Below are positions 1-64,000 of a stretch of DNA of 64,000 nucleotides, piece by piece. A program made the translations under genes and the position numbers. The notes below the pieces were generated by a model. That model did not search any database, had not been told where the DNA came from, and saw only the letters and a list, made by a program, of their open reading frames with translations. Each line of letters begins with the position of its first letter. Position 1 is the stretch's first letter. This DNA comes from Kordiimonadales bacterium IMCC3096. GTDB taxonomy: Bacteria; Pseudomonadota; Alphaproteobacteria; Minwuiales; Minwuiaceae. Location of the stretch: assembly GCA_016865035.1 (NCBI GenBank), contig CP018227.1, positions 1,520,001 through 1,584,000 of the forward strand, read 5' to 3'.

Positions 1-1131
1 GCGTTCCGCGCCCTCCGCCGCCTCCAGCGCCTTGGCGATGCGGAAGACCTCCGCCAGCGCCTTGGGCGTGTTCAGATCCTCCGACAGGGCCTGCACGACG
101 GCGGCGACATCCGGGTCATCGTCTGCCGGCACACCCCCCGCAGCATCGGCCGTGTCGCGCAGCAGGCCATAGAGCCGGTCGAGTGTCTTCTGCGCCTGTT
201 CCAGCCCGGCGGCCGCGAAATCCAGCGGGTGCCGGTAGTGACCGGAGATCAGCAGCCAGCGAATGACCTCCCCCGGCCATTCCGCCCGAAGCGCGGAGAT
301 CAGCAGCACATTGCCGATGGATTTCGACATCTTGGTGCCATCCACCCGCAGCATCGCATTGTGCATCCAGTAGCGCGCGAAGGTCTCCCCACCGTGCGCG
401 CAGGTGCTCTGGGCGATCTCGTTCTCGTGGTGCGGGAAGATCAGGTCCTGCCCGCCGGCGTGAATGTCGATGGTCCGGCCCAGGTGCGTCTCGGCCATCG
501 CGGAGCACTCGATGTGCCAGCCGGGCCGTCCCCGCCCCCAGGGGCTGTCCCAGCCCGGCATGTCGTCGGTGGACGGCTTCCACAGCACGAAGTCGGCCGG
601 GTCCTTCTTGTAGGGCGCGACCTCCACCCGGGCGCCGGCGATCATCTCGTCACGGCTGCGGTTGGACAGGCTGCCGTAATCGGCGAAGGAGCCGACGTGG
701 AACAGCACATGGCCGTCCACCTCATAGGCATTGCCGCTCTCCACCAGCCTGCCGATCATCGCGATCAGCTCCGGCATGGTCTCTGTCACGCGCGGTTCGA
801 TGGTCGGCGGCAGCACGCCGAGTGCCGCCATGTCGGCGCGATAGACCTCGATGTAGCGATTGGTGATCGTGTCGATCGGCACCCCTTCCGCGCGGGCCTT
901 GTCGTTGATCTTGTCCTCGACGTCCGTGATGTTGCGGGCATAGCGCACGACCGGATAGAGCCGCTGCAACAGGCGGAAGAGAATGTCGAAGACCACTGCG
1001 GGACGTGCATTGCCGATATGCGGATCATTGTAGACCGTCGGCCCGCAGACATACATCGTCACGCAGTTCGGATCGGCCGGTACGAAGGCTTCCCGTTTCC
1101 GTGCGAACGAATTGTAAATCGTCAGGGTCAT
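1..1131 (-). CDS. cysS: cysteinyl-tRNA synthetase, C-terminus beyond the window
   Basis: Class I aminoacyl-tRNA synthetase that charges tRNA-Cys in the cytosol. The frame is open for 377 codons and runs off the left edge; family members are about 450-470 residues, so the anticodon-binding end is missing. Visible: [10 protein letters not shown] around residue 28 (the Cys is a zinc ligand), the HIGH-type motif as HIGN at 38-41, the HIECSAM and HHENE segments of the zinc and active site, and KMSKS at 267-271. The ATG at 1131 follows a GCAGGAAAAG ribosome-binding region and begins MTLTIYNSF, the usual family start. It is divergent from folE. Confidence 0.97.
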
Positions 1132-1178
1132 TGGTCTTTTCCTGCATCCTCTATTGGCCAGGCGTCACGATCAGCGTT

Positions 1179-1207
1179 CTTATCGACCCTACCAAAGGGC
1201 AACGCAA
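1179..1207 (-). promoter_or_regulatory. possible sigma70-type promoter for cysS
   Basis: On the minus strand TTGCGT (1207-1202) is followed after 17 bases by GATAAG (1184-1179), about 50 bases upstream of the cysS start. Both hexamers are imperfect, so this is a suggestion only. Confidence 0.35.
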
Positions 1208-1403
1208 GTCATGTGCGCCGCTGTGGATGACATCCCCGTGCACCTGCGCAATAATCGTCGCAGGACGCTTGTGAAACCTGCTCAACGCCTTACCTGAGCA
1301 ATCCGGTGCCGGAATGATCCGCACCCGGGGCGGCAACGTACCTGTAGCTTATCGAGGAGGCCCGTGGCTGGGCCACGGTCTGGACGAGGAAGGACGGCGA
1401 GCC

Positions 1404-2042
1404 ATGGATGCTCTGGTTACGGAACCCGGCAAGGGAACCGAAGGACGGGAATATGACCCCGCCACCGGCAAGTCCCGTCCAAGCCGCGAACAGGCCGAGG
1501 CCGCCGTTCGCACCCTGATCGAATGGGCCGGGGACAACCCCGACCGCGAGGGGCTGCTGGACACGCCGAAGCGCGTCGCCCGCGCCTATGAGGAATTCTT
1601 CGCCGGTTATGACGAGGATCCGGAAGAGGTACTGGGCCGCACCTTCGAGGATGTGGAGGGTTATGACGACATCGTCATGCTGCGCGACATCCGCATCGAG
1701 ACCCATTGCGAACACCACATGGTGCCGATCATCGGCAAGGCCCACGTGGCCTATTTCCCGAACGGCAAGGTCGTCGGCATCAGCAAGCTGGCCCGCGTCG
1801 TCGAGATCTACGCCAAGCGCCTGCAGACGCAGGAGACCATGACCGCGCAGATCGCCCACACCTTCGAGAAGGTGCTGAAGCCGCGTGGCGTCGCCATCAT
1901 GATCGATGCCGCACACCAGTGCATGACCACCCGCGGCATCCGCAAGCCCGGCGTGTCCTGCATCACCACCCGCTTCACCGGCGTCTTCCGCGAGGACCGC
2001 GACATGGAACGCCGCTTCCTGGAGCTGGCGCGGGGTATCTGA
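1404..2042 (+). CDS. folE: GTP cyclohydrolase I
   Basis: Converts GTP to 7,8-dihydroneopterin triphosphate, the first step of folate (and queuosine or pterin) synthesis. The 212-residue product matches the family length. HCEHH at about residues 101-105 carries zinc ligand Cys and catalytic His residues; [12 protein letters not shown] near residue 173 holds the second zinc Cys. The ATG at 1404 is chosen because AGGACGG sits 8 bases upstream; an in-frame ATG at 1314 would add a 30-residue tail not expected in the family. It is monocistronic and convergent with cspA, with a long hairpin and a bidirectional terminator between them. Confidence 0.95.
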
Positions 2043-2068
2043 GGGGCGTGACGGCCAGCATGGCTGAT

Positions 2069-2153
2069 GACCGTTCCTCCCCTCTCCCCCTCCCGGCCAC
2101 CCATTGAGGATACTCCCGTGGGTGGCCGGGAGGGGGAGAGGGGAGGAACGGTC
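2069..2153. repeat. long perfect intergenic hairpin, copy A
   Basis: Inverted repeat with 35-base arms at 2069-2103 and 2119-2153, complementary at every position, around a 15-base loop (2104-2118). The arms begin GACCGTTCCTCCCCTC and end CCCGGCCACCCA. Read on the minus strand the loop is CGGGAGTATCCTCAA, nearly the loop of copies B (10958-11103) and C (29738-29899). It lies between the convergent genes folE and cspA, just before a separate terminator. No open reading frame or transposase is associated. Confidence 0.9.
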
Positions 2154-2171
2154 CACAAACACCCCCCAACG

Positions 2172-2201
2172 AAAAAGCCCCGGCGGTGAGGCCGGGGCTT
2201 T
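2172..2201. terminator. bidirectional intrinsic terminator, folE/cspA
   Basis: An 11-base stem (AAAGCCCCGGC at 2174-2184 with GCCGGGGCTTT at 2191-2201) flanked by A-rich and T-rich ends, so it can stop transcription of folE rightward and cspA leftward. Confidence 0.8.
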
Positions 2202-2230
2202 CAGATGGATCGACCGATCCGTCTGTAAGG

Positions 2231-2434
2231 TCAGAGCAGTTCGAGGTTGCCTGCCGCGCTCTTGCCGCGATCAGGAATGATATCGAACTGGATCTTCTGT
2301 CCATCGTTCAGGCCACGCAGACCTGCGCGCTCCACCGCCGTGATGTGGACAAAGACATCCTTGCCCCCATCATCCGGCTGAATGAAGCCATAACCCTTGG
2401 TGGTGTTGAACCACTTAACCGTACCGGTCGCCAT
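2231..2434 (-). CDS. cold-shock protein, CspA family
   Basis: Single cold-shock domain of 67 residues that binds single-stranded RNA or DNA and usually acts as an RNA chaperone. RNP1 is seen as KGYGFIQPDD (residues 13-22) and RNP2 as VFVH (27-30), preceded by GTVKWFN. The ATG at 2434 has GGGAGAA about 6 bases upstream. The 213-base stretch to the next gene would hold its promoter and leader; cold-shock genes often have long structured leaders, but I see no clear promoter hexamers. Confidence 0.95.
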   Translation of the reverse strand: MATGTVKWFNTTKGYGFIQPDDGGKDVFVHITAVERAGLRGLNDGQKIQFDIIPDRGKSAAGNLELL

Positions 2435-2647
2435 CAAGATTCTCCCAGGCGCAACAAGCTCGGAGCAGCCGCAAGCGCGGCCCCATTCACTGCAACCATG
2501 TCCTGATGTTTCATATGGCAAGCATGACGAAACTACAGACGCTTGCGGCGCGGTCTGAACAGTTGCCGTCGGAACGACAACACTGCTACAGAACGCGTTG
2601 GTCGCGGCTTCATCAATACCACAGTCCGGGAAACCGGTCGAATGGAT

Positions 2648-3559
2648 TCATTTCACCTGTTCGGCGTGTTCTTCCAGCCATTGCAGCAAAGCAGCCAGAA
2701 AACCCGGCATGGACTTGTAGCGGCGCATCTCTTCCGGCATCTCCAGGATCGCATCGCGCATGTCGCGGGCTTCCGCCGCCGTGCGTACCCGATCCTGCAG
2801 CCGGGCCTGATGAATGCGCACCGTGAAGACCGCTGTCCCCGTATCGGGCAGCAGGCTGAGGGTCTGGCGCTCCACCCGGAACCAGAGCCTCTCCCCCACC
2901 GTCGCCGCATCCAGCGCCCTGCCCGCCGTCCCCGAACCGTGCCCGCCCGGCTGATGCAGGGCCGGGTCATCCAGCAGCGACCAGTTGCTGCGCCAGAGCA
3001 GGCGACCGGGCCTCAGTCCCGCGAACAGGCGGTCCATCGGCCGTTCCAGATGCGCACCATATCCCGGCACGGGCGCGTGGATCGCGGCCAGCGGTCGGCC
3101 CATCTTCTCCGCCAGCGACCAGCGGGTGGGAAAGGCCAGCAGACCGGCCACCAGCCGGAAGGCCCCGTCCGGGCCGGGTTGCAGCAGCAACACGTCCTCC
3201 TGAACCAGCGCGGCGGCGGCCAGCAGCGGGGCAGCCGGATCAGGCACCACAAGACGGCCGGTCGGCACGACCCGGACCCCGTCGCCCTGCCGCCGGAAGG
3301 ATTGGCTGTGGTAGCGGCCGAGGTGGTCGGTCAGATGGTCGAAGAATTCCCGTTGCGCGGGCACGCTGTCCGGCAGGGCCTGGAACACGGCCGCGCGATC
3401 CGCCGCGATCAGCCGCTGCTTTTCCGCCAGGTCATCGGCGAAGGCGGCATCGATCTCGATCCAGTCGGCGTCGGCCAGGACCTTCAGGCCCAGCACCATG
3501 CGGAACCGGCCACCTTCCGGCGGGAAGTAGGGAACCTCAGGCCGGGCGGTCGCTGTCAC
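2648..3559 (-). CDS. DUF3445 protein, haem-dependent oxidative N-demethylase alpha-like
   Basis: Family PF11927, whose studied member is the alpha subunit of the haem-dependent oxidative N-demethylase of Pseudomonas. Diagnostic blocks are [17 protein letters not shown] near the start, [16 protein letters not shown], and [20 protein letters not shown] with PVPGY after it, then [16 protein letters not shown] start at GTG 3559 (303 residues) because it keeps the conserved PYFP block and overlaps yciB by 23 bases, which suggests coupling; the first good internal ATG is 3499 (283 residues). No beta, gamma or delta subunit genes lie nearby, so the electron-transfer partner is unknown. Function is inferred from family only. 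Confidence 0.82.
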
Positions 3560-4175
3560 GGGTCTCGGCTCCGGTTGCCCCGCTGCTGTCGCCGCCCTCA
3601 TCCTCTTCGGCACCGATGATCGAACCATGGCGCTTCACCACCGGCAATTGCGCCAGCGCGAAGACGAAGGTCAGCGGCATGATCCCGAAGACCTTGAAGT
3701 TCACCCAGGTGTCGGTGTCGAAGTTGCGCCAGACGATCTCGTTCACGATGGCCAGGAAGACGAAGAACAGCGACCAGCGGATCGTCAGGATACGCCATCC
3801 CGCATTCTCCAGCCGGAAGGCGGCACCGAAGACATAGCGCAGGAACAGCTTCCCCCAGGCCAGGCCGCCGAGCAGGATGCCGGCGAACAGCAGGTTGGTG
3901 ATCGTCGGCTTGATCTTGATGAACAGGTCGTCCTGCAGGTAGAGCGTCAGGCCGCCCATCACCATCACGAACACACCCGTCACCAGCGGCATCGCCGGCA
4001 GGCGGCGCTCCAGCGCATAGTTGGCCGCCAGCGAGATCGCGACCGCAACCATGAAGGCGGCGGTCGCGGTGAAGATGTCGAAGCGGTTGTTGGCGAAGAA
4101 GAAGACACCGAGCGGCCCGACCTCGATCAGGAACTTGGTGAAGGGACTGATGCGCGCCCGTTCAGCCACGCTCAT
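3537..4175 (-). CDS. yciB: YciB / septation protein A family membrane protein
   Basis: Inner-membrane protein of the IspZ/YciB family, tied to cell-envelope synthesis and septation in several proteobacteria. At 212 residues it is near family length, with about five hydrophobic segments. Family blocks include [19 protein letters not shown] near the start, [18 protein letters not shown], and the late segment [18 protein letters not shown]. The C-terminal 30 residues are acidic and low in complexity. Its ATG overlaps the stop of the cinA-like gene by 4 bases (ATGA), and it overlaps the demethylase-like gene downstream, so the three are probably one transcript. Confidence 0.93.
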
Positions 4176-4921
4176 TCCTCCACCGGCGTGCCGCCCAGTT
4201 CGATGATCGCTGCCTTCAGCTGTTCCTTGGCGCGGTCCAGCAGTTCGGCGTCCGTGGACCGCAATACCAGCGACGATCCGAAACGCCCGTCGCGCACGAA
4301 GGGATAGGACCCGGCCTCCAGGCCCGGATGATCCTTCTCCACCTTCTCCAGCGGTGTGGCGATCACCCCTTCGGGCAACATGGAGGTCACGGTGCGGGAC
4401 AGGACCGGATCGCCGCCTGCCAGCTCGTGCACGATCTCCTTGAACATCGCCTGCATGATCGCGGGGATGCCGGCGAAGGTATAGACATTCTCCACCCTGA
4501 AGCCCGGCGCGGTGCTGATCGGATTGCGCACCAGCACGCCGCCATGCGGGATGCGGGTCATGCGCCGCCGCGCTTCCGTGAACTCGCCGGTCTTGTAGCG
4601 GCGCTCCATCATCGCGACCGCTTCCGGATTCTCGGAAATCCCCACCCCGAAGGCCACGGCGATCGCGTCCGCCGTGATGTCGTCATGGGTCGGGCCGATG
4701 CCGCCCGTCGTGAAGACATAGTCATAGCGGGCACGTAGGCTGTTCACCGCATCGACGATTTCCTTCTGGATGTCGGCAACCACGCGGACCTCCATCAGCC
4801 GGACACCGCGGTCCGTCAGTTCCTCCGCAAGAAACCCCATGTTGCGGTCCTTGGTACGGCCCGACAGGATCTCGTTGCCGATGATGATCAGTGCCGCCGT
4901 GACGATCTTTGGCTCGGCCAT
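4172..4921 (-). CDS. CinA-like molybdopterin-binding domain protein
   Basis: Single MoCF/MogA-type domain of 249 residues, of the group labelled competence/damage-inducible protein A. Blocks: [16 protein letters not shown] near residue 15 and [19 protein letters not shown]. It lacks the C-terminal nicotinamide-nucleotide amidase domain of full-length CinA, so it is the short alphaproteobacterial form, whose reaction is not established. The start at 4921 gives [12 protein letters not shown], the usual beginning. It is first of a three-gene leftward run with yciB and the demethylase-like gene. Confidence 0.88.
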
Positions 4922-5004
4922 GTGCTGCGCGCGCTCCCGCTTGCTGGTTGTGATCAGGCGCAGGACAGCCTGACCGCCTGTCACCGTTTCCAGTATTCGC
5001 CGGA

Positions 5005-5886
5005 TCAGGCCACCTGGTTCAGCGGCACGTTCCGTTCAAGGAATTCAAGCACCGCATCGGTGAAGATGTCGTTGCGGTCGCCCGCCACCATATGACCGGC
5101 ACCGGAAACGTCAACGCAGGCTGCATCGGGACGCAGCGTAAGCAGGTGCGCAGCGGATTCCTCGCTCGCCACGTCCGAATGCCGTCCACGTACCAGCAGG
5201 ATAGGGCATGTGGTCTGGCGGACCCCGTCGCAGAGCCGCTGATGAAGCTGCTCCGAGTCCTCGTCACGACCGTCCTTCAGGCACTTCGGATCCCAGTGCC
5301 AGTACCAGCGATCCCCTCTCTGCCGAAGGTTCTTGCGGATGGAGTTGAGGTCGACCGCCCGCTTGCGCTCCGGTGTGTAGGCCTGGACGGCAGCCGCCGC
5401 ATCCTCCAGCCGGGCAAAGCCACTTTCCATGTTCTCGCGCATGAAGGAGATGATGCGATCCGTGCCGGACCGCTCCATCAGCGGTGCAATGTCGACCAGA
5501 ACCAGCGCGCGGGCCTGCACCGCCGGCGCATGGCCCAGCGCCAGCATGGCGGCGATGCCCCCCAGGGACGCGCCGATAACGACGGGCGGGCGCTGCATCT
5601 GCGCTGCCCAGTCGCGCAGGTCGTTGGCATTGTCCTCGAACGCATAGGCACCTTCAGGCGACCAGTCGCTGTCCCCGTGCCCGCGATGGTCGCAGGTGAA
5701 GGCGGAGCAGCCGCGCCGCGCCATTTCCATGGCGGTACCGCCCCAGCTGTGTCGTGTCTGGCCGCCCCCATGCATGAAAATGACGGGTTGCCCGTCGGCC
5801 GGGCCGTAACGGTCGGCGACAAGCGTCAGCCCGTCGCGTGTCTGAAGTCGCACCAGTTCTGGCTCGGGTTGGGTCCTGGATGTCAT
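5005..5886 (-). CDS. alpha/beta-fold hydrolase
   Basis: 293-residue alpha/beta hydrolase, probably a cytosolic esterase-type enzyme of unknown substrate. Seen: oxyanion segment FMHGGGQTRHSW, CDHRGHGDS, nucleophile elbow GASLGG (Ser nucleophile), a helical lid in the middle, and the terminal His in SGAGHMVAGDRND. The Asp of the triad probably lies in GRHSDVASE. It ends 83 bases before the cinA-like start on the same strand and could be upstream of that run, though no promoter decides this. Confidence 0.88.
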   Translation of the reverse strand: MTSRTQPEPELVRLQTRDGLTLVADRYGPADGQPVIFMHGGGQTRHSWGGTAMEMARRGCSAFTCDHRGHGDSDWSPEGAYAFEDNANDLRDWAAQMQRPPVVIGASLGGIAAMLALGHAPAVQARALVLVDIAPLMERSGTDRIISFMRENMESGFARLEDAAAAVQAYTPERKRAVDLNSIRKNLRQRGDRWYWHWDPKCLKDGRDEDSEQLHQRLCDGVRQTTCPILLVRGRHSDVASEESAAHLLTLRPDAACVDVSGAGHMVAGDRNDIFTDAVLEFLERNVPLNQVA

Positions 5887-6018
5887 CGTGGGGGATCCGC
5901 CTGGTCAGTTTCTGCAGCCTTGCCCCCGACCATAACCGGACTGGCCCCGATGAAACCACAGTTGGCCGAACAGACGAGACAGGCGTCAGGCGCGGATCAG
6001 AGGGAGTCCCGTGACGGG

Positions 6019-6795
6019 CTATTCGTTCACGGCCCTGGGTACGGGAACAGGTGGGCCATCGGCCTTCATCTCCTGCTTGCGGCGATACATGCGCCGGTCC
6101 GCCTCCGCCAGCGCGGTCGAGGCATCGTCACCGCGCCCGAAGGGAAAGACGCCGTGCGCCACTTCAAGATGCACGATGGTACCGTCGATATCGATCGGCT
6201 TCTCACGGATCGCATCGACCAGTTGCTGGGCCTTGTCCCGCGCCACATCCTCGTCCGCCTGAGCCAGGATGACACCGAACTCGTCACCGCCGATACGGCC
6301 GACGATATCCGTGTCGCGCACCTTCTCGCCCAGGGTCGTCGCAACCGCCAGCAGGGCCTTGTCGCCGGCCGCGTGCCCCATGGTATCGTTGATCTGCTTC
6401 AGCCCGTTGACGTCGAAGAAGACCAGGCTGGAGGGCACACCATAGCGTTCGGTGTAGGACATCATCCGCGACATCTCGCGGACGAAGGCACGGCGGTTGG
6501 CCACCGGCATCAGCGGGTCCCTGTCGGCCAGTGCCTCCAGGTCGCTGATCTTGCCGCGCGCGGCCTGAAGCTCGCGGCGGAGCGAGTCGACCTCGTCCAT
6601 CAGCCCCAGCAGCGCCTCGCGCACCTTCGGTGTCAGCTCGCCGTCGGGGACCCCGAAGAAGTTGCCCACTTCCACGTCCGGAGGGCTGTTGACCGATGTC
6701 TCGCGGGTGGCAGCACCCGCACCTGACCTGGCAGCTCCACGCGGGCGGTCCACTGCGCGGGCACCCGGCAGGGATGAATAGGCACCGATCTTCAT
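6019..6795 (-). CDS. diguanylate cyclase (GGDEF domain)
   Basis: Makes cyclic di-GMP from two GTP. The product has 258 residues: an unstructured N-terminus, a short coiled region (ELTPKVREALLGLMDEVDSL), then a GGDEF domain over roughly the last 160 residues. The catalytic motif is an intact GGDEF in RIGGDEFGVI, and an inhibitory I-site RDTD stands exactly five residues before it, so product feedback is expected. No sensory or membrane domain is seen. The ATG at 6795 is preceded by GAGAGGA. It is divergent from purE, with 150 bases between them. Confidence 0.93.
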   Translation of the reverse strand: MKIGAYSSLPGARAVDRPRGAARSGAGAATRETSVNSPPDVEVGNFFGVPDGELTPKVREALLGLMDEVDSLRRELQAARGKISDLEALADRDPLMPVANRRAFVREMSRMMSYTERYGVPSSLVFFDVNGLKQINDTMGHAAGDKALLAVATTLGEKVRDTDIVGRIGGDEFGVILAQADEDVARDKAQQLVDAIREKPIDIDGTIVHLEVAHGVFPFGRGDDASTALAEADRRMYRRKQEMKADGPPVPVPRAVNE

Positions 6796-6887
6796 GTGAA
6801 TCCTCTCAGGCAAAGTCCAGTTCAGGCAAATTCGGTTCGCCGTTCCTCGCAGAATGCCCTGCACTGGTTAAGAAAGCCTTCTCCCGC

Positions 6888-6915
6888 TTGTGGTCGGGAA
6901 CCGCATCCCTATAAT
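6888..6915 (+). promoter_or_regulatory. promoter for purE-purK
   Basis: TTGTGG (6888-6893), 16-base spacer, then a perfect TATAAT (6910-6915). Predicted transcription start lies about 24 bases before the GTG start of purE. Confidence 0.65.
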
Positions 6916-6945
6916 CCGCCGCCTGTTTTTCGAGGGTGAGGTCCA

Positions 6946-7467
6946 GTGACCGGTTCAGAATCAGCAGTTGAGTCAGGCGGAACGGCAGACGCACGCGTCG
7001 GCGTGATCATGGGCAGCCAGTCGGACTGGGAAACCATGCGGGAAGCCGTTGCGGTGCTGGAGGCACTTGGCGTCCCGCACGAGGTCCGGATCGTGTCCGC
7101 GCACCGGACACCGGATCGCATGGCGGACTATGCCCGGACAGCCCGCGACCGGGGTCTGCAGGTCATCATCGCCGGAGCGGGGGGCGCGGCGCATCTGCCG
7201 GGCATGGTCGCGGCCATGACGGCACTGCCGGTGCTGGGTGTGCCGGTCGAGAGCAAGGCGCTGAGCGGCATGGACAGCCTGCTCTCCATTGTCCAGATGC
7301 CGGGCGGTGTGCCGGTCGGCACCCTGGCGATCGGCAAGGCGGGCGCGAAGAACGCAGGCCTGATGGCCGCATCCATCGTCGGCCTGGGTGACCCGGAACT
7401 GATGCAGCGCCTGACCGCCTGGCGCGCGGCACAGTCCGCATCGGTGGCGGAAGAGCCCCAGCGGTGA
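6946..7467 (+). CDS. purE: 5-(carboxyamino)imidazole ribonucleotide mutase
   Basis: Class I PurE: rearranges N5-CAIR to CAIR in purine synthesis, working with PurK. 173 residues; [14 protein letters not shown] near residue 18 and SAHRTPDRM hold the substrate site, followed by [12 protein letters not shown]. It starts with GTG at 6946 after GAGGGTGAGG. Its stop overlaps the purK start by 4 bases (GTGA), so the pair is translationally coupled. Confidence 0.97.
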
Positions 7468-8591
7468 GCCCGGCCGCCAAAGCCGGGCCCGCCCTGCCGC
7501 CGGGATCGGTCATCGGCGTGCTGGGGGGTGGGCAACTCGGTCGCATGATGGCGCTCTCCGCCGCGCGACTGGGCTACCGGGTGCATGTCTACGGCCCGGA
7601 AGCGGACTCGCCCACGGAACAGGTCGCCGACAGGGCCACGGTTGCCGGGTGGGACGATCTGGCCGCGCTGGACCGCTTTGCCGACAGCGTTGATGCCGTC
7701 ACCCTGGAATTCGAGAATGTGCCCGTCGCGGCAGTCGAGCATCTGGCGCGCAAGGTGCCCGTGCGCCCCGGCGCGCATGTGCTGGCCGTGGCCCAGGACC
7801 GGCTGGCGGAGAAGAATGCGGCGCTGGAACTCGGTGTGCCGGTCGCGCCCTTTGCCGAGGTCTCGTCGGAAGCGGATCTCGAGGCCGCCGTTGCCCGCAT
7901 CGGCGTGCCTGCCGTGCTCAAGACCCGGCGGGAGGGCTATGACGGCAAGGGCCAGCGCATCATCCGCGAAACCGGACAGGCCGCAGCGGCCCATGCCGAG
8001 CTGGGGCACCGGGCGGCGATCCTGGAAACCTTCGTGCCCTTCACGGCGGAGATCTCGGTCATTGCCGCGCGGGGGGTGGACGGGACCCTGCTGACCTGGC
8101 CGGCGGTGGAGAACCGCCATCGCGATCACATCCTTGATCTGACCATAGCGCCTGCGGCCCTGCCCGCCGCAGTGACGGAGGCCGCGACAGCGGCAGCGCG
8201 GGCGCTGGCAACCGGCCTGGAGGTCGTCGGCCTGCTGGCGGTGGAGTTCTTCGTGACCGACAGCGGTGCCATCCTGTTCAACGAGATGGCACCCCGCCCG
8301 CACAATTCCGGCCACTGGACCATGGAGGCCTGTCGGGTCAGCCAGTTCGAGCAGCAGGTTCGCGCCACCATGGGGCTGCCATTGGGATCGACCGCCCCGC
8401 ACCACCGTGCGGTGATGCGCAACCTGATCGGTGACGACAGCTCCGCCTGGGCAGAGCTGCTGCAGGGTGAAGGGTCGCTGCACCTCTATGGCAAGGCGGA
8501 AAGCCGCAGGGGCCGGAAGATGGGTCATGTGACCCGCCTCTATCCGCATGACACCCCGGTCTGGCCGCCCGCGACGGAAGACCTGCCGTAG
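7464..8591 (+). CDS. purK: 5-(carboxyamino)imidazole ribonucleotide synthase
   Basis: ATP-grasp enzyme that makes N5-CAIR from AIR, bicarbonate and ATP, feeding PurE. 375 residues. The N-terminal dinucleotide-like turn is [12 protein letters not shown]; the ATP-grasp part shows [14 protein letters not shown] and [18 protein letters not shown]. Start is the GTG at 7464 that overlaps the purE stop. It is followed by 125 bases carrying the rpsT promoter. Confidence 0.97.
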
Positions 8592-8642
8592 AATGCCGCG
8601 CGTTCCGGTCACCGCGCCGACCACGCCTGCACCGGACCACGC

Positions 8643-8671
8643 TTGACGACTGACAGGGCCTTGTCTATAAG
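8643..8671 (+). promoter_or_regulatory. promoter for rpsT
   Basis: TTGACG (8643-8648), 17-base spacer, TATAAG (8666-8671). Close to the sigma70 consensus and about 45 bases upstream of the rpsT start. Confidence 0.75.
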
Positions 8672-8716
8672 CCCGCCCTCTACAACACCCAACAGCAGTG
8701 CACGGAATTCACAGGC

Positions 8717-8986
8717 ATGGCCAACATCAAGTCCGCGATGAAGCGGATCCGTCAGGACGCGAAGCGCACGGAGCGCAACAAGGCACGGCGCAGCCGGGTC
8801 CGGACCTTTGTGAAGCAGGTTGAAGTCGCGATTGCCGAGGGCAAGGGCGAAGATGCCCGCGCGGCCCTGGTGCTGGCGCAGAAGGAACTCGACCGCGCTG
8901 CGGGCAAGGGCCTGATCAAGCGCAACAATGCATCACGCAAGGTTTCGCGACTGAATGCACGTGTCAGGGCGATCGCCGCAGCCTGA
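8717..8986 (+). CDS. rpsT: 30S ribosomal protein bS20
   Basis: 89-residue basic helical protein of the small subunit that binds 16S r[16 protein letters not shown] at the start and the Lys/Arg/Ala-rich helices are typical. Its own promoter lies upstream and a strong hairpin downstream, so it is probably monocistronic, with dnaA next on the same strand, a neighbourhood common in alphaproteobacteria. Confidence 0.98.
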
Positions 8987-9033
8987 TCCTGCATGCGCCG
9001 AGAGGCGCGATTGAGACCAACGAATACAACCAA

Positions 9034-9069
9034 CAGGGGCGTTGCGACTGACCGGTCGCGGCGCCCCTG
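9034..9069 (+). terminator. hairpin after rpsT
   Basis: CAGGGGCG (9034-9041) pairs with CGCCCCTG (9062-9069), and the inner region also pairs partly (GCGAC with GTCGC). There is no clean T-run after it, so termination strength is uncertain. Confidence 0.55.
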
Positions 9070-9448
9070 TTGCGTCTGTCACATACCCGCTCGGCATCGA
9101 AAAAAAAGTGTCATTCTTGAATCCGGGGAATCCCCGTTGGATTCCTGCGCCTTGCGTCACGGGCCTCGCACAGGGGACCAACAAAACGGTCCGGAAACTG
9201 ATTCGTTGTGCTTGCGCAGCCCCCCCTGAACGATCTATGTTCTGGGGCGTCAGGCGGATGGGGCTTGCCACTGAAAAAGTGCACAAAAAAGCAAGAAAAA
9301 TGTGCAGTTTTTTGGGCAGCATCTCAAGTATCGACGCTAATTGTAGCTTTATGCTGTTAAGTGGACACGCGCAATTTTTCTGATTGCGGGGAACGGGAAA
9401 GATTTGTTCTTTCCTTCTGGTGCTGCGGACCATGCGAGGGAGGCGGGT
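9070..9448 (+). promoter_or_regulatory. dnaA upstream region
   Basis: No gene is seen here. The stretch holds a short palindrome (GAATCC, GGGGAATCCCC, then GGATTC at 9119-9144) and, from about 9265 to 9385, a markedly AT-rich part unlike the rest of the window. An imperfect inverted repeat lies in it: AAAAAGTGCACA (9274-9285) and TGTGCAGTTTTT (9301-9312), one mismatch, A-rich 15-base spacer. I find no match to the DnaA box TTATNCACA on either strand by eye, so I do not call an origin. It probably holds the dnaA promoter and control sites. Confidence 0.5.
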
Positions 9449-10948
9449 TTGAGGGACGATGATTTGTCAGATGCGCCGAGTCCTGTGCTTCAAGGCAGCG
9501 ATGACAATCAACGCGCACTGGATCTGCTCTGGATGGCCGTCTCGCAGCGCGCCATGCAGACGGTAGGCGAGGCGTCCTACAACAGCTGGTTGCGTCCGCT
9601 GCGCCCGGTCGCGTTGCATGACGACCAGGTTGTCCTGCTGGCCCCGACCGGTTTCCTGCGCGACTGGATTTCCAACAATTACCGCCCCCTGCTGGAACGT
9701 GAGTTCCGCGTCGACATTCCACATCTGCGTGAAGTGGTGATCGATGTCGGTATGGATGCCCGCCTGGAGGCCATGGCCAGCCGCAAGGATGGCATTGCCG
9801 ACGACGGTGCCCCGATGAAACGCACCGGCAAGCCAGCCGGCACGACCAACGGCAACGGTTCCAGACCTGCACCGGACGCACCGTCGATCATTCGTCCGCG
9901 GGAGGCCGAGCCGGAAAAGGGTCTGGTCAGCGTCCTGGACCAGAACCTGACCTTCGACAAGTTCGTCGTCGGCAAGCCCAACGAACTGGCCTATGCCGCC
10001 GCCCGCCGGGTGGCTGATGCCGACGGGGTCGCCTTCAATCCGCTGTTCCTCTACGCCGGGGTCGGCCTCGGCAAGACGCATCTGATGCATGCGATCGCCT
10101 GGCATATCCGCCAGCGTCGTCCGGACCGGAAGGTGCTCTACCTCACCGCCGAGATGTTCATGTATCATTTCATCAAGGCCGTGCGGTTCCGCGATACCGT
10201 CTCCTTCAAGGAGAAGTTCCGGTCCGTCGACGTGCTGATGGTCGATGACCTGCAGTTCATTTCAGGCAAGGAGTCGACGCAGGAGGAATTCTTCCACACC
10301 TTCAACGAGCTGATCGACCGCAACCACCAGATCGTGGTCTCCGCTGACCGCTCCCCGTCCGATCTGGAGGGGATGGAGGAACGCGTCCGGTCCCGCCTGG
10401 CCTGGGGCCTGGTCGCCGACATCCACCCGACCGACTTCGAACTGCGTGTCGGCATCCTGGAACAGAAGCTGGCCCTGGAACCGGAAGTGACCGTCCCGCG
10501 GGAAGTCATCGAGTTCCTGGCACACCGCATCACCTCGAACGTGCGGGAGCTGGAGGGGGCCATGAAGCGCATCATCGCCTACCACGCCCTGATGGGCCGC
10601 GCGATCTCGCTGGAAATGGTGCAGGAGGTGCTGGCCGACGTGCTGCGTGCCAATGCCCGCAAGGTCTCCATCGACGACATCCAGCGCAAGGTGGCGGAGC
10701 ATTACAACATCCGGATGGCGGAAATGTCGTCCGCCCGCCGCGCCCGCGCGGTCGCCCGGCCCCGCCAGGTCGCGATGTTCCTGGCCAAGCGCCTGACCAG
10801 CCGCAGCCTGCCGGAGATCGGTCGCAAGTTCGGCAACCGTGACCATACGACAGTGCTGCACGGTGTCCGCCGGATCGAGGAACTGATCCAGTCCGATGTC
10901 AGCCTGGCGGAGGATGTCAGGATGCTGGAGGCCGCCCTGTCGAACTGA
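9449..10948 (+). CDS. dnaA: chromosomal replication initiator DnaA
   Basis: Binds origin DnaA boxes and opens the duplex; also a transcription factor. Domain I covers about the first 80 residues (LLWMAVSQRAMQ), a linker follows, then the AAA+ domain with Walker A GVGLGKTHL near residue 204 and Walker B VLMVDDLQF near 262, and the C-terminal helix-turn-helix with RPRQVAMFLAKRLTSRSLPE and GNRDHTTVLHG near 434-475. I choose TTG at 9449 (499 residues) because AGGGAGG lies 5 bases upstream; an alternative TTG at 9404 would add 15 residues. Followed by the 31-bp repeats and hairpin B, then dnaN. Confidence 0.97.
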   Translation: MRDDDLSDAPSPVLQGSDDNQRALDLLWMAVSQRAMQTVGEASYNSWLRPLRPVALHDDQVVLLAPTGFLRDWISNNYRPLLEREFRVDIPHLREVVIDVGMDARLEAMASRKDGIADDGAPMKRTGKPAGTTNGNGSRPAPDAPSIIRPREAEPEKGLVSVLDQNLTFDKFVVGKPNELAYAAARRVADADGVAFNPLFLYAGVGLGKTHLMHAIAWHIRQRRPDRKVLYLTAEMFMYHFIKAVRFRDTVSFKEKFRSVDVLMVDDLQFISGKESTQEEFFHTFNELIDRNHQIVVSADRSPSDLEGMEERVRSRLAWGLVADIHPTDFELRVGILEQKLALEPEVTVPREVIEFLAHRITSNVRELEGAMKRIIAYHALMGRAISLEMVQEVLADVLRANARKVSIDDIQRKVAEHYNIRMAEMSSARRARAVARPRQVAMFLAKRLTSRSLPEIGRKFGNRDHTTVLHGVRRIEELIQSDVSLAEDVRMLEAALSN

Positions 10949-10957
10949 CCCGATTGC

Positions 10958-11103
10958 GGCCTGTGCCATCCCTCTCCCGGTTTGTCGTGGCCTGTGCCAT
11001 CCCTCTCCCGGTTTGTCGTGGCCTGTGCCATCCCTCTCCCCCACCCGGCCACCCACGGGAGTATCCTTATTGGGTGGCCGGGTGGGGGAGAGGGATGGCA
11101 CAG
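10958..11103. repeat. long hairpin copy B with two leading 31-bp direct repeats
   Basis: Two adjacent identical 31-bp units (10958-10988 and 10989-11019, each starting GGCCTGTGCCATCCCTC and ending GGTTTGTCGT) run into a third partial unit at 11020 that forms the left arm of a perfect 33-bp inverted repeat (11023-11055 with 11071-11103). The loop, 11056-11070, is CGGGAGTATCCTTAT. The array fills the dnaA-dnaN gap. The transcript would fold into a very stable hairpin, so it may end or process the dnaA message. There are no spacers between units, so it is not a CRISPR. Confidence 0.9.
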
Positions 11104-11221
11104 CCAGCAATCGGATCCTGATGACACAGGCCACAGACGACTCCCGACGCCACCATCGTACCCTGCCGAATCGGGGCGGTTTCACTGGCGAATCCGGAAG
11201 TGCCCATGCTATACGGAGTCT

Positions 11222-11247
11222 CTTGCCTGGCTGTCCTGTCAGGCAAG
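11222..11247 (+). promoter_or_regulatory. small hairpin in the dnaN leader
   Basis: CTTGCCTG (11222-11229) pairs perfectly with CAGGCAAG (11240-11247) around a 10-base loop, ending 33 bases before the dnaN ATG. No T-run follows, so it is more likely leader structure than a terminator. The dnaN start itself has no evident Shine-Dalgarno sequence. Confidence 0.4.
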
Positions 11248-11280
11248 GTTCCTGGCAACGACATCTGGCTCGATTCTGCG

Positions 11281-12393
11281 ATGAAACTTACCATTGAACG
11301 CACAGCGCTGCTGGTCTCCCTCAATCACGTCCAGAGCGTGGTGGAGCGGCGCAACACGATCCCCATTCTCAGCCATGTCCAGATCGAGGCAACAGCCGAC
11401 GGCGTCCGGTTCCGCGCCACCGATCTGGAACTTGCGGTGGTGGAAAGCTGTGCCGCGATGGTGGAGACGCCAGGCATGGCCACGGCGCCTGCCCATACGC
11501 TGTACGACATCGTGCGGAAGCTGCCTGACGGCGCCGACATCCAGCTCAGCCTGGATACGGAGCGGCGGCGGCTGAACCTGCAGGCCGGCCGGTCGCGCTT
11601 CGCGCTCGCCTGTCTGCCCAACGACGATTTCCCGACCATCGAGGATGACGAGCTGCCGCACCAGTTCCGGCTGCCGGTGGCAACCGCCCGCACGCTGCTG
11701 GAACGGACCCGGTTCGCGATCTCGACCGAAGAGACCCGCTATTACCTGAACGGCATCTATGTCCACGCGACGGATGACGGCAAGCATATCCGCGCCGTGG
11801 CGACCGACGGCCATCGTCTCGCCCGCTTCGAGATGGAAGCACCGGAGGGCGCTGAAGCCCTGCCCGGCGTCATCATCCCGCGCAAGGCGGTGACCGAGAT
11901 TCACAAGCTGCTGGGCGATGCCGGCGGCGACATGGCCGTTTCCGTCAGTGAAAGCCGGATCCGGTTCAGTGTCGGTGACACCGTTCTGACATCGAAGCTG
12001 ATCGACGGATCCTTCCCGGATTACGAGCGGGTGATCCCGTCCGGCAATGACCGGAAGATGGACGTGGATGCCAAGGTCTTCCTGTCGGCAGTCGACCGCG
12101 TCTCCACCATCTCCACGGAGAAGTCGCGGGCGGTGAAGCTCAGCCTTCAGAACGAGCGCATGACCCTTTCGGCAAACAGCCCCGACGCTGGCAGCGCCAC
12201 CGAGGAACTGGCGGTGAACTATGCGTCGGAGGACATGGAGATCGGTTTCAACTCCAGGTACCTGATGGATGTGGCGAGCCAGATCGACGGCGAGACCGCC
12301 ATCTTCGAACTGGCGGATTCCAACTCGCCGACCCTGATCCGGGACGCGGATGACGCGTCGGCGCTCTATGTGCTGATGCCCATGCGGGTCTGA
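11281..12393 (+). CDS. dnaN: DNA polymerase III beta subunit (sliding clamp)
   Basis: Ring-shaped processivity clamp that tethers polymerase III and other partners to DNA. 370 residues, family length, with three clamp folds. Typical blocks: MKLTIERTALLVSLNHVQSV at the start, RNTIPILSHVQIEA, YYLNGIYVHA, VATDGHRLA, and the C-terminal YVLMPMRV that lines the partner-binding pocket. The ATG at 11281 is chosen over an upstream ATG at 11197-11205 because family members start here. It is followed after 8 bases by recF. Confidence 0.97.
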   Translation: MKLTIERTALLVSLNHVQSVVERRNTIPILSHVQIEATADGVRFRATDLELAVVESCAAMVETPGMATAPAHTLYDIVRKLPDGADIQLSLDTERRRLNLQAGRSRFALACLPNDDFPTIEDDELPHQFRLPVATARTLLERTRFAISTEETRYYLNGIYVHATDDGKHIRAVATDGHRLARFEMEAPEGAEALPGVIIPRKAVTEIHKLLGDAGGDMAVSVSESRIRFSVGDTVLTSKLIDGSFPDYERVIPSGNDRKMDVDAKVFLSAVDRVSTISTEKSRAVKLSLQNERMTLSANSPDAGSATEELAVNYASEDMEIGFNSRYLMDVASQIDGETAIFELADSNSPTLIRDADDASALYVLMPMRV

Positions 12394-12401
12394 CGCCGGC
12401 A

Positions 12402-13547
12402 GTGGTGGCAACGGCAGAGGACGACCGTGTCACCGCCGGTGCAGGTGTGTGTCGCCTCATGGTGACGGACTTCCGATCCTATCACGCCGCCGTCCTGGAA
12501 CCGGCCATCGGACCCGTGGTGCTGACCGGCCCGAACGGGGCCGGGAAGACCAACCTGCTGGAGGCTGTTTCGATGCTGTCACCGGGGCGCGGACTGCGCC
12601 GGGCGAAGCTGTCGGAGATGGTGCGCAACGGCGCGGAACGCTGGGCCATTGCAGCGCAGGCGGAGACCACGTCTGGCCCCTGTGCCATCGGTACGGGGCT
12701 GAGTGTGGAGAACGGGGTGGAACGCAGGGTGGCGCGGATCGACGGCCAGACAGTAGGTCCGGCGGCGCTTGGCGGGTTGATCCCGGTGTCATGGCTGACA
12801 CCGCAGATGGACCGGCTGTTCCTTGACGGTGCCTCGGCACGGCGGCGGTTCGTCGATCGGCTGATCTTCGGCTTCGACCCGGGTCACGCGACCCGGGCCA
12901 ATGCCTACGAGAAGGCCATGCGGGACCGGCTGCGGCTGCTGAAGGACGGGCGGTCGGATGATGCCTGGCTGACCGCGCTGGAGGCACAGATGGCGGAACA
13001 TGGCGTGGCCATCGCCGCTGCCCGCCGGGCTTGGTCGCTGCGCATTTCCGGCGCGCTGCGGCAGACACGGGGGGCCTTTCCGGCAGCGGAGATTGCGCTG
13101 GAGGGGCTGGCGGAGAACGCCCTTGCCACCCGGCCGGCGGTCGAGGTGGAGGAAGAGCTGACGCGGCGCTGGCGGGATGGTCGCGGGCTGGACCGCCACG
13201 CTGGCCGGACAGCGGACGGCCCGCACCGCACCGATCTGCGGGTGCGGCACGTCGCCAGGGACATGGCGGCGGAACAATGCTCGACAGGGGAGCAGAAGGC
13301 TCTCCTGATCTCGCTCATCCTCGCGGACGCGCGGATGCAGCAGGCGGAACGTGGCGTGGTGCCGGTGCTGTTGCTGGACGAGGTCGCGGCACATCTGGAT
13401 GCGGACAGGCGCAATGCGCTGTTCGACGAGATTGCGGTGCTGGGCGGACAGGCCTGGCTGACGGGAACCGACCGGACCTTGTTCGCCGGTCTGGAAACCC
13501 GGGCGCAATATTTCGGTATCGATGGCTCAGCGGTTACCCCCGCCTGA
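12402..13547 (+). CDS. recF: DNA replication and repair protein RecF
   Basis: SMC/Rad50-like ATPase that helps load RecA at gaps with RecO and RecR. 381 residues. Walker A is GPNGAGKTN near residue 43, the ABC signature is STGEQKALLISLILA, and Walker B is LLLDEVAAHLD near residue 325. Starts with GTG at 12402, 8 bases after dnaN, and ends 24 bases before gyrB, so dnaN-recF-gyrB probably form one operon. Confidence 0.96.
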   Translation: MVATAEDDRVTAGAGVCRLMVTDFRSYHAAVLEPAIGPVVLTGPNGAGKTNLLEAVSMLSPGRGLRRAKLSEMVRNGAERWAIAAQAETTSGPCAIGTGLSVENGVERRVARIDGQTVGPAALGGLIPVSWLTPQMDRLFLDGASARRRFVDRLIFGFDPGHATRANAYEKAMRDRLRLLKDGRSDDAWLTALEAQMAEHGVAIAAARRAWSLRISGALRQTRGAFPAAEIALEGLAENALATRPAVEVEEELTRRWRDGRGLDRHAGRTADGPHRTDLRVRHVARDMAAEQCSTGEQKALLISLILADARMQQAERGVVPVLLLDEVAAHLDADRRNALFDEIAVLGGQAWLTGTDRTLFAGLETRAQYFGIDGSAVTPA

Positions 13548-13556
13548 GCCGGATGA

Positions 13557-16007
<2,451 letters not shown>

Positions 16008-16052
16008 TCCGGACAGAGGGCGGTTGGCAATGACGCCTTTCGGGGCCACAGC

Positions 16053-17975
16053 ATGATCCGCCGCGTTCTGAAATGGGGACTGCTGCTCGGTGTGGCCGGT
16101 GCGGTGGTCGTGCTGGTGATCCTGCTGCACGACCTGCCGGAACCGCGCACCCCCGTGAACGGCGGCACCGTCACGATCCTTGACCATACGGGCAGGGAAC
16201 TCGCGATCTATGGCGGTCCGGGATCGCGCGCCGTGCCGATCGAGCGCCTGCCGCAGCATGTCCTGGATGCGGTCATCCCGACGGAGGACCGGCGCTTCTA
16301 CAGCCATTTCGGCATCGATCCGCTGGGCATTGCCCGCGCCGCCTTCATCAACCTGACCTCGGGCCGGGTGGTGCAGGGTGGCAGCACCCTGACGCAGCAG
16401 CTCGCCAAGAACCTCTATCTCGGCCCGCAACAGACCCTGAAGCGCAAGCTGCAGGAGGCCGTGCTCGCCATCGGACTGGAGAGCCGCTTCAGCAAGGACG
16501 AGATTCTGGAGCTGTATCTGAACCGGGTCTATTTCGGTGCCGGCACCTATGGCATCGAGGCCGCGGCGGAACGCTACTTCGCCAAGTCAGCCACCGATCT
16601 GACCCTGCGGGAGGCGGCACTGATCGCCGGACTGCTGAAGGCACCCAGTCGCTATGACCCGACGCGCAATCCGCAGGGTGCGGCGGAGCGCATGCGTATC
16701 GTGGTCAACAACATGGTGGATGCGGGCCTGCTGGAGGCCGCACGCGCCAAGGCCGTGCTGGCGGCCCCGGCAATTCCGGTCGGGCGGCCACGGGGCACCG
16801 GCATCCGCTATGCCACCGACCGCGCCCGTGACGAGGTGCGCGAACTCATCGGCGTGCCGGACGGCGATGTCATCGTGCACACCACCATCGACCGGCGGAT
16901 ACAGGATGCCGCGTCCGGTGCACTGACCGAGAGCCTGCGGCGCAACGGCAAGCGGCTGCGCGTCGAACAGGGCGCGGTCGTGGTGCTGTCGAAGGACGGC
17001 GCGATCCGCGCGCTGGTAGGGGGTCGCGACTATGGCGAGAGCCAGTTCAACCGGGCCGTCCTGGCCCGCCGCCAGCCGGGTTCCGCCTTCAAGCCGTTCC
17101 TCTATCTCGCAGCGCTGGAAGCCGGCTTCGACCCCGAGGACACGGTGCTGGACGAACCCATCGAGATCGATGGCTGGCGACCGGCCAATACCCGCGATGT
17201 CTACCTGGGCCGCATCACCCTGACGGAGGCGCTGGTGCGCTCGGTGAATGCGGGCACGGTCTGGCTGGCGCGCGAAGTCGGCTGGGACAGGGCCATCGAG
17301 ATGGCGCGCCGGCTCGGGATCAACGAGGATCTGCCCGACAATCCCTCCATCGTTCTCGGCACCTCCGAGGTGACGCCGCTGGCCATGGCCGGTGCCTTCG
17401 CACCGCTGGCGAACGGGGGTCGAGCGGTGGTGCCACATCTGATCACCCGGATCGACGATGGCAGCGGAAACCGCGTCTGGCAAAGGCAAGGCGATGGCCT
17501 GGGCGTTGCACTTGGCGCCCGCGTGGTGGGGGAGATGAACCAGATGATGCAGGCCGTCATCACGCGCGGCAGCGGGCGGAAGGCGGGCATCGACCGGCCT
17601 GCAGGGGGCAAGACCGGCACCAGCCAGGACAACCGTGACGCCTGGTTCGTCGGCTATACCGCGGACCTCGTCGGCGCGGTCTGGGTCGGCAATGACAATG
17701 ACAGCCCGACCCGCAATGTCTTCGGTTCGGGAATACCGGCGGAGATCTGGCGCAGCACCATGCTGTCCGCCCACCGCGGGCTGCCCGTCAAGCTCCTGCC
17801 CGCCGCACCGGAACGCGGCTTCCTGAGCCTCGGTGACGACCGGACGAAACCCGCCGGGCAGGACGGTGATGGCGGCGGCCTCTGGGGGCGGCTGGAACGG
17901 CTGTTCGAAGCCGGTGCGCGCCGCCAGCGGCAGGAAGGCCCCGCAGCGGAGGACTACAAGATTGAATCCCCCTGA
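16053..17975 (+). CDS. class A penicillin-binding protein (transglycosylase/transpeptidase)
   Basis: Bifunctional peptidoglycan synthase anchored in the inner membrane, active site outside. 640 residues: one membrane segment at about 8-27, a GT51 transglycosylase with EDRRFYSHFGIDP and QGGSTLTQQLAKN, and a transpeptidase with SxxK as SAFK (Ser344), SVN near 396, and KTGTS (Lys520). The C-terminal 60 residues are low in complexity. It lies 45 bases after gyrB and could be read from the same transcript. PBP1C- or MtgA-type proteins are less likely given both catalytic domains. Confidence 0.94.
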   Translation: MIRRVLKWGLLLGVAGAVVVLVILLHDLPEPRTPVNGGTVTILDHTGRELAIYGGPGSRAVPIERLPQHVLDAVIPTEDRRFYSHFGIDPLGIARAAFINLTSGRVVQGGSTLTQQLAKNLYLGPQQTLKRKLQEAVLAIGLESRFSKDEILELYLNRVYFGAGTYGIEAAAERYFAKSATDLTLREAALIAGLLKAPSRYDPTRNPQGAAERMRIVVNNMVDAGLLEAARAKAVLAAPAIPVGRPRGTGIRYATDRARDEVRELIGVPDGDVIVHTTIDRRIQDAASGALTESLRRNGKRLRVEQGAVVVLSKDGAIRALVGGRDYGESQFNRAVLARRQPGSAFKPFLYLAALEAGFDPEDTVLDEPIEIDGWRPANTRDVYLGRITLTEALVRSVNAGTVWLAREVGWDRAIEMARRLGINEDLPDNPSIVLGTSEVTPLAMAGAFAPLANGGRAVVPHLITRIDDGSGNRVWQRQGDGLGVALGARVVGEMNQMMQAVITRGSGRKAGIDRPAGGKTGTSQDNRDAWFVGYTADLVGAVWVGNDNDSPTRNVFGSGIPAEIWRSTMLSAHRGLPVKLLPAAPERGFLSLGDDRTKPAGQDGDGGGLWGRLERLFEAGARRQRQEGPAAEDYKIESP

Positions 17976-18014
17976 CGCGAGGAATGCAGGGAAACGAACA
18001 TTTCGGCCACTGGC

Positions 18015-18043
18015 TTGACAGCCACCCCCCCAGCCCTTATCAA
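18015..18043 (+). promoter_or_regulatory. promoter for rpmJ
   Basis: Perfect TTGACA (18015-18020), 17-base spacer, TATCAA (18038-18043), giving a leader of about 110 bases to the rpmJ start. Confidence 0.7.
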
Positions 18044-18158
18044 CCGGCGCTCGGGTTTCGGGGGCAGGTTCCCGTCCTGTTGGCCAGCCGGAAGAACGGG
18101 CATGGCCGCGACAGGAAGGCCGCTGTGGAACCAGCACGCCAAGCATTGAGAGAGTACG

Positions 18159-18284
18159 ATGAAAGTTGTCAATTCGCTGAAGTCGCTGCGTTCGCGCGAC
18201 CGCAACAATCGCCTGATCCGTCGCAAGGGTCGGCTCTACGTCATCAACAAGCGCAATCCGCGCATGAAGGCGCGCCAGGGCTGA
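18159..18284 (+). CDS. rpmJ: 50S ribosomal protein bL36
   Basis: Small basic protein of 41 residues starting [17 protein letters not shown] and ending NPRMKARQG, the alphaproteobacterial form. The cysteine/histidine zinc ligands of the C+ form are absent: there is no Cys at all, and Asn replaces the Cys usual in the middle. ATG at 18159 follows GAGAG. It has its own promoter and lies between the penicillin-binding protein and a HAD hydrolase. Confidence 0.95.
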
Positions 18285-18327
18285 TTGCCCACGCGTGGGC
18301 CGACCGGACCGGATGTGATTGCAGGCC

Positions 18328-18954
18328 ATGACTGACCAGGCAACCACCCGGCCTGACACCGTCCTGTTCGATCTGGGCAATGTGCTGGTCGACTGGAGCC
18401 CGCGCTACCTCTACAGCAAGCTTTTCCGGAACCGGCCACATGAGATGGACTGGTTCCTGACGCATGTCTGCAACGGGGCCTGGAACGTACGCCACGACGC
18501 AGGCGAATCCTTCCCCGACAATGTCGCCGCGCTCGCCGACCAGCATCCCTGGTACAGGAAAGAGATCGAGGCCTTCTGGCACCGCTGGCCGGAGACCATG
18601 AAGGGCCCGATCGATGGCTCCGTCGCCTTGCTGGAGGCGCTTCACGCCCGCGACGTTCCCCTCTATTCCCTGACGAACTGGTCTGCGGAGACCTTCCACC
18701 ACGCGGAGGAACGGCTGCCGTTCCTGTCACGGTTCCGCGGCATCACCGTCTCCGGTCGCGTGAAGGTGGCAAAGCCCGATCCCCGGATCTTCGAGATCTG
18801 CCAGCAGACCCATGGGCTGGACCCCGCACGGACACTGTTCGTCGATGACAGTCCGCGCAACACCACCACGGCGGCGGCGCTGGGCTATCACGTCCATACC
18901 TTCACGGCACCTGATGCACTGAATGACTGCCTGCGCCAGCACGGTCTGCTATAA
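18328..18954 (+). CDS. HAD-superfamily hydrolase, subfamily IA
   Basis: 208-residue phosphatase- or haloacid dehalogenase-like enzyme. Motif I is FDLGNVLVDW with the nucleophilic Asp, motif II LYSLTNWS, motif III Lys in GRVKVAKPDP, motif IV FVDDSPRN. An alpha-helical cap lies between motifs I and II. The second acidic residue of DxDxT is Gly-Asn here, as in the YihX group. ATG at 18328 (a TTG at 18319 is possible). Substrate unknown; it sits between rpmJ and the glc genes. Confidence 0.88.
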   Translation: MTDQATTRPDTVLFDLGNVLVDWSPRYLYSKLFRNRPHEMDWFLTHVCNGAWNVRHDAGESFPDNVAALADQHPWYRKEIEAFWHRWPETMKGPIDGSVALLEALHARDVPLYSLTNWSAETFHHAEERLPFLSRFRGITVSGRVKVAKPDPRIFEICQQTHGLDPARTLFVDDSPRNTTTAAALGYHVHTFTAPDALNDCLRQHGLL

Positions 18955-19040
18955 CGCTCCGAAAGCGACTGGCGTTGCGGTCCCCGCGCAAGCGGACCGG
19001 AATGAATCCGGCGCAGCAATGAAGAACGGGGGGCAGTTCC

Positions 19041-20528
19041 ATGCAGATGCCGAAACCGGACGAGGCGACGATTGCGCGCCGGAGCGACCTGGTCGCCGCA
19101 TTCCGTGATTTCCTGCCCGACGCTCATGTCATCGTGGACGAGGCAACCCTGAAGGCCTTCGAGAGTGACGGGCTGACCGCCTATCGCCAGCCGCCGATGA
19201 TCGCCGTGCTGCCCGAGACCACGGAGGAGGTCAGCCGCATCCTGAAGCTCTGCAGGGACTGGGGCGTCAAGGTGGTGCCGCGCGGTTCCGGCACCTCGCT
19301 GTCCGGCGGCGCGCTGCCGCTGGCGGACGGGGTGCTGCTGGGACTGGGGAAGTTCAACCGGGTGCTGGAGATCGATTACGACAACCGCACCGCCACGGTG
19401 CAGCCCGGCGTCACCAACCTGGCCATCACCCAGGCGGTCGAGGGGGAGGGTTTCTACTACGCCCCCGATCCCTCCAGCCAGATCGCCTGTTCCATCGGCG
19501 GCAATGTGGCGGAGAATTCCGGCGGCGTGCACTGCCTGAAGTACGGCCTGACCACCAACAACATCCTCGGCATCGAGATGGTGACCATCGACGGCGAGAT
19601 CCTGCGCATCGGCGGCAAGCACCTGGATGCGGAGGGCTATGACCTGCTGGGCATCATGACGGGGTCGGAGGGGCTACTGGGCGTGGTGACGGAAGTCACC
19701 GTGCGCATCCTGCGCAAGCCGGAGACCGTGCGGGCGCTGCTGGTCGGCTTTCCGACCGTGGAGCAGGGCGGCGACTGCGTCGGGCGCATCATCGGCGCCG
19801 GGATCATTCCGGCGGGCATGGAGATGATGGACCGGCCCGCCATCCACGCGGCGGAGGCCTTCTGCCATGCAGGCTATCCGCTGGATGTGGAATCCATCCT
19901 GATCATCGAACTGGACGGCCCGGAGGCGGAGGTCGATCATCTGACGGAGGTCGTCAGCGGCATCTGCACGGCGTGCGGCGCGGTCTCTGTCCGGGTCAGC
20001 GAGACCGAGGCGGAGCGGATGAACTTCTGGGCCGGGCGCAAGGCCGCCTTCCCCGCTGTCGGTCGCATCTCCCCCGACTATTACTGCATGGACGGCACCA
20101 TCCCGCGCCGCCAGTTGCCCCTGGTGCTGAAGCGCATGTCGGAAATGTCGGAGAAGTACGGTCTCGGAGTCGCGAACGTGTTTCATGCCGGCGACGGCAA
20201 CCTGCATCCCCTGATCCTCTATGATGCCAACGCACCGGGAGAGCTGGAGCGGGCGGAGGAGTTCGGCTCCGATATCCTGAGGCTCTGCGTCGAGGTGGGC
20301 GGAGTATTGACCGGCGAGCATGGCGTCGGCGTGGAGAAGCGCGACCTGATGCCGGAGATGTTCACGGAGGTGGACCTGAACCAGCAGCAGCGCCTGAAAT
20401 GCGCCTTCGACCCCGACGGCCTGCTGAACCCGGGCAAGGTCTTCCCCACCCTGCACCGCTGCGCGGAGCTGGGCCGGATGCACATTCACCGGGGCCAGAT
20501 GCCCTTCCCCGACCTGCCGCGCTTCTGA
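19041..20528 (+). CDS. glcD: glycolate oxidase subunit GlcD (FAD-linked oxidase)
   Basis: Flavin-binding catalytic subunit of glycolate (2-hydroxy acid) dehydrogenase, which sends electrons to the membrane through GlcE and GlcF. 495 residues. FAD-binding type 4 domain: VPRGSGTSLSGGALPLADG near residue 90 and PSSQIACSIGGNVAENSGG near 150. C-terminal FAD-oxidase domain: NVFHAGDGNLHPLILYD and GEHGVGVEKRDLMPEMF. The order glcD, glcE, glcF is standard, but 268 bases with repeat hairpins separate it from glcE. Confidence 0.94.
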   Translation: MQMPKPDEATIARRSDLVAAFRDFLPDAHVIVDEATLKAFESDGLTAYRQPPMIAVLPETTEEVSRILKLCRDWGVKVVPRGSGTSLSGGALPLADGVLLGLGKFNRVLEIDYDNRTATVQPGVTNLAITQAVEGEGFYYAPDPSSQIACSIGGNVAENSGGVHCLKYGLTTNNILGIEMVTIDGEILRIGGKHLDAEGYDLLGIMTGSEGLLGVVTEVTVRILRKPETVRALLVGFPTVEQGGDCVGRIIGAGIIPAGMEMMDRPAIHAAEAFCHAGYPLDVESILIIELDGPEAEVDHLTEVVSGICTACGAVSVRVSETEAERMNFWAGRKAAFPAVGRISPDYYCMDGTIPRRQLPLVLKRMSEMSEKYGLGVANVFHAGDGNLHPLILYDANAPGELERAEEFGSDILRLCVEVGGVLTGEHGVGVEKRDLMPEMFTEVDLNQQQRLKCAFDPDGLLNPGKVFPTLHRCAELGRMHIHRGQMPFPDLPRF

Positions 20529-20577
20529 TGAACAGGTCCGGTATGAAGCACACCGGTGGCTCCGTTGCCGCCCTTCC

Positions 20578-20699
20578 TCCTCCCCCCTGGCGGGGGAGGA
20601 TCGAGGTGGGGGGGAAGCCCGGCGTTCCAGGATTGGCCTCCAAGCCCGCGACAACGGCCCCGCACCCCCTTCCCGACCTTCCCCCGTCAAGGGGGAAGG
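20578..20699. repeat. paired-hairpin repeat between glcD and glcE
   Basis: Two short perfect hairpins: TCCTCCCCC with GGGGGAGGA (20578-20586, 20592-20600, loop CTGGC) and CCTTCCCCC with GGGGGAAGG (20677-20685, 20691-20699, loop GTCAA), joined by about 75 bases containing TCGAGGTGGGGGGGAAG. From memory this two-hairpin unit resembles dispersed intergenic repeats in many alphaproteobacteria. It differs from the long hairpins A-C in loop and stem length. Confidence 0.8.
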
Positions 20700-20796
20700 G
20701 GCGCGGACGGCGTCATCCGAGCACTTCCGCATTCTCTCTCGCGGGACAGAATCAGCGTGGGGCAGGTTCGCGATACCTGCCAGGGATTTCCACCAG

Positions 20797-22044
20797 ATGA
20801 GCGGACAGGATTTCAAGCCGGGGTCGGAGGAGCATCTGGCGGAGGTGCTGGCCCATGCGATTGCTGCCGAACAGCCGCTGGAGCTGATCGGGCGCGGATC
20901 GAAACGCGGGTTCGGGCGGGCGATGCAGACCGCCGGACTGCTGGACCTTTCCGGTTTCAGCGGCATCCGCATGTATGAGCCCGATGAACTGGTGATGAGC
21001 GCCGGACCCGCGACCCCGCTGGCGGAGATCGAGGCGGCGCTGGCGGCGGAGAACCAGGAACTGGCGTTCGAGCCACCGCACATGGGGCATCTGCAGGCCA
21101 ACGCGGTGACGGATGGCAGCATCGGCGGCGTCTTTGCCTGCAACCTGGCCGGGCCGCGTCGTTTCAGGGCCGGGTCGGCACGCGATCACCTGCTGGGATT
21201 CCGGGGGGTTTCCGGGCGTGGCGAGATCTTCAAGTCCGGCGGGCGGGTGGTGAAGAACGTCACCGGGTATGACCTCTGCAAGCTGATGTGCGGCAGCTTC
21301 GGCACCCTGGCCGCCATGACCGAAGTCACCTTCAAGGTCCTGCCACGGGCCGAGAAGATCTGGACCGTGCTGGCCTTTGGCCTGTCGGCGGAACAGGCCG
21401 TGCAGGCGATGGCGGACGCCGCCGGGTCGCCCCATGACGTATCCGGTCTCTGTCACCTGCCGACAGAGGTTGCGGCACGCAGCGCCGTCGATTTCATCTC
21501 CGGGGCCGGAGCCAGCGTCACCGCCATCCGCCTGGAGGGACCGGCACCGTCCGTCACCCATCGGGCCACCGCGCTGAAGACCATGCTTGCCGCCGTTGAG
21601 GGCGCCAGACCTCAGGGCATCGAGGAACTGCATACCCATCGCTCCATCACCTTCTGGCGGGAAGTGCGCGATGTCTCCCCCCTGCTGGATGGAGAGACCG
21701 TCGCCGGCAATCCGCTCTGGCGGCTGTCGGTGACGCCTACGGACGGCGCGCGCACGATGACCGGCATCCTCGACCAGGTGCCGGGCCGGGGCCTGATGGA
21801 CTGGGCCGGGGGACAGCTCTGGCTGGCGCTGGAGCCGGGGGCGGAGGATGGCGGCGTCGACTGCATCCGCAGCACCATGGATGGCGGCCATGCCACGCTG
21901 ATCCGGGGTGCGGCGGACCTGCGCGCGCGCATTCCGGTGTTTCAGCCGCAGCCTGCACCGCTCGCCGCCCTGACGAAGCGCATCAAGGACGGTTTCGATC
22001 CGCGCGGCGTTCTGAATCCGGGCCGCATGGTGGAGGGGGTCTGA
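20797..22044 (+). CDS. glcE: glycolate oxidase subunit GlcE
   Basis: Second FAD-binding subunit of glycolate dehydrogenase, 415 residues. It has the type 4 FAD domain only in shorter form: GRGSKRGFGR, then AVTDGSIGGVFACNLAGPRR and GGRVVKNVTGYDLCKLMCGS, which is typical GlcE. The C-terminal end FDPRGVLNPGRM resembles GlcD. Its stop is 3 bases before the glcF start, so the two are coupled. Confidence 0.94.
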   Translation: MSGQDFKPGSEEHLAEVLAHAIAAEQPLELIGRGSKRGFGRAMQTAGLLDLSGFSGIRMYEPDELVMSAGPATPLAEIEAALAAENQELAFEPPHMGHLQANAVTDGSIGGVFACNLAGPRRFRAGSARDHLLGFRGVSGRGEIFKSGGRVVKNVTGYDLCKLMCGSFGTLAAMTEVTFKVLPRAEKIWTVLAFGLSAEQAVQAMADAAGSPHDVSGLCHLPTEVAARSAVDFISGAGASVTAIRLEGPAPSVTHRATALKTMLAAVEGARPQGIEELHTHRSITFWREVRDVSPLLDGETVAGNPLWRLSVTPTDGARTMTGILDQVPGRGLMDWAGGQLWLALEPGAEDGGVDCIRSTMDGGHATLIRGAADLRARIPVFQPQPAPLAALTKRIKDGFDPRGVLNPGRMVEGV

Positions 22045-22047
22045 ACG

Positions 22048-23364
22048 ATGCAGACACGCTTCACCGAGGCTCAGCTTGCCGATCCGGGTATCGCCCGGTC
22101 CAACGAGATCCTGCGCAATTGCGTGCATTGCGGCTTCTGCACTGCGACCTGTCCGACCTACGTCACTCTGGGCGACGAACGCGACAGCCCGCGCGGGCGC
22201 ATCTGGCTGATCCGGGAGATGCTGGAGACCGGCGGGGCACCGGCACCGGAGGTGGTGCATCACGTGGACCGCTGCCTGTCCTGCCTGTCCTGTATGACCA
22301 CCTGCCCCTCCGGCGTGCACTACATGCATCTGGTCGATCATGCCCGCGCCCATATCGAGGAAAATCACGAACGCCCCAGGTCCGACCGCTTCCTGCGCGC
22401 CGTGCTGGCGGAGATCCTGCCGCATCCGGGGCGGTTCCGGCTGGCCCTGATCGGCGCCTGGCTGTCCCGTCCGCTGGCCGGGCTGCTGGGCGGCATGTTC
22501 GGCGGCCGAATGGGGGCGATGCTGCGGTTGGCCCCCGCTGACCTGCACAGCCCCTCCCCGATGGACCGGCCACAGACCTTCCCGGCGGAGGGGGAGCGCA
22601 AGCGGCGGGTGGCCCTGATGACCGGCTGTGCCCAGCAGGTGCTGAACCCGGCGATCAACGAAGCCTCCATCCGACTGCTGACCCGGCTGGGCTGCGAAGT
22701 CGTGGTGGCGCGCGGCGCCGGGTGCTGCGGGGCGCTGACGCATCACATGGGGCATGAGGAATCGGCCTTCGCCTCGGCCCGCGCCAACATCCGTGCCTGG
22801 ACGCGGGAGATCGAGGGCGACGGCCTGGATGCCATTGTCATCAACGCCTCCGGCTGCGGCACCACCGTGAAGGACTATGGCTTCATGCTGCGCAACGAGC
22901 CGGATTGCGCGGCCGAGGCAAAGGCGGTTTCAGACCTGACCGTCGATATCACGGAACTGCTGGACCAGATCGGTCTGCCGGAGGGTCTGGTTGCGCCCGA
23001 GGACCTGAATGTGACCTACCATTCCGCCTGTTCACTGCGGCATGGCCAGCGGGTGCTGGATCCGCCGAAGACACTGCTGCGCGCCGCCGGGTTCCGGGTC
23101 AGCGAACCCGCCGAGCCACATCTCTGCTGCGGCTCCGCCGGCACCTACAACATCATGCAGCCGGAGATCGCGGAGAAGCTGAAGGACCGCAAGCTGGCCA
23201 ACATCGCCCGCACCAGGCCCGACGTGATCGCCGCCGGCAACATCGGCTGCATGACCCAGCTTGGCGGTGGCACCGACGTGCCGGTGGTCCATACGGCGGA
23301 ACTGCTGGACTGGGCCACTGGCGGGCCGAAGCCTGCGGCGCTGGAGAAGGCTGTCTCGGTCTGA
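22048..23364 (+). CDS. glcF: glycolate oxidase iron-sulfur subunit GlcF
   Basis: Electron-transfer subunit, 438 residues. Two 4Fe-4S motifs: NCVHCGFCTATCPTY near residue 25 and RCLSCLSCMTTCPSG near 77. Two cysteine-rich CCG domains follow: GAGCCGALTHHMG and HLCCGSAGTYNIMQPE. No membrane segment is seen, as usual. Ends 10 bases before the stop of the convergent macro-domain gene. Confidence 0.96.
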   Translation: MQTRFTEAQLADPGIARSNEILRNCVHCGFCTATCPTYVTLGDERDSPRGRIWLIREMLETGGAPAPEVVHHVDRCLSCLSCMTTCPSGVHYMHLVDHARAHIEENHERPRSDRFLRAVLAEILPHPGRFRLALIGAWLSRPLAGLLGGMFGGRMGAMLRLAPADLHSPSPMDRPQTFPAEGERKRRVALMTGCAQQVLNPAINEASIRLLTRLGCEVVVARGAGCCGALTHHMGHEESAFASARANIRAWTREIEGDGLDAIVINASGCGTTVKDYGFMLRNEPDCAAEAKAVSDLTVDITELLDQIGLPEGLVAPEDLNVTYHSACSLRHGQRVLDPPKTLLRAAGFRVSEPAEPHLCCGSAGTYNIMQPEIAEKLKDRKLANIARTRPDVIAAGNIGCMTQLGGGTDVPVVHTAELLDWATGGPKPAALEKAVSV

Positions 23365-23374
23365 AGCCGCGGCG

Positions 23375-23890
23375 TCAGGCGGAGCCCATTTCGGCCAGGG
23401 TCAGGCTGTAGACATCCGTGGCTTCCCTGCCGAAGCAGCAGAAGGTGATGCGCGTCGGCGCGTGTTTCACCTTGCGGAAATCCAGCACGGTCCCGACGGC
23501 GATCTGGGCCGCCTTGCGCAGGGGATAGCCATAGACGCCGGTGGAAATCGCCGGAAAGGCGATGGAGCGAAAGCGGCGCGATACCGCCAGTTCCATGCAG
23601 CGCTGATAGCACTGGCCCAGCAGTTCCGGCTCCCCCGCCTCACCGCCCTGCCAGACAGGGCCGACCGTATGCATGATGTGGCGCGCGGGCAGCCGGAATC
23701 CGTCCGTCAGGCGCACCTGGCCGGTGGGGCAGCCACCGATCAGACGGCAGGCCTCCAGCAGTTCCGGCCCGGCAGCAGCATGGATCGCGCCATCGACACC
23801 ACCACCACCCAGCAGGGTCTCGTTGGCGGCATTCACCACGGCATCGACATGCAGCCGGGTAATGTCGCTGTCCACTACCTCCAGCCGCAT
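23375..23890 (-). CDS. macro domain protein (O-acetyl-ADP-ribose deacetylase type)
   Basis: 171-residue single macro domain of the MacroD/YmdB type, which binds ADP-ribose and removes O-acetyl or protein-linked ADP-ribose. Visible: DITRLHVDAVVNAANETLLG with GGGVDGAIHAAAG (binding loop and catalytic Asn and Asp region), and FPAISTGVYGYPL (second loop). Lies 22 bases after a DUF4170 gene on the same strand. Cellular target unknown. Confidence 0.92.
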   Translation of the reverse strand: MRLEVVDSDITRLHVDAVVNAANETLLGGGGVDGAIHAAAGPELLEACRLIGGCPTGQVRLTDGFRLPARHIMHTVGPVWQGGEAGEPELLGQCYQRCMELAVSRRFRSIAFPAISTGVYGYPLRKAAQIAVGTVLDFRKVKHAPTRITFCCFGREATDVYSLTLAEMGSA

Positions 23891-23912
23891 GGTCCGGTTG
23901 CCTCCGTGCCGG

Positions 23913-24137
23913 TCAGGCGCCTTCGTCGGGGTGCATCAACCGGTGCAGCGGCGCGATGAAATAGCGGACATAGGCATCATCGACGTTCGCCTGGCTGCGG
24001 CTGCGCCATGCATTCAGTGCCTTGTCGTAGGTCGAGTAGATTCCGGCAACTTCGACATTGTCCGGGTCCGCGAGCACATTCTCACGCGGGTCCAGCAGGG
24101 TGCCGCCGAATACGAGATAGAGATCCTGTCGGCTCAT
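23913..24137 (-). CDS. DUF4170 protein
   Basis: 74 residues. Typical family blocks LYLVFGGTLLDPRE, VAGIYSTYDKALNAWRS and VRYFIAPLHRLMHP. A small cytosolic protein without signal peptide, of unknown function and found mainly in alphaproteobacteria. The ATG at 24137 is preceded by GGAGGACAAGGCCA. It precedes the macro-domain gene on the same strand. Confidence 0.85.
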   Translation of the reverse strand: MSRQDLYLVFGGTLLDPRENVLADPDNVEVAGIYSTYDKALNAWRSRSQANVDDAYVRYFIAPLHRLMHPDEGA

Positions 24138-24269
24138 TGGCCTTGTCCTCCGAGGCTGGCCTGGTTCCGTCAGCCCGTTGCGCGTGTTCTTCCCTGCCCC
24201 ATGGTTAGGCGCGACAGGCGCGCCATGCAACCGAAACCGGGGAACGGGCCGGGGCGACTTTCAGGCGGT

Positions 24270-24947
24270 TCAACTGCCAAGGTGCTTCGCGAACAGGTCC
24301 AGTGTCCGCTTCAGCGCCGTGGCGGCGTGGGTCGGGTGGTGATCGGCCCGATGGTCACAATTGAAGCCGTGGCCGGCACCCTTGTAGACGAAGACCTCCA
24401 CCTCCGGATGGGCGGCGCGGATCGCCTCCACATCGTCCAGCGGGATCGACTTGTCGAGTTCGCCGAAGTGCAGCATGGTCGCCGCCCCCGGCTGCTCCGC
24501 GATATGCGGCATGATCTGGCCACCGTAATAGCCGCTGGCGGCGCTCAGGCGCGGGGCCAGACGGCAGGCGGAAACGAAGGTCAGCGTCCCGCCCCAGCAG
24601 TATCCGACCATGCCGACCTTGCCCGACTTGCCCGCCTCATCGACCGTCGCGGACAGGTCCAGCATGACCTTGTCCAGATCGCAGGCCGCGCGCCAGTCCC
24701 GCCCCCTGGCGATGTCCTCGGGGGTATAGCCGCACTCCAGCCCCGGCTCGACCCGGTCATAGATCGCCGGGGCCAGCGCCAGATAGCCCGCCTCCGCATA
24801 GCCATCGGTGACATTCCGGATGTGCGGATTGACCCCGAATATCTCCTGCACCACAACGACCGCGCCTCTCGGCTTGCCTTCCGGTGCCGCGCGATAGACG
24901 TCGAAGGAATGGCCATCCTCAGCCGTCAGTCTGATCCAGTCGCCCAT
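24270..24947 (-). CDS. dienelactone hydrolase family protein
   Basis: 225-residue alpha/beta hydrolase of the dienelactone (carboxymethylenebutenolidase) family. Catalytic Cys in GYCWGG near residue 119, Asp in GELDKSIP near 169, His in GAGHGFNCD near 200. The N-terminal QEIFGVNPHIRNVTD carries the family Glu. No aromatic-ring cleavage genes are nearby, so the substrate is uncertain. Lies 46 bases after the MaoC genes on the same strand, probably co-transcribed. Confidence 0.9.
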   Translation of the reverse strand: MGDWIRLTAEDGHSFDVYRAAPEGKPRGAVVVVQEIFGVNPHIRNVTDGYAEAGYLALAPAIYDRVEPGLECGYTPEDIARGRDWRAACDLDKVMLDLSATVDEAGKSGKVGMVGYCWGGTLTFVSACRLAPRLSAASGYYGGQIMPHIAEQPGAATMLHFGELDKSIPLDDVEAIRAAHPEVEVFVYKGAGHGFNCDHRADHHPTHAATALKRTLDLFAKHLGS

Positions 24948-24993
24948 GCTCGTTCCCCCCGGGTTTCATTCCTGGCTCTCGTTCGTGCCGGCT

Positions 24994-25452
24994 TCACGCA
25001 GGACCGGCTTCGCGTTTGCGGATGATACCGATCAGACGCGCATCCATCACCACCTCATCCTTCTGGTTGATCACTTCAGCCAGGAAGACGGCGGAGCCAC
25101 GATCCGGCCGGGACCGCGAGGGCGTCTTCTCCACGCAGGTACTGCGCACCCGCAGGGTATCGCCGGGGCGCACCGGTTTCAGCCAGCGCAGGTCGTCGAA
25201 GCCGGGCGACCCCATGGAGCCGCCGTCATCGCCGCCGCGCGACAGCACCTGCAACCGCATCAGGATGCCTGCCGTGTGCCAGCCGGAGGCGCAGAGATCG
25301 CGGAACACGCTCTGCTTCGCGGCTTCCTCGTCCATGTGGAAGGGCTGAGGATCGAACTCGGTGGCGAACTCGATGATCTCCTGCTTCGTCATGGTGTAGC
25401 TGTCGGTTTCCGACACCTGACCAACCTCGATATCCTCGAACCAGCGGCTCAT
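24994..25452 (-). CDS. MaoC-like dehydratase, second of a tandem pair
   Basis: 152-residue hotdog-fold protein. MaoC pattern: FATEFDPQPFHMDEEAAKQS with catalytic Asp and His, then LCASGWHTAGILMRL, LRWLKPVRPGDTLRV. Likely hydrates a trans-2-enoyl-CoA to the R-hydroxyacyl-CoA. Its ATG overlaps the stop of the upstream MaoC gene by 4 bases. The two proteins are clearly paralogous, so a heterodimer is possible but not shown. Confidence 0.9.
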   Translation of the reverse strand: MSRWFEDIEVGQVSETDSYTMTKQEIIEFATEFDPQPFHMDEEAAKQSVFRDLCASGWHTAGILMRLQVLSRGGDDGGSMGSPGFDDLRWLKPVRPGDTLRVRSTCVEKTPSRSRPDRGSAVFLAEVINQKDEVVMDARLIGIIRKREAGPA

Positions 25453-25913
25453 GCCGATGCTCCTTCCTGCCCGTCACCACGCCGACCGACCATGAACACG
25501 TTCTCCATGCGCAACACGTCGGTACCGTCCTCCGTGCGCAGGAAATGACGCACGCTGCAGAAGCCGATGTCGTTGCGGCTCTTCGGCAGATACTTGTCCA
25601 GCAGTTCGGTGTGCAGGGAAAGCCGCATGCCCGGGGTCACGGGCCGCAGCCAGCGGCAGAGCTTCACCCCCGGCGCGCCCTGGCTGTCCAGCTCCGACAG
25701 CATGCCCTTCACCATCAGCCGCATGGCGATGGAGGCCGAGTGCCAGCCGGAGGCGGTCAGCGTGCCGAAGGGGCCATCCTTCGCCGCCTCGGCATCCAGA
25801 TGGAAATATTGCGGATCGAACTTGCCGGCGAAACGCAGCACCGCTTCCTCCGTCACTTCATGCGGTCCCGCAACGAAGCTCTCCCCCACCACCATGTCTT
25901 CCCAGTATCGCAT
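25449..25913 (-). CDS. MaoC-like dehydratase, first of a tandem pair
   Basis: 154-residue hotdog protein with FAGKFDPQYFHLDAEAAKDG, LTASGWHSASIAMRLM and CRWLRPVTPGMRLSL. It parallels the next gene block for block, so an ancient tandem duplication. The ATG at 25913 has GGTGGGGAGCTG upstream; the longer open frame to 26075 lacks homology. First gene of a leftward run with the second MaoC gene and the dienelactone hydrolase. Confidence 0.9.
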   Translation of the reverse strand: MRYWEDMVVGESFVAGPHEVTEEAVLRFAGKFDPQYFHLDAEAAKDGPFGTLTASGWHSASIAMRLMVKGMLSELDSQGAPGVKLCRWLRPVTPGMRLSLHTELLDKYLPKSRNDIGFCSVRHFLRTEDGTDVLRMENVFMVGRRGDGQEGASA

Positions 25914-25988
25914 CAGCTCCCCACCATCATTGCGTTGCCTGTCCAGCGCGGTCACAGTTACACGAATTCCACAACAGGGGGACCGGCG

Positions 25989-26330
25989 ATGAGCGGTGGG
26001 TACGTATTTCAGGTGAGCATGGATGTGGCACCAGACAAGGAAGACCTGTTCAACGAGGTCTATGACACGGAGCATGTGCCCCTGCTGCTGAAGGTGCCGG
26101 GCGTGCGCAAGGTGACCCGCATGAAGGCGCAGGACTTCAAGGTCAGTATCGGCGGCGAACTGAAGGACGTGGCCGTCGAGGCCCCGACCTGGACCGCCCT
26201 GTACGAGATCGACTCACCCGACGTGCTGGCAAGCGATGCCTGGGGTAAAGCGGTGGAGCAGGGCCGCTGGCCCGGCGAAGTGCGCCCGCACACGTTCGAG
26301 CGGCATCACAAGCTGTTCAGGAAGCTGTAG
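25989..26330 (+). CDS. small dimeric alpha/beta-barrel-like protein
   Basis: 113 residues. The opening GGYVFQVSMDVAPDKEDLFNEV followed by YDTEHVPLLLKVPGV resembles EthD/DUF4286-type ferredoxin-like dimeric barrels, in which the D-x-E-H-V-P segment is typical. No enzymatic residue can be named with confidence. ATG at 25989 follows GGGGGACC. Divergent from the MaoC pair with 75 bases between, so both may share a control region and pathway (inference). Confidence 0.72.
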   Translation: MSGGYVFQVSMDVAPDKEDLFNEVYDTEHVPLLLKVPGVRKVTRMKAQDFKVSIGGELKDVAVEAPTWTALYEIDSPDVLASDAWGKAVEQGRWPGEVRPHTFERHHKLFRKL

Positions 26331-26350
26331 CGGCGGGGGAGAACGTTCTT

Positions 26351-26370
26351 GGACCGCACCTCCCCTCTCG
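26351..26370. repeat. solitary arm fragment of the long-hairpin family
   Basis: GGACCGCACCTCCCCTCTC matches the outer arm of copy A (GACCGTTCCTCCCCTCTC) with two changes. No partner arm or loop is present. It lies between two convergent genes. Confidence 0.45.
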
Positions 26371-26415
26371 GAGGGCTGGCCGGGGTCGGCGACAATCAGA
26401 AGACCAATCCGGCCC

Positions 26416-29061
26416 TTAACCCTGTCCGGTGAGGCGGAACAGGGCCGCCTGATAGGATGCGATCTGTTTCTGCAGGTGTGCCGGGGGCTGGGAGAGGGCG
26501 GCTTCCAGGCGGCGCTTGGCCAGCGGATCCTTTTCCTCCTCCTGCAGGAACTCGAAGGCCTTCTCCACCTGCTGCAGGGTGAAGCCCAGGTGGTCGCGGG
26601 CTTCCTCGGCGCGTTCGCGACTGGACAGGTCGACGAAGCCGAAACCCAGCGCGAAGAAGCTCTTGTCGTCCTTCACTTCCTTGCCGAAGATCGAGCCTTC
26701 ACGCAGGCCGAGTCCGGGCAGCGCGTCGAAACCTTCCGGCCCGCCGCCGATCCTCACTTCCTTGTCGCCCTTGGCCGTGATGCGCAGGAACTCGGAATCA
26801 CCGTCCTTCTTGACCTCGGCGATACCGTCATTTCCCAGAATGCGGTTCATCTGGAACGCGACCCAGCGAATGGAATCATCCGCCTCGATCTCGATGCTGC
26901 GTTCCGGGCCGTCACCGATGGCCAGGGTAAAGGACATGCCGGGCCGCACGGCGCTGTTCGATGTCACGGTCAGGGAGCCCAGGTCACCGATGTCGCCGTG
27001 ACCGAGACCAAGCTTGGTCAGGACGGAGTCACCACTGTCATCGACCGTGATGCCATTCAGTTCCGCATGGCCGTTGATGCCGCTGGTGGTCGTGACCGAC
27101 AGCGGCGCACCGTTGGCGTCCAGGCGGGCCAGAAAGCCGTCCTGTGATCCGATCAGCGTGTTGCCCTGCAGGTCACCCTGCGTCTGGCCCACCAGGTAGA
27201 TCTCCCCACCGGACAGGGCCAGGCCCTGCGCCTTGTCGGCGCCGGTGCTGCCGACATAGGCACCGAAGTCCATGGCCCCGGTGGTCCCGTCGAAGCGCGC
27301 GACGAAGGCATCGCTGCTGCCCGAGTGGGTCAGCCGCCCGTCGACGCCCGCGCCCGTGAAGGTCGCGTCGGTCGTGTTCCCGGCGATGAAGATCTGGCCG
27401 GAGTCATTGACCTCGATCGCCGCCGCACGCGTGGTCTCGCCCGCATCGCCGATCGCCACGTCCAGGATCGGACCGGATGCGAGATCATCGACATCGAACG
27501 TCTTCAGGAAGCCCTGCGAATTGTCCTGTCCGGTAACATGGATGACGCCGTCCTTCACGGTCACCGCGGTCGCGATCTCGTCGCCTGCGTCACCGAACTG
27601 GATCTGTTCCACCAGGTTGCCGGTGCTGGCCGAAAGGCGGGAGACATAGGCGTCCTGACCGCCATTGTGGGTCTGCCCGCTGATCGGGCCTGCGGTGGCG
27701 CCAACGACGATCACGTCACCGGTCACATCGTCGAATTCGACCGCGAAGGCGGAGTCCACGGCGGCGGGACCGGTGTTGCGGGTCCACTGCGCCTCGCCGT
27801 CCGCATCATAGAGCGTGACGAAACTGTTGATGCCGTTGTCGGGGGAACCTTCGGTCAGCGGCGAATCGACCTTGCCGGAAATGGCGATGGAGCCATCCGC
27901 CGCAACCGCCAGACCCAGCCCGTCGGCCGAGCTCGACGCCCCCACCAGACGGCGCCAGACCTCGTTGCCCGCCGCATCATGACGGGTCAGGAACACGTCC
28001 TGCTCCCCACCCACGACCTGCCCGCCGACGTCGCCGGTGGTCGTGCCCAGGGTATAGACCTCGCCATTGGGGCCCAGCGCCGTGGCGCGGGCCGCCGACA
28101 CACCGTCGGTCACTTCCTGTTTCACGTCGAAGTTCTGCATCGGCGTGGCGGCAATATCCGTGAACTTGCGCAGCGACGCCTTGGCAAATTCACCGTCGCC
28201 GGAGATTCCGCTGACGTAGACTGCGGCTTCCGCGTCCACCGGGCTGAGATTGACGGTCTCCAGAATGGAGCGTTCGATCTTCATCCCGATGCGGCCATCG
28301 TCGTCGCGGTTGGTCCGGAACCGGGTAGTGACCTCGGCCGCCTCAAGCTGTTCGTTGACGTGGTTGACGATGTTCGCGACCGTCTTCTCCGTCGTGCCCA
28401 TGTCGGCCAGGTCGATGGCGATATCGATGCTGGTATCGTCGCTCTTGACGATATTGATGTTGAACCGCGCGCCACTCTCCAGCCCCTCAACCACCTGGTC
28501 GGTGGAGGAGAACTGCAGCCGTCCCTCGTAGACCGACTTGTCGCGGGGGATGCGCGCGTCGGTCTCGACCTTGGTGTTCAGGGGGCCGTGCAGCACATTC
28601 ACCTTGTCGAAGCTGCTCGCCTCCAGGAACGACTTCACTTCCGCTTCGTAGCGACCGAACTGCGTGTCGAGCTGCGGCAGCAGACGCTCCGCACGGCTGT
28701 CGCTGAGGGCGAAGTTCGCCAGCTCCTGCATCTTCTTCAGGCCCTTCCAGAGCCTGAACAGGTTCTCGCTGGTCTCGTTGCCGCCGCTCGTCAGCACATC
28801 GGGGTCATTGCGGCTGAACAGCGGCGAACGCGCCAGTTGCTCCCCCAGCCCTTCCGGCAGCGTCAGCGACGATTCGGGACGGTCCCAGGGGGCGATCACA
28901 TCAGGGCCGAATGCGCTGCCGGTGGACTGGCGGGGAGCGGTGAAGTTGGCGATCTGCTGCTGGCTGAGCCGGGCATTCATCGACCCCAGCAACAGATCAT
29001 TGCCGATGCTGATCGGCGTGAACGTCCGGGTATTGTCGTTGTTGTTGAATATGCCGACCAT
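26416..29061 (-). CDS. large flagellin-IN-motif protein with beta-propeller repeats, FlaEY-like
   Basis: 881 residues from ATG 29061 (a longer ATG start at 29109 exists; neither has a strong ribosome-binding site). Layout: helical N-terminus with WKGLKKMQELANFALSDSRA near residue 105; a flagellin hook-IN-like segment at about 200-265 (RFNINIVKSDDTSIDIAIDL); about seven SBBP-type repeats at 320-675 (e.g. GGEQDVFLTRHDAAGNEVW, GGQDAYVSRLSASTG, GSSDAFVARFDGTTG, GSQDGFLARLDANG); a second IN-like segment at 708-770; and a helical C-terminus. This resembles proteins annotated FlaEY, flagellar regulators known from Caulobacter. No signal peptide and no other flagellar gene nearby. Confidence 0.72.
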   Translation of the reverse strand: MVGIFNNNDNTRTFTPISIGNDLLLGSMNARLSQQQIANFTAPRQSTGSAFGPDVIAPWDRPESSLTLPEGLGEQLARSPLFSRNDPDVLTSGGNETSENLFRLWKGLKKMQELANFALSDSRAERLLPQLDTQFGRYEAEVKSFLEASSFDKVNVLHGPLNTKVETDARIPRDKSVYEGRLQFSSTDQVVEGLESGARFNINIVKSDDTSIDIAIDLADMGTTEKTVANIVNHVNEQLEAAEVTTRFRTNRDDDGRIGMKIERSILETVNLSPVDAEAAVYVSGISGDGEFAKASLRKFTDIAATPMQNFDVKQEVTDGVSAARATALGPNGEVYTLGTTTGDVGGQVVGGEQDVFLTRHDAAGNEVWRRLVGASSSADGLGLAVAADGSIAISGKVDSPLTEGSPDNGINSFVTLYDADGEAQWTRNTGPAAVDSAFAVEFDDVTGDVIVVGATAGPISGQTHNGGQDAYVSRLSASTGNLVEQIQFGDAGDEIATAVTVKDGVIHVTGQDNSQGFLKTFDVDDLASGPILDVAIGDAGETTRAAAIEVNDSGQIFIAGNTTDATFTGAGVDGRLTHSGSSDAFVARFDGTTGAMDFGAYVGSTGADKAQGLALSGGEIYLVGQTQGDLQGNTLIGSQDGFLARLDANGAPLSVTTTSGINGHAELNGITVDDSGDSVLTKLGLGHGDIGDLGSLTVTSNSAVRPGMSFTLAIGDGPERSIEIEADDSIRWVAFQMNRILGNDGIAEVKKDGDSEFLRITAKGDKEVRIGGGPEGFDALPGLGLREGSIFGKEVKDDKSFFALGFGFVDLSSRERAEEARDHLGFTLQQVEKAFEFLQEEEKDPLAKRRLEAALSQPPAHLQKQIASYQAALFRLTGQG

Positions 29062-29153
29062 GGGGCGCGCCCGTTGAATCCGTTGTGAAGACAGACTTCC
29101 ACCGGTCATTCAAGCAGCCGCGGATTAACAGAACCTTAAGTTCGGTGCCCGGG

Positions 29154-29642
29154 TCAGCTCAGCTGGTCGATCTGTTCCGTGGTCAGGGTTCCCGGCACGA
29201 TGGTCACCGGAATACGCAGCGATCCCGACATCTCACCGGCAAAGGCACGTACCAGGGGACCCGGGTCGGATGATTCGGCGGAAGCGCCGAGCACCAGGAT
29301 ACGCACGGACTCGTCCTCGGTGATCACACGGGAGACTTCCTCCCGCAGGCTGCCCTCCCGAATGATGAACTGGGGCATCATGCCGGTGTCACGCTGCACT
29401 TGGGCGGCAAGATCGGTCATCAGCGACTCGGCTTCCTGACGCGCTTCCTCCCGCATCAGTTCACCGACCCCCATCCAGTGCTGGAAGTCCGGCGGCTCGG
29501 TCACGCGCAGCAGCATGACGCCGCCATTGTCCACCGAATGCGCCCGACGGGCGGCGAAACGCAGGGCCTTGCGGCACTCCGGCGTGTCATCGACGACCAC
29601 CAGGAAGTGGCGTGGCTTGTGCTCGGTATTCTCACTGCTCAT
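29154..29642 (-). CDS. universal stress protein (UspA family)
   Basis: 162-residue single Usp domain: HFLVVVDDTPECRKALRFA at the start, RILVLGASAESSD and a C-terminal SLRIPVTIVPG. The G-x2-G-x9-G ATP-binding pattern is only partly kept (GASAESSDPG), so nucleotide binding is uncertain. ATG 29642 is chosen; an ATG at 29675 adds 11 residues. Upstream on the same strand is DUF2333, separated by the hairpin C region. Confidence 0.88.
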   Translation of the reverse strand: MSSENTEHKPRHFLVVVDDTPECRKALRFAARRAHSVDNGGVMLLRVTEPPDFQHWMGVGELMREEARQEAESLMTDLAAQVQRDTGMMPQFIIREGSLREEVSRVITEDESVRILVLGASAESSDPGPLVRAFAGEMSGSLRIPVTIVPGTLTTEQIDQLS

Positions 29643-29737
29643 CGGCGGCGACTCGGATGCATGTAAATGCTGCACGATTGTGAACGATCAGGTGAGTCTT
29701 TCAGAATTCAGGGACCAGCGCCAGCCCGGCGGAATTT

Positions 29738-29899
29738 GCGGAAGTCGTTTGCGGTCCCCGGCCTGCCCTCTCGGGAGTTGTTGGCGGTCCCGGCCATCCC
29801 TCTCGGGAGGCGTTTGTTGACCTCGGCCATCCCTCTCCCCCTCCCGACCACCCACGGGATTATCCTGTTGGGTGGTCGGGAGGGGGAGAGGGATGGCCG
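29738..29899. repeat. long hairpin copy C with leading degenerate direct repeats
   Basis: Perfect 31-bp inverted repeat (29824-29854 with 29869-29899) with a 14-base loop CGGGATTATCCTGT. Two degenerate copies of the left arm stand before it at about 29745-29775 and 29780-29812 (CGGCCTGCCCTCTCGGGAG, CGGCCATCCCTCTCGGGAG), spaced about 32 bases, as in copy B. Fills the gap between DUF2333 and the Usp gene. Arms differ from A and B (CGGCCATC outside, GACCACCCA inside) but pair perfectly. Confidence 0.9.
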
Positions 29900-29933
29900 G
29901 GGACCATAGATGGCTATCGGGTCCGCAGACGTA

Positions 29934-30938
29934 TCACTTCAGAAGGATATTGGAGATTTCCTTCAGCTTGGTCCGGGCCCGCAGCAGATAGAAACCCTGG
30001 TTCAGCAGGTGGTTGGGCACCACCATGCCGTCCGGCGACCCGTTCTGGACAATCAGCGGGTTCAGGTCCGCGAGGCGGCGCATCACGCCCAGCATCTCCG
30101 CCCATGGACGGGTCAGGTTCCGTTCTGCCAGGACACCATCGAAGTCGTAGCCGAGGTCGCGCAGGAACAGGTAATAGGCGTAGCTCTTGCCCTTGATGCG
30201 GTAGAACTCGTCATCGACCTGAAAGTCGGGCAGGAAGCCGCCGCTGTTCTCCCGCACATGGTCATCGATGGCCTGGCTGGCCGCCCCCAGGTCAGTGGCA
30301 AACCGTTCGATCGTGACCTGCAGGTTGTCCACCCGGCGGTCGAACACGGCGCTGCCGGCCGCCAGGCGGGTGTTGTAGTTGCGCAGATGGCGGATCGCGG
30401 CGCGATATTCCGACTCAGCCGGCGTCGTCGGCATCAGCGACACGGAAGGATTCCAGGTCCACTTGGTGCCTGAGATGCTGAGCTTGCTGCGCGCTTCCTT
30501 CAGATCCTCGTCCGCGGCAGAGGAGCCGCGCACCCGTCCGAGCTGGTCCACCAGTTCGATGGTCAGGCGGTTGCTCGCCTCCAGCACGCCAAGCTGGAAG
30601 TTGGGCATGTTGTCCAGCGCGGCGGAGGGCAGGAACCAGGGATCGTTCGGCGTCCACCAGTTCTGGTTCACTTCCCGATCCAGCAGCGCGGCGATGGTGC
30701 CAACCACACGCGAGCCACCCGAGGGCACATCCACCGGCTCGACCCTGTAGTCCACATCGTCGGAGACGTTCTGGATCATCAGGCTGCCGACCGGATAGTA
30801 GAGCGCGGCAAACAGCAGGATGGCGACGCCCAGCGGCTTCCAGGTGCGGCGCACGATGCTGCGCCCGGTACCGCCCTTCAGCTTCGGACGGTCCTCACCG
30901 ACAATACGGTCTGCGGGGTCGTCACCAAGCTCTCGCAT
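29934..30938 (-). CDS. DUF2333 membrane protein
   Basis: 334 residues with one membrane segment near 34-54 (LGVAILLFAALYYPVGSLMI) and a large, probably periplasmic part. Family blocks: NQNWWTPNDPWFLPSAALDN, FQLGVLEASNRLTIELVDQL, WNPSVSLMPTTPAESEYR, and LIVQNGSPDG near the C-terminus. Function unknown. Upstream of the Usp gene and downstream of trpS on the same strand. Confidence 0.9.
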   Translation of the reverse strand: MRELGDDPADRIVGEDRPKLKGGTGRSIVRRTWKPLGVAILLFAALYYPVGSLMIQNVSDDVDYRVEPVDVPSGGSRVVGTIAALLDREVNQNWWTPNDPWFLPSAALDNMPNFQLGVLEASNRLTIELVDQLGRVRGSSAADEDLKEARSKLSISGTKWTWNPSVSLMPTTPAESEYRAAIRHLRNYNTRLAAGSAVFDRRVDNLQVTIERFATDLGAASQAIDDHVRENSGGFLPDFQVDDEFYRIKGKSYAYYLFLRDLGYDFDGVLAERNLTRPWAEMLGVMRRLADLNPLIVQNGSPDGMVVPNHLLNQGFYLLRARTKLKEISNILLK

Positions 30939-31044
30939 GAAATCCTGCCTCTCTCGTCCGGAACATTGCCGGGCTGCAAACCACGGGCAAATCGCCGCCG
31001 CCTCGCGGCGTGCCTGTCATCGTTGCAGATGGGGTCAGCGCGCG

Positions 31045-32046
31045 CTACCGCAAGAAGCCGACAATATCCTTCACCTGATTCAGGATCGGTCGGGCCAGCG
31101 CCTCCGCCCGTTCCGCGCCGTCCCGCAGGATGGCGTCCACATGATCCGGCGCAGCCATCAGGCGCTGCATCTCCGCCCCGATCGGCCCCATGCGGGCGAC
31201 CGCCAGATCGGCGAGCTGCTGCTTGAAGGTGCTGAACTGCTGCCCGGCGAACTCCGCCACCACCGCTTCCTTGCTGGTGTCGGACAGGGCGGCGTAGATG
31301 CCCATCAGGTTGTCGGCTTCCGGCCGCTCGGCCAGCCCGTCCTTGCTTTCCGGCAGCGGTTCCGGGTCGGTCTTGGCCTTGCGGATCTTGCGCGCGATTG
31401 TGTCGGCATCATCGGTGACATTGATGCGCGAATTGTCCGACGGGTCGGACTTCGACATCTTCGCCTTGCCGTCGCGCAGGCTCATCACGCGGGTCGCGGC
31501 ACCCAGGATCAGCGGCTCCGTGATCGGGAAGAACTCCTGCCCGAAGTCGTGATTGAACTTCTGCGCGATGTCGCGGCACAGCTCCAGATGCTGCCGCTGG
31601 TCATCGCCTACCGGCACATGCGTCGCGCGGTAGGTCAGGATGTCCGCCGCCATCAGGTTCGGATAGACGAACAGGCCGACGGAGGCATTTTCCTTGTGCT
31701 TGCCCGCCTTCTCCTTGAACTGGGTCATGCGGTTGAGCCAGCCCATGCGGGCGACACAGTTGAAGATCCAGGCCAGTTCGGCGTGGGTGCTGACCTGGCT
31801 CTGGTTGAAGACGATGGAGCGCGCCGGATCAATGCCCGCGGCCAGGTAGGCCGAGGCGACTTCCCGCGTCTGGGCCTTCAGCTCCGCCGGATCCTGCCAG
31901 AGCGTGATCGCATGCATGTCGACGACGCAATAGATGCAGTCGTAATCGTCCTGCAGCGGGACGAAGTTGCGGATCGCCCCCAGGTAGTTGCCCAGATGAA
32001 GATTGCCGGTCGGCTGCACGCCGGAAAAGATGCGGCCCTTGCTCAT
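31045..32046 (-). CDS. trpS: tryptophanyl-tRNA synthetase
   Basis: Class I synthetase charging tRNA-Trp; 333 residues, family length. [20 protein letters not shown] near the start carries the HIGH-type HLGN, and [10 protein letters not shown] near residue 198 is the KMSKS loop. DMHAITLW and NQSQV segments line the Trp site. Start ATG 32046 gives MSKGRIFSG, the standard opening. Confidence 0.97.
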
Positions 32047-32153
32047 GATCAGGTCTCGTTCAGAAACGGTTGCGGAGCGGGTGCTTTAGACCGTTTCAAG
32101 CGGACATGGCAACAGCGAGAGGTTGATACGGCGGGGCACGCCTGCGGATTGCC

Positions 32154-32789
32154 TCAGTAGACCCGGCGTTTCGGGGCCCAGCGCCTGACCGGTTTGCCGC
32201 CCATGGTCATGCGCGGCACGTTGTCGGGCAGGCCTTCCTGTTCAGGGATCGGCTCCGGGATCGGCGCAGAGATCGGTGTGTTCTCGATCACCTGACCGGT
32301 CCTTGCGCGCGACGCCTGCTCGGCCTGGGCAGGTTCGATCATCGACCGGCGATAGGCGTCCGCCAGGGCCGGCAGCGGCAGGATGGCGCCGGTGGCGGTC
32401 TGCAGCGCCTCCTCCATCACCCCGTCGTGGGCAATGAAATTGTCCAGTTCGTCGACACCCATGCCGCCGAAGCGCCGCCAGACCAGCGTCAGGCAGGCTT
32501 CCGCGCGCGGCTCCAGTTCCTTCGGCATCGGCAGGTCCTTCGCATTCTCCAGAATGTCGTAGAGGTTCGGGTCCTGCGGCCCCATGGTGCTGGCGACGAA
32601 CACGCTCGGCATCAGCAGGCGGCAGCCGTTCACGGCGGCATAGAGCGCCTGCGCGATATAAAGCAGCATCTGCATCTTGCGCGGCGGAATGCGCCGGCCC
32701 GCCTCCGTCCCCTTGGCCTCGAACCAGGCAACGGCCAGCAGGCTGTTCTTCAGCGCGGGGGTGCGGAACTGTTCGAGTGCGTCAGACAT
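32154..32789 (-). CDS. Panacea/SocA-like (DUF4065-like) protein
   Basis: 211 residues. The segment MQMLLYIAQALYAAVNGCRL, then VASTMGPQDPNLYDILEN and a helical DELDNFIAHDGVMEEALQ, resembles the Panacea domain (KLLYFAQ-like start, GP turn, helical end) found in many antitoxins such as SocA. The last 55 residues are Pro- and Arg-rich and unlike the domain. No toxin gene is adjacent, so an antitoxin role is only a possibility. Follows trpS upstream on the same strand (107 bases between). Confidence 0.55.
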   Translation of the reverse strand: MSDALEQFRTPALKNSLLAVAWFEAKGTEAGRRIPPRKMQMLLYIAQALYAAVNGCRLLMPSVFVASTMGPQDPNLYDILENAKDLPMPKELEPRAEACLTLVWRRFGGMGVDELDNFIAHDGVMEEALQTATGAILPLPALADAYRRSMIEPAQAEQASRARTGQVIENTPISAPIPEPIPEQEGLPDNVPRMTMGGKPVRRWAPKRRVY

Positions 32790-32884
32790 GGCGGGGTGAT
32801 GATCCGTCCGGTGGTGGGAACCGGCGGCATCTTCACCCCGACATGCTTAACGCGGCCTTAAGGGCAGTAAGTCTGCCCCCATCC

Positions 32885-34105
32885 TCAATCGATCAGCGCC
32901 TGATGCACCAGCGCACGCAGCTCCTTGCGGATCGGGTAGTGGCTGGAGGGCACAAGCTGGGTCATGTACATCACCACCATGTCCTCCACCGGATCGACCC
33001 AGAACGCCGTGGAGGCCATGCCGCCCCAGCCGTGGTCGCCGACGCTGCCCATGTTCTGGCTGATCGCCGGATTCAGGGTCACCGAGAACCCGAGGCCGAA
33101 ACCGACACCGGCGAAGGAGACTTCGGAGAACACCGGCTGGCCCATGCTGGCCAGGTCACCCGGCAGATGGTTCGATGCCATGAAATCGACCGTGCGCGGG
33201 CCCAGAAGCCGTTCCTCCCCGAAGCGGCCCTTGCAGCGCAGCATCTCGACGAACTTCAGGTAATCCACGGCGGTGGAGATCAGTCCGCCACCGCCGGAGA
33301 AGGTCATGCCGTCGCGGCGCAGGAACACGCTCTGGTCGGGCTTCTCCAGCAGCTTCATGGAGTTGTCCTCGTTCGGTGTGTAGAGCGCGGCGAAACGGTC
33401 CACCTTGTCCTCCGGCACACCGAAGCCGGTTTCCGACATGCCCAGCGGCTCGAAGATGCGACTGGTCAGGAACGCGTCCAGGCTCTGGCCGGAGATGACC
33501 TCCACCAGGCGGCCGACCACATCCGTCGAAACGCCGTAGTTCCAGCGGCTGCCGGGTTGGAACGCCAGCGGGTACTTCGCCAGTTCCTTCACCATCGGGG
33601 CCAGACCACCGCCCCGCTTCGGGCCGAAGTCGATCTTGCCCGCCGTGTAGGCGTCGCCCAGCACACCGCCGTTGAACCCGTAGGTGAAGCCGGAGGTATG
33701 GGTCAGCAGGTGATGGACCGTCAGCGGCTCCCGGCAGTCCTCCACCTGATCCAGTGCGGTCGCGCCCTTCACCAGCACCTTCACGTCGGCGAATTCGGGC
33801 AGGAAGCGCGCCACCGGGTCATCCAGATGGAACCGCCCCTCCTCGAACAGCATCATGAGCGCGACGGAGCAGATCGGCTTCGACATGGAATAGATGCGCA
33901 GCAGCGTGTCCGCCTCCCAGGGCCTGTCCGCCTCCACATCCCGCTTGCCGGTCCAGTCGGCATAGGCGATCTGGCCATGACGGGCGATGACGGTCATGGC
34001 ACCGGGCAGCTTGCCCGCGTTCACGTATCCATCCATCCAGGGCCGGATCCGCGCCAGTCGCTGGCTGCTGAAACCGACCTGTTCCGGGCTTCTGATTGCT
34101 TCCAT
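32885..34105 (-). CDS. serine hydrolase, class C beta-lactamase family
   Basis: 406 residues, family PF00144 (esterase EstB / beta-lactamase C fold). SxxK is SMSK in RIYSMSKPICS near residue 72; the Tyr motif is in RWNYGVSTDVVG; the third motif is HGWGG in VGDHGWGGMAST. No signal peptide is seen, so a cytosolic esterase or peptidase is more likely than a secreted beta-lactamase. ATG at 34105 is preceded by GGGAGACAG. The frame stays open upstream into the next gene, which is a coincidence of composition. Confidence 0.9.
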   Translation of the reverse strand: MEAIRSPEQVGFSSQRLARIRPWMDGYVNAGKLPGAMTVIARHGQIAYADWTGKRDVEADRPWEADTLLRIYSMSKPICSVALMMLFEEGRFHLDDPVARFLPEFADVKVLVKGATALDQVEDCREPLTVHHLLTHTSGFTYGFNGGVLGDAYTAGKIDFGPKRGGGLAPMVKELAKYPLAFQPGSRWNYGVSTDVVGRLVEVISGQSLDAFLTSRIFEPLGMSETGFGVPEDKVDRFAALYTPNEDNSMKLLEKPDQSVFLRRDGMTFSGGGGLISTAVDYLKFVEMLRCKGRFGEERLLGPRTVDFMASNHLPGDLASMGQPVFSEVSFAGVGFGLGFSVTLNPAISQNMGSVGDHGWGGMASTAFWVDPVEDMVVMYMTQLVPSSHYPIRKELRALVHQALID

Positions 34106-34201
34106 GTGCTCTGTCTCCCCTGATCTCGCCAACCGGCTGCATTCATCGTATGTAAACGGAAAAGCGCGTGCGCGCACCTTCAAGCCTGCGGGGTTCGAGA
34201 C

Positions 34202-35053
34202 ATGGCCGACATTCACGAAATGGAGCCCCCGTTCGGCACCTATCGCCTGTCCGCCCCGATGGAGCGCCTGAGGGGCGCCACGGCGCATCTGCCGGCCAAT
34301 CGCGCCGGCCGCGCCCTCAGTTCCCTGATCCGCCGCATCGTCAGTCGCGGCCCGGAAGATCCGATCGACGCGGAGATCTTCCCCGGCATCCGGGCGCGGC
34401 TGCGGCCCGGCACCAACCGCTGCGAGAAGCGGGTGCTGACCGGCGCGCAGTTCTATGACCATCGGGAACGTGCGGCCCTTGCCGCCGCCCTGCGAGAATC
34501 GGACAGCGAACCGTTCGTCTTTGCCGACCTGGGGGCCAATGTCGGGCTCTACAGTCTCTGGATGGTGGCCAGCGCCCGGACTGCGGGCCGGAAGCTGCAG
34601 GTGCTTGCCGTCGAGCCGGACCCGGTGACCCGGGCGCGACTGCTGGCCAACCTGGCCGCCTCGGGCGCGGACAATGTGACGGTCGCCCCGGTCGCGGTCG
34701 GGGCCGAGGCCGGACGCGGCACGATTGTCGAGCATGGCAACAACCGGGGCGAGAACCAGGTGGCGGCGAGCGATGCCGCCGGGGACGGTGGTTTCGAGAT
34801 CCTGCCGCTGGACCGGATCTGCGACCGCTATGGCGTCAGCCGCATCGACGCCATGAAGGTTGATCTGGAGGGGCATGACGAGGCGGCGCTGCGCGGCATG
34901 TTCGAAACAGCACCCGAATCCCTCTGGCCCCGGACCCTGATCGTCGAGGCGGGCAAGGGAGAGGACAGTCCGCCTGTCGTCCGCCTGTGCGCGGCGAACG
35001 GCTACACCACCGTCGGGCGCACCCGCCTGAACGCAATCATGCAACGCCACTGA
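34202..35053 (+). CDS. FkbM family methyltransferase
   Basis: 283-residue SAM-dependent methyltransferase. Motif I is FADLGANVGLYSLWM near residue 107, the acidic end of strand 2 is AVEPDP, and the FkbM signature is DAMKVDLEGHDEAALRG. Such enzymes often methylate sugars or lipopolysaccharide parts, but the substrate here is unknown. Divergent from the serine hydrolase with 96 bases between; the amidotransferase gene follows after 20 bases. Confidence 0.88.
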   Translation: MADIHEMEPPFGTYRLSAPMERLRGATAHLPANRAGRALSSLIRRIVSRGPEDPIDAEIFPGIRARLRPGTNRCEKRVLTGAQFYDHRERAALAAALRESDSEPFVFADLGANVGLYSLWMVASARTAGRKLQVLAVEPDPVTRARLLANLAASGADNVTVAPVAVGAEAGRGTIVEHGNNRGENQVAASDAAGDGGFEILPLDRICDRYGVSRIDAMKVDLEGHDEAALRGMFETAPESLWPRTLIVEAGKGEDSPPVVRLCAANGYTTVGRTRLNAIMQRH

Positions 35054-35073
35054 CCAGCACGGGAATCTGGGCC

Positions 35074-35769
35074 ATGCGCATTGGTATCCTGGAAACCGGT
35101 CGCCTGCCGGAACCGATCGAGGCGACCTATGGCGACTACCCGGCCCTGATGGCCGAATGGCTGCACCCGGCAATGCCGGGCGCCTCCTTCACCGGCATCC
35201 CGGTGGTCGACGGTGAGCTGCCCTACAGACCGTCGGAGTTCGACGGCTATGTCATCACCGGCTCGAAGCATGGCGTCTATGACGATCTGCCCTGGATCGG
35301 ACCGCTGAAGCAGTTCATCCGACAGGCGGCGGCAGCGGACGTACCGCAGGTGGGCATCTGTTTCGGTCACCAGATCGCGGCGGAGGCGCTCGGCGGACAT
35401 GCGGAGAAGTCAGCCCGCGGCTGGGGGGTCGGGCGACAGAGCTATCGCATTGAGTTGGGCGACGGCGTGCCGGAGATCGGCATGATCGTCTTTCATCAGG
35501 ATCAGGTGCTCAGCCTGCCGGACAGCGCACAGGTGCTCGGCGGCAATGACTTCTGCCCCATCGGGGTGGTGCGCTATGCCGAACCGGTCGCCACCGCCCA
35601 GTTTCACCCGGAATTCAAGGTGCCCTTCACCCGGGACCTGCTGGACTTCCGGGCCGTCGAGACCCTGCCGGCCGAGATCGTCACCCAGGCCCGCCGGTCG
35701 CTTGCAGAATCGCCGGAGAACGCCCGCTTCGGTCGCTGGGCGGCGCGGTTCCTGACCGGCCAGCTCTGA
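35074..35769 (+). CDS. class I glutamine amidotransferase (GMP-synthase-like domain)
   Basis: 231 residues with catalytic Cys in GICFGHQIAAEALGG near residue 96, and the His-x-Glu of the triad in AQFHPEF near 172. It lacks a synthase domain, so it belongs to the stand-alone group (YfeJ-like) that may hydrolyse gamma-glutamyl compounds. ATG 35074 begins MRIGILETGRLP. It is 8 bases from the convergent MFS gene. Confidence 0.9.
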   Translation: MRIGILETGRLPEPIEATYGDYPALMAEWLHPAMPGASFTGIPVVDGELPYRPSEFDGYVITGSKHGVYDDLPWIGPLKQFIRQAAAADVPQVGICFGHQIAAEALGGHAEKSARGWGVGRQSYRIELGDGVPEIGMIVFHQDQVLSLPDSAQVLGGNDFCPIGVVRYAEPVATAQFHPEFKVPFTRDLLDFRAVETLPAEIVTQARRSLAESPENARFGRWAARFLTGQL

Positions 35770-35777
35770 GCCGCGCC

Positions 35778-37043
35778 CTACTGGCGCACCAGCAGGCTGG
35801 GGGAGCGGCTGTAGCCACCGTTCGAGAGGACGAAGCGGAAGCCGCACAGGATCAGCAGGTTGACGATGCCGCCACCGGCAGCGACCGCATAGGACCAGAC
35901 GTAGCTGCCCGCCAGGTCGAAGATGAAGCCGCCCACCCAGGCACCGATCCCCATGCCGAGCCAGCCGAAGAAGATGATGATGCCCATGGATCGCGCGGCA
36001 ATGCGCGCAGGAATCATCATGCGTGCGGTGACCAGGATCGACGACATGTCACCGGAATAGAACAGGCCGAAGACAGCGGCCAGAATCCAGGTGGCCCAGA
36101 GTCCCTCGACAAAGGGAAAGGCGAAGACCAGCACGGTCTGGCCGAAGGACATCAGCATCCAGCCGTTGACCGGCCCCACCATGTCCGCGAGCCGTCCGCC
36201 AAGTATGCGGCCCCCGATCCCGGCGATCATCAGCACCAGCAGCACGCTGGCCGCCGCCTCCGGCGCGATACCCCGGTCGGACACCAGGGCGACCGTATGG
36301 ACAATCGGCACCGCCATGCAGATGCAGCAGAAGAAGGCGGCAGAGCTGAGAAACGGAATGACGACACGCGGCGGCGCGGGCGGATCCGGTTCGGCCGCTG
36401 GAGACGGCGTACCGCCCGCACCGACGGTGACGACACGGGTCGGCGGGTCACGCACCAGCAGGGCGAGCGGAATGCCCAGCACCAGAAAGCCGATGCCGAT
36501 GGTGGCATAGGCGGTCTGCCAGTCCCAGGCAGAGATCAGCAGCCGCGCGGCGAACGGTACCACCGCCTGACCGAACGCGCCCCCGGCGGCCATCACGCCG
36601 ATGGCAAGCCCCTGATTGCGGCTGAACCAGTATCCGACCGTGGCATAGATCGGGGTGCCCACGGCGCTGTTGCCCAGCGCGCCGAACGCGAAATACATCA
36701 GGTAATAGTACCAGAGCGCACCGGTCATGCTGAGGGCGAAGAAGGAGATCCCCATCATCAGTACGCCGAACAGGGCAATGTTGCGCGCGCCCTTCCGGTC
36801 GGCCAGCCAGCCCCAGAGGATGCCGAACAGCGCCGCCGACAGCGCCAGCGCGGTATATCCGGCTGACGCCTCTCCGCGTGACCAGCCGAACTCCGCCGTC
36901 AGCGGTTTCAGGAAGACTCCGACCGAGCCCACACCGCCGAACGCCAGGGTCTGGAGACCAAAGGCCACCGCGACCATGACCCAGGCATAGGGATTCTGCT
37001 CCGCGACGGCCGGCGGCGCGCCGCCTGCTGCATCGCCGCTCAT
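35778..37043 (-). CDS. MFS transporter, monocarboxylate/oxalate type
   Basis: 421 residues with twelve hydrophobic segments. The first helix (YAWVMVAVAFGLQTLAFGG) followed by VGVFLKPLTAEFGWSRGEAS and WLADRKGARN is typical of the OxlT/MCT-like group. The central loop is Pro- and Ala-rich. Substrate unknown, perhaps a carboxylate. Its ATG overlaps the stop of the P1 peptidase gene by 4 bases, so the pair are expressed together. Confidence 0.88.
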   Translation of the reverse strand: MSGDAAGGAPPAVAEQNPYAWVMVAVAFGLQTLAFGGVGSVGVFLKPLTAEFGWSRGEASAGYTALALSAALFGILWGWLADRKGARNIALFGVLMMGISFFALSMTGALWYYYLMYFAFGALGNSAVGTPIYATVGYWFSRNQGLAIGVMAAGGAFGQAVVPFAARLLISAWDWQTAYATIGIGFLVLGIPLALLVRDPPTRVVTVGAGGTPSPAAEPDPPAPPRVVIPFLSSAAFFCCICMAVPIVHTVALVSDRGIAPEAAASVLLVLMIAGIGGRILGGRLADMVGPVNGWMLMSFGQTVLVFAFPFVEGLWATWILAAVFGLFYSGDMSSILVTARMMIPARIAARSMGIIIFFGWLGMGIGAWVGGFIFDLAGSYVWSYAVAAGGGIVNLLILCGFRFVLSNGGYSRSPSLLVRQ

Positions 37044-38020
37044 GACCGGTAGGCCGGGATGCCGGCGACAGGTTCGGCGCACCAGACAGCGCGGGCGACA
37101 GCGCGCGCGAGGCAATCCGCAGCGGCACCGCCGATCTGACTGAGTGCAGCCGGGTCGGGCTCACCGCTGCGCCGGGCCGTGGCAAGGGCAAAGACCGTAT
37201 CCCCGTCAAAGGGGGTGTGGATCGGGCGAATGGCCCGCGCCAGACCGTCCTGCGCCATCATCGCGACACGCTTCGCCTGCCCCTTGTTCAGGGACGCGTC
37301 TGTCGCCACCACGGCGATGGTCGTGTTTGCCCCCGGCAGGGCCGTCGCGATGCCGCTGTCGTCGGGCGAGACCCTGCCCGGTGGCGGATTGCCGCCGAAC
37401 TCCCCGTCGCGTTCCAGCGCCCAGGCCCAGAAGGTGCGGCCGTCATCCATCACCACGGAACCGGTCGGATTGGCGGCCACGAGCGCACCGACGCTGGTGC
37501 CGTCGTCCAGCACCAGCGAGGCAGAGCCCAGCCCCCCCTTCAGCGGCCCGGCGGTCGCGCCCATCCCGGCCCCGACATTGCCCAGCGCAAAATCCTCCGT
37601 CACCGCGTCCAGCGCCGCGCGGCCCAGGTGCCGGTAGGGCGGGTCCTCGCCCCAGTCCTTCGCACCACCGTTCATCAGATCGAACAGGATCGCGGCGGGC
37701 ACGATGGGAATGTGATGCGGGCCGACGGCAAAGCCGCGCCCCCTGTGCGCCAGCCGGTTCATCACCGCACCCGCCGCATCCAGACCGAAGGCGGAGCCAC
37801 CGGAGAGCACAACGGCGTCGATCCGGTCCACCAGGTTCTCCGGCTGCATCACGTCGATCTCCCGCGTGCCGGGGCCGCCACCGCGAACATCGGCGGCAGC
37901 CACACAGGGCTGGTCGGGCAGGATCACCGTGACACCGGTTATCGCCGCGCTATCTTCCGCATTGCCGACTTTCAGGCCGGGAACATCCGTGATCAGATTG
38001 CGGGGGCCGGTCTGGGGCAT
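37040..38020 (-). CDS. P1 family peptidase (DmpA/OAT-like N-terminal-nucleophile hydrolase)
   Basis: 326 residues. NLITDVPGLKVGNAEDSAAIT opens the family; VVLSGGSAFGLDAAGAVMN and GNVGAGMGATAG follow, and the self-cleavage site is in ATDASLNKGQAKRVA, where a small nucleophile (Ser or Thr) is expected at the new N-terminus; the TDASL segment offers Ser. Family members cleave N-terminal residues from peptides or amides. First of a pair with the MFS gene. Only 37 bases separate its start from that of ggt on the other strand. Confidence 0.88.
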   Translation of the reverse strand: MPQTGPRNLITDVPGLKVGNAEDSAAITGVTVILPDQPCVAAADVRGGGPGTREIDVMQPENLVDRIDAVVLSGGSAFGLDAAGAVMNRLAHRGRGFAVGPHHIPIVPAAILFDLMNGGAKDWGEDPPYRHLGRAALDAVTEDFALGNVGAGMGATAGPLKGGLGSASLVLDDGTSVGALVAANPTGSVVMDDGRTFWAWALERDGEFGGNPPPGRVSPDDSGIATALPGANTTIAVVATDASLNKGQAKRVAMMAQDGLARAIRPIHTPFDGDTVFALATARRSGEPDPAALSQIGGAAADCLARAVARAVWCAEPVAGIPAYRS

Positions 38021-38057
38021 GAACAGATTCCTGCGGCGAACGAGAAAGGTCGACGTG

Positions 38058-39818
38058 ATGAGACTCCTTTCAGGCACGGGTGGCAAGACGGGCGCGACGC
38101 AGTGCAGATGGTCGGCATCCGCACCCCTGACGGCCCGGCTGCTGCTCGCATTGCTGATGCTGGGCAGCCTGTTCGCGGCACCCGCGCAGGCCGAGTTGCG
38201 CCGCGAGATGGTCGCCGCAGCCCATCCGCTGGCCGCCGAGGCGGGCATGAAGATGCTAGCGCTTGGCGGCTCGGCGGTGGATGCCGCCATCGCCATCCAG
38301 GCCATGCTGACACTTGTCGAACCGCAGTCATCCGGCATCGGCGGCGGTGCCTTCATGCTGCACATGGACTCTGCCACCGGCGAGGTCACGGCCTTCGACG
38401 GGCGGGAAACGGCACCGAAGGCGGTGACGGAGGACCTGTTCCTTGATGCGGAGGGCAAGCCGCTCGGTTTCTTCGAGGCGGTGGTGGGGGGCCGGGCAGT
38501 GGGCGTGCCCGGCGTGCTGCGCATGCTGGAACTGGCGCATCAGAAACACGGTCTGCTGAAATGGGCGGACCTGTTCACGCCAGCCATCGAGGCCGCGACG
38601 CATGGCTTCGCCATCACCCCGCGCCTGCACTACCTGCTGGCCCGCGACACGTTCCTCAAGCAGTCGGACGCGGCGGGCCGGTTCTTCTACCGGGACGGCG
38701 AGCCGCTGCCGGTGGGATACCAGTTGCGTAACAGCGCGCTCGCCCGGTCGCTGGCCGATATTGCCTGGAACGGGGCCGAGGCCATGTATCGCGGCCCCCT
38801 GGCCGCAGCCATCGTTGCCGCCGTTCAGGGACATGCCACGAACCCCGGTGTGATGACCCAGGGCGACCTGTTCCGCTATGAGGCGAAGCAGCGGACGGCG
38901 ATCTGCACCCCCTACCGCAGCTACCGGGTCTGCGGCATGCCGCCGCCGACGTCCGGCGGCGTGACCGTCGCCCAGATCCTGGGGCAGCTCTATCACCTGC
39001 CCATCGCCGACGCCGCGCCCGGATCCGCTCGCGCCATCCATCTGATTTCAGAGGCGGAGCGCCGCGCCTATGCGGACCGGGGCCTGTTCCTCGCCGACAG
39101 CGACTTCGTCGATGTGCCTGTCGAGGCGCTGCTGCGCCCGGCCTATCTGAAGCGGCGCGCCGCAACCATTGACCTGGATCGCAGCAGTGGCCCGGTGGAG
39201 CCGGGCGACCCGCTGGACCACACCTGGAATTTCCAGCGCGGGGCCGACCTCAGCCAGCCCTCCACGACCCATTTCACCGTCATCGACCGGGCCGGTGATG
39301 TGGTTTCCATGACCTCGTCCGTGGAGAATGCCTTCGGGTCGCGGCTGATGGTGGGCGGCTTCATGCTCAACAACCAGCTCACCGACTTCTCCTTCCGTCC
39401 CTCCGACGGTGACGGTCGGCCGGTGGCGAACCGGGTGGAGCCAGGCAAGCGTCCGCGCAGTTCCATGTCGCCGACGATTGTCCTCAACGGTGACGGCAGC
39501 CTGCGCCTCGCCATCGGCTCTCCGGGCGGCAGCCGCATCATCGGCTATGTCGCGAAGACCATCGTTGCGGTGCTGGACTGGGGTCTGGATGTGCAGGCCG
39601 CCATCGACCTGCCGCACCACACCAACCGCAATGGCGACACGGATCTGGAACTGGGCACGCCGATCGCCGAGCGGATGGAGGAACTGACCGCCATGGGCCA
39701 CAGCGTCCGGCTACGCACCCTGAACAGCGGCCTGCACGGGATCGAGCAGGTGGACGGTGTCCTGCGGGGCGGGGCGGACCCCCGCCGGGAAGGGGTGGTG
39801 CTGTCCGGTGGGGGCTGA
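38058..39818 (+). CDS. ggt: gamma-glutamyltransferase
   Basis: Cleaves the gamma-glutamyl bond of glutathione and related compounds, in the periplasm. 586 residues. Signal peptide: hydrophobic ARLLLALLMLGSLFAAPAQA ending near residue 45. The small subunit begins at the catalytic Thr in STTHFTVIDRAGDVVSMT; downstream SVENAFGSRL, GFMLNNQLTDF and the Gly-rich GSPGGSRI are typical. ATG 38058 is chosen for GAGAAAGG 8 bases upstream; the ATG at 38019 overlaps the divergent gene's start codon. Confidence 0.93.
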   Translation: MRLLSGTGGKTGATQCRWSASAPLTARLLLALLMLGSLFAAPAQAELRREMVAAAHPLAAEAGMKMLALGGSAVDAAIAIQAMLTLVEPQSSGIGGGAFMLHMDSATGEVTAFDGRETAPKAVTEDLFLDAEGKPLGFFEAVVGGRAVGVPGVLRMLELAHQKHGLLKWADLFTPAIEAATHGFAITPRLHYLLARDTFLKQSDAAGRFFYRDGEPLPVGYQLRNSALARSLADIAWNGAEAMYRGPLAAAIVAAVQGHATNPGVMTQGDLFRYEAKQRTAICTPYRSYRVCGMPPPTSGGVTVAQILGQLYHLPIADAAPGSARAIHLISEAERRAYADRGLFLADSDFVDVPVEALLRPAYLKRRAATIDLDRSSGPVEPGDPLDHTWNFQRGADLSQPSTTHFTVIDRAGDVVSMTSSVENAFGSRLMVGGFMLNNQLTDFSFRPSDGDGRPVANRVEPGKRPRSSMSPTIVLNGDGSLRLAIGSPGGSRIIGYVAKTIVAVLDWGLDVQAAIDLPHHTNRNGDTDLELGTPIAERMEELTAMGHSVRLRTLNSGLHGIEQVDGVLRGGADPRREGVVLSGGG

Positions 39819-39894
39819 CGGCGTCGGGCGGAGGCTGGCGCTGTCCGGCAGCCGCCTGAATCCCGCCGCCCCCCGTCCTGTCCGGCCACAGTGC

Positions 39895-39922
39895 TTGACA
39901 ATACCGGCATCGGGGCTATTTT
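39895..39922 (+). promoter_or_regulatory. promoter for rpmG
   Basis: Perfect TTGACA (39895-39900), 16-base spacer, TATTTT (39917-39922), about 40 bases upstream of the rpmG start. Confidence 0.7.
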
Positions 39923-39962
39923 CCGCCACCTGAATTCACCGCTTCAGAGCAGGAAGTGACCA

Positions 39963-40130
39963 ATGGCCAAGCCAACCGTCGTCAAGATCAAGCTCGTCAG
40001 CACGGCTGGCACGGGCTACTACTATGTCACCAAGAAGAACCCGCGCACGCTGACCGAGAAGATGGCGCTGAAGAAGTACGATCCGGTCGCGCGCAAGCAC
40101 GTCGAGTTCAAGGAAGCCAAGATCAAGTAA
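39963..40130 (+). CDS. rpmG: 50S ribosomal protein bL33
   Basis: 55-residue basic protein of the large subunit, starting [20 protein letters not shown] and ending [10 protein letters not shown]. No cysteine is present, so this is the zinc-independent form. It has its own promoter and a strong terminator, so it is monocistronic. ATG 39963 is preceded by CAGGAAGTG. Confidence 0.97.
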
Positions 40131-40175
40131 CGACCCTTTCGCGGGCGTTCTCATCCGGGTTTGCCGATCTGCCAG

Positions 40176-40203
40176 GGCCGTGGTGCTGCACCGCGGCCTT
40201 TTT
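40176..40203 (+). terminator. intrinsic terminator of rpmG
   Basis: Stem GGCCGTGGTG (40176-40185) with CACCGCGGCC (40189-40198), one G-T wobble, loop CTG, followed by TTTTT. A textbook terminator. Confidence 0.9.
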
Positions 40204-40253
40204 GCGTGTGGCGGAACGCGGCCCGGGCTGCCCCCGGCCTCCGCCGCGACGCC

Positions 40254-41111
40254 CTACCAGTCGAGCATCGCCATGACGGCGCGCGGCGCGACGCCTGCCT
40301 CCGCACAGGCGGCGGAGACGGCATCCGTATCCACGGTCCCGTCCTTCACGAAATCTGCCGCATGGACACCGGAGGCGACGAGGACGGCGCTGATCCCGGC
40401 ATCGGTGGCACCCCGGATGTCGGTGCGGATGGTGTCGCCGATCATCAGGCTGCGGCCGAAATCCAGACCGGCGAGTTCGGTGCGGCAATAGTCGTAGGCA
40501 TTGGCGAACGGCTTGCCGAACCAGTGGCTGGTGCCGCCCATCTCCTGATAGGCCAGCGCCAGCGCCCCGGCGCAGGGTTCCAGCGTGTCGCCATGCTGCA
40601 CCACATAGTCCGGATTGGCGCAGACCAGCGGCAGACCGGCATCCAGCACCGACTGCAGGCGCGGCTGGTAGTCGGCAACGGTTTCGGTGGTCACATCGTC
40701 CAGGCCGGCACAGAGCAGGAAATCGGCGGCGGCCGGATCGGTCACTTCCTCGAAGTCCAGGCCCGCCAGGATGGAGCGGTCCGCCCCCTTGCCCCAGAAC
40801 AGGTACCTGCGCCCGTATGGCGCGTCCTGCGTGACCATGGCATGCCGGACCAGATCGCCGGAGGCGACAACGCGGCGATAGAGGTCACGGGCAATGCCCA
40901 TTTCCTGCAGCCGCCGGTCCACGTCCTGGCCCAGGCGCGGCGCGTTCGACAGCAGGATCACCGGACGGTCCTGGGCCGCCAGCCCCTGCAGGGTCCGCAA
41001 CGATCCGGGGAACACGCGCATGCCATTGTGGACGACACCCCAGAGATCGAACAGGAACGCGTCGTGTTCCCGCGCAAGGGGTTCCAGATGGTCAATGGCT
41101 GGCACGGTCAT
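40254..41111 (-). CDS. HAD-superfamily class IIA hydrolase (NagD-like)
   Basis: 285 residues. Motif I DAFLFDLWGVVHNG has DxWGV in place of DxDGV, as in the TIGR01459 group. Motif II ILLSNAPRLG; motif IV MIGDTIRTDIRGATDAGIS. A C2-type cap lies between. Probably a phosphatase of small metabolites; substrate unknown. Convergent with rpmG, and 60 bases downstream of the acyl-CoA ligase on the same strand. Confidence 0.9.
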   Translation of the reverse strand: MTVPAIDHLEPLAREHDAFLFDLWGVVHNGMRVFPGSLRTLQGLAAQDRPVILLSNAPRLGQDVDRRLQEMGIARDLYRRVVASGDLVRHAMVTQDAPYGRRYLFWGKGADRSILAGLDFEEVTDPAAADFLLCAGLDDVTTETVADYQPRLQSVLDAGLPLVCANPDYVVQHGDTLEPCAGALALAYQEMGGTSHWFGKPFANAYDYCRTELAGLDFGRSLMIGDTIRTDIRGATDAGISAVLVASGVHAADFVKDGTVDTDAVSAACAEAGVAPRAVMAMLDW

Positions 41112-41171
41112 GGTCGGCTATCCTGTGGATAGGGCAGTGGTCCTGTGGATCGTGCGCCTGCGATACAGGTC

Positions 41172-42764
41172 TCAGCCCTTGCCGTCCAGCCCATCAGCCA
41201 TGGCCCGCAGCTTCGCCTTCTGGATCTTGATGCCATTGGCCGATTGCGTGGTCGGAAAGGCATCCAGAACGACAACCCGCGCCGGAACCTTGTAGCGTGC
41301 CAGCCCCTCCGCACAGAAGGCGATGACCGCATCCTCGTCGAATGCTGCCGCGTCATCCGACAGCACGAAGGCGACCGCGCGGTTCCGGCCCCCGACCGTG
41401 GCACCGACCACCTGCACGTCGCTCACCGACGGATGATCCAGCACCCGCGCCTCGATCTCCGCCGGGGCGACGAGAAAGCCGCCAAGCCGCAGCACGTCGC
41501 CCATGCGGGAAAGGAAGATGAAACCGCCCTCCGGCGTCAGTTCAGCCAGATCGCCGGTACGGATGAAGCCATCTTCCGTGATCGTCTCGGCCGTTGCTTC
41601 CGGGTTCAGGAAATATTCCATCATCTGCGACGGACCACGGGCTTCCAGTTCCCCCGGTTCCCCCACGCCCAGCAGCTTGCCGCTCTCCGGGTCGCGGACA
41701 CGGATCGCGGCCTTCGGTGAGGTCAGCAGCCCGCCGCCCATGCGACGCTGGCTCAGCGGAGCCTCCGGATCCCAGTGGGAATAGAGCGCCTGCACCTCCG
41801 ACATGCCGTAGACACCCACCAGCGTCATGCCTCGCGAGTCGGCCCGCTCAGCAATATCGTCCAGCGCGGCATTGAAGCTGCCGAAGATGCCATAGCGGAA
41901 CTTCGGGAACGGTACCGGATCGTCGGTCGCACCCAGCATCATGTTGTACATGTCGTCGGAGCCAGCGGTATGGGTGATGGCATAATCGTGCATCAGCCGC
42001 ACCGCCTCCGCCGTGTCGAAGAAGGGCATCACCACGGAAGTCCGCCCCGACGCGAGGGCGCCGGTGACCAGGGTGAGGCCGAAGACACCGCAGAACGGCA
42101 TCGGCTGCAGGATCGTCACGCCGTCGTCACGCCAGCCGAAGGTATCGGCGATCTCCAGCGCATGATCGGCAATGCTGGACTGCGGGTGCAGCACGAACTT
42201 CGGTGCCTTGGTGGTGCCGGAGGTGGTGAAGATGGCACAGCCGAGGCCAGCGTCCGCCTGGTCCTCCATCATCTCCGCCGCGGCATCCAGGTCGGCATAG
42301 GCGACCGATTTCACACCGGGTATGTCCGGCAGGTCGGTGGTGGCGGCATCATCCTCGCCATAGACCACCAGATGCTCCAGACCTGAAAGCTGCGCCGGGT
42401 CCACATCGGCCAGGATTCCGGCGAAATCGATCCCCTTGAAGCCCGGCCAGCAGAACAGCACCTTCGCCCCGGAGCGCCCGACGATGTCCCCGACCTCGAT
42501 CGCGCGGTAGCGGGTATTGACCGCCGTCGCAATGGCCCCCAGCCGGGCGCAGGCGAAGAAGGCGGCCAGATAGGCCGGCGCATTCGGCATCCACAGCGCC
42601 ACCCGATCCCCCCGTCCGACACCCAGGTCGGCCAGGCCACGGGCCACCCGCCGGGACGCGGCGGCGAGCTCCGCATGGCTGACGGGTGCATCACGGTAGA
42701 TCAGTGCCGGACGGTCCCCGGCCCGTTCGGCCGCGATCCCGAGAAACTCAGTCAGGTTTGTCAT
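41172..42764 (-). CDS. acyl-CoA synthetase (AMP-forming)
   Basis: 530-residue ANL-superfamily enzyme that activates a carboxylic acid as acyl-AMP and then acyl-CoA. P-loop-like motif IFTTSGTTKAPKFVLH near residue 180 (first residue order TSGTTKAPK), VYGMSEVQALYSHW near 315, GFIRTGDLAEL near 405, and the C-terminal Lys in QSANGIKIQKAKLR. Start ATG 42764; the frame is open much further by chance. Probably a fatty or aromatic acid ligase; substrate not deducible. Confidence 0.92.
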   Translation of the reverse strand: MTNLTEFLGIAAERAGDRPALIYRDAPVSHAELAAASRRVARGLADLGVGRGDRVALWMPNAPAYLAAFFACARLGAIATAVNTRYRAIEVGDIVGRSGAKVLFCWPGFKGIDFAGILADVDPAQLSGLEHLVVYGEDDAATTDLPDIPGVKSVAYADLDAAAEMMEDQADAGLGCAIFTTSGTTKAPKFVLHPQSSIADHALEIADTFGWRDDGVTILQPMPFCGVFGLTLVTGALASGRTSVVMPFFDTAEAVRLMHDYAITHTAGSDDMYNMMLGATDDPVPFPKFRYGIFGSFNAALDDIAERADSRGMTLVGVYGMSEVQALYSHWDPEAPLSQRRMGGGLLTSPKAAIRVRDPESGKLLGVGEPGELEARGPSQMMEYFLNPEATAETITEDGFIRTGDLAELTPEGGFIFLSRMGDVLRLGGFLVAPAEIEARVLDHPSVSDVQVVGATVGGRNRAVAFVLSDDAAAFDEDAVIAFCAEGLARYKVPARVVVLDAFPTTQSANGIKIQKAKLRAMADGLDGKG

Positions 42765-42893
42765 GCCGGAAATTCTATGGCGCTTCATCCCGGAATGGAA
42801 ATGCAACGCGCGGGGCAGGCCATGCAATCCTTGCCTGTCGCAGCCGCATGCCCCACCCTGCCCCCGTCGCCCGCCGCCGCAGGAGAACCCGCC

Positions 42894-43679
42894 ATGCCCG
42901 ATGCCGCCAGGACGGATGCCAGACAGGCGCACCGCGTCACCACGGAACCCTGTGCGAAACGCATCCGCGTCCGGTTCAACGGGGAGACAGTGGCTGACAC
43001 CACCGAGGCGTTGCTGCTGTTCGAGCCGCCGATCCCGCCGGTCTACTACATCCCGCTGAAGGACATTCCCGAACGGTTCCGGGTACCGACGGATCATTCG
43101 ACCCATTGTCCCTTCAAGGGCGACGCCAGCTACTGGAACATCACGGTCGGCGACCGGGTCGCGGAGAACGCGCTCTGGTCCTATCCCGATCCGATCAGCG
43201 CGGTTCCCGAACTGAAGGGCCATGCCGCGTTCTACTGGAACCGGATGGACCGCTGGCTGGAGGAGGACGAGGAGATCTTCGTCCACGCCCGTGACCCGCA
43301 TGTCCGGGTCGACATCCTGCCCTCCAGCCGACGGGTCGAGATCAGCCTGGAGGGCACCGTGCTGGCGGACAGCATGCGCGCGCTGTTCCTGTTCGAGACG
43401 GGCCTGCCCGTGCGCTACTACATCCCGGCGGAGGACCTGCGTTCCGATCTGCTGGTCGTTTCCGAACTGGAAACCGCCTGCCCCTACAAGGGTGTTGCCG
43501 ACTACCACCATGTGGACCTGGACGGGACACGGCACGAGAACCTGGTCTGGCACTATGCCAACCCGGTCCGGGAGGCGGCGCCGATCCGGGACTATCACTG
43601 CTTCTTCAACGAGCGGGTGGACATTCGCGTCGATGGCCGGCTGCAGGATCGCCCCCGGACGAAGTGGTCGCCGAAATAG
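42894..43679 (+). CDS. double DUF427 domain protein
   Basis: 261 residues made of two DUF427 domains. The first (about 20-110) has YYIPLKDIPE, THCPFKGDASYWNI and ALWSYPDP; the second (about 130-230) repeats these as YYIPAEDL, TACPYKGVADYHHV and LVWHYANP. DUF427 is of unknown function. ATG 42894 has AGGAGAA 7 bases upstream. Divergent from the acyl-CoA ligase with 129 bases between. Confidence 0.88.
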   Translation: MPDAARTDARQAHRVTTEPCAKRIRVRFNGETVADTTEALLLFEPPIPPVYYIPLKDIPERFRVPTDHSTHCPFKGDASYWNITVGDRVAENALWSYPDPISAVPELKGHAAFYWNRMDRWLEEDEEIFVHARDPHVRVDILPSSRRVEISLEGTVLADSMRALFLFETGLPVRYYIPAEDLRSDLLVVSELETACPYKGVADYHHVDLDGTRHENLVWHYANPVREAAPIRDYHCFFNERVDIRVDGRLQDRPRTKWSPK

Positions 43680-43747
43680 TTCGGCTTGCCTGGCGCGCCG
43701 CCTGCCGTAACCTGTCTGCCGGTGGAGACGACAACAGGGGATCACAG

Positions 43748-45136
43748 ATGTTTCAGGACCAGTGGGGCAATCCGGTCACGGCAGCCAACAGTGCGGCGGT
43801 CGATGCCCTGGATCGGACGGTCATGTCCTATCTCGGGTTCCGCCTGGATACCGGCGCTCACCTGAAGGCCGCCATGACGGCCGATCCCGAGATGCCGCTG
43901 GGGCTGATCTTCAGCGGTTTCTTCTTTCTGCTGTTCTGCCAGCCGAAGATGCATGTGCGCGGCCTGGCCGCGCGCGACACGGCCCGGACAGTGGTCGCGG
44001 GCGGTACGGTCAGCATGCGGGAAAGACACTATATGACCGCGCTCGATTCCTGGGCGGACGGGGACTGGGGCCGGGCGACCTCCGCGTTCGAGGCCATCCT
44101 GCTGGACCATCCGCTTGACCCCATGGCCCTGCGCCTGAGCCATTACCTGCATTTCTACACCAGCGGCGGCAGGGCGATGCGCCTGTCTTCGGCCCGGGTG
44201 CTGCCGTTCTGGACCATGGACCAGCCGGGCGCGGGCTACATCCAAGCCATCCATGCCTTCGGACTGGAAGAGAACGGAGAGTATGCCGCCGCCGAGGCCC
44301 ATGCCCGCCGGGCGGTGGAGATCAATCCGGCAGACCTGTGGGGCATTCATGCCGGGGCGCACATCATGGAGATGCAGGGACGGCACCGGGAAGGCATCGG
44401 CTGGATCACCGCGCACGAGCAGCACTGGGCTTCCGGCACCAACAATTTCCGCTTCCATGTCTGGTGGCACCGCGCGCTTTATCATCTGGAACTGGGTGAT
44501 CACGCGACAGTCCTGGATCTCTATGATCGGGAAATCCGTGCGGAATCGACGGAGGAATACCTCGACATCACCAATGGCACGGCGCTGCTCTGGCGGCTGG
44601 AGCAGGAAGGTGGCGATGTCGGCAATCGCTGGGAGGAACTGGCCAGCCGCTCGGCTGAGCGCGTGAGCGACCATCTGCTCTGCTTCGCCGATGTGCACTA
44701 TGCCATGGCGCTGGGGGCCACCGACCGGCCGACGGAAGCCAGCGACCTGCTGGAACGCATGCGCAACGCCAATGTCGATGAGACCAGCAGTCAGGGCGCC
44801 GTCTACCGCCAGGTCGGCATCGCCCTGACCGAAGCCATCATCGATGCCCGTCAGGGACGGCATGACCAGGTGGTGGATATCCTGCTGCCGTTGCGGGAAC
44901 AGTTCGCGCTGGTGGGCGGCAGTCACGCGCAGCGCGACATCTTCGAGCGGGTGCTGCTGGAAAGCGCCATTGCCGCCGGACGCGCGTCACTGGCCCGCGC
45001 GCTGTCGGCGGAACGCGTCGATCAGAAGCCGAGCAGCCCCTATAACTGGAATGTCCATGCGCGCGCGATGGAACTCGCGGGTGAACAGTCAGCCGCGGCA
45101 GCCGCACGGGACAAGGCGACGACGCTGGCGGCCTGA
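43748..45136 (+). CDS. TPR protein related to TTC38
   Basis: 462 residues, no signal peptide, helical throughout. The pattern YIQAIHAFGLEENGEY, DLWGIHAGAHIMEMQGRH and FRFHVWWHRALYHLELGDHA matches the tetratricopeptide repeat protein 38 family of bacteria and animals. Conserved His residues in GAHIMEMQG and HVWWHRALYHLE are a family hallmark with unknown purpose. Lies 68 bases after the DUF427 gene on the same strand, ATG following CAGGGGATCACAG. Confidence 0.85.
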   Translation: MFQDQWGNPVTAANSAAVDALDRTVMSYLGFRLDTGAHLKAAMTADPEMPLGLIFSGFFFLLFCQPKMHVRGLAARDTARTVVAGGTVSMRERHYMTALDSWADGDWGRATSAFEAILLDHPLDPMALRLSHYLHFYTSGGRAMRLSSARVLPFWTMDQPGAGYIQAIHAFGLEENGEYAAAEAHARRAVEINPADLWGIHAGAHIMEMQGRHREGIGWITAHEQHWASGTNNFRFHVWWHRALYHLELGDHATVLDLYDREIRAESTEEYLDITNGTALLWRLEQEGGDVGNRWEELASRSAERVSDHLLCFADVHYAMALGATDRPTEASDLLERMRNANVDETSSQGAVYRQVGIALTEAIIDARQGRHDQVVDILLPLREQFALVGGSHAQRDIFERVLLESAIAAGRASLARALSAERVDQKPSSPYNWNVHARAMELAGEQSAAAAARDKATTLAA

Positions 45137-45164
45137 CGGCACTGCATCGCGGGTGGCGACCGGG

Positions 45165-45875
45165 TCAACCGCGCTTCAGCATGCGCGCCACGCCGAACAG
45201 GTTGCACGGTCGTGCCTGCGGGTCCGTCGGCATCTCCCCGGACAGGACCGCGAAGGCGCCCCGCCGGTAACCGCAGTCCACATGCCCCAGCCCGATCTGT
45301 CGCATCCAGTCGATGTGGGTGGACAGGGGGGACAGGCGCGCGTCGCGGCTCGTCGCGAGGGCCCTGGCGATCCCGGCCTCATCAACCCCGATGGCCCGCA
45401 GGGCGGCCAGCCAGGTCCAGTGCTGCCTCTGGTGCAGGACCTCGTCCTCTCCCGCGATACGCGTGGCATGGATCAGCACCCCGCCCGGCCGCAGGCTCTG
45501 GTAGGTACGGGAATAGAGGTCGATCTTCTGCGCATCGGTCATGTGGTGCGCCACAAACAGGCAGACGACGAGATCGGCCGGCTTGGGCAGGCGCACCCGC
45601 AAAGGATCCCCGGTACGGAACGTCAGATGCGGCTGCCCGGTCAGATGCTCCTGCGCAGGGGTCAGCGCATCTTCTGAAGGCTCGACAAGCGTGATCACCG
45701 CGTTCGGCAGGCGGTGCGCCAGCCTGGCCGTGAACCGGCCCGCAACGTCCCCCAGGACGCAGACGGTCGGCTCCGCAGCACTGTCGAAACGAACTTCCTG
45801 CAGGACGGCGTCCAGGATTCCGCTCAGGTCAGGGACCATGATGCGGCGGGCATGCGCCAGAAGATCGCCTTCCAT
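45165..45875 (-). CDS. class I SAM-dependent methyltransferase
   Basis: 236 residues with a Rossmann-like fold: VCVLGDVAGRFTARLA (motif I in weak form), ITLVEPSEDAL (acidic end of strand 2), DLVVCLFVAHHMT and LRPGGVLIHATRI. The first 30 residues are helical. Substrate unknown. Convergent with the TPR gene and separated from livK by the terminator on the same strand. Confidence 0.82.
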   Translation of the reverse strand: MEGDLLAHARRIMVPDLSGILDAVLQEVRFDSAAEPTVCVLGDVAGRFTARLAHRLPNAVITLVEPSEDALTPAQEHLTGQPHLTFRTGDPLRVRLPKPADLVVCLFVAHHMTDAQKIDLYSRTYQSLRPGGVLIHATRIAGEDEVLHQRQHWTWLAALRAIGVDEAGIARALATSRDARLSPLSTHIDWMRQIGLGHVDCGYRRGAFAVLSGEMPTDPQARPCNLFGVARMLKRG

Positions 45876-45927
45876 ATCCAGAACTTCCTCCGGTTCGCGT
45901 TCAATCCCTGTCGCGCAGACAAAGAAA

Positions 45928-45956
45928 GGGGGCCGTCGGACATGCCGACGACCCCC
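45928..45956 (-). terminator. intrinsic terminator of the importer operon
   Basis: Read on the minus strand: GGGGGTCGTCGG, loop, CCGACGGCCCCC, then TTTCTTTG. The stem has one internal mismatch. It lies 30 bases after the end of livK. Confidence 0.8.
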
Positions 45957-45986
45957 GATCCCTGAGGTCTGGTTCAGCCGTTCCGG

Positions 45987-47204
45987 TCAGGAACCGGAGC
46001 CGACGGCGCCATCGATGATGTCACCGAAACGCTCCCAGCTCTTGTCCTTCAGGCGCTGCAGCTGCCACTGCTCGATCGGATAGAAATCCGTCGGGCTGGT
46101 GTTGACGGCAATACCCGGCAGCAGCATCGGCGCGCGGTAGTTCTTCAGGTTCGCGGCCTGCGCCATGATGTTCTCCCGGCTCAGGTCGTCACCGGCCTGG
46201 TCGAGGACCTTGATCATGGTGTGGCAGACGGCCCAGCCAAAGGCGGTGAAGGCGTCGGTCTTGTCACCGTCCGGATAGTACTCGTCCATCCAGGCGTTCC
46301 AGGCCTTGAACTCGTCGTGCGAATGCCACTCCGTATCGGTCGGATCCATCAGGTAGGCGGCGGAGATCATGCCCTGGCCTTTTTCGAAGCCGGCCTTGGA
46401 AACCACCGAGCCGATGGAGTTCGACACGGAATTCAGCAGATGCAGCGGGGCCCAACCCAGTTCGAAATTCTTGGAGATCGCCTGCGCGGCGAACTTCGGC
46501 GTGGTGACGTTGTAGAACACGTCGGCACCGGAGTTCTTGATGTTCACGATCTGCGACTCGATGGTCGGATCGGTAACCTCGTAGGACTCGCTGGCCACGA
46601 TCATCGAACCGGCCTTGTCGCCCAGCCCGTTCTCCATGCCATGCACGTAATCCTTACCGTAGTCGTCGTTCTGGTAGAGGATACCGATCTTGGCATTCGG
46701 GTTCTGGGCCATGACATAGCGCGCATACACGACACCCTCGGACTGGTAGTTCGGCTGCCAGCCCATGGTCCACGGGAAGTTCTTCGGGTCACCCCACTTG
46801 GTGGCGCCGGTCGCAACGAAGAGCTGCGGAACCTTCTTCTTGTTCATGTAGGTGTGAACGGCGGAGTTGGTCGGCGTTCCCAGACCCTGGAAGACGAAGG
46901 CGACCTTCTCGCGCTCGACCAGCTTGCGGGTCTGTTCCACGGTGCGCGGCGGGCTGTAGCCGTCATCGACCGAGATGAAGTTGATCTGGCGACCGTGCAC
47001 ACCGCCCTCGGCGTTGAACTTGTCCATGCAGGCACCGATCGACTTGCCGATCGAACTGTAGGCGGCGGCCGGACCCGAATAGGGGTTGGTATTGCCGATC
47101 TTGATTTCCTTGTCGGTGACTCCGGGCGCGTTGCGCGCTTCGGCGGCACCCATGGCAACGGCCAGCGCAGCCGCGGATACCATGGTTGTCGTGAGCAGTT
47201 TCAT
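45987..47204 (-). CDS. ABC transporter substrate-binding protein, branched-chain amino acid type
   Basis: 405-residue periplasmic binding protein of the LivJ/LivK family (peripla_BP_6). Signal peptide MKLLTTTMVSAAALAVAMGA ends near residue 23. Mature start has GVTDKEIKIGNTNPYSGPAA. Two-lobed fold typical: FNAEGGVHGRQINFISVDDG and GILYQNDDYGKDYVHGM. The family binds amino acids, amides or aromatic acids, so the ligand cannot be fixed. Last gene of the operon, 87 bases after livM. Confidence 0.93.
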   Translation of the reverse strand: MKLLTTTMVSAAALAVAMGAAEARNAPGVTDKEIKIGNTNPYSGPAAAYSSIGKSIGACMDKFNAEGGVHGRQINFISVDDGYSPPRTVEQTRKLVEREKVAFVFQGLGTPTNSAVHTYMNKKKVPQLFVATGATKWGDPKNFPWTMGWQPNYQSEGVVYARYVMAQNPNAKIGILYQNDDYGKDYVHGMENGLGDKAGSMIVASESYEVTDPTIESQIVNIKNSGADVFYNVTTPKFAAQAISKNFELGWAPLHLLNSVSNSIGSVVSKAGFEKGQGMISAAYLMDPTDTEWHSHDEFKAWNAWMDEYYPDGDKTDAFTAFGWAVCHTMIKVLDQAGDDLSRENIMAQAANLKNYRAPMLLPGIAVNTSPTDFYPIEQWQLQRLKDKSWERFGDIIDGAVGSGS

Positions 47205-47291
47205 ATCTGTCTCCTCTGTTGCACGTCGGGCTTGTACGTCTCCGATGGTCCCGGCCCGTACCGGACAATCGGTTGGCTGAATGCGGTGATC

Positions 47292-48389
47292 CTAGCGCCT
47301 GGTACTGATCTTATGCACCAAAATTTGCGCGAGGCCGGCGGCCCCCATCGGCATCACATAGACCGTGAAGATCAGGAACAGGCCATAGATCAGACCGGTC
47401 AGACCCTGCGGATTGTTGATGTAGTTCTCCAGGCTTGAGGCCGCGAGGTCGGCGATGTTCGGAATCTCCAGCACGAACCAGCCACCGAAGATGGCGCCGA
47501 ACAGGCTGGCGATGCCGCCGATCACGCCACCGACCAGGAACTTGATCGCCTCCGCGAAGGTGAAGCTTTCCGGCGCCAGATACTCGTCCATGATGGCGAA
47601 CAGCGAACCGGCAACACCGGTGTACATCGCGCTGACACCGAACGCCGCCGATTTGAACATCGAGGTATTGATGCCCATGGTCTTCGCCGACAGCGGATTG
47701 TCGCGGATCGCGATCAGGGCGCGACCGGTGCGCGAATGCACCAGGTTCCAGGCGCCCGCGAACATGATCACCGCAACGAACGCGGTGAACATGTACTTCC
47801 ATCGGTCAAGCGACAGTTCCTCACCGGTGATCGACATGACGATGCTGTCGACCCAGCCCGGCGGATAGGGCGTATCGAGCACGATACCCTGCACACCACC
47901 GGTCAGATGGGCGATGCCGTCATATTTCAGCAACTGTGGCGTCGCGATGGCGAGCGCGAAGGTGGCCAGCGCCAGGAACAGGCCGTCCAGCCGCAGCGCG
48001 GGCAGACCGAACAGGAACCCCGCAACAAAGCAGACCGCGGCCGCCGGGATGATGGTGGCCCAGTAGGGCATGCCCAACTGGTCCATCATGATCGCCGTTG
48101 CGTAGGCACCCACCGCGAAGAAGGCGCTGTGACCCAGCGAGAACTGCCCGTTGAAGCCGGTCAGCAGGTTCAGGCCCAGCACCGCCAGCATGTACATCAG
48201 TATCTTGCCGAACTCGTAGATGTCGTAACCGTCATAGACCATCGGCAACACGACGACTGCGGCGAGAAGGACGTAGAGACACACTCTTTCCAGCAGCGGC
48301 AGTGGCACACCCAGGACGAGGATACGGTCCTTCGGATTCTGGTTCAGGAATGCCGGGACGCTTTTTCCGGCCATGTCTGTGCTTGCCAT
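47292..48389 (-). CDS. ABC transporter permease, LivM family
   Basis: 365 residues with about ten hydrophobic segments. GLNLLTGFNGQFSLGHSAFF is the family signature, and AIRDNPLSAKTMGINTSMFK is the loop that touches the ATPases. Forms the membrane channel with the LivH-like partner encoded 2 bases upstream. Confidence 0.95.
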   Translation of the reverse strand: MASTDMAGKSVPAFLNQNPKDRILVLGVPLPLLERVCLYVLLAAVVVLPMVYDGYDIYEFGKILMYMLAVLGLNLLTGFNGQFSLGHSAFFAVGAYATAIMMDQLGMPYWATIIPAAAVCFVAGFLFGLPALRLDGLFLALATFALAIATPQLLKYDGIAHLTGGVQGIVLDTPYPPGWVDSIVMSITGEELSLDRWKYMFTAFVAVIMFAGAWNLVHSRTGRALIAIRDNPLSAKTMGINTSMFKSAAFGVSAMYTGVAGSLFAIMDEYLAPESFTFAEAIKFLVGGVIGGIASLFGAIFGGWFVLEIPNIADLAASSLENYINNPQGLTGLIYGLFLIFTVYVMPMGAAGLAQILVHKISTRR

Positions 48390-48391
48390 GA

Positions 48392-49270
48392 TCAGACCCT
48401 CTTAACGACCACGCGGCCGAGCAGGCCGGCGGGTTTGACCAACAGGACAACGATGATCAGCACCAGCGCGACGGTCAGCTTCAGCTGACTGCCGACAACG
48501 AAGGTGCCCATCCAGTTCTCGAGAATGCCGACCATGAAGCCACCGATGACCGCGCCCAGCGGGCTGGTAAGGCCACCGACCACGGCACCGGCGAAACCGT
48601 AGAGCAGGGTGCCGAGCATCATGTCAGGTGTCAGGAACGTGATCGGTGCGATCAGCATGCCGGCCACCGACCCGACTGCAGCGGCAAGGCCCCAGCCGAG
48701 AGCCAGCATGAAGCCCACACGGATACCCACAAGCCGCGCCGACTCGGGCGCCGCCGCAGCCGCCCGCATCGCCAGGCCGATTGGCGTGTAACGGAAGAAG
48801 GCATAGATCAGCAGCAGCATTATCAGCGTTACCCCGACCATTCCCGCTCGATGCCAGCTGATCACGCCCTCGATCAGTGCCTCGTGCCCGAACGGGGTCG
48901 TGAATTGCTTCGGCGTGAAGTCGAACATGAAGCCTGCAAGGCTGTTGAACATAGAGAACAGCGCGATGAAGACGATGATGTGGCTGAGCACCGGCGCGTC
49001 GCTGATCGGCGCGAAGACGATCCGCTCGATCGCTGCACCGCCGATGAAGGAAACGATGATGCAAACGAAGAACGCCACCCAGAACGGCAGGCCGAGGCCC
49101 GCATCATCCATCAGGTACCAGGCGATGTAAGTGGAGAACATGGCCATCTCGCCCTGGGCGAAATTGAAGTGGTCGATGGCCTGGTAAATCATGACGACGG
49201 CAAGGGCGAGGCAGGCATAGATCGCACCTGATGCAAGCCCACTGACCGTCTGTTCGATAAAGAGATCCAT
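48392..49270 (-). CDS. ABC transporter permease, LivH family
   Basis: 292 residues with about eight hydrophobic segments. SGLASGAIYACLALAVVMIY and HFNFAQGEMAMFSTYI are typical of LivH. RAAAAAPESARLVGIRVGF is the ATPase-contact loop, and the C-terminal half has FAGAVVGGLTSPLGAVIGG. Follows livF after 16 bases and is followed by livM after 2. Confidence 0.95.
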   Translation of the reverse strand: MDLFIEQTVSGLASGAIYACLALAVVMIYQAIDHFNFAQGEMAMFSTYIAWYLMDDAGLGLPFWVAFFVCIIVSFIGGAAIERIVFAPISDAPVLSHIIVFIALFSMFNSLAGFMFDFTPKQFTTPFGHEALIEGVISWHRAGMVGVTLIMLLLIYAFFRYTPIGLAMRAAAAAPESARLVGIRVGFMLALGWGLAAAVGSVAGMLIAPITFLTPDMMLGTLLYGFAGAVVGGLTSPLGAVIGGFMVGILENWMGTFVVGSQLKLTVALVLIIVVLLVKPAGLLGRVVVKRV

Positions 49271-49286
49271 GTCAGTTCATGCCCCG

Positions 49287-49997
49287 TCAGTAGCCGAGAT
49301 AGGATTTGCGAACCTGCTCGTCATCCATGATCTTGTCCGCAGGACCAGTCATGGCGACGTTGCCGGTTTCGAGAAGATACGCGTTCTTGGAGATATCCAG
49401 CGCCAGGTTGGCGTTCTGTTCGACGACCAGCATCGAGACGCCTTCTTCCCGGTTGATCTGGCCGAGGATCTTGAACAGTTCCTCGGTGATGATCGGTGCC
49501 AGGCCAAATGACGGCTCGTCCAGCAGCATGATCTTCGGCCGCAGCATCAGCGCCCTGCCCACCGCCAGCATCTGCTGTTCGCCACCCGACAGCGTGCCCG
49601 CCTGCTGGTTGCGACGCTCCTTCAGGCGCGGGAAGTAATGATAGACGCGCTCGTAATCCTTCTCGATCTCCCTGTCCCGCCGGGTGAATGCGCCCAGCCG
49701 GAGATTTTCCTCCGTCGAGACCCGGACGAACGTGCCACGCCCCTCCGGCACATGCGCGATCTTGTGGCGCGCGACGATGGCCTCCGTGGACATGCCGACG
49801 ACGTTCTCGCCCTCGACCGTGATCGTGCCCGCGGCCTTCACCATGCCGCAGATTGACCGCAGCGTGGTGGTCTTGCCCGCGCCATTGGCGCCGAGGACGG
49901 CGGTGATCTCGCCTTCTTCCAGTTCCATATCGAAGCCGTGAAGCGCCTCGATCTGGCCGTAATAGGCCTTGAGCCCCTTGATCTCCAGCAATGCCAT
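49287..49997 (-). CDS. ABC transporter ATP-binding protein, LivF family
   Basis: 236 residues. Walker A GANGAGKTTTLRSI near residue 37, Q-loop, signature LSGGEQQMLAVGRALM, Walker B KIMLLDEPSFGL, switch His in LVVEQNANLAL (Gln before Asn, as in LivF). Its start ATG shares a base with the stop of livG (TGATG), so translation is coupled. Confidence 0.96.
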   Translation of the reverse strand: MALLEIKGLKAYYGQIEALHGFDMELEEGEITAVLGANGAGKTTTLRSICGMVKAAGTITVEGENVVGMSTEAIVARHKIAHVPEGRGTFVRVSTEENLRLGAFTRRDREIEKDYERVYHYFPRLKERRNQQAGTLSGGEQQMLAVGRALMLRPKIMLLDEPSFGLAPIITEELFKILGQINREEGVSMLVVEQNANLALDISKNAYLLETGNVAMTGPADKIMDDEQVRKSYLGY

Positions 49998-50767
49998 CAG
50001 TGACCAGTCCCCAGATAGGCCCGGATCACTTCCGGGTCGTTCTGCACTTCCTCGGGCGTGCCCTCGGAAATCTTCTTGCCGAAATCGATGGCCACCACCT
50101 TGTCGGAGATGCTCATCACCAGTCCCATGTGATGCTCGACCAGCAGCACGGTCATGCCACGATCGTCGCGGATCTGCTGGATGACGCTGCCCAGTTCCCC
50201 CAGCTCGTCATGGTTCAGGCCACCGGCCGGTTCATCCATCAGCAGCAGTTCCGGCTCGGAAGCCAGCGCGCGGGCCAGCTCGACCCGCTTCTGCGTGCCG
50301 AAGGGCAGACCGCCAACCACGGTGTGGGCGACGTCGCCCAGACCCAGATAGTCGATCAGCTCCGCGCTGCGCTCACGCAGCCTGCGTTCCTCGCGGCCGC
50401 GCCAGGGCAGGCGCAGCGCGTTGGACATGAAATCGCTGCTGGACGCCGAATGGGCACCGACCATGACGTTCTCGAGAACCGACATGGTGCTGAACAGCGC
50501 CAGGTTCTGGAACGTCCGGCCGATTCCGATATCCGCAATATGATGCGGCGGGCTCTGCAGGATCGTCTTGCCCTTGAACCGGATGTCGCCACCGTTGGGG
50601 ACATAGAGTCGGCTCAGGCAATTGAAGAGCGTTGTCTTGCCCGCTCCGTTCGGGCCGATCAGGCCGACGATCTTGCCTTCCGGCATGGTGAACGAAACAC
50701 CGTCCAGGGCAACAATGCCCCCGAACCGCACCTCAACACCTTCGACTTCGAGAATTTCCGTGCTCAT
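49997..50767 (-). CDS. ABC transporter ATP-binding protein, LivG family
   Basis: 256 residues, partner of LivF. Walker A GPNGAGKTTLFNCLS, the LivG feature GIGRTFQNLALFSTMSVLEN, a signature in degenerate form (LPFGTQKRVELARALA rather than LSGGQQ), Walker B LLLMDEPAGGLN, and switch His in LLVEHHMGLVM. First gene of the operon, with a good promoter upstream. The changed signature (PFGTQKR) is common in this family. Confidence 0.96.
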   Translation of the reverse strand: MSTEILEVEGVEVRFGGIVALDGVSFTMPEGKIVGLIGPNGAGKTTLFNCLSRLYVPNGGDIRFKGKTILQSPPHHIADIGIGRTFQNLALFSTMSVLENVMVGAHSASSSDFMSNALRLPWRGREERRLRERSAELIDYLGLGDVAHTVVGGLPFGTQKRVELARALASEPELLLMDEPAGGLNHDELGELGSVIQQIRDDRGMTVLLVEHHMGLVMSISDKVVAIDFGKKISEGTPEEVQNDPEVIRAYLGTGH

Positions 50768-50923
50768 CGCCACACTCCTGTGACGGTGCACGATCGCGTC
50801 GCATTTCGGCGCAATCGCTTGCCTCCCTTGATCCCACCACGTCCGGTCTTGATGCCGGTCCGAACCAGATGCTCCCGAATTCGGTATCCGTCGATACTTT
50901 CCGGTACACTGCACTGGCTCGCT

Positions 50924-50951
50924 TTAATAGCAAGGAAAGACCGGTCGTCAA
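50924..50951 (-). promoter_or_regulatory. promoter of the importer operon
   Basis: On the minus strand TTGACG (50951-50946), 16-base spacer, TATTAA (50929-50924). Leader to livG about 150 bases. Confidence 0.65.
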
Positions 50952-50987
50952 GCATTGTCCCGGTGGGGCGATTGCGGATAGTGCATG

Positions 50988-51016
50988 TTGTCCGCTCGCG
51001 CAGGCGTGCCTATTGT
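50988..51016 (+). promoter_or_regulatory. possible promoter of the alcohol dehydrogenase gene
   Basis: TTGTCC (50988-50993), 17-base spacer, TATTGT (51011-51016), about 30 bases upstream of the start codon. Imperfect match; divergent from the importer promoter 40 bases away. Confidence 0.4.
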
Positions 51017-51049
51017 GCCGCCATATCTGATCATACCGGGAGGGATCAC

Positions 51050-52102
51050 ATGCGCAGCATGCAGTTTGACGAATACGGGGCGGAACTGAAGGAATTCACC
51101 TACGACGTGCCGACACCACAGGGTGCGGAGGTTCTGGTGAAGATCGAAGCATGCGGTGTCTGCCATTCCGACATTCATCTGCACGAGGGCTATTTCGACA
51201 TGGGCGGCGGCAACAAGGCCGACGTGACCCGTGGGCGCAAGCTTCCCTTCACGCTTGGTCACGAGATCGTTGGCGAGGTCGCCGCGGTCGGTCCGGATGC
51301 CAAGGGCGTGTCCGTCGGCGACAAGCGTATCGTCTATCCCTGGATCGGCTGCATGGAATGCGCCACCTGCAAGGGCGGCAACACGCAGCTCTGTGCCTCC
51401 CCCCGGAACCTCGGCGTCCAGGTGGACGGTGGCTATTCCACCCATGTGATGGTGCCGGACGCGCAGTTCCTGTTCGACTATGACGGCGTCCCGACCGGGC
51501 TGGCCGCGACCTATGCATGCTCCGGCATCACCGCCTATGGCGCGCTGATGAAGGTCAAGGATGCGGCGGAGGCTGGCGGTTTCGTCGGCATCATCGGCGC
51601 CGGTGGTGTCGGCATGGCCGGCCTGATGATTGCGATGGCCGCGATCAAGGCCAAGACCATCGTCTTCGACATCGACCAGGCAAAGCTGGATGCCGCCACG
51701 GCGGCCGGTGCCGACTATGTGTTCAACCCCGCCGATCCGGCGACCCGCAAGGAAGTCGCCAAGCTGACCGGTGGCGGCCTGCCCGGTGCTGTCGATTTCG
51801 TCGGCTCCGACAAGACAGCCACCTTTGGCGTCACCTCGCTGGGCCCAAGCGGCGTGCTGGCGATTGTCGGCCTGTTCGGCGGCGCGCTGACGGTGCCGGT
51901 GCCGCTGTTTGCCTTCAAGAACATCACCGTGCGCGGCTCCATGGTCGGCAGCCCGGCGGAGATGAAGGCGCTGATGGAACTGGTCAAGCAGGGCAAGGTT
52001 CCGCCGCTGCCCGTCGCCACCCGCCCGCTGGATGCGGCCTGGGAGACGCTGGAGGACCTGCGTGCGGGCAAGATCGTCGGTCGTGTGGTGCTGGAGCCCT
52101 GA
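51050..52102 (+). CDS. zinc-dependent alcohol dehydrogenase
   Basis: 350-residue medium-chain dehydrogenase using NAD(P). Catalytic zinc: Cys in EACGVCHSDIHLHEG and His-Glu in LGHEIVGEVAAVG. Structural zinc: four Cys in GCMECATCKGGNTQLC. Nucleotide fold IIGAGGVGMAGLMI near residue 182. ATG 51050 is preceded by GGGAGGG. Likely oxidises an alcohol to aldehyde or ketone; probably one transcript with the next two genes, given same strand and short gaps (65 and 82 bases). Confidence 0.93.
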   Translation: MRSMQFDEYGAELKEFTYDVPTPQGAEVLVKIEACGVCHSDIHLHEGYFDMGGGNKADVTRGRKLPFTLGHEIVGEVAAVGPDAKGVSVGDKRIVYPWIGCMECATCKGGNTQLCASPRNLGVQVDGGYSTHVMVPDAQFLFDYDGVPTGLAATYACSGITAYGALMKVKDAAEAGGFVGIIGAGGVGMAGLMIAMAAIKAKTIVFDIDQAKLDAATAAGADYVFNPADPATRKEVAKLTGGGLPGAVDFVGSDKTATFGVTSLGPSGVLAIVGLFGGALTVPVPLFAFKNITVRGSMVGSPAEMKALMELVKQGKVPPLPVATRPLDAAWETLEDLRAGKIVGRVVLEP

Positions 52103-52167
52103 TCCGCTCCGCCTGCTGACCTGCACAACAACCTGTTCAACGAAACGGCCATGGGGAGACAGAAGAG

Positions 52168-53082
52168 ATGGCAAAACTGATGGACGGCAAGGTTGCCGTC
52201 GTGACTGGCGGTGGCGGGGCCATCGGCGGTGAGATCGCGAAGCTGATGGCAGCGCATGGCGCATCCGTGATCGTGAATGATCTCGGCGGCGCGGTGTCCG
52301 GTGACGGCAATGACGAGAAGCCGGCACGCGATGTGGTCGCGGCGATCAACGACGCGGGTGGCAAGGCCATGCCGCATTTCGGTTCCGTTGCCGAGCGCAA
52401 GGATGCCGAGGACATGATCAAGACCGCCGTCGATGCCTTCGGCAAGGTCGATGTCATCGTCAACAATGCGGGCATCCTGCGCGACGTCATCTTCCACAAG
52501 ATGAACGAACCCGACTGGGACATGGTGATCGCGGTGCATCTGAAGGGCAGCTTCAATGTCGCCCGTTCCGCGGCCCCCTACTTCCGTGAGCAGAGCTCGG
52601 GCTCCTACATCCACTTCACCTCGACCTCTGGCCTGATCGGCAACTTCGGGCAGGCGAACTATGCGGCCGCCAAGCTCGGCATTGCCGGACTGTCGAAGTC
52701 GATCGCACTGGACATGAACCGCTTCGGTGTCCGTTCCAACTGCATCTCGCCCTTCGCCTGGTCGCGCATGATCGGCACGATCCCTTCAGACACGCCGGAA
52801 CAGCAGGCGCGCCTGGAGAAGATCAAGCGCATGACACCGGCCCAGCAGGCGCCACTGGCCGTCTATCTCGGTTCCGACCAGTCCAGCCATGTCACGGGCC
52901 AGATCTTCGGCGTGCGGGGCAACGAGATCTTCCTGTTCAGCCAGCCGCGTCCGATCCGCTCCACCCACAACAGCGAGGGCTGGACACCGGAATCGATCGC
53001 CGACCACGGCATGCCGTCGCTGGAGAAGTCGTTCTTCGACCTCGACCGCTCCGCCGACATCTTCAGCTGGGATCCGGTCTGA
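52168..53082 (+). CDS. SDR (3R)-hydroxyacyl-CoA dehydrogenase-like, MFE-2 N-terminal type
   Basis: 304-residue short-chain dehydrogenase. Cofactor motif TGGGGAIG near residue 14, VNNAGILRD, catalytic Ser in FTSTSGLIGNFGQ, Tyr165 and Lys169 in NYAAAKLG. The HLKGSFNVARSAAPYF segment and the long C-terminal part resemble the dehydrogenase unit of peroxisomal multifunctional enzyme type 2. ATG 52168 with GGGGAGACAGAAGAG upstream. The next gene supplies a matching hydratase. Confidence 0.92.
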   Translation: MAKLMDGKVAVVTGGGGAIGGEIAKLMAAHGASVIVNDLGGAVSGDGNDEKPARDVVAAINDAGGKAMPHFGSVAERKDAEDMIKTAVDAFGKVDVIVNNAGILRDVIFHKMNEPDWDMVIAVHLKGSFNVARSAAPYFREQSSGSYIHFTSTSGLIGNFGQANYAAAKLGIAGLSKSIALDMNRFGVRSNCISPFAWSRMIGTIPSDTPEQQARLEKIKRMTPAQQAPLAVYLGSDQSSHVTGQIFGVRGNEIFLFSQPRPIRSTHNSEGWTPESIADHGMPSLEKSFFDLDRSADIFSWDPV

Positions 53083-53097
53083 CCGAATTCACGCGCT

Positions 53098-53135
53098 GCC
53101 CGGGCCGGACGGGGCCGGCTCCTCCCGGCCCGGGC
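53098..53135. other. GC-rich intercistronic hairpin
   Basis: GCCCGGGCCGG (53098-53108) pairs perfectly with CCGGCCCGGGC (53125-53135) in the gap between the dehydrogenase and hydratase genes. No T-run follows, so partial termination or message stabilisation is possible. Confidence 0.65.
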
Positions 53136-53164
53136 ATTCGATCTCAAGGGGAGGACAGCAACCA

Positions 53165-54019
53165 ATGGCCATCAACTACGATCACCTGATGAACTATCCG
53201 ATTCCGGACGGTGTCCAGGACATGAACTTCCGGGACGCCATCATCTATGCGCTCGGCATCGGCCTCAGCCAGGACCAGCTCGACAAGCGTCAGCTTCGCT
53301 ATACCTACGAGGACAACCAGAAGGTCTTTCCCTCGATGGCCGTGGTGCTCGCCGGGCCGGGTTTCTGGGTGAAGAACGAAGACACCGGTGTCGACTGGGT
53401 CAAGGTCCTGCACGGGGAGCAGGGCATGGAGATCCACAAGCCGATTCCCGTCAACGGCAAGCTGACCGGCAAGTCCACGATGACGGAGATCATCGACAAG
53501 GGCGCCGGCAAGGGCGCGCTGATGTATTCGGAGCGTGTGGTCTATGACGAGTCAGGCGACAAGGTCTGCACCCTGACCTCCACCACCTTCGGCCGCGGCG
53601 ACGGCGGCTTCGGCGGGCCGGAGAAGCCTGCGCCGAAGCCCCATGCGCTGCCGGACCGGGCACCGGATGGCTTTGTCGACCTGTCGACACGTCCCGAGGC
53701 CGCCCTGATCTACCGCCTCTCGGGCGACTACAATCCGCTGCACGCGGATCCCGATGTGGCCACCGCCGCCGGCTTCAAGGCGCCCATCCTGCACGGCCTG
53801 TGCAGCTTCGGCATCGCCTGCCATGCCCTGGTCAAGGCGCTCTGCGACTATGATGGCGACCGGCTGAAGAAGATGGGGCTGCGCTTCACCTCCCCCGTCT
53901 ATCCGGGCGAGACCCTGCGTACCGAATACTGGCAGGACGGCAATGACATTTCCTTCCGCACCACGGTGCTGGAGCGCGATGTGGTCGTGCTGAACAACGG
54001 GTACGCGACCATCGAATGA
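53165..54019 (+). CDS. MaoC-family enoyl-CoA hydratase 2 (double hotdog)
   Basis: 284 residues with two hotdog units, of which the C-terminal is catalytic. Signature YRLSGDYNPLHADPDVA with the Asp and His pair, then PILHGLCSFGIA, KMGLRFTSPVYPGETLRTEY. The N-terminal unit (MNFRDAIIYALGIG, YTYEDNQKVFPSM) has the family opening. Hydrates trans-2-enoyl-CoA to (3R)-hydroxyacyl-CoA. With the previous gene it forms a split version of multifunctional enzyme 2. Confidence 0.93.
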   Translation: MAINYDHLMNYPIPDGVQDMNFRDAIIYALGIGLSQDQLDKRQLRYTYEDNQKVFPSMAVVLAGPGFWVKNEDTGVDWVKVLHGEQGMEIHKPIPVNGKLTGKSTMTEIIDKGAGKGALMYSERVVYDESGDKVCTLTSTTFGRGDGGFGGPEKPAPKPHALPDRAPDGFVDLSTRPEAALIYRLSGDYNPLHADPDVATAAGFKAPILHGLCSFGIACHALVKALCDYDGDRLKKMGLRFTSPVYPGETLRTEYWQDGNDISFRTTVLERDVVVLNNGYATIE

Positions 54020-54296
54020 CCGCATGCCCTCACGGGTGGTGCAGATTGTGATCGGCAGGCAGCATTTCGTGACTCCGGGGAGGCACGATGCTGTCGGTCG
54101 GCACGATTCGCGGGGCAGATCCCTCTCCCCGTCATGAACTGGCACACGATTCCCGGGACCTGCCTCAAACAGGAGCGCCTTTCAGCCTCCGAGTCCCGAT
54201 CCGGCACAGGGCTGATTCTGGCACAGCGATTGCTCCTCCCCTGACTGACCGCAGGCGCAGCCAGGTGCCGCGGTTCAGCAGGAAAGGGGCAGGAGA

Positions 54297-54665
54297 ATGA
54301 CATCAGGACCGCAGAACCGCCGCAACCACACCCGCATCAATCTGACGGGACGCACGATGGTGGAACTGGGTGACAAGGCCCTCCGGCTTTCCGCCACCCT
54401 GCTGGACATCAGCCTCGGGGGCGCCCGCCTGGAGATCGGCGATCTCGCCGACTTCTCGCTTCAGCAGATCGAGGTGACCTTCAACGGTCTGCGGACGATC
54501 GCGGATGTGGTCTGGTGCCGCGCCGGCGAGATCGGTCTCAGGTTCCGTGAAACGGCGACTGACACGCAGTCAGCCGTCACCTTCTTCGAGAGTGTCATCC
54601 TCTGCGAATATCGCAGTCACGCGCCTTCCGCACGCGCCTGGCAGGGTTCGGCGATTCACTGCTGA
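54297..54665 (+). CDS. PilZ domain protein
   Basis: 122 residues with one PilZ domain that likely binds cyclic di-GMP: RxxxR as RRNHTR at the N-terminus and DxSxxG as DISLGGARLEI about 30 residues on. Both halves of the motif are intact. ATG 54297 follows AGGAGA. It stands alone between the fatty-acid-type trio and the convergent monooxygenase and Wzc genes; possible receptor for polysaccharide control (inference). Confidence 0.85.
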   Translation: MTSGPQNRRNHTRINLTGRTMVELGDKALRLSATLLDISLGGARLEIGDLADFSLQQIEVTFNGLRTIADVVWCRAGEIGLRFRETATDTQSAVTFFESVILCEYRSHAPSARAWQGSAIHC

Positions 54666-54755
54666 GATCGCCGGTCGGGTTCCCGTCCGCGGCAGATCGC
54701 CAGGGCTCCGGTGAAGCCCCGGAACGATACGGATCATTCCACCGTCCGACTGCGT

Positions 54756-55055
54756 CTAGAGCTGGCTTGATTCCGTGACGACGTAGCGGTGCACTTCGCG
54801 GCTGATGAATTCCAGCTTCGACAGCTTTTCCCGGAACGCGGCCATGTGTGGCGTCCTGAAATGCGCCGCCAGCGCCGCATCGTCCTTCCATTCCTCGAAG
54901 ACCCGGAAGGTGCCTTCCTGCTCCAGGTCGGCGTAGAAGGCATAGGAGATGCAGCCGTCTTCCCTGCGGGTGGCCTGCGCCACCTCCAGGGCTGCCGCGC
55001 GGGCGGCCCCCTCGCTGGCGGCTGCGACCCGGATGACACCACTGACGACGATCAT
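54756..55055 (-). CDS. antibiotic-biosynthesis-monooxygenase-like (ABM) protein
   Basis: 99-residue ferredoxin-like dimer of the ABM/YgiN type: VVSGVIRVAAASEGAARAAA, REDGCISYAFYADLEQEGTF and FEEWKDDAALAAHFRTPHMAAF. These act as cofactor-free monooxygenases or have other roles; here unknown. 48 bases after wzc on the same strand, so it may be co-transcribed. Confidence 0.88.
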   Translation of the reverse strand: MIVVSGVIRVAAASEGAARAAALEVAQATRREDGCISYAFYADLEQEGTFRVFEEWKDDAALAAHFRTPHMAAFREKLSKLEFISREVHRYVVTESSQL

Positions 55056-55103
55056 GCCGCTCTCCCCGTTGCCGATGCCCCCAATCCCGACGGATCGCGA
55101 GGG

Positions 55104-57383
55104 TCAGTTCTTGTAGTAGTTCTTGTACTTCCCGTAGTAGTAGCTCGCGCCGGAGTAATAGTAGCCGTAGCGGGCCTGCTTCGACATGTTGACCTGGGCC
55201 AGAACCGCGCCGGTCACCCGCACGCCGTTCTCCTTCAGCCGATCGATGCCGGAGGAAACGATTTCCCGCGGCGTGTCATCCCATTTGACGACATACAGCA
55301 GGGCATCGCTGAGCTGGCTGATGACGAGCGCATCGGATACCGCGAGTGTCGGTGCGGCGTCGAGCACGACCATGTCGTACGTCTCCCGCAACTGGCTGAC
55401 CATGCGCTCGAACGCCTTCGAGGAAAGCAGATCAATGGCCTGGGCCGCTGTCTCGCGCGCCGGCAGGGCATGCAGTCCTGACGGGTGGCCGGTCTGAATG
55501 GCCTCGGCCAGTTCGCTGCGACCGGTCAGAACCTCGAGCACACTGACGGTATTGTCGAGTTTCAGCGTGTGATGCAGCGACGGGCGCCGCAGATCGCAGT
55601 CGACGATCACGACCTTCTTGCCCTGATTGGCAATGGCGTGCGCCAGCAGGACAGCGGTCGTGCTCTTGCCTTCGGAAGGCAGCGAGGACGTGACCAGAAC
55701 CACCTCGGGCGGGTTGTCCACGTTCGACAGGTTCAGCGACACACGCATGCTGCGACAGGCCTCCGCCAGACCGGAGGTCGGCTTGTCGCTCACGTACTGC
55801 AGCACGTCCGAGCGGTTCTTCCGGAACCCCTTCACCAGCGGAATGGTGCCAAAGGTCACGAGGCCAAGGGCACTTTCCATCTGCTCCGGTGAACGGAAGG
55901 CATTGTCCAGTTGCTCCAGCAGCATCACGAGACCGGCGCTGACCAGCAACCCGAGCGCAATCACCAGCATCATGGAGCGCGACCGATTCGGGCTGGTCGG
56001 GCGTCCCGGCAGGTCTGCCGCCGAGATGATCCGCGCATCAGCCTGCTGGATTTCCTGCTGCTCGCTGGTTTCCTTGAAGCGCGAAAGGAAATTCGTATAG
56101 AGCACGCGCGTGGCTTCCGCTTCCCGTTCAAGCTGCCTCAGCTCGACCGAGGACTGGTCCTGGGTGAACGCCCGCTGCTCGAGCTGGCGCACACTGCGCT
56201 GCAGGGTCTGCTCCCGCGCCGTTGCCACATTCAGTTCGGTACGCAGCGACCGGACAGCCTTCTCGACCTCCCGTTCGACCGCAGCACTTGTATCGGCGAT
56301 CTCGGCGCGCACGTTCAGGATTCGCGGATGCTTCTCGGCATAGCGGGTCGACAGCTCGGCCTCCTGACGTCGCAGATCGGCCAGCTTCTGGTTGAGATTC
56401 TCGATCAGAGGCGACGAAAGTGATTCGGCCGCCACCGAGGTGCCGCCGCCACTGATCTGACCCGCCACCTGATTGTAGCGCGCTTCGGCTTCCGCCCGGT
56501 TGGCGCGCGCAAGCACGAGTTCCGAATTGAGCTGCGTCAGCTGCTGCGATGTCAGCGCGGCACCCTGGCCGGTCCTGTTGCTCTGCTGGGCCTTGAAGGC
56601 CTCGACTGCCGCTTCCTTCTGCTCGACCTGGCTTCGCAGGTCTTCCAGCCGCTCGTTGAGCCAGGAAGAGGCCCGTCGCGTCGCCTCGTACTTGGCCTCA
56701 AGCTGATCGATGATGTACTGCTCGGCGATCGTGTTGGCGATCAACTGGGCCTTCCGGGGATCAGGAGACGAAAAACCGACCTGGAGAGCGAGCGTACTCG
56801 GGATCGGGCCCGCCGACATGCCACCGCGCAAGGCGCCGACAATCGACCGCATCAATGCGCGCCTCTCCGCCTCTGACAGGTCGGCGCGTTCGGCCACCGG
56901 TTCCTGTTCCCGGGGCGGACCCAGCAAGCGGTTGACCAGCGTCTGCGGCAGATAGGCCTCCAGCCCCATCAGGCGGTTGCCGCTCTGCTGCGGGCGAAGC
57001 CGATAGTTGAACTCCGGATCCGCGTCCAGCCGCAGCTTCTCGACCACACGCTCCAGCAGCTGTGTCGAACGCAGCAGCTGTATCTCGCTGCCGACCGCCG
57101 TGTTGTTGGTCGACAGACCCGATACGACACTGTCGATATCGACCACATTGGTCTGCCTGTTGTTGAGCATGATCGTCGCGCTGGTGGAATAGATCGGCGT
57201 TATGCGGGACAGCTGATACAGCCCGGCCAGAACGAACAGCAATGTCACGCCGGCAATGAGAAATTTCCGTCGCCAGATGATCGACAGGATCCGACGCACG
57301 TCGATGCTGTCGCTGATCCGTGATGCCGCCGAAGGCTCGGACCGGACGGAGGGAATATCTGTACCGAATGTCGTGTTGCTCAT
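55104..57383 (-). CDS. Wzc-type polysaccharide co-polymerase / tyrosine autokinase
   Basis: 759 residues. Wzz domain with first membrane segment near 40-60 (FLIAGVTLLFVLAGLY); long coiled-coil region at about 240-450; PNRSRSMMLVIALGLLVSAG as the second membrane segment near 500; then a BY-kinase with Walker A SEGKST near 570, Walker A' VDCDLRRP near 594, Walker B VVLDAAPT near 671. The C-terminus is a tyrosine cluster (ARYGYYYSGASYYYGKY), the autophosphorylation site. Controls chain length and export of a capsule or exopolysaccharide. No Wza or Wzx gene is in the window. Confidence 0.94.
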   Translation of the reverse strand: MSNTTFGTDIPSVRSEPSAASRISDSIDVRRILSIIWRRKFLIAGVTLLFVLAGLYQLSRITPIYSTSATIMLNNRQTNVVDIDSVVSGLSTNNTAVGSEIQLLRSTQLLERVVEKLRLDADPEFNYRLRPQQSGNRLMGLEAYLPQTLVNRLLGPPREQEPVAERADLSEAERRALMRSIVGALRGGMSAGPIPSTLALQVGFSSPDPRKAQLIANTIAEQYIIDQLEAKYEATRRASSWLNERLEDLRSQVEQKEAAVEAFKAQQSNRTGQGAALTSQQLTQLNSELVLARANRAEAEARYNQVAGQISGGGTSVAAESLSSPLIENLNQKLADLRRQEAELSTRYAEKHPRILNVRAEIADTSAAVEREVEKAVRSLRTELNVATAREQTLQRSVRQLEQRAFTQDQSSVELRQLEREAEATRVLYTNFLSRFKETSEQQEIQQADARIISAADLPGRPTSPNRSRSMMLVIALGLLVSAGLVMLLEQLDNAFRSPEQMESALGLVTFGTIPLVKGFRKNRSDVLQYVSDKPTSGLAEACRSMRVSLNLSNVDNPPEVVLVTSSLPSEGKSTTAVLLAHAIANQGKKVVIVDCDLRRPSLHHTLKLDNTVSVLEVLTGRSELAEAIQTGHPSGLHALPARETAAQAIDLLSSKAFERMVSQLRETYDMVVLDAAPTLAVSDALVISQLSDALLYVVKWDDTPREIVSSGIDRLKENGVRVTGAVLAQVNMSKQARYGYYYSGASYYYGKYKNYYKN

Positions 57384-57553
57384 GCCCAACCAGATGCTAA
57401 GGAGATGGAACCGCCGAATTTTGCGCGGACCATACCCTTGGGCAGACGGTTTCACAACGTCATGCGTGATGGTGGGAATACAGGCGTGATCGCCATCAAG
57501 AAGGTCGCCGGCAATCCGGCGGCGAACGGGCATGGGTCGAGGATGCGGACACC

Positions 57554-58333
57554 GTGACGGTTTTTCTATCCAAAGTCCTGCAGACGCTGGTCTTTCCACT
57601 CGGCATGTCGATTGCCCTGATGGTCCTGGGACTGCTGTTTCTGCTGTTCCGGCGCACCCGTATCGGCACCACCACGATTGTCGGCGGTCTGATCGTGCTC
57701 TGGGTCGCCTCGATTTCGCCGACGGCCGCCTGGCTGACGCGCCTGCTGGAACAGGACTACCCGCCCAGATCCGTTGCGGACACACCGCGGTCGGACCTGG
57801 CGATCGTGCTCGGCGGCGCGCTCGGCGGCGCGGCACCGCCACGGGTTGCTCCCGATCTGGGCGGCGGCGTGGACAGGGTATGGTTCGCGGCACAGCTGCA
57901 CCGGCAGGGCAGGGTGCCTCGCCTGCTGGTGGTCGGCGGGAATACGCCATGGACCCCGGAAGCACCCTCGGAAGCCAGATCCATCAAGGATCTGCTGGTG
58001 GCATGGGGCGTACCTGCCGGGGACATCGATATCGAGACCGGCAGCCAGAATACCTGGGAGAACGCCCTGGGCGCGCGCCGCGTGATCGGGGCCGACATAT
58101 CGGGGCCCGTGCTGCTGGTCACTTCGGGAACGCACATGCGCCGGGCGCTTGCGACCTTCACCAGGGCAGGCCTGAACGTGATTCCCGCGACGGCAGAGAT
58201 CAGCCTCACCGAAGGCGGGCGCTTCACGGTGCTCGACCTCATTCCCAACGCAGGCGCCCTGGGCCAGACCACACTGGCATTCAAGGAACACCTGGGGCTG
58301 CTTGTCTACCGGTTGCTTGATCGCGCCGAATGA
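57554..58333 (+). CDS. YdcF family protein (DUF218)
   Basis: 259 residues. Two N-terminal hydrophobic segments (FPLGMSIALMVLGLLFLLF, TTIVGGLIVLWVASISPTAA), then a DUF218 domain with DLAIVLGGAL, RVPRLLVVGGNT and ENALGARRVI followed by LVTSGTHMRRA. ElyC/SanA-type proteins of this fold act in envelope polysaccharide steps. GTG start at 57554. Divergent from wzc with 170 bases between. Confidence 0.88.
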   Translation: MTVFLSKVLQTLVFPLGMSIALMVLGLLFLLFRRTRIGTTTIVGGLIVLWVASISPTAAWLTRLLEQDYPPRSVADTPRSDLAIVLGGALGGAAPPRVAPDLGGGVDRVWFAAQLHRQGRVPRLLVVGGNTPWTPEAPSEARSIKDLLVAWGVPAGDIDIETGSQNTWENALGARRVIGADISGPVLLVTSGTHMRRALATFTRAGLNVIPATAEISLTEGGRFTVLDLIPNAGALGQTTLAFKEHLGLLVYRLLDRAE

Positions 58334-58400
58334 AAGCCGCCTGCATTCAGGGGCATCGTGACGGCTGCCGCGAATACCGGCATCACTGCATGACGCAAGC

Positions 58401-58428
58401 TTGACGCGGGGCAGGCCTCATCTATAGA
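58401..58428 (+). promoter_or_regulatory. promoter for the SH3 protein and O-antigen ligase pair
   Basis: TTGACG (58401-58406), 16-base spacer, TATAGA (58423-58428), about 100 bases upstream of the start at 58537. Confidence 0.65.
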
Positions 58429-58536
58429 CAAACCAACCGTTGAACGCGGGTTTCACAACCCGCCTGAAAGCGGCTGGAAGCGGTCTGCCGGAACGGGCGC
58501 GCCGCGTGTCTGAGGGTTTCTTTTCGGGATGTACAG

Positions 58537-59262
58537 ATGAAGCAGCTGGAATGGTTCGTTACCGGCATCGTCATTCTGGCGCTAGCAGTTGTCGGGGTTC
58601 TTTACCTGACATCCGGTCGGAGCCCCGAACAGGCGAAGGTGGCCGAGCGGCAGTCGACGATCGCGACCGGCATTCGGGCCATGCTTGATGATCTGTCGAG
58701 TCTGCAGGTCATCACGCTGGTGCCCGGTATCCAGGTGGCTGCCAACGAATGGGACTTCCGTGGCAATGCAGCCGCGGACGGACGCACCGAACCCTTCTAC
58801 GGCGTGGCGCAGCTTGTCTGTGACCGTATCCAGACAAGGGCGGATTGCTGGCGTCTGGTCCGGCTGGATCGGGACGGACGGTCGGTGATCGGGCGGGACG
58901 ATGTCACCGCACTGCCGTCGGCCGCCCCTGCGGCTGATGCCCGCGCGGCGGCGGCACCAGAGGCCGGCAGCCTGCGCACCGAGACCGTACCGCGGCGTGA
59001 TCCGGAGCCCACGATCGAATCCGAGACAGCCCCCCCGGCCCCGGCCGAACCGGCCACGATCTGGCGGGTGACCGGCGCGACCGTGAACGGCAGGGCAGGT
59101 CCCGGAACGTCGTTCCCGATCGTCGCGCGGCTGGGTCAGGAACACCGCCTGCTGCGGCTGGAGCTGGACGAGGGTTGGGGACACTACCAGATCCTGGAAC
59201 CGGTGGCTGACGCCGGGCAGGAAATCTGGGTCTGGGCCGATCTCGTTTCCGAGGCCCAGTGA
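58537..59262 (+). CDS. membrane-anchored bacterial SH3 domain protein
   Basis: 241 residues: an N-terminal membrane segment at 8-26 (VTGIVILALAVVGVLYL), a globular part with two Cys (LVCDRIQTRADCWRLVR), a Pro/Ala-rich linker at about 125-170, and a C-terminal SH3b domain (ATVNGRAGPGTSFPIVARLG). Such domains bind peptidoglycan or peptides. Its stop overlaps the next gene's GTG by 4 bases, so it is coupled to the O-antigen ligase/polymerase. Confidence 0.78.
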   Translation: MKQLEWFVTGIVILALAVVGVLYLTSGRSPEQAKVAERQSTIATGIRAMLDDLSSLQVITLVPGIQVAANEWDFRGNAAADGRTEPFYGVAQLVCDRIQTRADCWRLVRLDRDGRSVIGRDDVTALPSAAPAADARAAAAPEAGSLRTETVPRRDPEPTIESETAPPAPAEPATIWRVTGATVNGRAGPGTSFPIVARLGQEHRLLRLELDEGWGHYQILEPVADAGQEIWVWADLVSEAQ

Positions 59263-60608
59263 GGGGTCCACGCGGCGTTGATGTCGCGCTGCTGGTCGCG
59301 ACACTTGCCTTCGTACTGCTCTCCGTTGTTCCACTCGGTGGCTACAGACCCTGGTTCTGGATCCCGCTCTCGCTCGCGGCCGCACTGATCTTCCTGTTCT
59401 CCGCGGTGTGCGACCTGACGGACCGCCGGTCGGCCATTGAGACGATGCAGCGCCTGCGCTGGCCGATCCTGCTGTTTCTGGCTGTCGTCCTCTGGGGCCT
59501 CGTGCAGTCCATGGACGGGCTGCCGTCGATGCTCTGGCATCCGGCCTATGACCGGGTCGACGCCGCGGGCCGCATCACGCTGGATCAGGACCGGAGCAGC
59601 CAGTTCGCCATGCGACTGATCTCCTATGCCATGATCTTCTGGATCGGGTGCAGGCTGGGACGGTACCAGACCCTGGCGAACACGGTCCTGCTGGCCGTCG
59701 CCCTGTTCGGTCTGGCCTACAACGCCTATGGGCTGATGGAGTTCGCGGCCGGCAGCAACGAGATATTCGGGGTGGCGCGGCGAACCCTCGAACCTGTCGC
59801 CGCAGCCACGATCGAAAGCCCGAATTCCTACGCCTTCTACGCCGGCATGTTCCTGATCTGTGGCACCTCATGGCTGTTCCGGTCCTATCTGGCCGCCGAT
59901 GGCAAGACCGCAACCTTCAGCAAGCCGGTCGAGCGGACACTTCGCATCATTCTGCTGCTCTCGATTCCCGTTGCCCTGGTCAGCATCTGGTTCGCGGGTT
60001 CCCGCGCAGGCCTGGCAAACAGTCTCGCAGGCATGGCCGCCCTGCTGCTCCTGGCGTTCCTGCCCCCCCTTTTGAGGAAGGCAACGGCCCGCATCCTGCT
60101 GGTGATCGCGGTCGCGGTACCGCTGGTGCTGACCCTCGCCATTGCCCAGTTGAGCGGCACCACCGTCGGAACCGCCGGGCTGCTGGAGCGGGCGATGATG
60201 TTCAGCACCGGCATCGACATGATCCTGTCAGGCCCCCTCGCCGGTACCGGTCTCGGCACCTTCGAGATCGCGGCGGAGCCCTGGAAGTTCGAGGAGCTGT
60301 ACTTCTATCGCTGGGATGCAGCCCACAACATCTTCATCGAACACATGGTGGAGATGGGGCCGGTGGTGGCGCTGATGTTCTGGATCGCGCTGGCCCTGCT
60401 CGGCTGGCGGCTGTCAGCCGGATTCATCGAACGGCGGCGCGACAATCACTATGCGGCCCTGGGCCTTGTGCTGTTCGTGATGGCGGCACTGCACGACACC
60501 ATCGACTATCCGCTGCACCGGCCAGCGGTCGTCTACCTGTTTGTCCTGCTGACCGGCATCAGCTGGGCGCAGAGCTGGTCCACGGCACCCAGACGCTCGG
60601 CGGCCTGA
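59259..60608 (+). CDS. O-antigen ligase / polymerase family membrane protein
   Basis: 449 residues with about 11-12 hydrophobic segments and one larger periplasmic loop. The Wzy_C-type region shows WFAGSRAGLANSLAGMAALL, GPLAGTGLGTFEIAAEPWKF and WDAAHNIFIEHMVEMGP, whose conserved Arg and His are typical of the family. Either polymerises repeat units or ligates glycan. GTG at 59259 overlaps the previous stop. Ends with no gap before the convergent monooxygenase stop. Confidence 0.85.
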   Translation: MRGPRGVDVALLVATLAFVLLSVVPLGGYRPWFWIPLSLAAALIFLFSAVCDLTDRRSAIETMQRLRWPILLFLAVVLWGLVQSMDGLPSMLWHPAYDRVDAAGRITLDQDRSSQFAMRLISYAMIFWIGCRLGRYQTLANTVLLAVALFGLAYNAYGLMEFAAGSNEIFGVARRTLEPVAAATIESPNSYAFYAGMFLICGTSWLFRSYLAADGKTATFSKPVERTLRIILLLSIPVALVSIWFAGSRAGLANSLAGMAALLLLAFLPPLLRKATARILLVIAVAVPLVLTLAIAQLSGTTVGTAGLLERAMMFSTGIDMILSGPLAGTGLGTFEIAAEPWKFEELYFYRWDAAHNIFIEHMVEMGPVVALMFWIALALLGWRLSAGFIERRRDNHYAALGLVLFVMAALHDTIDYPLHRPAVVYLFVLLTGISWAQSWSTAPRRSAA

Positions 60609-61880
60609 TCATCGCCCCGACACATGGGCATCCAGCGAGGCGCGGCTGTTCAGCGCCTCCGGCACGAAACCGGCAGTCATCTTGTAGCGGGCTGAGACTT
60701 CCTCAAGCTCCACCGGGCTGATGACATCGTGCACATCGCCGAATCCGTCAGGCGCACGCTCCTCGACCATCTGCATCACCTGCTCCGGTCCGTTGCCACG
60801 GTTGGCCAGCACGATGGCGGAGGTCGGGGGCCGTCGTTCGGCATCGAACAGCTGCAGCGCCTGCCCGGGCGTCTCGCTCAACGCCAGATGCCGCGCCAGC
60901 ACACGGGCATCGATGATCGACTGAGACGCACCGTTGGAGCCGATGGGATACATCGGATGCGCCGCATCACCGGCCAGCACCACCCGTCCGAAGCACCAGG
61001 ATGCGACCGGATCACGATCGACCATCGGGAATTCATAGATCGCCTGCGCGCGGCGGATGATGTCGGGCACCTTCAGCCAGCCGAAATCCCAGTCCAGGAA
61101 GGCGGGCAGGAAGGTGTCGATGCTGCCGGGCCGGTTCCAGTCCTCCCTCGGCCAGGGTGTATCGGTCGGATATCTGATCTCCGCGATCCAGTTGATCAGC
61201 GACCTGCCCTGATCATGCAGTTCACGGCTGACCGGATAGCAGACGAACTTCTGGTCGGCGTGTCCGGCCATCACCATGGACCGGCCCGTCAGGAACGGTT
61301 CCCCCACCGTTGTCGCGCGCCAGAGGACGCAGCCGTTCCAGATCGGATCGCCTTCATCCGGGTAGAACTGTCCCCGCACGGCGGAGTGGATCCCGTCCGC
61401 ACCAATCAGGACATCCCCCCTGACCGGATCCGCCGCGCTGCCGTCACTGCGGTGGACGAAACGGGCCGTGACCCCTGAATCATCCTGATCCAGATCGACA
61501 AACGCATGATCCGTGCGGATCGCATCAGCCCCCAGCCGGTCCCGCACGGCCTGCAACAGGATCATCTGCAGGTCGCCCCTGGCCACCGAATACTGTGGCC
61601 AGTTGTAGCCTGCATCCAGGCCGCGCGGCTCCTGCCAGATCCGTTGCCCGTGCCGGTTCGCATAGATCAGTTCAGCGGTCGGGATCGCCACCCTGGCGAG
61701 TTCGTCGCCCAGCCCCAGCTCCACCAGTTCCCGCACCGCATGGGGCAGCAGGTTGATGCCGACCCCCAGCGCACGCAGTTCCGCCGCCGCCTCGTATATC
61801 ATGCAGTCGATCCCCGCCCTGTGCAGACTGAGCGCCGTGGTCAGGCCGCAAATGCCTCCGCCGACGATGATCACCTTCAT
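60609..61880 (-). CDS. FAD-dependent monooxygenase (salicylate/PHBH-like)
   Basis: 423-residue flavoprotein hydroxylase. FAD fold VIIVGGGICGLTTALSLHRA at the start, DG motif DVLIGADGIHSAVRG near residue 160, and GDAAHPMYPIGSNGASQSI near 290. The substrate could be an aromatic acid or a quinone precursor (UbiH type); sequence alone does not settle it. ATG 61880 is preceded by GGGGAGGGCGTG. Confidence 0.88.
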   Translation of the reverse strand: MKVIIVGGGICGLTTALSLHRAGIDCMIYEAAAELRALGVGINLLPHAVRELVELGLGDELARVAIPTAELIYANRHGQRIWQEPRGLDAGYNWPQYSVARGDLQMILLQAVRDRLGADAIRTDHAFVDLDQDDSGVTARFVHRSDGSAADPVRGDVLIGADGIHSAVRGQFYPDEGDPIWNGCVLWRATTVGEPFLTGRSMVMAGHADQKFVCYPVSRELHDQGRSLINWIAEIRYPTDTPWPREDWNRPGSIDTFLPAFLDWDFGWLKVPDIIRRAQAIYEFPMVDRDPVASWCFGRVVLAGDAAHPMYPIGSNGASQSIIDARVLARHLALSETPGQALQLFDAERRPPTSAIVLANRGNGPEQVMQMVEERAPDGFGDVHDVISPVELEEVSARYKMTAGFVPEALNSRASLDAHVSGR

Positions 61881-61917
61881 CACGCCCTCCCCGTACTGCC
61901 GACCCACTCGACCATTG

Positions 61918-62415
61918 TCAGTCGGCACCATAGACCGCATCGGCGGGAAGCCATCCCGCGCGACCATCGACGCTGATCCTGCACCAGGACGCCCGGCAGG
62001 CCTCCACCGTCACGATCACCCGCCGTTCAAGATACATCAGCACAGGGGCTGCTTCATCCGATCCGTCACGCAACGCCACCAGGTCACCGCGGACCACGGC
62101 CGTGCGCCGACCGGAGAGAAGACTGGCATGCAGCCAGCCCTCCTCTCCCCAGGGATCGCGAATCTCGCGCCAGTTCTCGTGCTCGCCCACGATCTGGACC
62201 GGCAGGTTGCGGCGCAGATAGGTCCAGCGCACCGGATACTTCTGGCCCGGCCCGGCGCGCAGGTTGGCCTTTCCGGCCTTGATGGAGACGAATCGCGGCA
62301 GGGGCAGTCCCGTCACGCTGCCTTCGGTCGCGGCGGGGCCTTCGACCGCCTGGACGGCGGCGGGCGGCGGCAGCAGCAGCAGAAGTGCGAGGCACAACAG
62401 TCTAGGCAGGTACAT
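61918..62415 (-). CDS. secreted double SH3-like protein
   Basis: 165 residues with a signal peptide (MYLPRLLCLALLLLLPPPA, cleavage near residue 23). Two SH3-like units: VSIKAGKANLRAGPGQKYPV with RDPWGEEGWLHASLL, then VVRGDLVALRDGSDEAA with VDGRAGWLPADAVYG. Three Cys, two in ACRASWC, may form a disulfide. Family known in alphaproteobacteria, probably periplasmic; function unknown. A start 5 codons upstream (62430) is possible. Confidence 0.85.
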   Translation of the reverse strand: MYLPRLLCLALLLLLPPPAAVQAVEGPAATEGSVTGLPLPRFVSIKAGKANLRAGPGQKYPVRWTYLRRNLPVQIVGEHENWREIRDPWGEEGWLHASLLSGRRTAVVRGDLVALRDGSDEAAPVLMYLERRVIVTVEACRASWCRISVDGRAGWLPADAVYGAD

Positions 62416-62483
62416 GACCGAAACAATCAACAGGCAACAGGCAACCGGGGCGACGAATCAACCCGCAGATACTGCCAGCCGGA

Positions 62484-62759
62484 TCACTCCCCGTCGCGTA
62501 CCCGCTTCGCGACACGACGCAGCAGCCGCCCGGCCACTTCGGCATTGGAGGCCTGTTCCCCGGCACGTTCGCGCGCGGCGTTGATGTCGGCACGCAGCAG
62601 CTCGCGTTGCCGCAGGGTTTCCTCCCCCGCCTTGCGCGCGACGGTCTTCGCCCGCGGCAGCACTTCCTGCTGTGCGACATTGACCGCACGGGCACGCAGC
62701 TCGGGATTGCTGGCGATACGCCGCGCAGCCTCCATCAGGATAGTTCGCACGATCGGCAT
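62484..62759 (-). CDS. small helical hypothetical protein
   Basis: 91 residues, charged and helical, without signal peptide or membrane segment: RTILMEAARRIASNPELRARA, then Lys/Arg/Glu-rich helices (EETLRQRELLRADINAARER). Looks like a conserved short alphaproteobacterial protein; I recognise no function. Upstream of the SH3 gene on the same strand and divergent from the exchanger. Confidence 0.65.
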   Translation of the reverse strand: MPIVRTILMEAARRIASNPELRARAVNVAQQEVLPRAKTVARKAGEETLRQRELLRADINAARERAGEQASNAEVAGRLLRRVAKRVRDGE

Positions 62760-62811
62760 TGTGACCTTCCTGCAATACGGTCAGGGCATGAATCATCATA
62801 TGGTGACGGAT

Positions 62812-62831
62812 TGCAATCTTGGAAGATTGCA
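62812..62831. repeat. 20-bp perfect palindrome between divergent genes
   Basis: TGCAATCTT, GG spacer, AAGATTGCA: complete two-fold symmetry. It sits between the small helical gene and the exchanger gene and has the size of a regulator operator, though the regulator is unknown. Confidence 0.5.
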
Positions 62832-62970
62832 CCTCGCCGGTCCGCATGCCAGAGAGACCTGCGTGATGGCGGTTCAATCCGGCGAGACCATCGCCATATG
62901 ATGCTGATGCCCGGTGCCGGAGAAGAACGAGAGTGAACGCCAAACGCCCAGGGGGAATCGTCTGTTGCTG

Positions 62971-63948
62971 ATGTATGGAATGGTGGCACTCGGCCTTGTG
63001 CTGCTTCTTGTCGGTGGTGAGGCGCTGGTGCGTGCCGCCGTCGCGCTGGCCGACCGCCTGGGTGTCTCGCGGCTGGTGATCGGCCTGACAGTCGTTGCCT
63101 TCGGAACATCCGCGCCGGAACTTCTGGTCTGTGTTCAGGCGGCGCTGGAGGACGCGCCGGGTATCGCCATCGGCAACGTTGTCGGATCGAACATCGCCAA
63201 TGTGCTGCTGGTGGTCGGATTGCCGGCCCTGATCGCGCCGTTCCTCTGCGAGCGCGGCGTGATGCGGCGGGAAGGTGTGGCCATGGTGGCCGCGTCTGCG
63301 CTGGTCATCCTGATCGCCTGGTTCGACGGCATCCGGTTCTGGCCGGGCCTGCTGCTGTTGCTGCTGCTGATCGGTTTCCTGTTCAACGCCTATCGTCAGG
63401 CCCGTCGTGACGGAAACCAGAGCCTGTCCGATGAGGTCGAGGAACTTGGTGAAGGCGTGCCGGGCAATCCCATGATCATCATCGCGCTGATGGTCGTCGG
63501 TGTCGCTGGTCTGGTCGCCGGCTCGCACCTGCTGGTGGAAGGCGCGCGCGACATTGCCCGCTCCGCTGGCGTGTCCGAGGAAGTCATCGGTGTGACGCTC
63601 GTGGCGCTGGGCACCTCGCTGCCGGAGCTGGCGACGACAACCGTTGCCGCATTCCGGCGCCACGGTGATGTCGCCATCGGCAATGTGCTCGGCTCCAACC
63701 TCTTCAACATTCTCGGCATCCTGGGCATCACCGCCATGGTCAGTCACATTCCGGTGCCGCCGCAGATGCTGGAGTTCGACCTCTGGGTGATGCTGGGCGC
63801 AGCACTGGTGCTGTTCCCGTTCGCGTTCGCACGCATACCGGTCGGACGGGTCGCCGGGGTCATTTTCCTGCTGGCCTACGCCGGCTACGTGCTGGCCCAG
63901 TTCCACGGCGTCTCCGGCATGCCGGTCAGCAAGCTCGCCGGGCTCTGA
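62971..63948 (+). CDS. calcium/sodium antiporter, CaCA family
   Basis: Inner-membrane cation exchanger of 325 residues with ten to eleven hydrophobic segments. Two inverted alpha repeats: GTSAPELLV with GNVVGSNIANV, and GTSLPELATT with GNVLGSNLFNI, which hold the ion-binding Glu residues. This is the YrbG type. ATG 62971 is a cautious start; a TTG at 62965 with AGGGGG 9 bases upstream and a GTG at 62914 are alternatives. Confidence 0.93.
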   Translation: MYGMVALGLVLLLVGGEALVRAAVALADRLGVSRLVIGLTVVAFGTSAPELLVCVQAALEDAPGIAIGNVVGSNIANVLLVVGLPALIAPFLCERGVMRREGVAMVAASALVILIAWFDGIRFWPGLLLLLLLIGFLFNAYRQARRDGNQSLSDEVEELGEGVPGNPMIIIALMVVGVAGLVAGSHLLVEGARDIARSAGVSEEVIGVTLVALGTSLPELATTTVAAFRRHGDVAIGNVLGSNLFNILGILGITAMVSHIPVPPQMLEFDLWVMLGAALVLFPFAFARIPVGRVAGVIFLLAYAGYVLAQFHGVSGMPVSKLAGL

Positions 63949-63950
63949 CC

Positions 63951-64000
63951 ATGCGCAGCAAGGTCCCCTCGACCGTTGGTGCATCCGCGGCCCTGATCAC
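63951..64000 (+). CDS. start of a further gene, cut by the window edge
   Basis: ATG two bases after the exchanger stop; 16 codons are visible (MRSKVPSTVGASAALI) and stay open. Tight spacing suggests co-transcription with the exchanger. Too short to identify. Confidence 0.35.
   Translation, partial: MRSKVPSTVGASAALI

Follow-up and report, generated by a model that had tools for sequence, protein, structure and literature searches.

The locus raises the question of why a long palindrome should be preceded by two degenerate copies of its own left arm. It lies in a window of 64,000 nucleotides, i.e., positions 1520001-1584000 of a genome, probably that of a Minwuia-like alphaproteobacterium, consisting of one contig of 4,291,441 bases. 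The initial annotation had read the same order of units and palindrome at two loci of this window as the sign of a shared mechanism at work at different ages. Dispersed palindromes are common in bacteria, and to our knowledge the turnover of those without an obvious transposase is poorly known.

Palindromes A and B and the units beside them

Palindrome A consists of perfect 31-nt arms at 29824-29854 and 29869-29899 with a 14-nt loop between them, and its folding (-49.6 kcal/mol, z -13.6) was far better than that of shuffled sequences. The 14-mer CGGCC(TG or AT)CCCTCTC starts at 29759, 29791, and 29824, at spacings of 32 and 33, and the stretch 29739-29837 forms a tandem array with a period of 33, 3.0 copies, and 79% matches, which bears out the description of a 31-bp hairpin preceded by two degenerate arm copies about 32 bases apart. 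Folding of this lead-in array was not better than that of shuffles (z +1.0). The annotation had further given each unit a small CTCTCGGGAG hairpin; the string is present twice, but folds no better than expected by chance, at -1.6 kcal/mol (z -1.1) and -2.7 kcal/mol (z -1.3), and we read it as a junction where the end of an old arm (CTCTC) meets the outer end of the next unit (GGGAG). Rfam at gathering score gave 0 matches within the window.

For copy B at 11016-11110, which had been described as the same design with exact units, the description held, the array at 10958-11040 having a period of 31, 2.7 copies, and 100% matches; CCGGTTTGTCG occurs among the new arms or outer ends there. As single-stranded DNA, this array folds better than shuffles (z -3.4). 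A separate GC-rich hairpin at 2174-2202, terminator-like by eye, adjoins the third copy in the window. The coordinates of all features are given in Table 1.

Table 1. Palindromic elements, lead-in units, and end remnants in the window.
Feature	Position	Strand	Description
A lead-in unit 1	29744..29772	+	Outer end and outer arm of the oldest element (..GTTTGCGGTCCCCGGCCTGCCCTCTC), ending after CTCTC
A lead-in unit 2	29773..29804	+	GGGAGTTGTTGGCGGTCCCGGCCATCCCTCTC; read as leftover of a second, replaced element
Present element A	29805..29905	+	Outer end GGGAGGCGTTTG; loop CGGGATTATCCTGT at 29855-29868; orientation F
Possible right-end remnant of an older A element	29918..29931	+	CGGGTCCGCAGACG; tentative, since short (14 nt)
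B lead-in unit 1	10952..10976	+	Left end of the original element; flank and arm align with the single G001 element (GATCGCGGTCTGTGCCATCCCTCTCC)
B lead-in unit 2	10977..11007	+	31 nt, identical to the outer arm of the present B element
B palindromic element	11008..11110	+	Loop CGGGAGTATCCTTAT; orientation F; between dnaA and dnaN
B right-end remnant	11125..11146	+	CACAGGCCACAGACGACTCCCG; aligns with CACAGACCACAGACGACTCCC, the right end of the element in G001
Third window copy	2058..2164	-	Loop orientation R; no lead-in scored on either side

A dispersed element and its place among known systems

Palindrome A is a member of a dispersed family of non-coding palindromic elements, each about 100-115 bp long. 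From the outside inward, the element has an outer end close to GGGAGTC.TTTG, an outer arm of about 17 nt, a conserved inner arm (CCCNCCCGRCCACCCA), and a loop of 14-18 nt which carries TATCCT or a near form on one strand and by which elements were typed as F or R; the conservation extends about 31-32 nt beyond the inner arm, roughly as GGGAGTC.TTTG(C/T)(T/G)G. A loose inner-arm pattern gave at least 62 forward and at least 61 reverse hits in the own genome, i.e., about two per element, in comparison to 3 and 1 for the reversed control. At least 62 own copies were detected (54 by script and 8 by hand, with three unclear orientations set to F), and since they were taken from stretches around matches, from which diverged copies are possibly missing, the own counts are lower bounds. 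A two-arm regular expression on the fetched stretches found at least 62 elements in the own genome, possibly not the identical set, at least 58 in G001, a sister genome of the same genus, and at least 38 in the sister genome G002. The regions of G001, G002, and a further genome, G004, were chosen from match lists and are thus biased toward elements resembling A and B; G001 and G002 are draft genomes, and G002 has N at some elements.

The A palindrome was matched in 9 of 60 genomes, the own genome included, and other genomes contain exact inner arms in at least 115 stretches, which among the matches listed belong to Alphaproteobacteria such as Sphingomonas, Qipengyuania, and Kiloniellales, with one exception named Mesoflavibacter. 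In Sphingomonadales and other Alphaproteobacteria, the core GGCACCGGCCCGCTCCCCCACCCGGCCACCCA is frequent with a loop of 13-19 nt (loci L090-L204), and beside it there is often what by eye resembles a second small hairpin. The open-access literature searched, including by sequence strings, yielded no description of the element family.

As to chromosomal position, element B lies between dnaA and dnaN in the stretch 9404-12393 of the window. Of the 62 listed own copies, 46 lie within 500 kb of dnaA in comparison to 14.4 expected, and 1-Mb windows centered at several points from 1.51 to 1.67 Mb also hold 46 copies. The fetched loci show a reversal of GC skew at about 1.5 to 1.9 Mb, and the copies seem to be clustered around the likely origin. 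With a rough ORF picker, the own elements were placed shortly behind genes: the median distance from the element center was 63 nt to the neighboring 3' gene end (67 ends) and 86 nt to the 5' end (55 ends), and the gene pairs around own elements were tandem in 33 cases, convergent in 17, divergent in 11, and unknown in 1.

REP/BIME sequences with RAYT resemble the element in being palindromes that are scattered between genes in high copy number and are sometimes reiterated in tandem together with the DNA flanking them (PMC3733652). The element nevertheless departs from REP in size, tag, and RAYT: the 20-40 bp given for REP compare with about 100-115 bp here (A arms of 31-47 nt plus loop), the terminal GTAG/CGTC tag is not conserved in the end profile of the element, and the Y1 transposase domain (Y1_Tnp, PF01797) of RAYT had no match in 7 genomes of the genus, i.e., the own and six others. 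With two further family members included, PF01797 was matched in 1 of 9 genomes (G008), and the control search was positive in 5 of 14 known genomes.

Like a MITE, the element has terminal inverted repeats and is too short for a transposase, and like the MITEs and the RUP, RPE, and ERIC-like elements treated in PMC10969869, it is present or absent between relatives, as at site B, where G002, G004, and G005 show none. The MITE criteria apply only in part, however: no target-site duplication or parent transposon was found in the only six elements with both outer ends recognizable by pattern and in a unit-pattern scan of the own genome, and the turnover described below takes place inside existing copies, at a repeated breakpoint. 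YPAL is a further miniature palindromic element of this kind. The PIT/TMECO motifs of E. coli, intergenic potential intrastrand triplex motifs in unstable neighborhoods according to the accessible portion of PMC4666352, are similar in their CCCTCTCCC/GGGAGAGGG arms, intergenic position, and unstable neighborhoods, whereas the present element has a stem of 31 bp and a loop of 14 nt. The PIT/TMECO consensus, CCCTCNCCC N3-6 GGGNGAGGG N3 GGGNGAGGG, was rejected as a match, with 0 occurrences in the own genome and 1 in 308 loci. Finally, the hairpin elements of sponge mitochondria are inserted in tandem with each other, as stated in the available text of PMC2800124, and such hairpin elements and GC clusters of sponges and yeast share tandem hairpin insertion with the element; they differ in being mitochondrial and of other sequence, and that text describes no repeated breakpoint inside resident copies.

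Lead-in units across copies and at orthologous sites

Units were called with a 17-nt outer-arm profile (score of at least 9, one best unit per flank) in the own genome, G001, and G002. For the listed elements of these three genomes, a unit was present in 33 of the 157 near flanks on the left and in 19 of the 154 on the right; as controls, the flanks further out gave 0 of 311 and the near flanks in reverse complement 5 of 311, which confirmed that lead-in units exceed chance. They are optional and stand on either side of the loop: for the 62 listed own elements, a unit was found on the left only in 9, on the right only in 4, on both sides in 2, and on neither side in 47. The expectation in the initial annotation that a genome-wide comparison would find lead-in repeats always on the same side of the loop was thus contradicted, both by the 47 elements without a unit and by the sides themselves (11 left vs 6 right; two-sided p = 0.33); the side excess is also weak over three genomes (33 left vs 19 right; p = 0.07, with sites shared and not independent). 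With the fork assumed from dnaA, replication polarity was not clear either, 7 units being met first and 10 last.

The unit pattern had 14 hits in the whole own genome, 11 of which adjoin full elements, while the other 3 lie elsewhere with 2 mismatches each (control 1). Outside the family, a copy of the respective element's arm with at most 4 differences was found in 3 of 225 flanks (control mean 1.65) and with at most 3 in 2 (control 0.2), in comparison to 13 and 12 of 124 flanks by the same measure in the own genome (controls 0.3 and 0), so that outside Minwuia and its family lead-ins are at most a trace.

A total of 52 units were scored, and 2 were dropped for N. No inner arm follows 48 of the 50 N-free units, in comparison to its presence after 153 of the 158 left arms that belong to whole elements. 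Of these 50 units, 35 stand 33-34 nt from the next arm, and the profile hits in the flank of A lie 34 and 66 nt out. Units stop near CTCTC and are followed by a short stretch resembling the outer end of the element itself. These unit ends mark a repeated breakpoint.

The own flanks mostly match those of G001 and G002 at 85-97%. Of the 32 site-sides that carry a unit in one genome or more, 29 differ between genomes. Site A has one element with loop R and no lead-ins in G001 and G002, two lead-ins and loop F in the own genome, and no element in G004. The 17-mer of A unit 1 is identical to the left arm of the G001 element at the same site and differs from that of G002 by one deleted G, and the two A units come from different arm families. 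The possible right-end remnant of A occupies the position where the right end of the G002 element, GGGGTCCACGAAAGACTC, stands, and the common flank TCACTTCAG follows directly. At site B, G001 has one element without lead-ins; the own genome has extra units on the left, while on its right side an additional piece precedes the old right end. The different ages proposed in the annotation agree with these comparisons, the A and B lead-ins being absent from the sister element at the same site and the A units belonging to different arm families. The shared mechanism stands in part, in that both loci look like element-into-element replacement, but the exact units of B also require tandem duplication.

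Further sites show the arms more completely. At site 34 (1751926) the own element is uninterrupted, whereas in G002 and G001 a different complete element stands between old outer arms, which differ from the own ones by 0 (left) and 1 (right) in G002 and by 3 and 2 in G001; this site is a before/after pair. Old arms stand on both sides of a newer element in the own genome, G001, and G002 at site 29, and in the own genome, not in G002, at site 32. Site 11 has its lead-in on the left with loop F in the own genome and on the right with loop R in G001, as if it had been inverted, though the loops also differ.

A unit was within 1 nt of the arm of a lead-in-free ortholog in 14 of 45 N-free comparisons, in comparison to 3.5 expected (nominal P 4e-6, the comparisons not being independent), and for six of those 14 (sites 20, 31, 34, 40, and 43) the own neighboring arm is at least 3 away. 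The units at sites 10, 42, and 43 look like a plain duplication of the own arm, site 10 being partly a parsing artifact, and 9 of the 50 N-free units are within 1 nt of their own neighboring arm, with about 3.9 expected. Over all 48 comparisons, the unit was nearer the arm of the ortholog in 22, nearer the own arm in 20, and tied in 6. Since ortholog-like and own-arm-like units were both seen, both histories occur, and only the ortholog-like units need replacement.

The cores differ between genomes as well. Loop direction was the same in 47 and flipped in 26 of the 73 comparable pairs among 79 orthologous pairs, and the loop edit distance at orthologous sites was 3.05 (79 pairs), almost as large as the 3.77 at unrelated sites (922 pairs). 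The outer arms differed by at least 3 of 17 on both sides in 21 of the 79 pairs, on one side in 30, and on neither in 28, with some of these differences overstated through one-base shifts or N. The arm on the side away from the lead-in was altered in place at site 31, its flank being intact, and site 8 in G001 is a left/right hybrid. The inverted and exchanged loops at orthologous sites show what appears to be a general turnover of the core. Between species, the loops of sites 29 (own and G001) and 59 (own and G002) become identical once one of the two is reverse-complemented, as if recombination had taken place between the arms of the palindrome.

Origin of the lead-in units

We consider it probable that the lead-ins are truncated arms of older, replaced elements and reflect history, not a working part. 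The reading is supported by the repeated breakpoint, by the optional units on either side, by the units that match the arm of a lead-in-free ortholog, by sites A, B, 29, 32, and 34, by the loops inverted and exchanged at orthologous sites, and by the unit-pattern hits, 11 of 14 of which adjoin full elements. An incoming copy with its own outer ends would take over the place of the old core, whose outer arm could persist as far as about CTCTC, to the left, to the right, or on both sides. Replacement occurring several times would give degenerate units, at A from an older CCGGCCTG element and then CCGGCCAT ones, while at B replacement followed by tandem duplication of one unit of about 31 nt would give exact units; loops would additionally be swapped or inverted. 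The trigger may be an extruded core hairpin that is cut near its base and repaired by capturing another copy. Certain results speak against replacement: many events are one-sided, site 31 fits arm-onto-arm copying better than whole-element insertion, only one outer arm differs by at least 3 in 30 of the 79 orthologous pairs, the units divide 22/20/6 between ortholog, own arm, and ties, and the own-arm-like units (9 of 50) are above the number expected. The right remnant at A, moreover, is only 14 nt long, and neither a target-site duplication nor a Y1 transposase nor a donor copy was identified in the sequences covered.

Much of the same evidence bears on ectopic gene conversion among dispersed copies alone, which with no insertion would produce mixed arms, flipped loops, and leftovers. 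It would fit the loops exchanged and inverted at conserved sites, the 21, 30, and 28 pairs with arm differences on both sides, one, or neither, the right arm of site 31 altered in place, and the hybrid at site 8 in G001; conversion by homology alone, however, would place no new outer end next to CTCTC, nor would it leave a complete new element flanked by both old arms, as at sites 29, 32, and 34. As the whole explanation, conversion appears unlikely, and it may well act on the core in addition to replacement. The exact 31-nt units of B would instead suit slippage or unequal exchange at the hairpin, by which the outer arm is duplicated in tandem and degenerate units are old duplications; so would the two identical 36-nt units of G002 at site 43, the G001 unit at site 42 that equals its arm, the excess of units within 1 nt of the neighboring arm, and the regular unit spacing. 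Yet 41 of 50 units are more than 1 nt from the neighboring arm, several come from a different arm family (CCTGTTCCAT next to ACCGTGCCTC) or agree with the arm of a relative at the same site, the spacer resembles the element's own outer end, and no clear replication polarity was seen (7 first, 10 last), and we hold slippage to be quite unlikely as the general origin of the units.

It is very improbable that the lead-ins are functional, for example in an intrastrand triplex to which CCCTCTC would contribute the third strand, facing GGGAGAGGG, or as binding sites for a mobilizing protein. In favor of such a function, parallel pairing of CCCTCTC with the purine arm GGGAGAGGG would in principle be feasible. 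G/C-rich intrastrand triplex motifs of such composition are described in PMC4666352, which links them to instability in E. coli. The distribution of the units speaks against it, with 47 of the 62 listed own elements having none, 29 of 32 site-sides variable between genomes, and at most a trace outside the family (3 of 225 flanks at up to 4 differences, control mean 1.65, and 2 at up to 3, control 0.2), and the consensus published for the triplex motif does not occur in the own genome.

Returning to replacement, the manner of mobility can be proposed only with considerable doubt: the extruded core could be cut at a fixed point of the arm after CTCTC and another dispersed copy captured, with no transposase of its own. 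If true, this mode of capture would be a site-faithful, hairpin-for-hairpin replacement that leaves countable scars. The scars put the events at a single site in order, i.e., old arm, newer arm, and present element, and the sister genomes supply before/after pairs with a repeated breakpoint; ordered scars together with such pairs make the mechanism testable, both for the cutter and for the source of the incoming copy. A repeat architecture next to a hairpin can reflect history rather than design.
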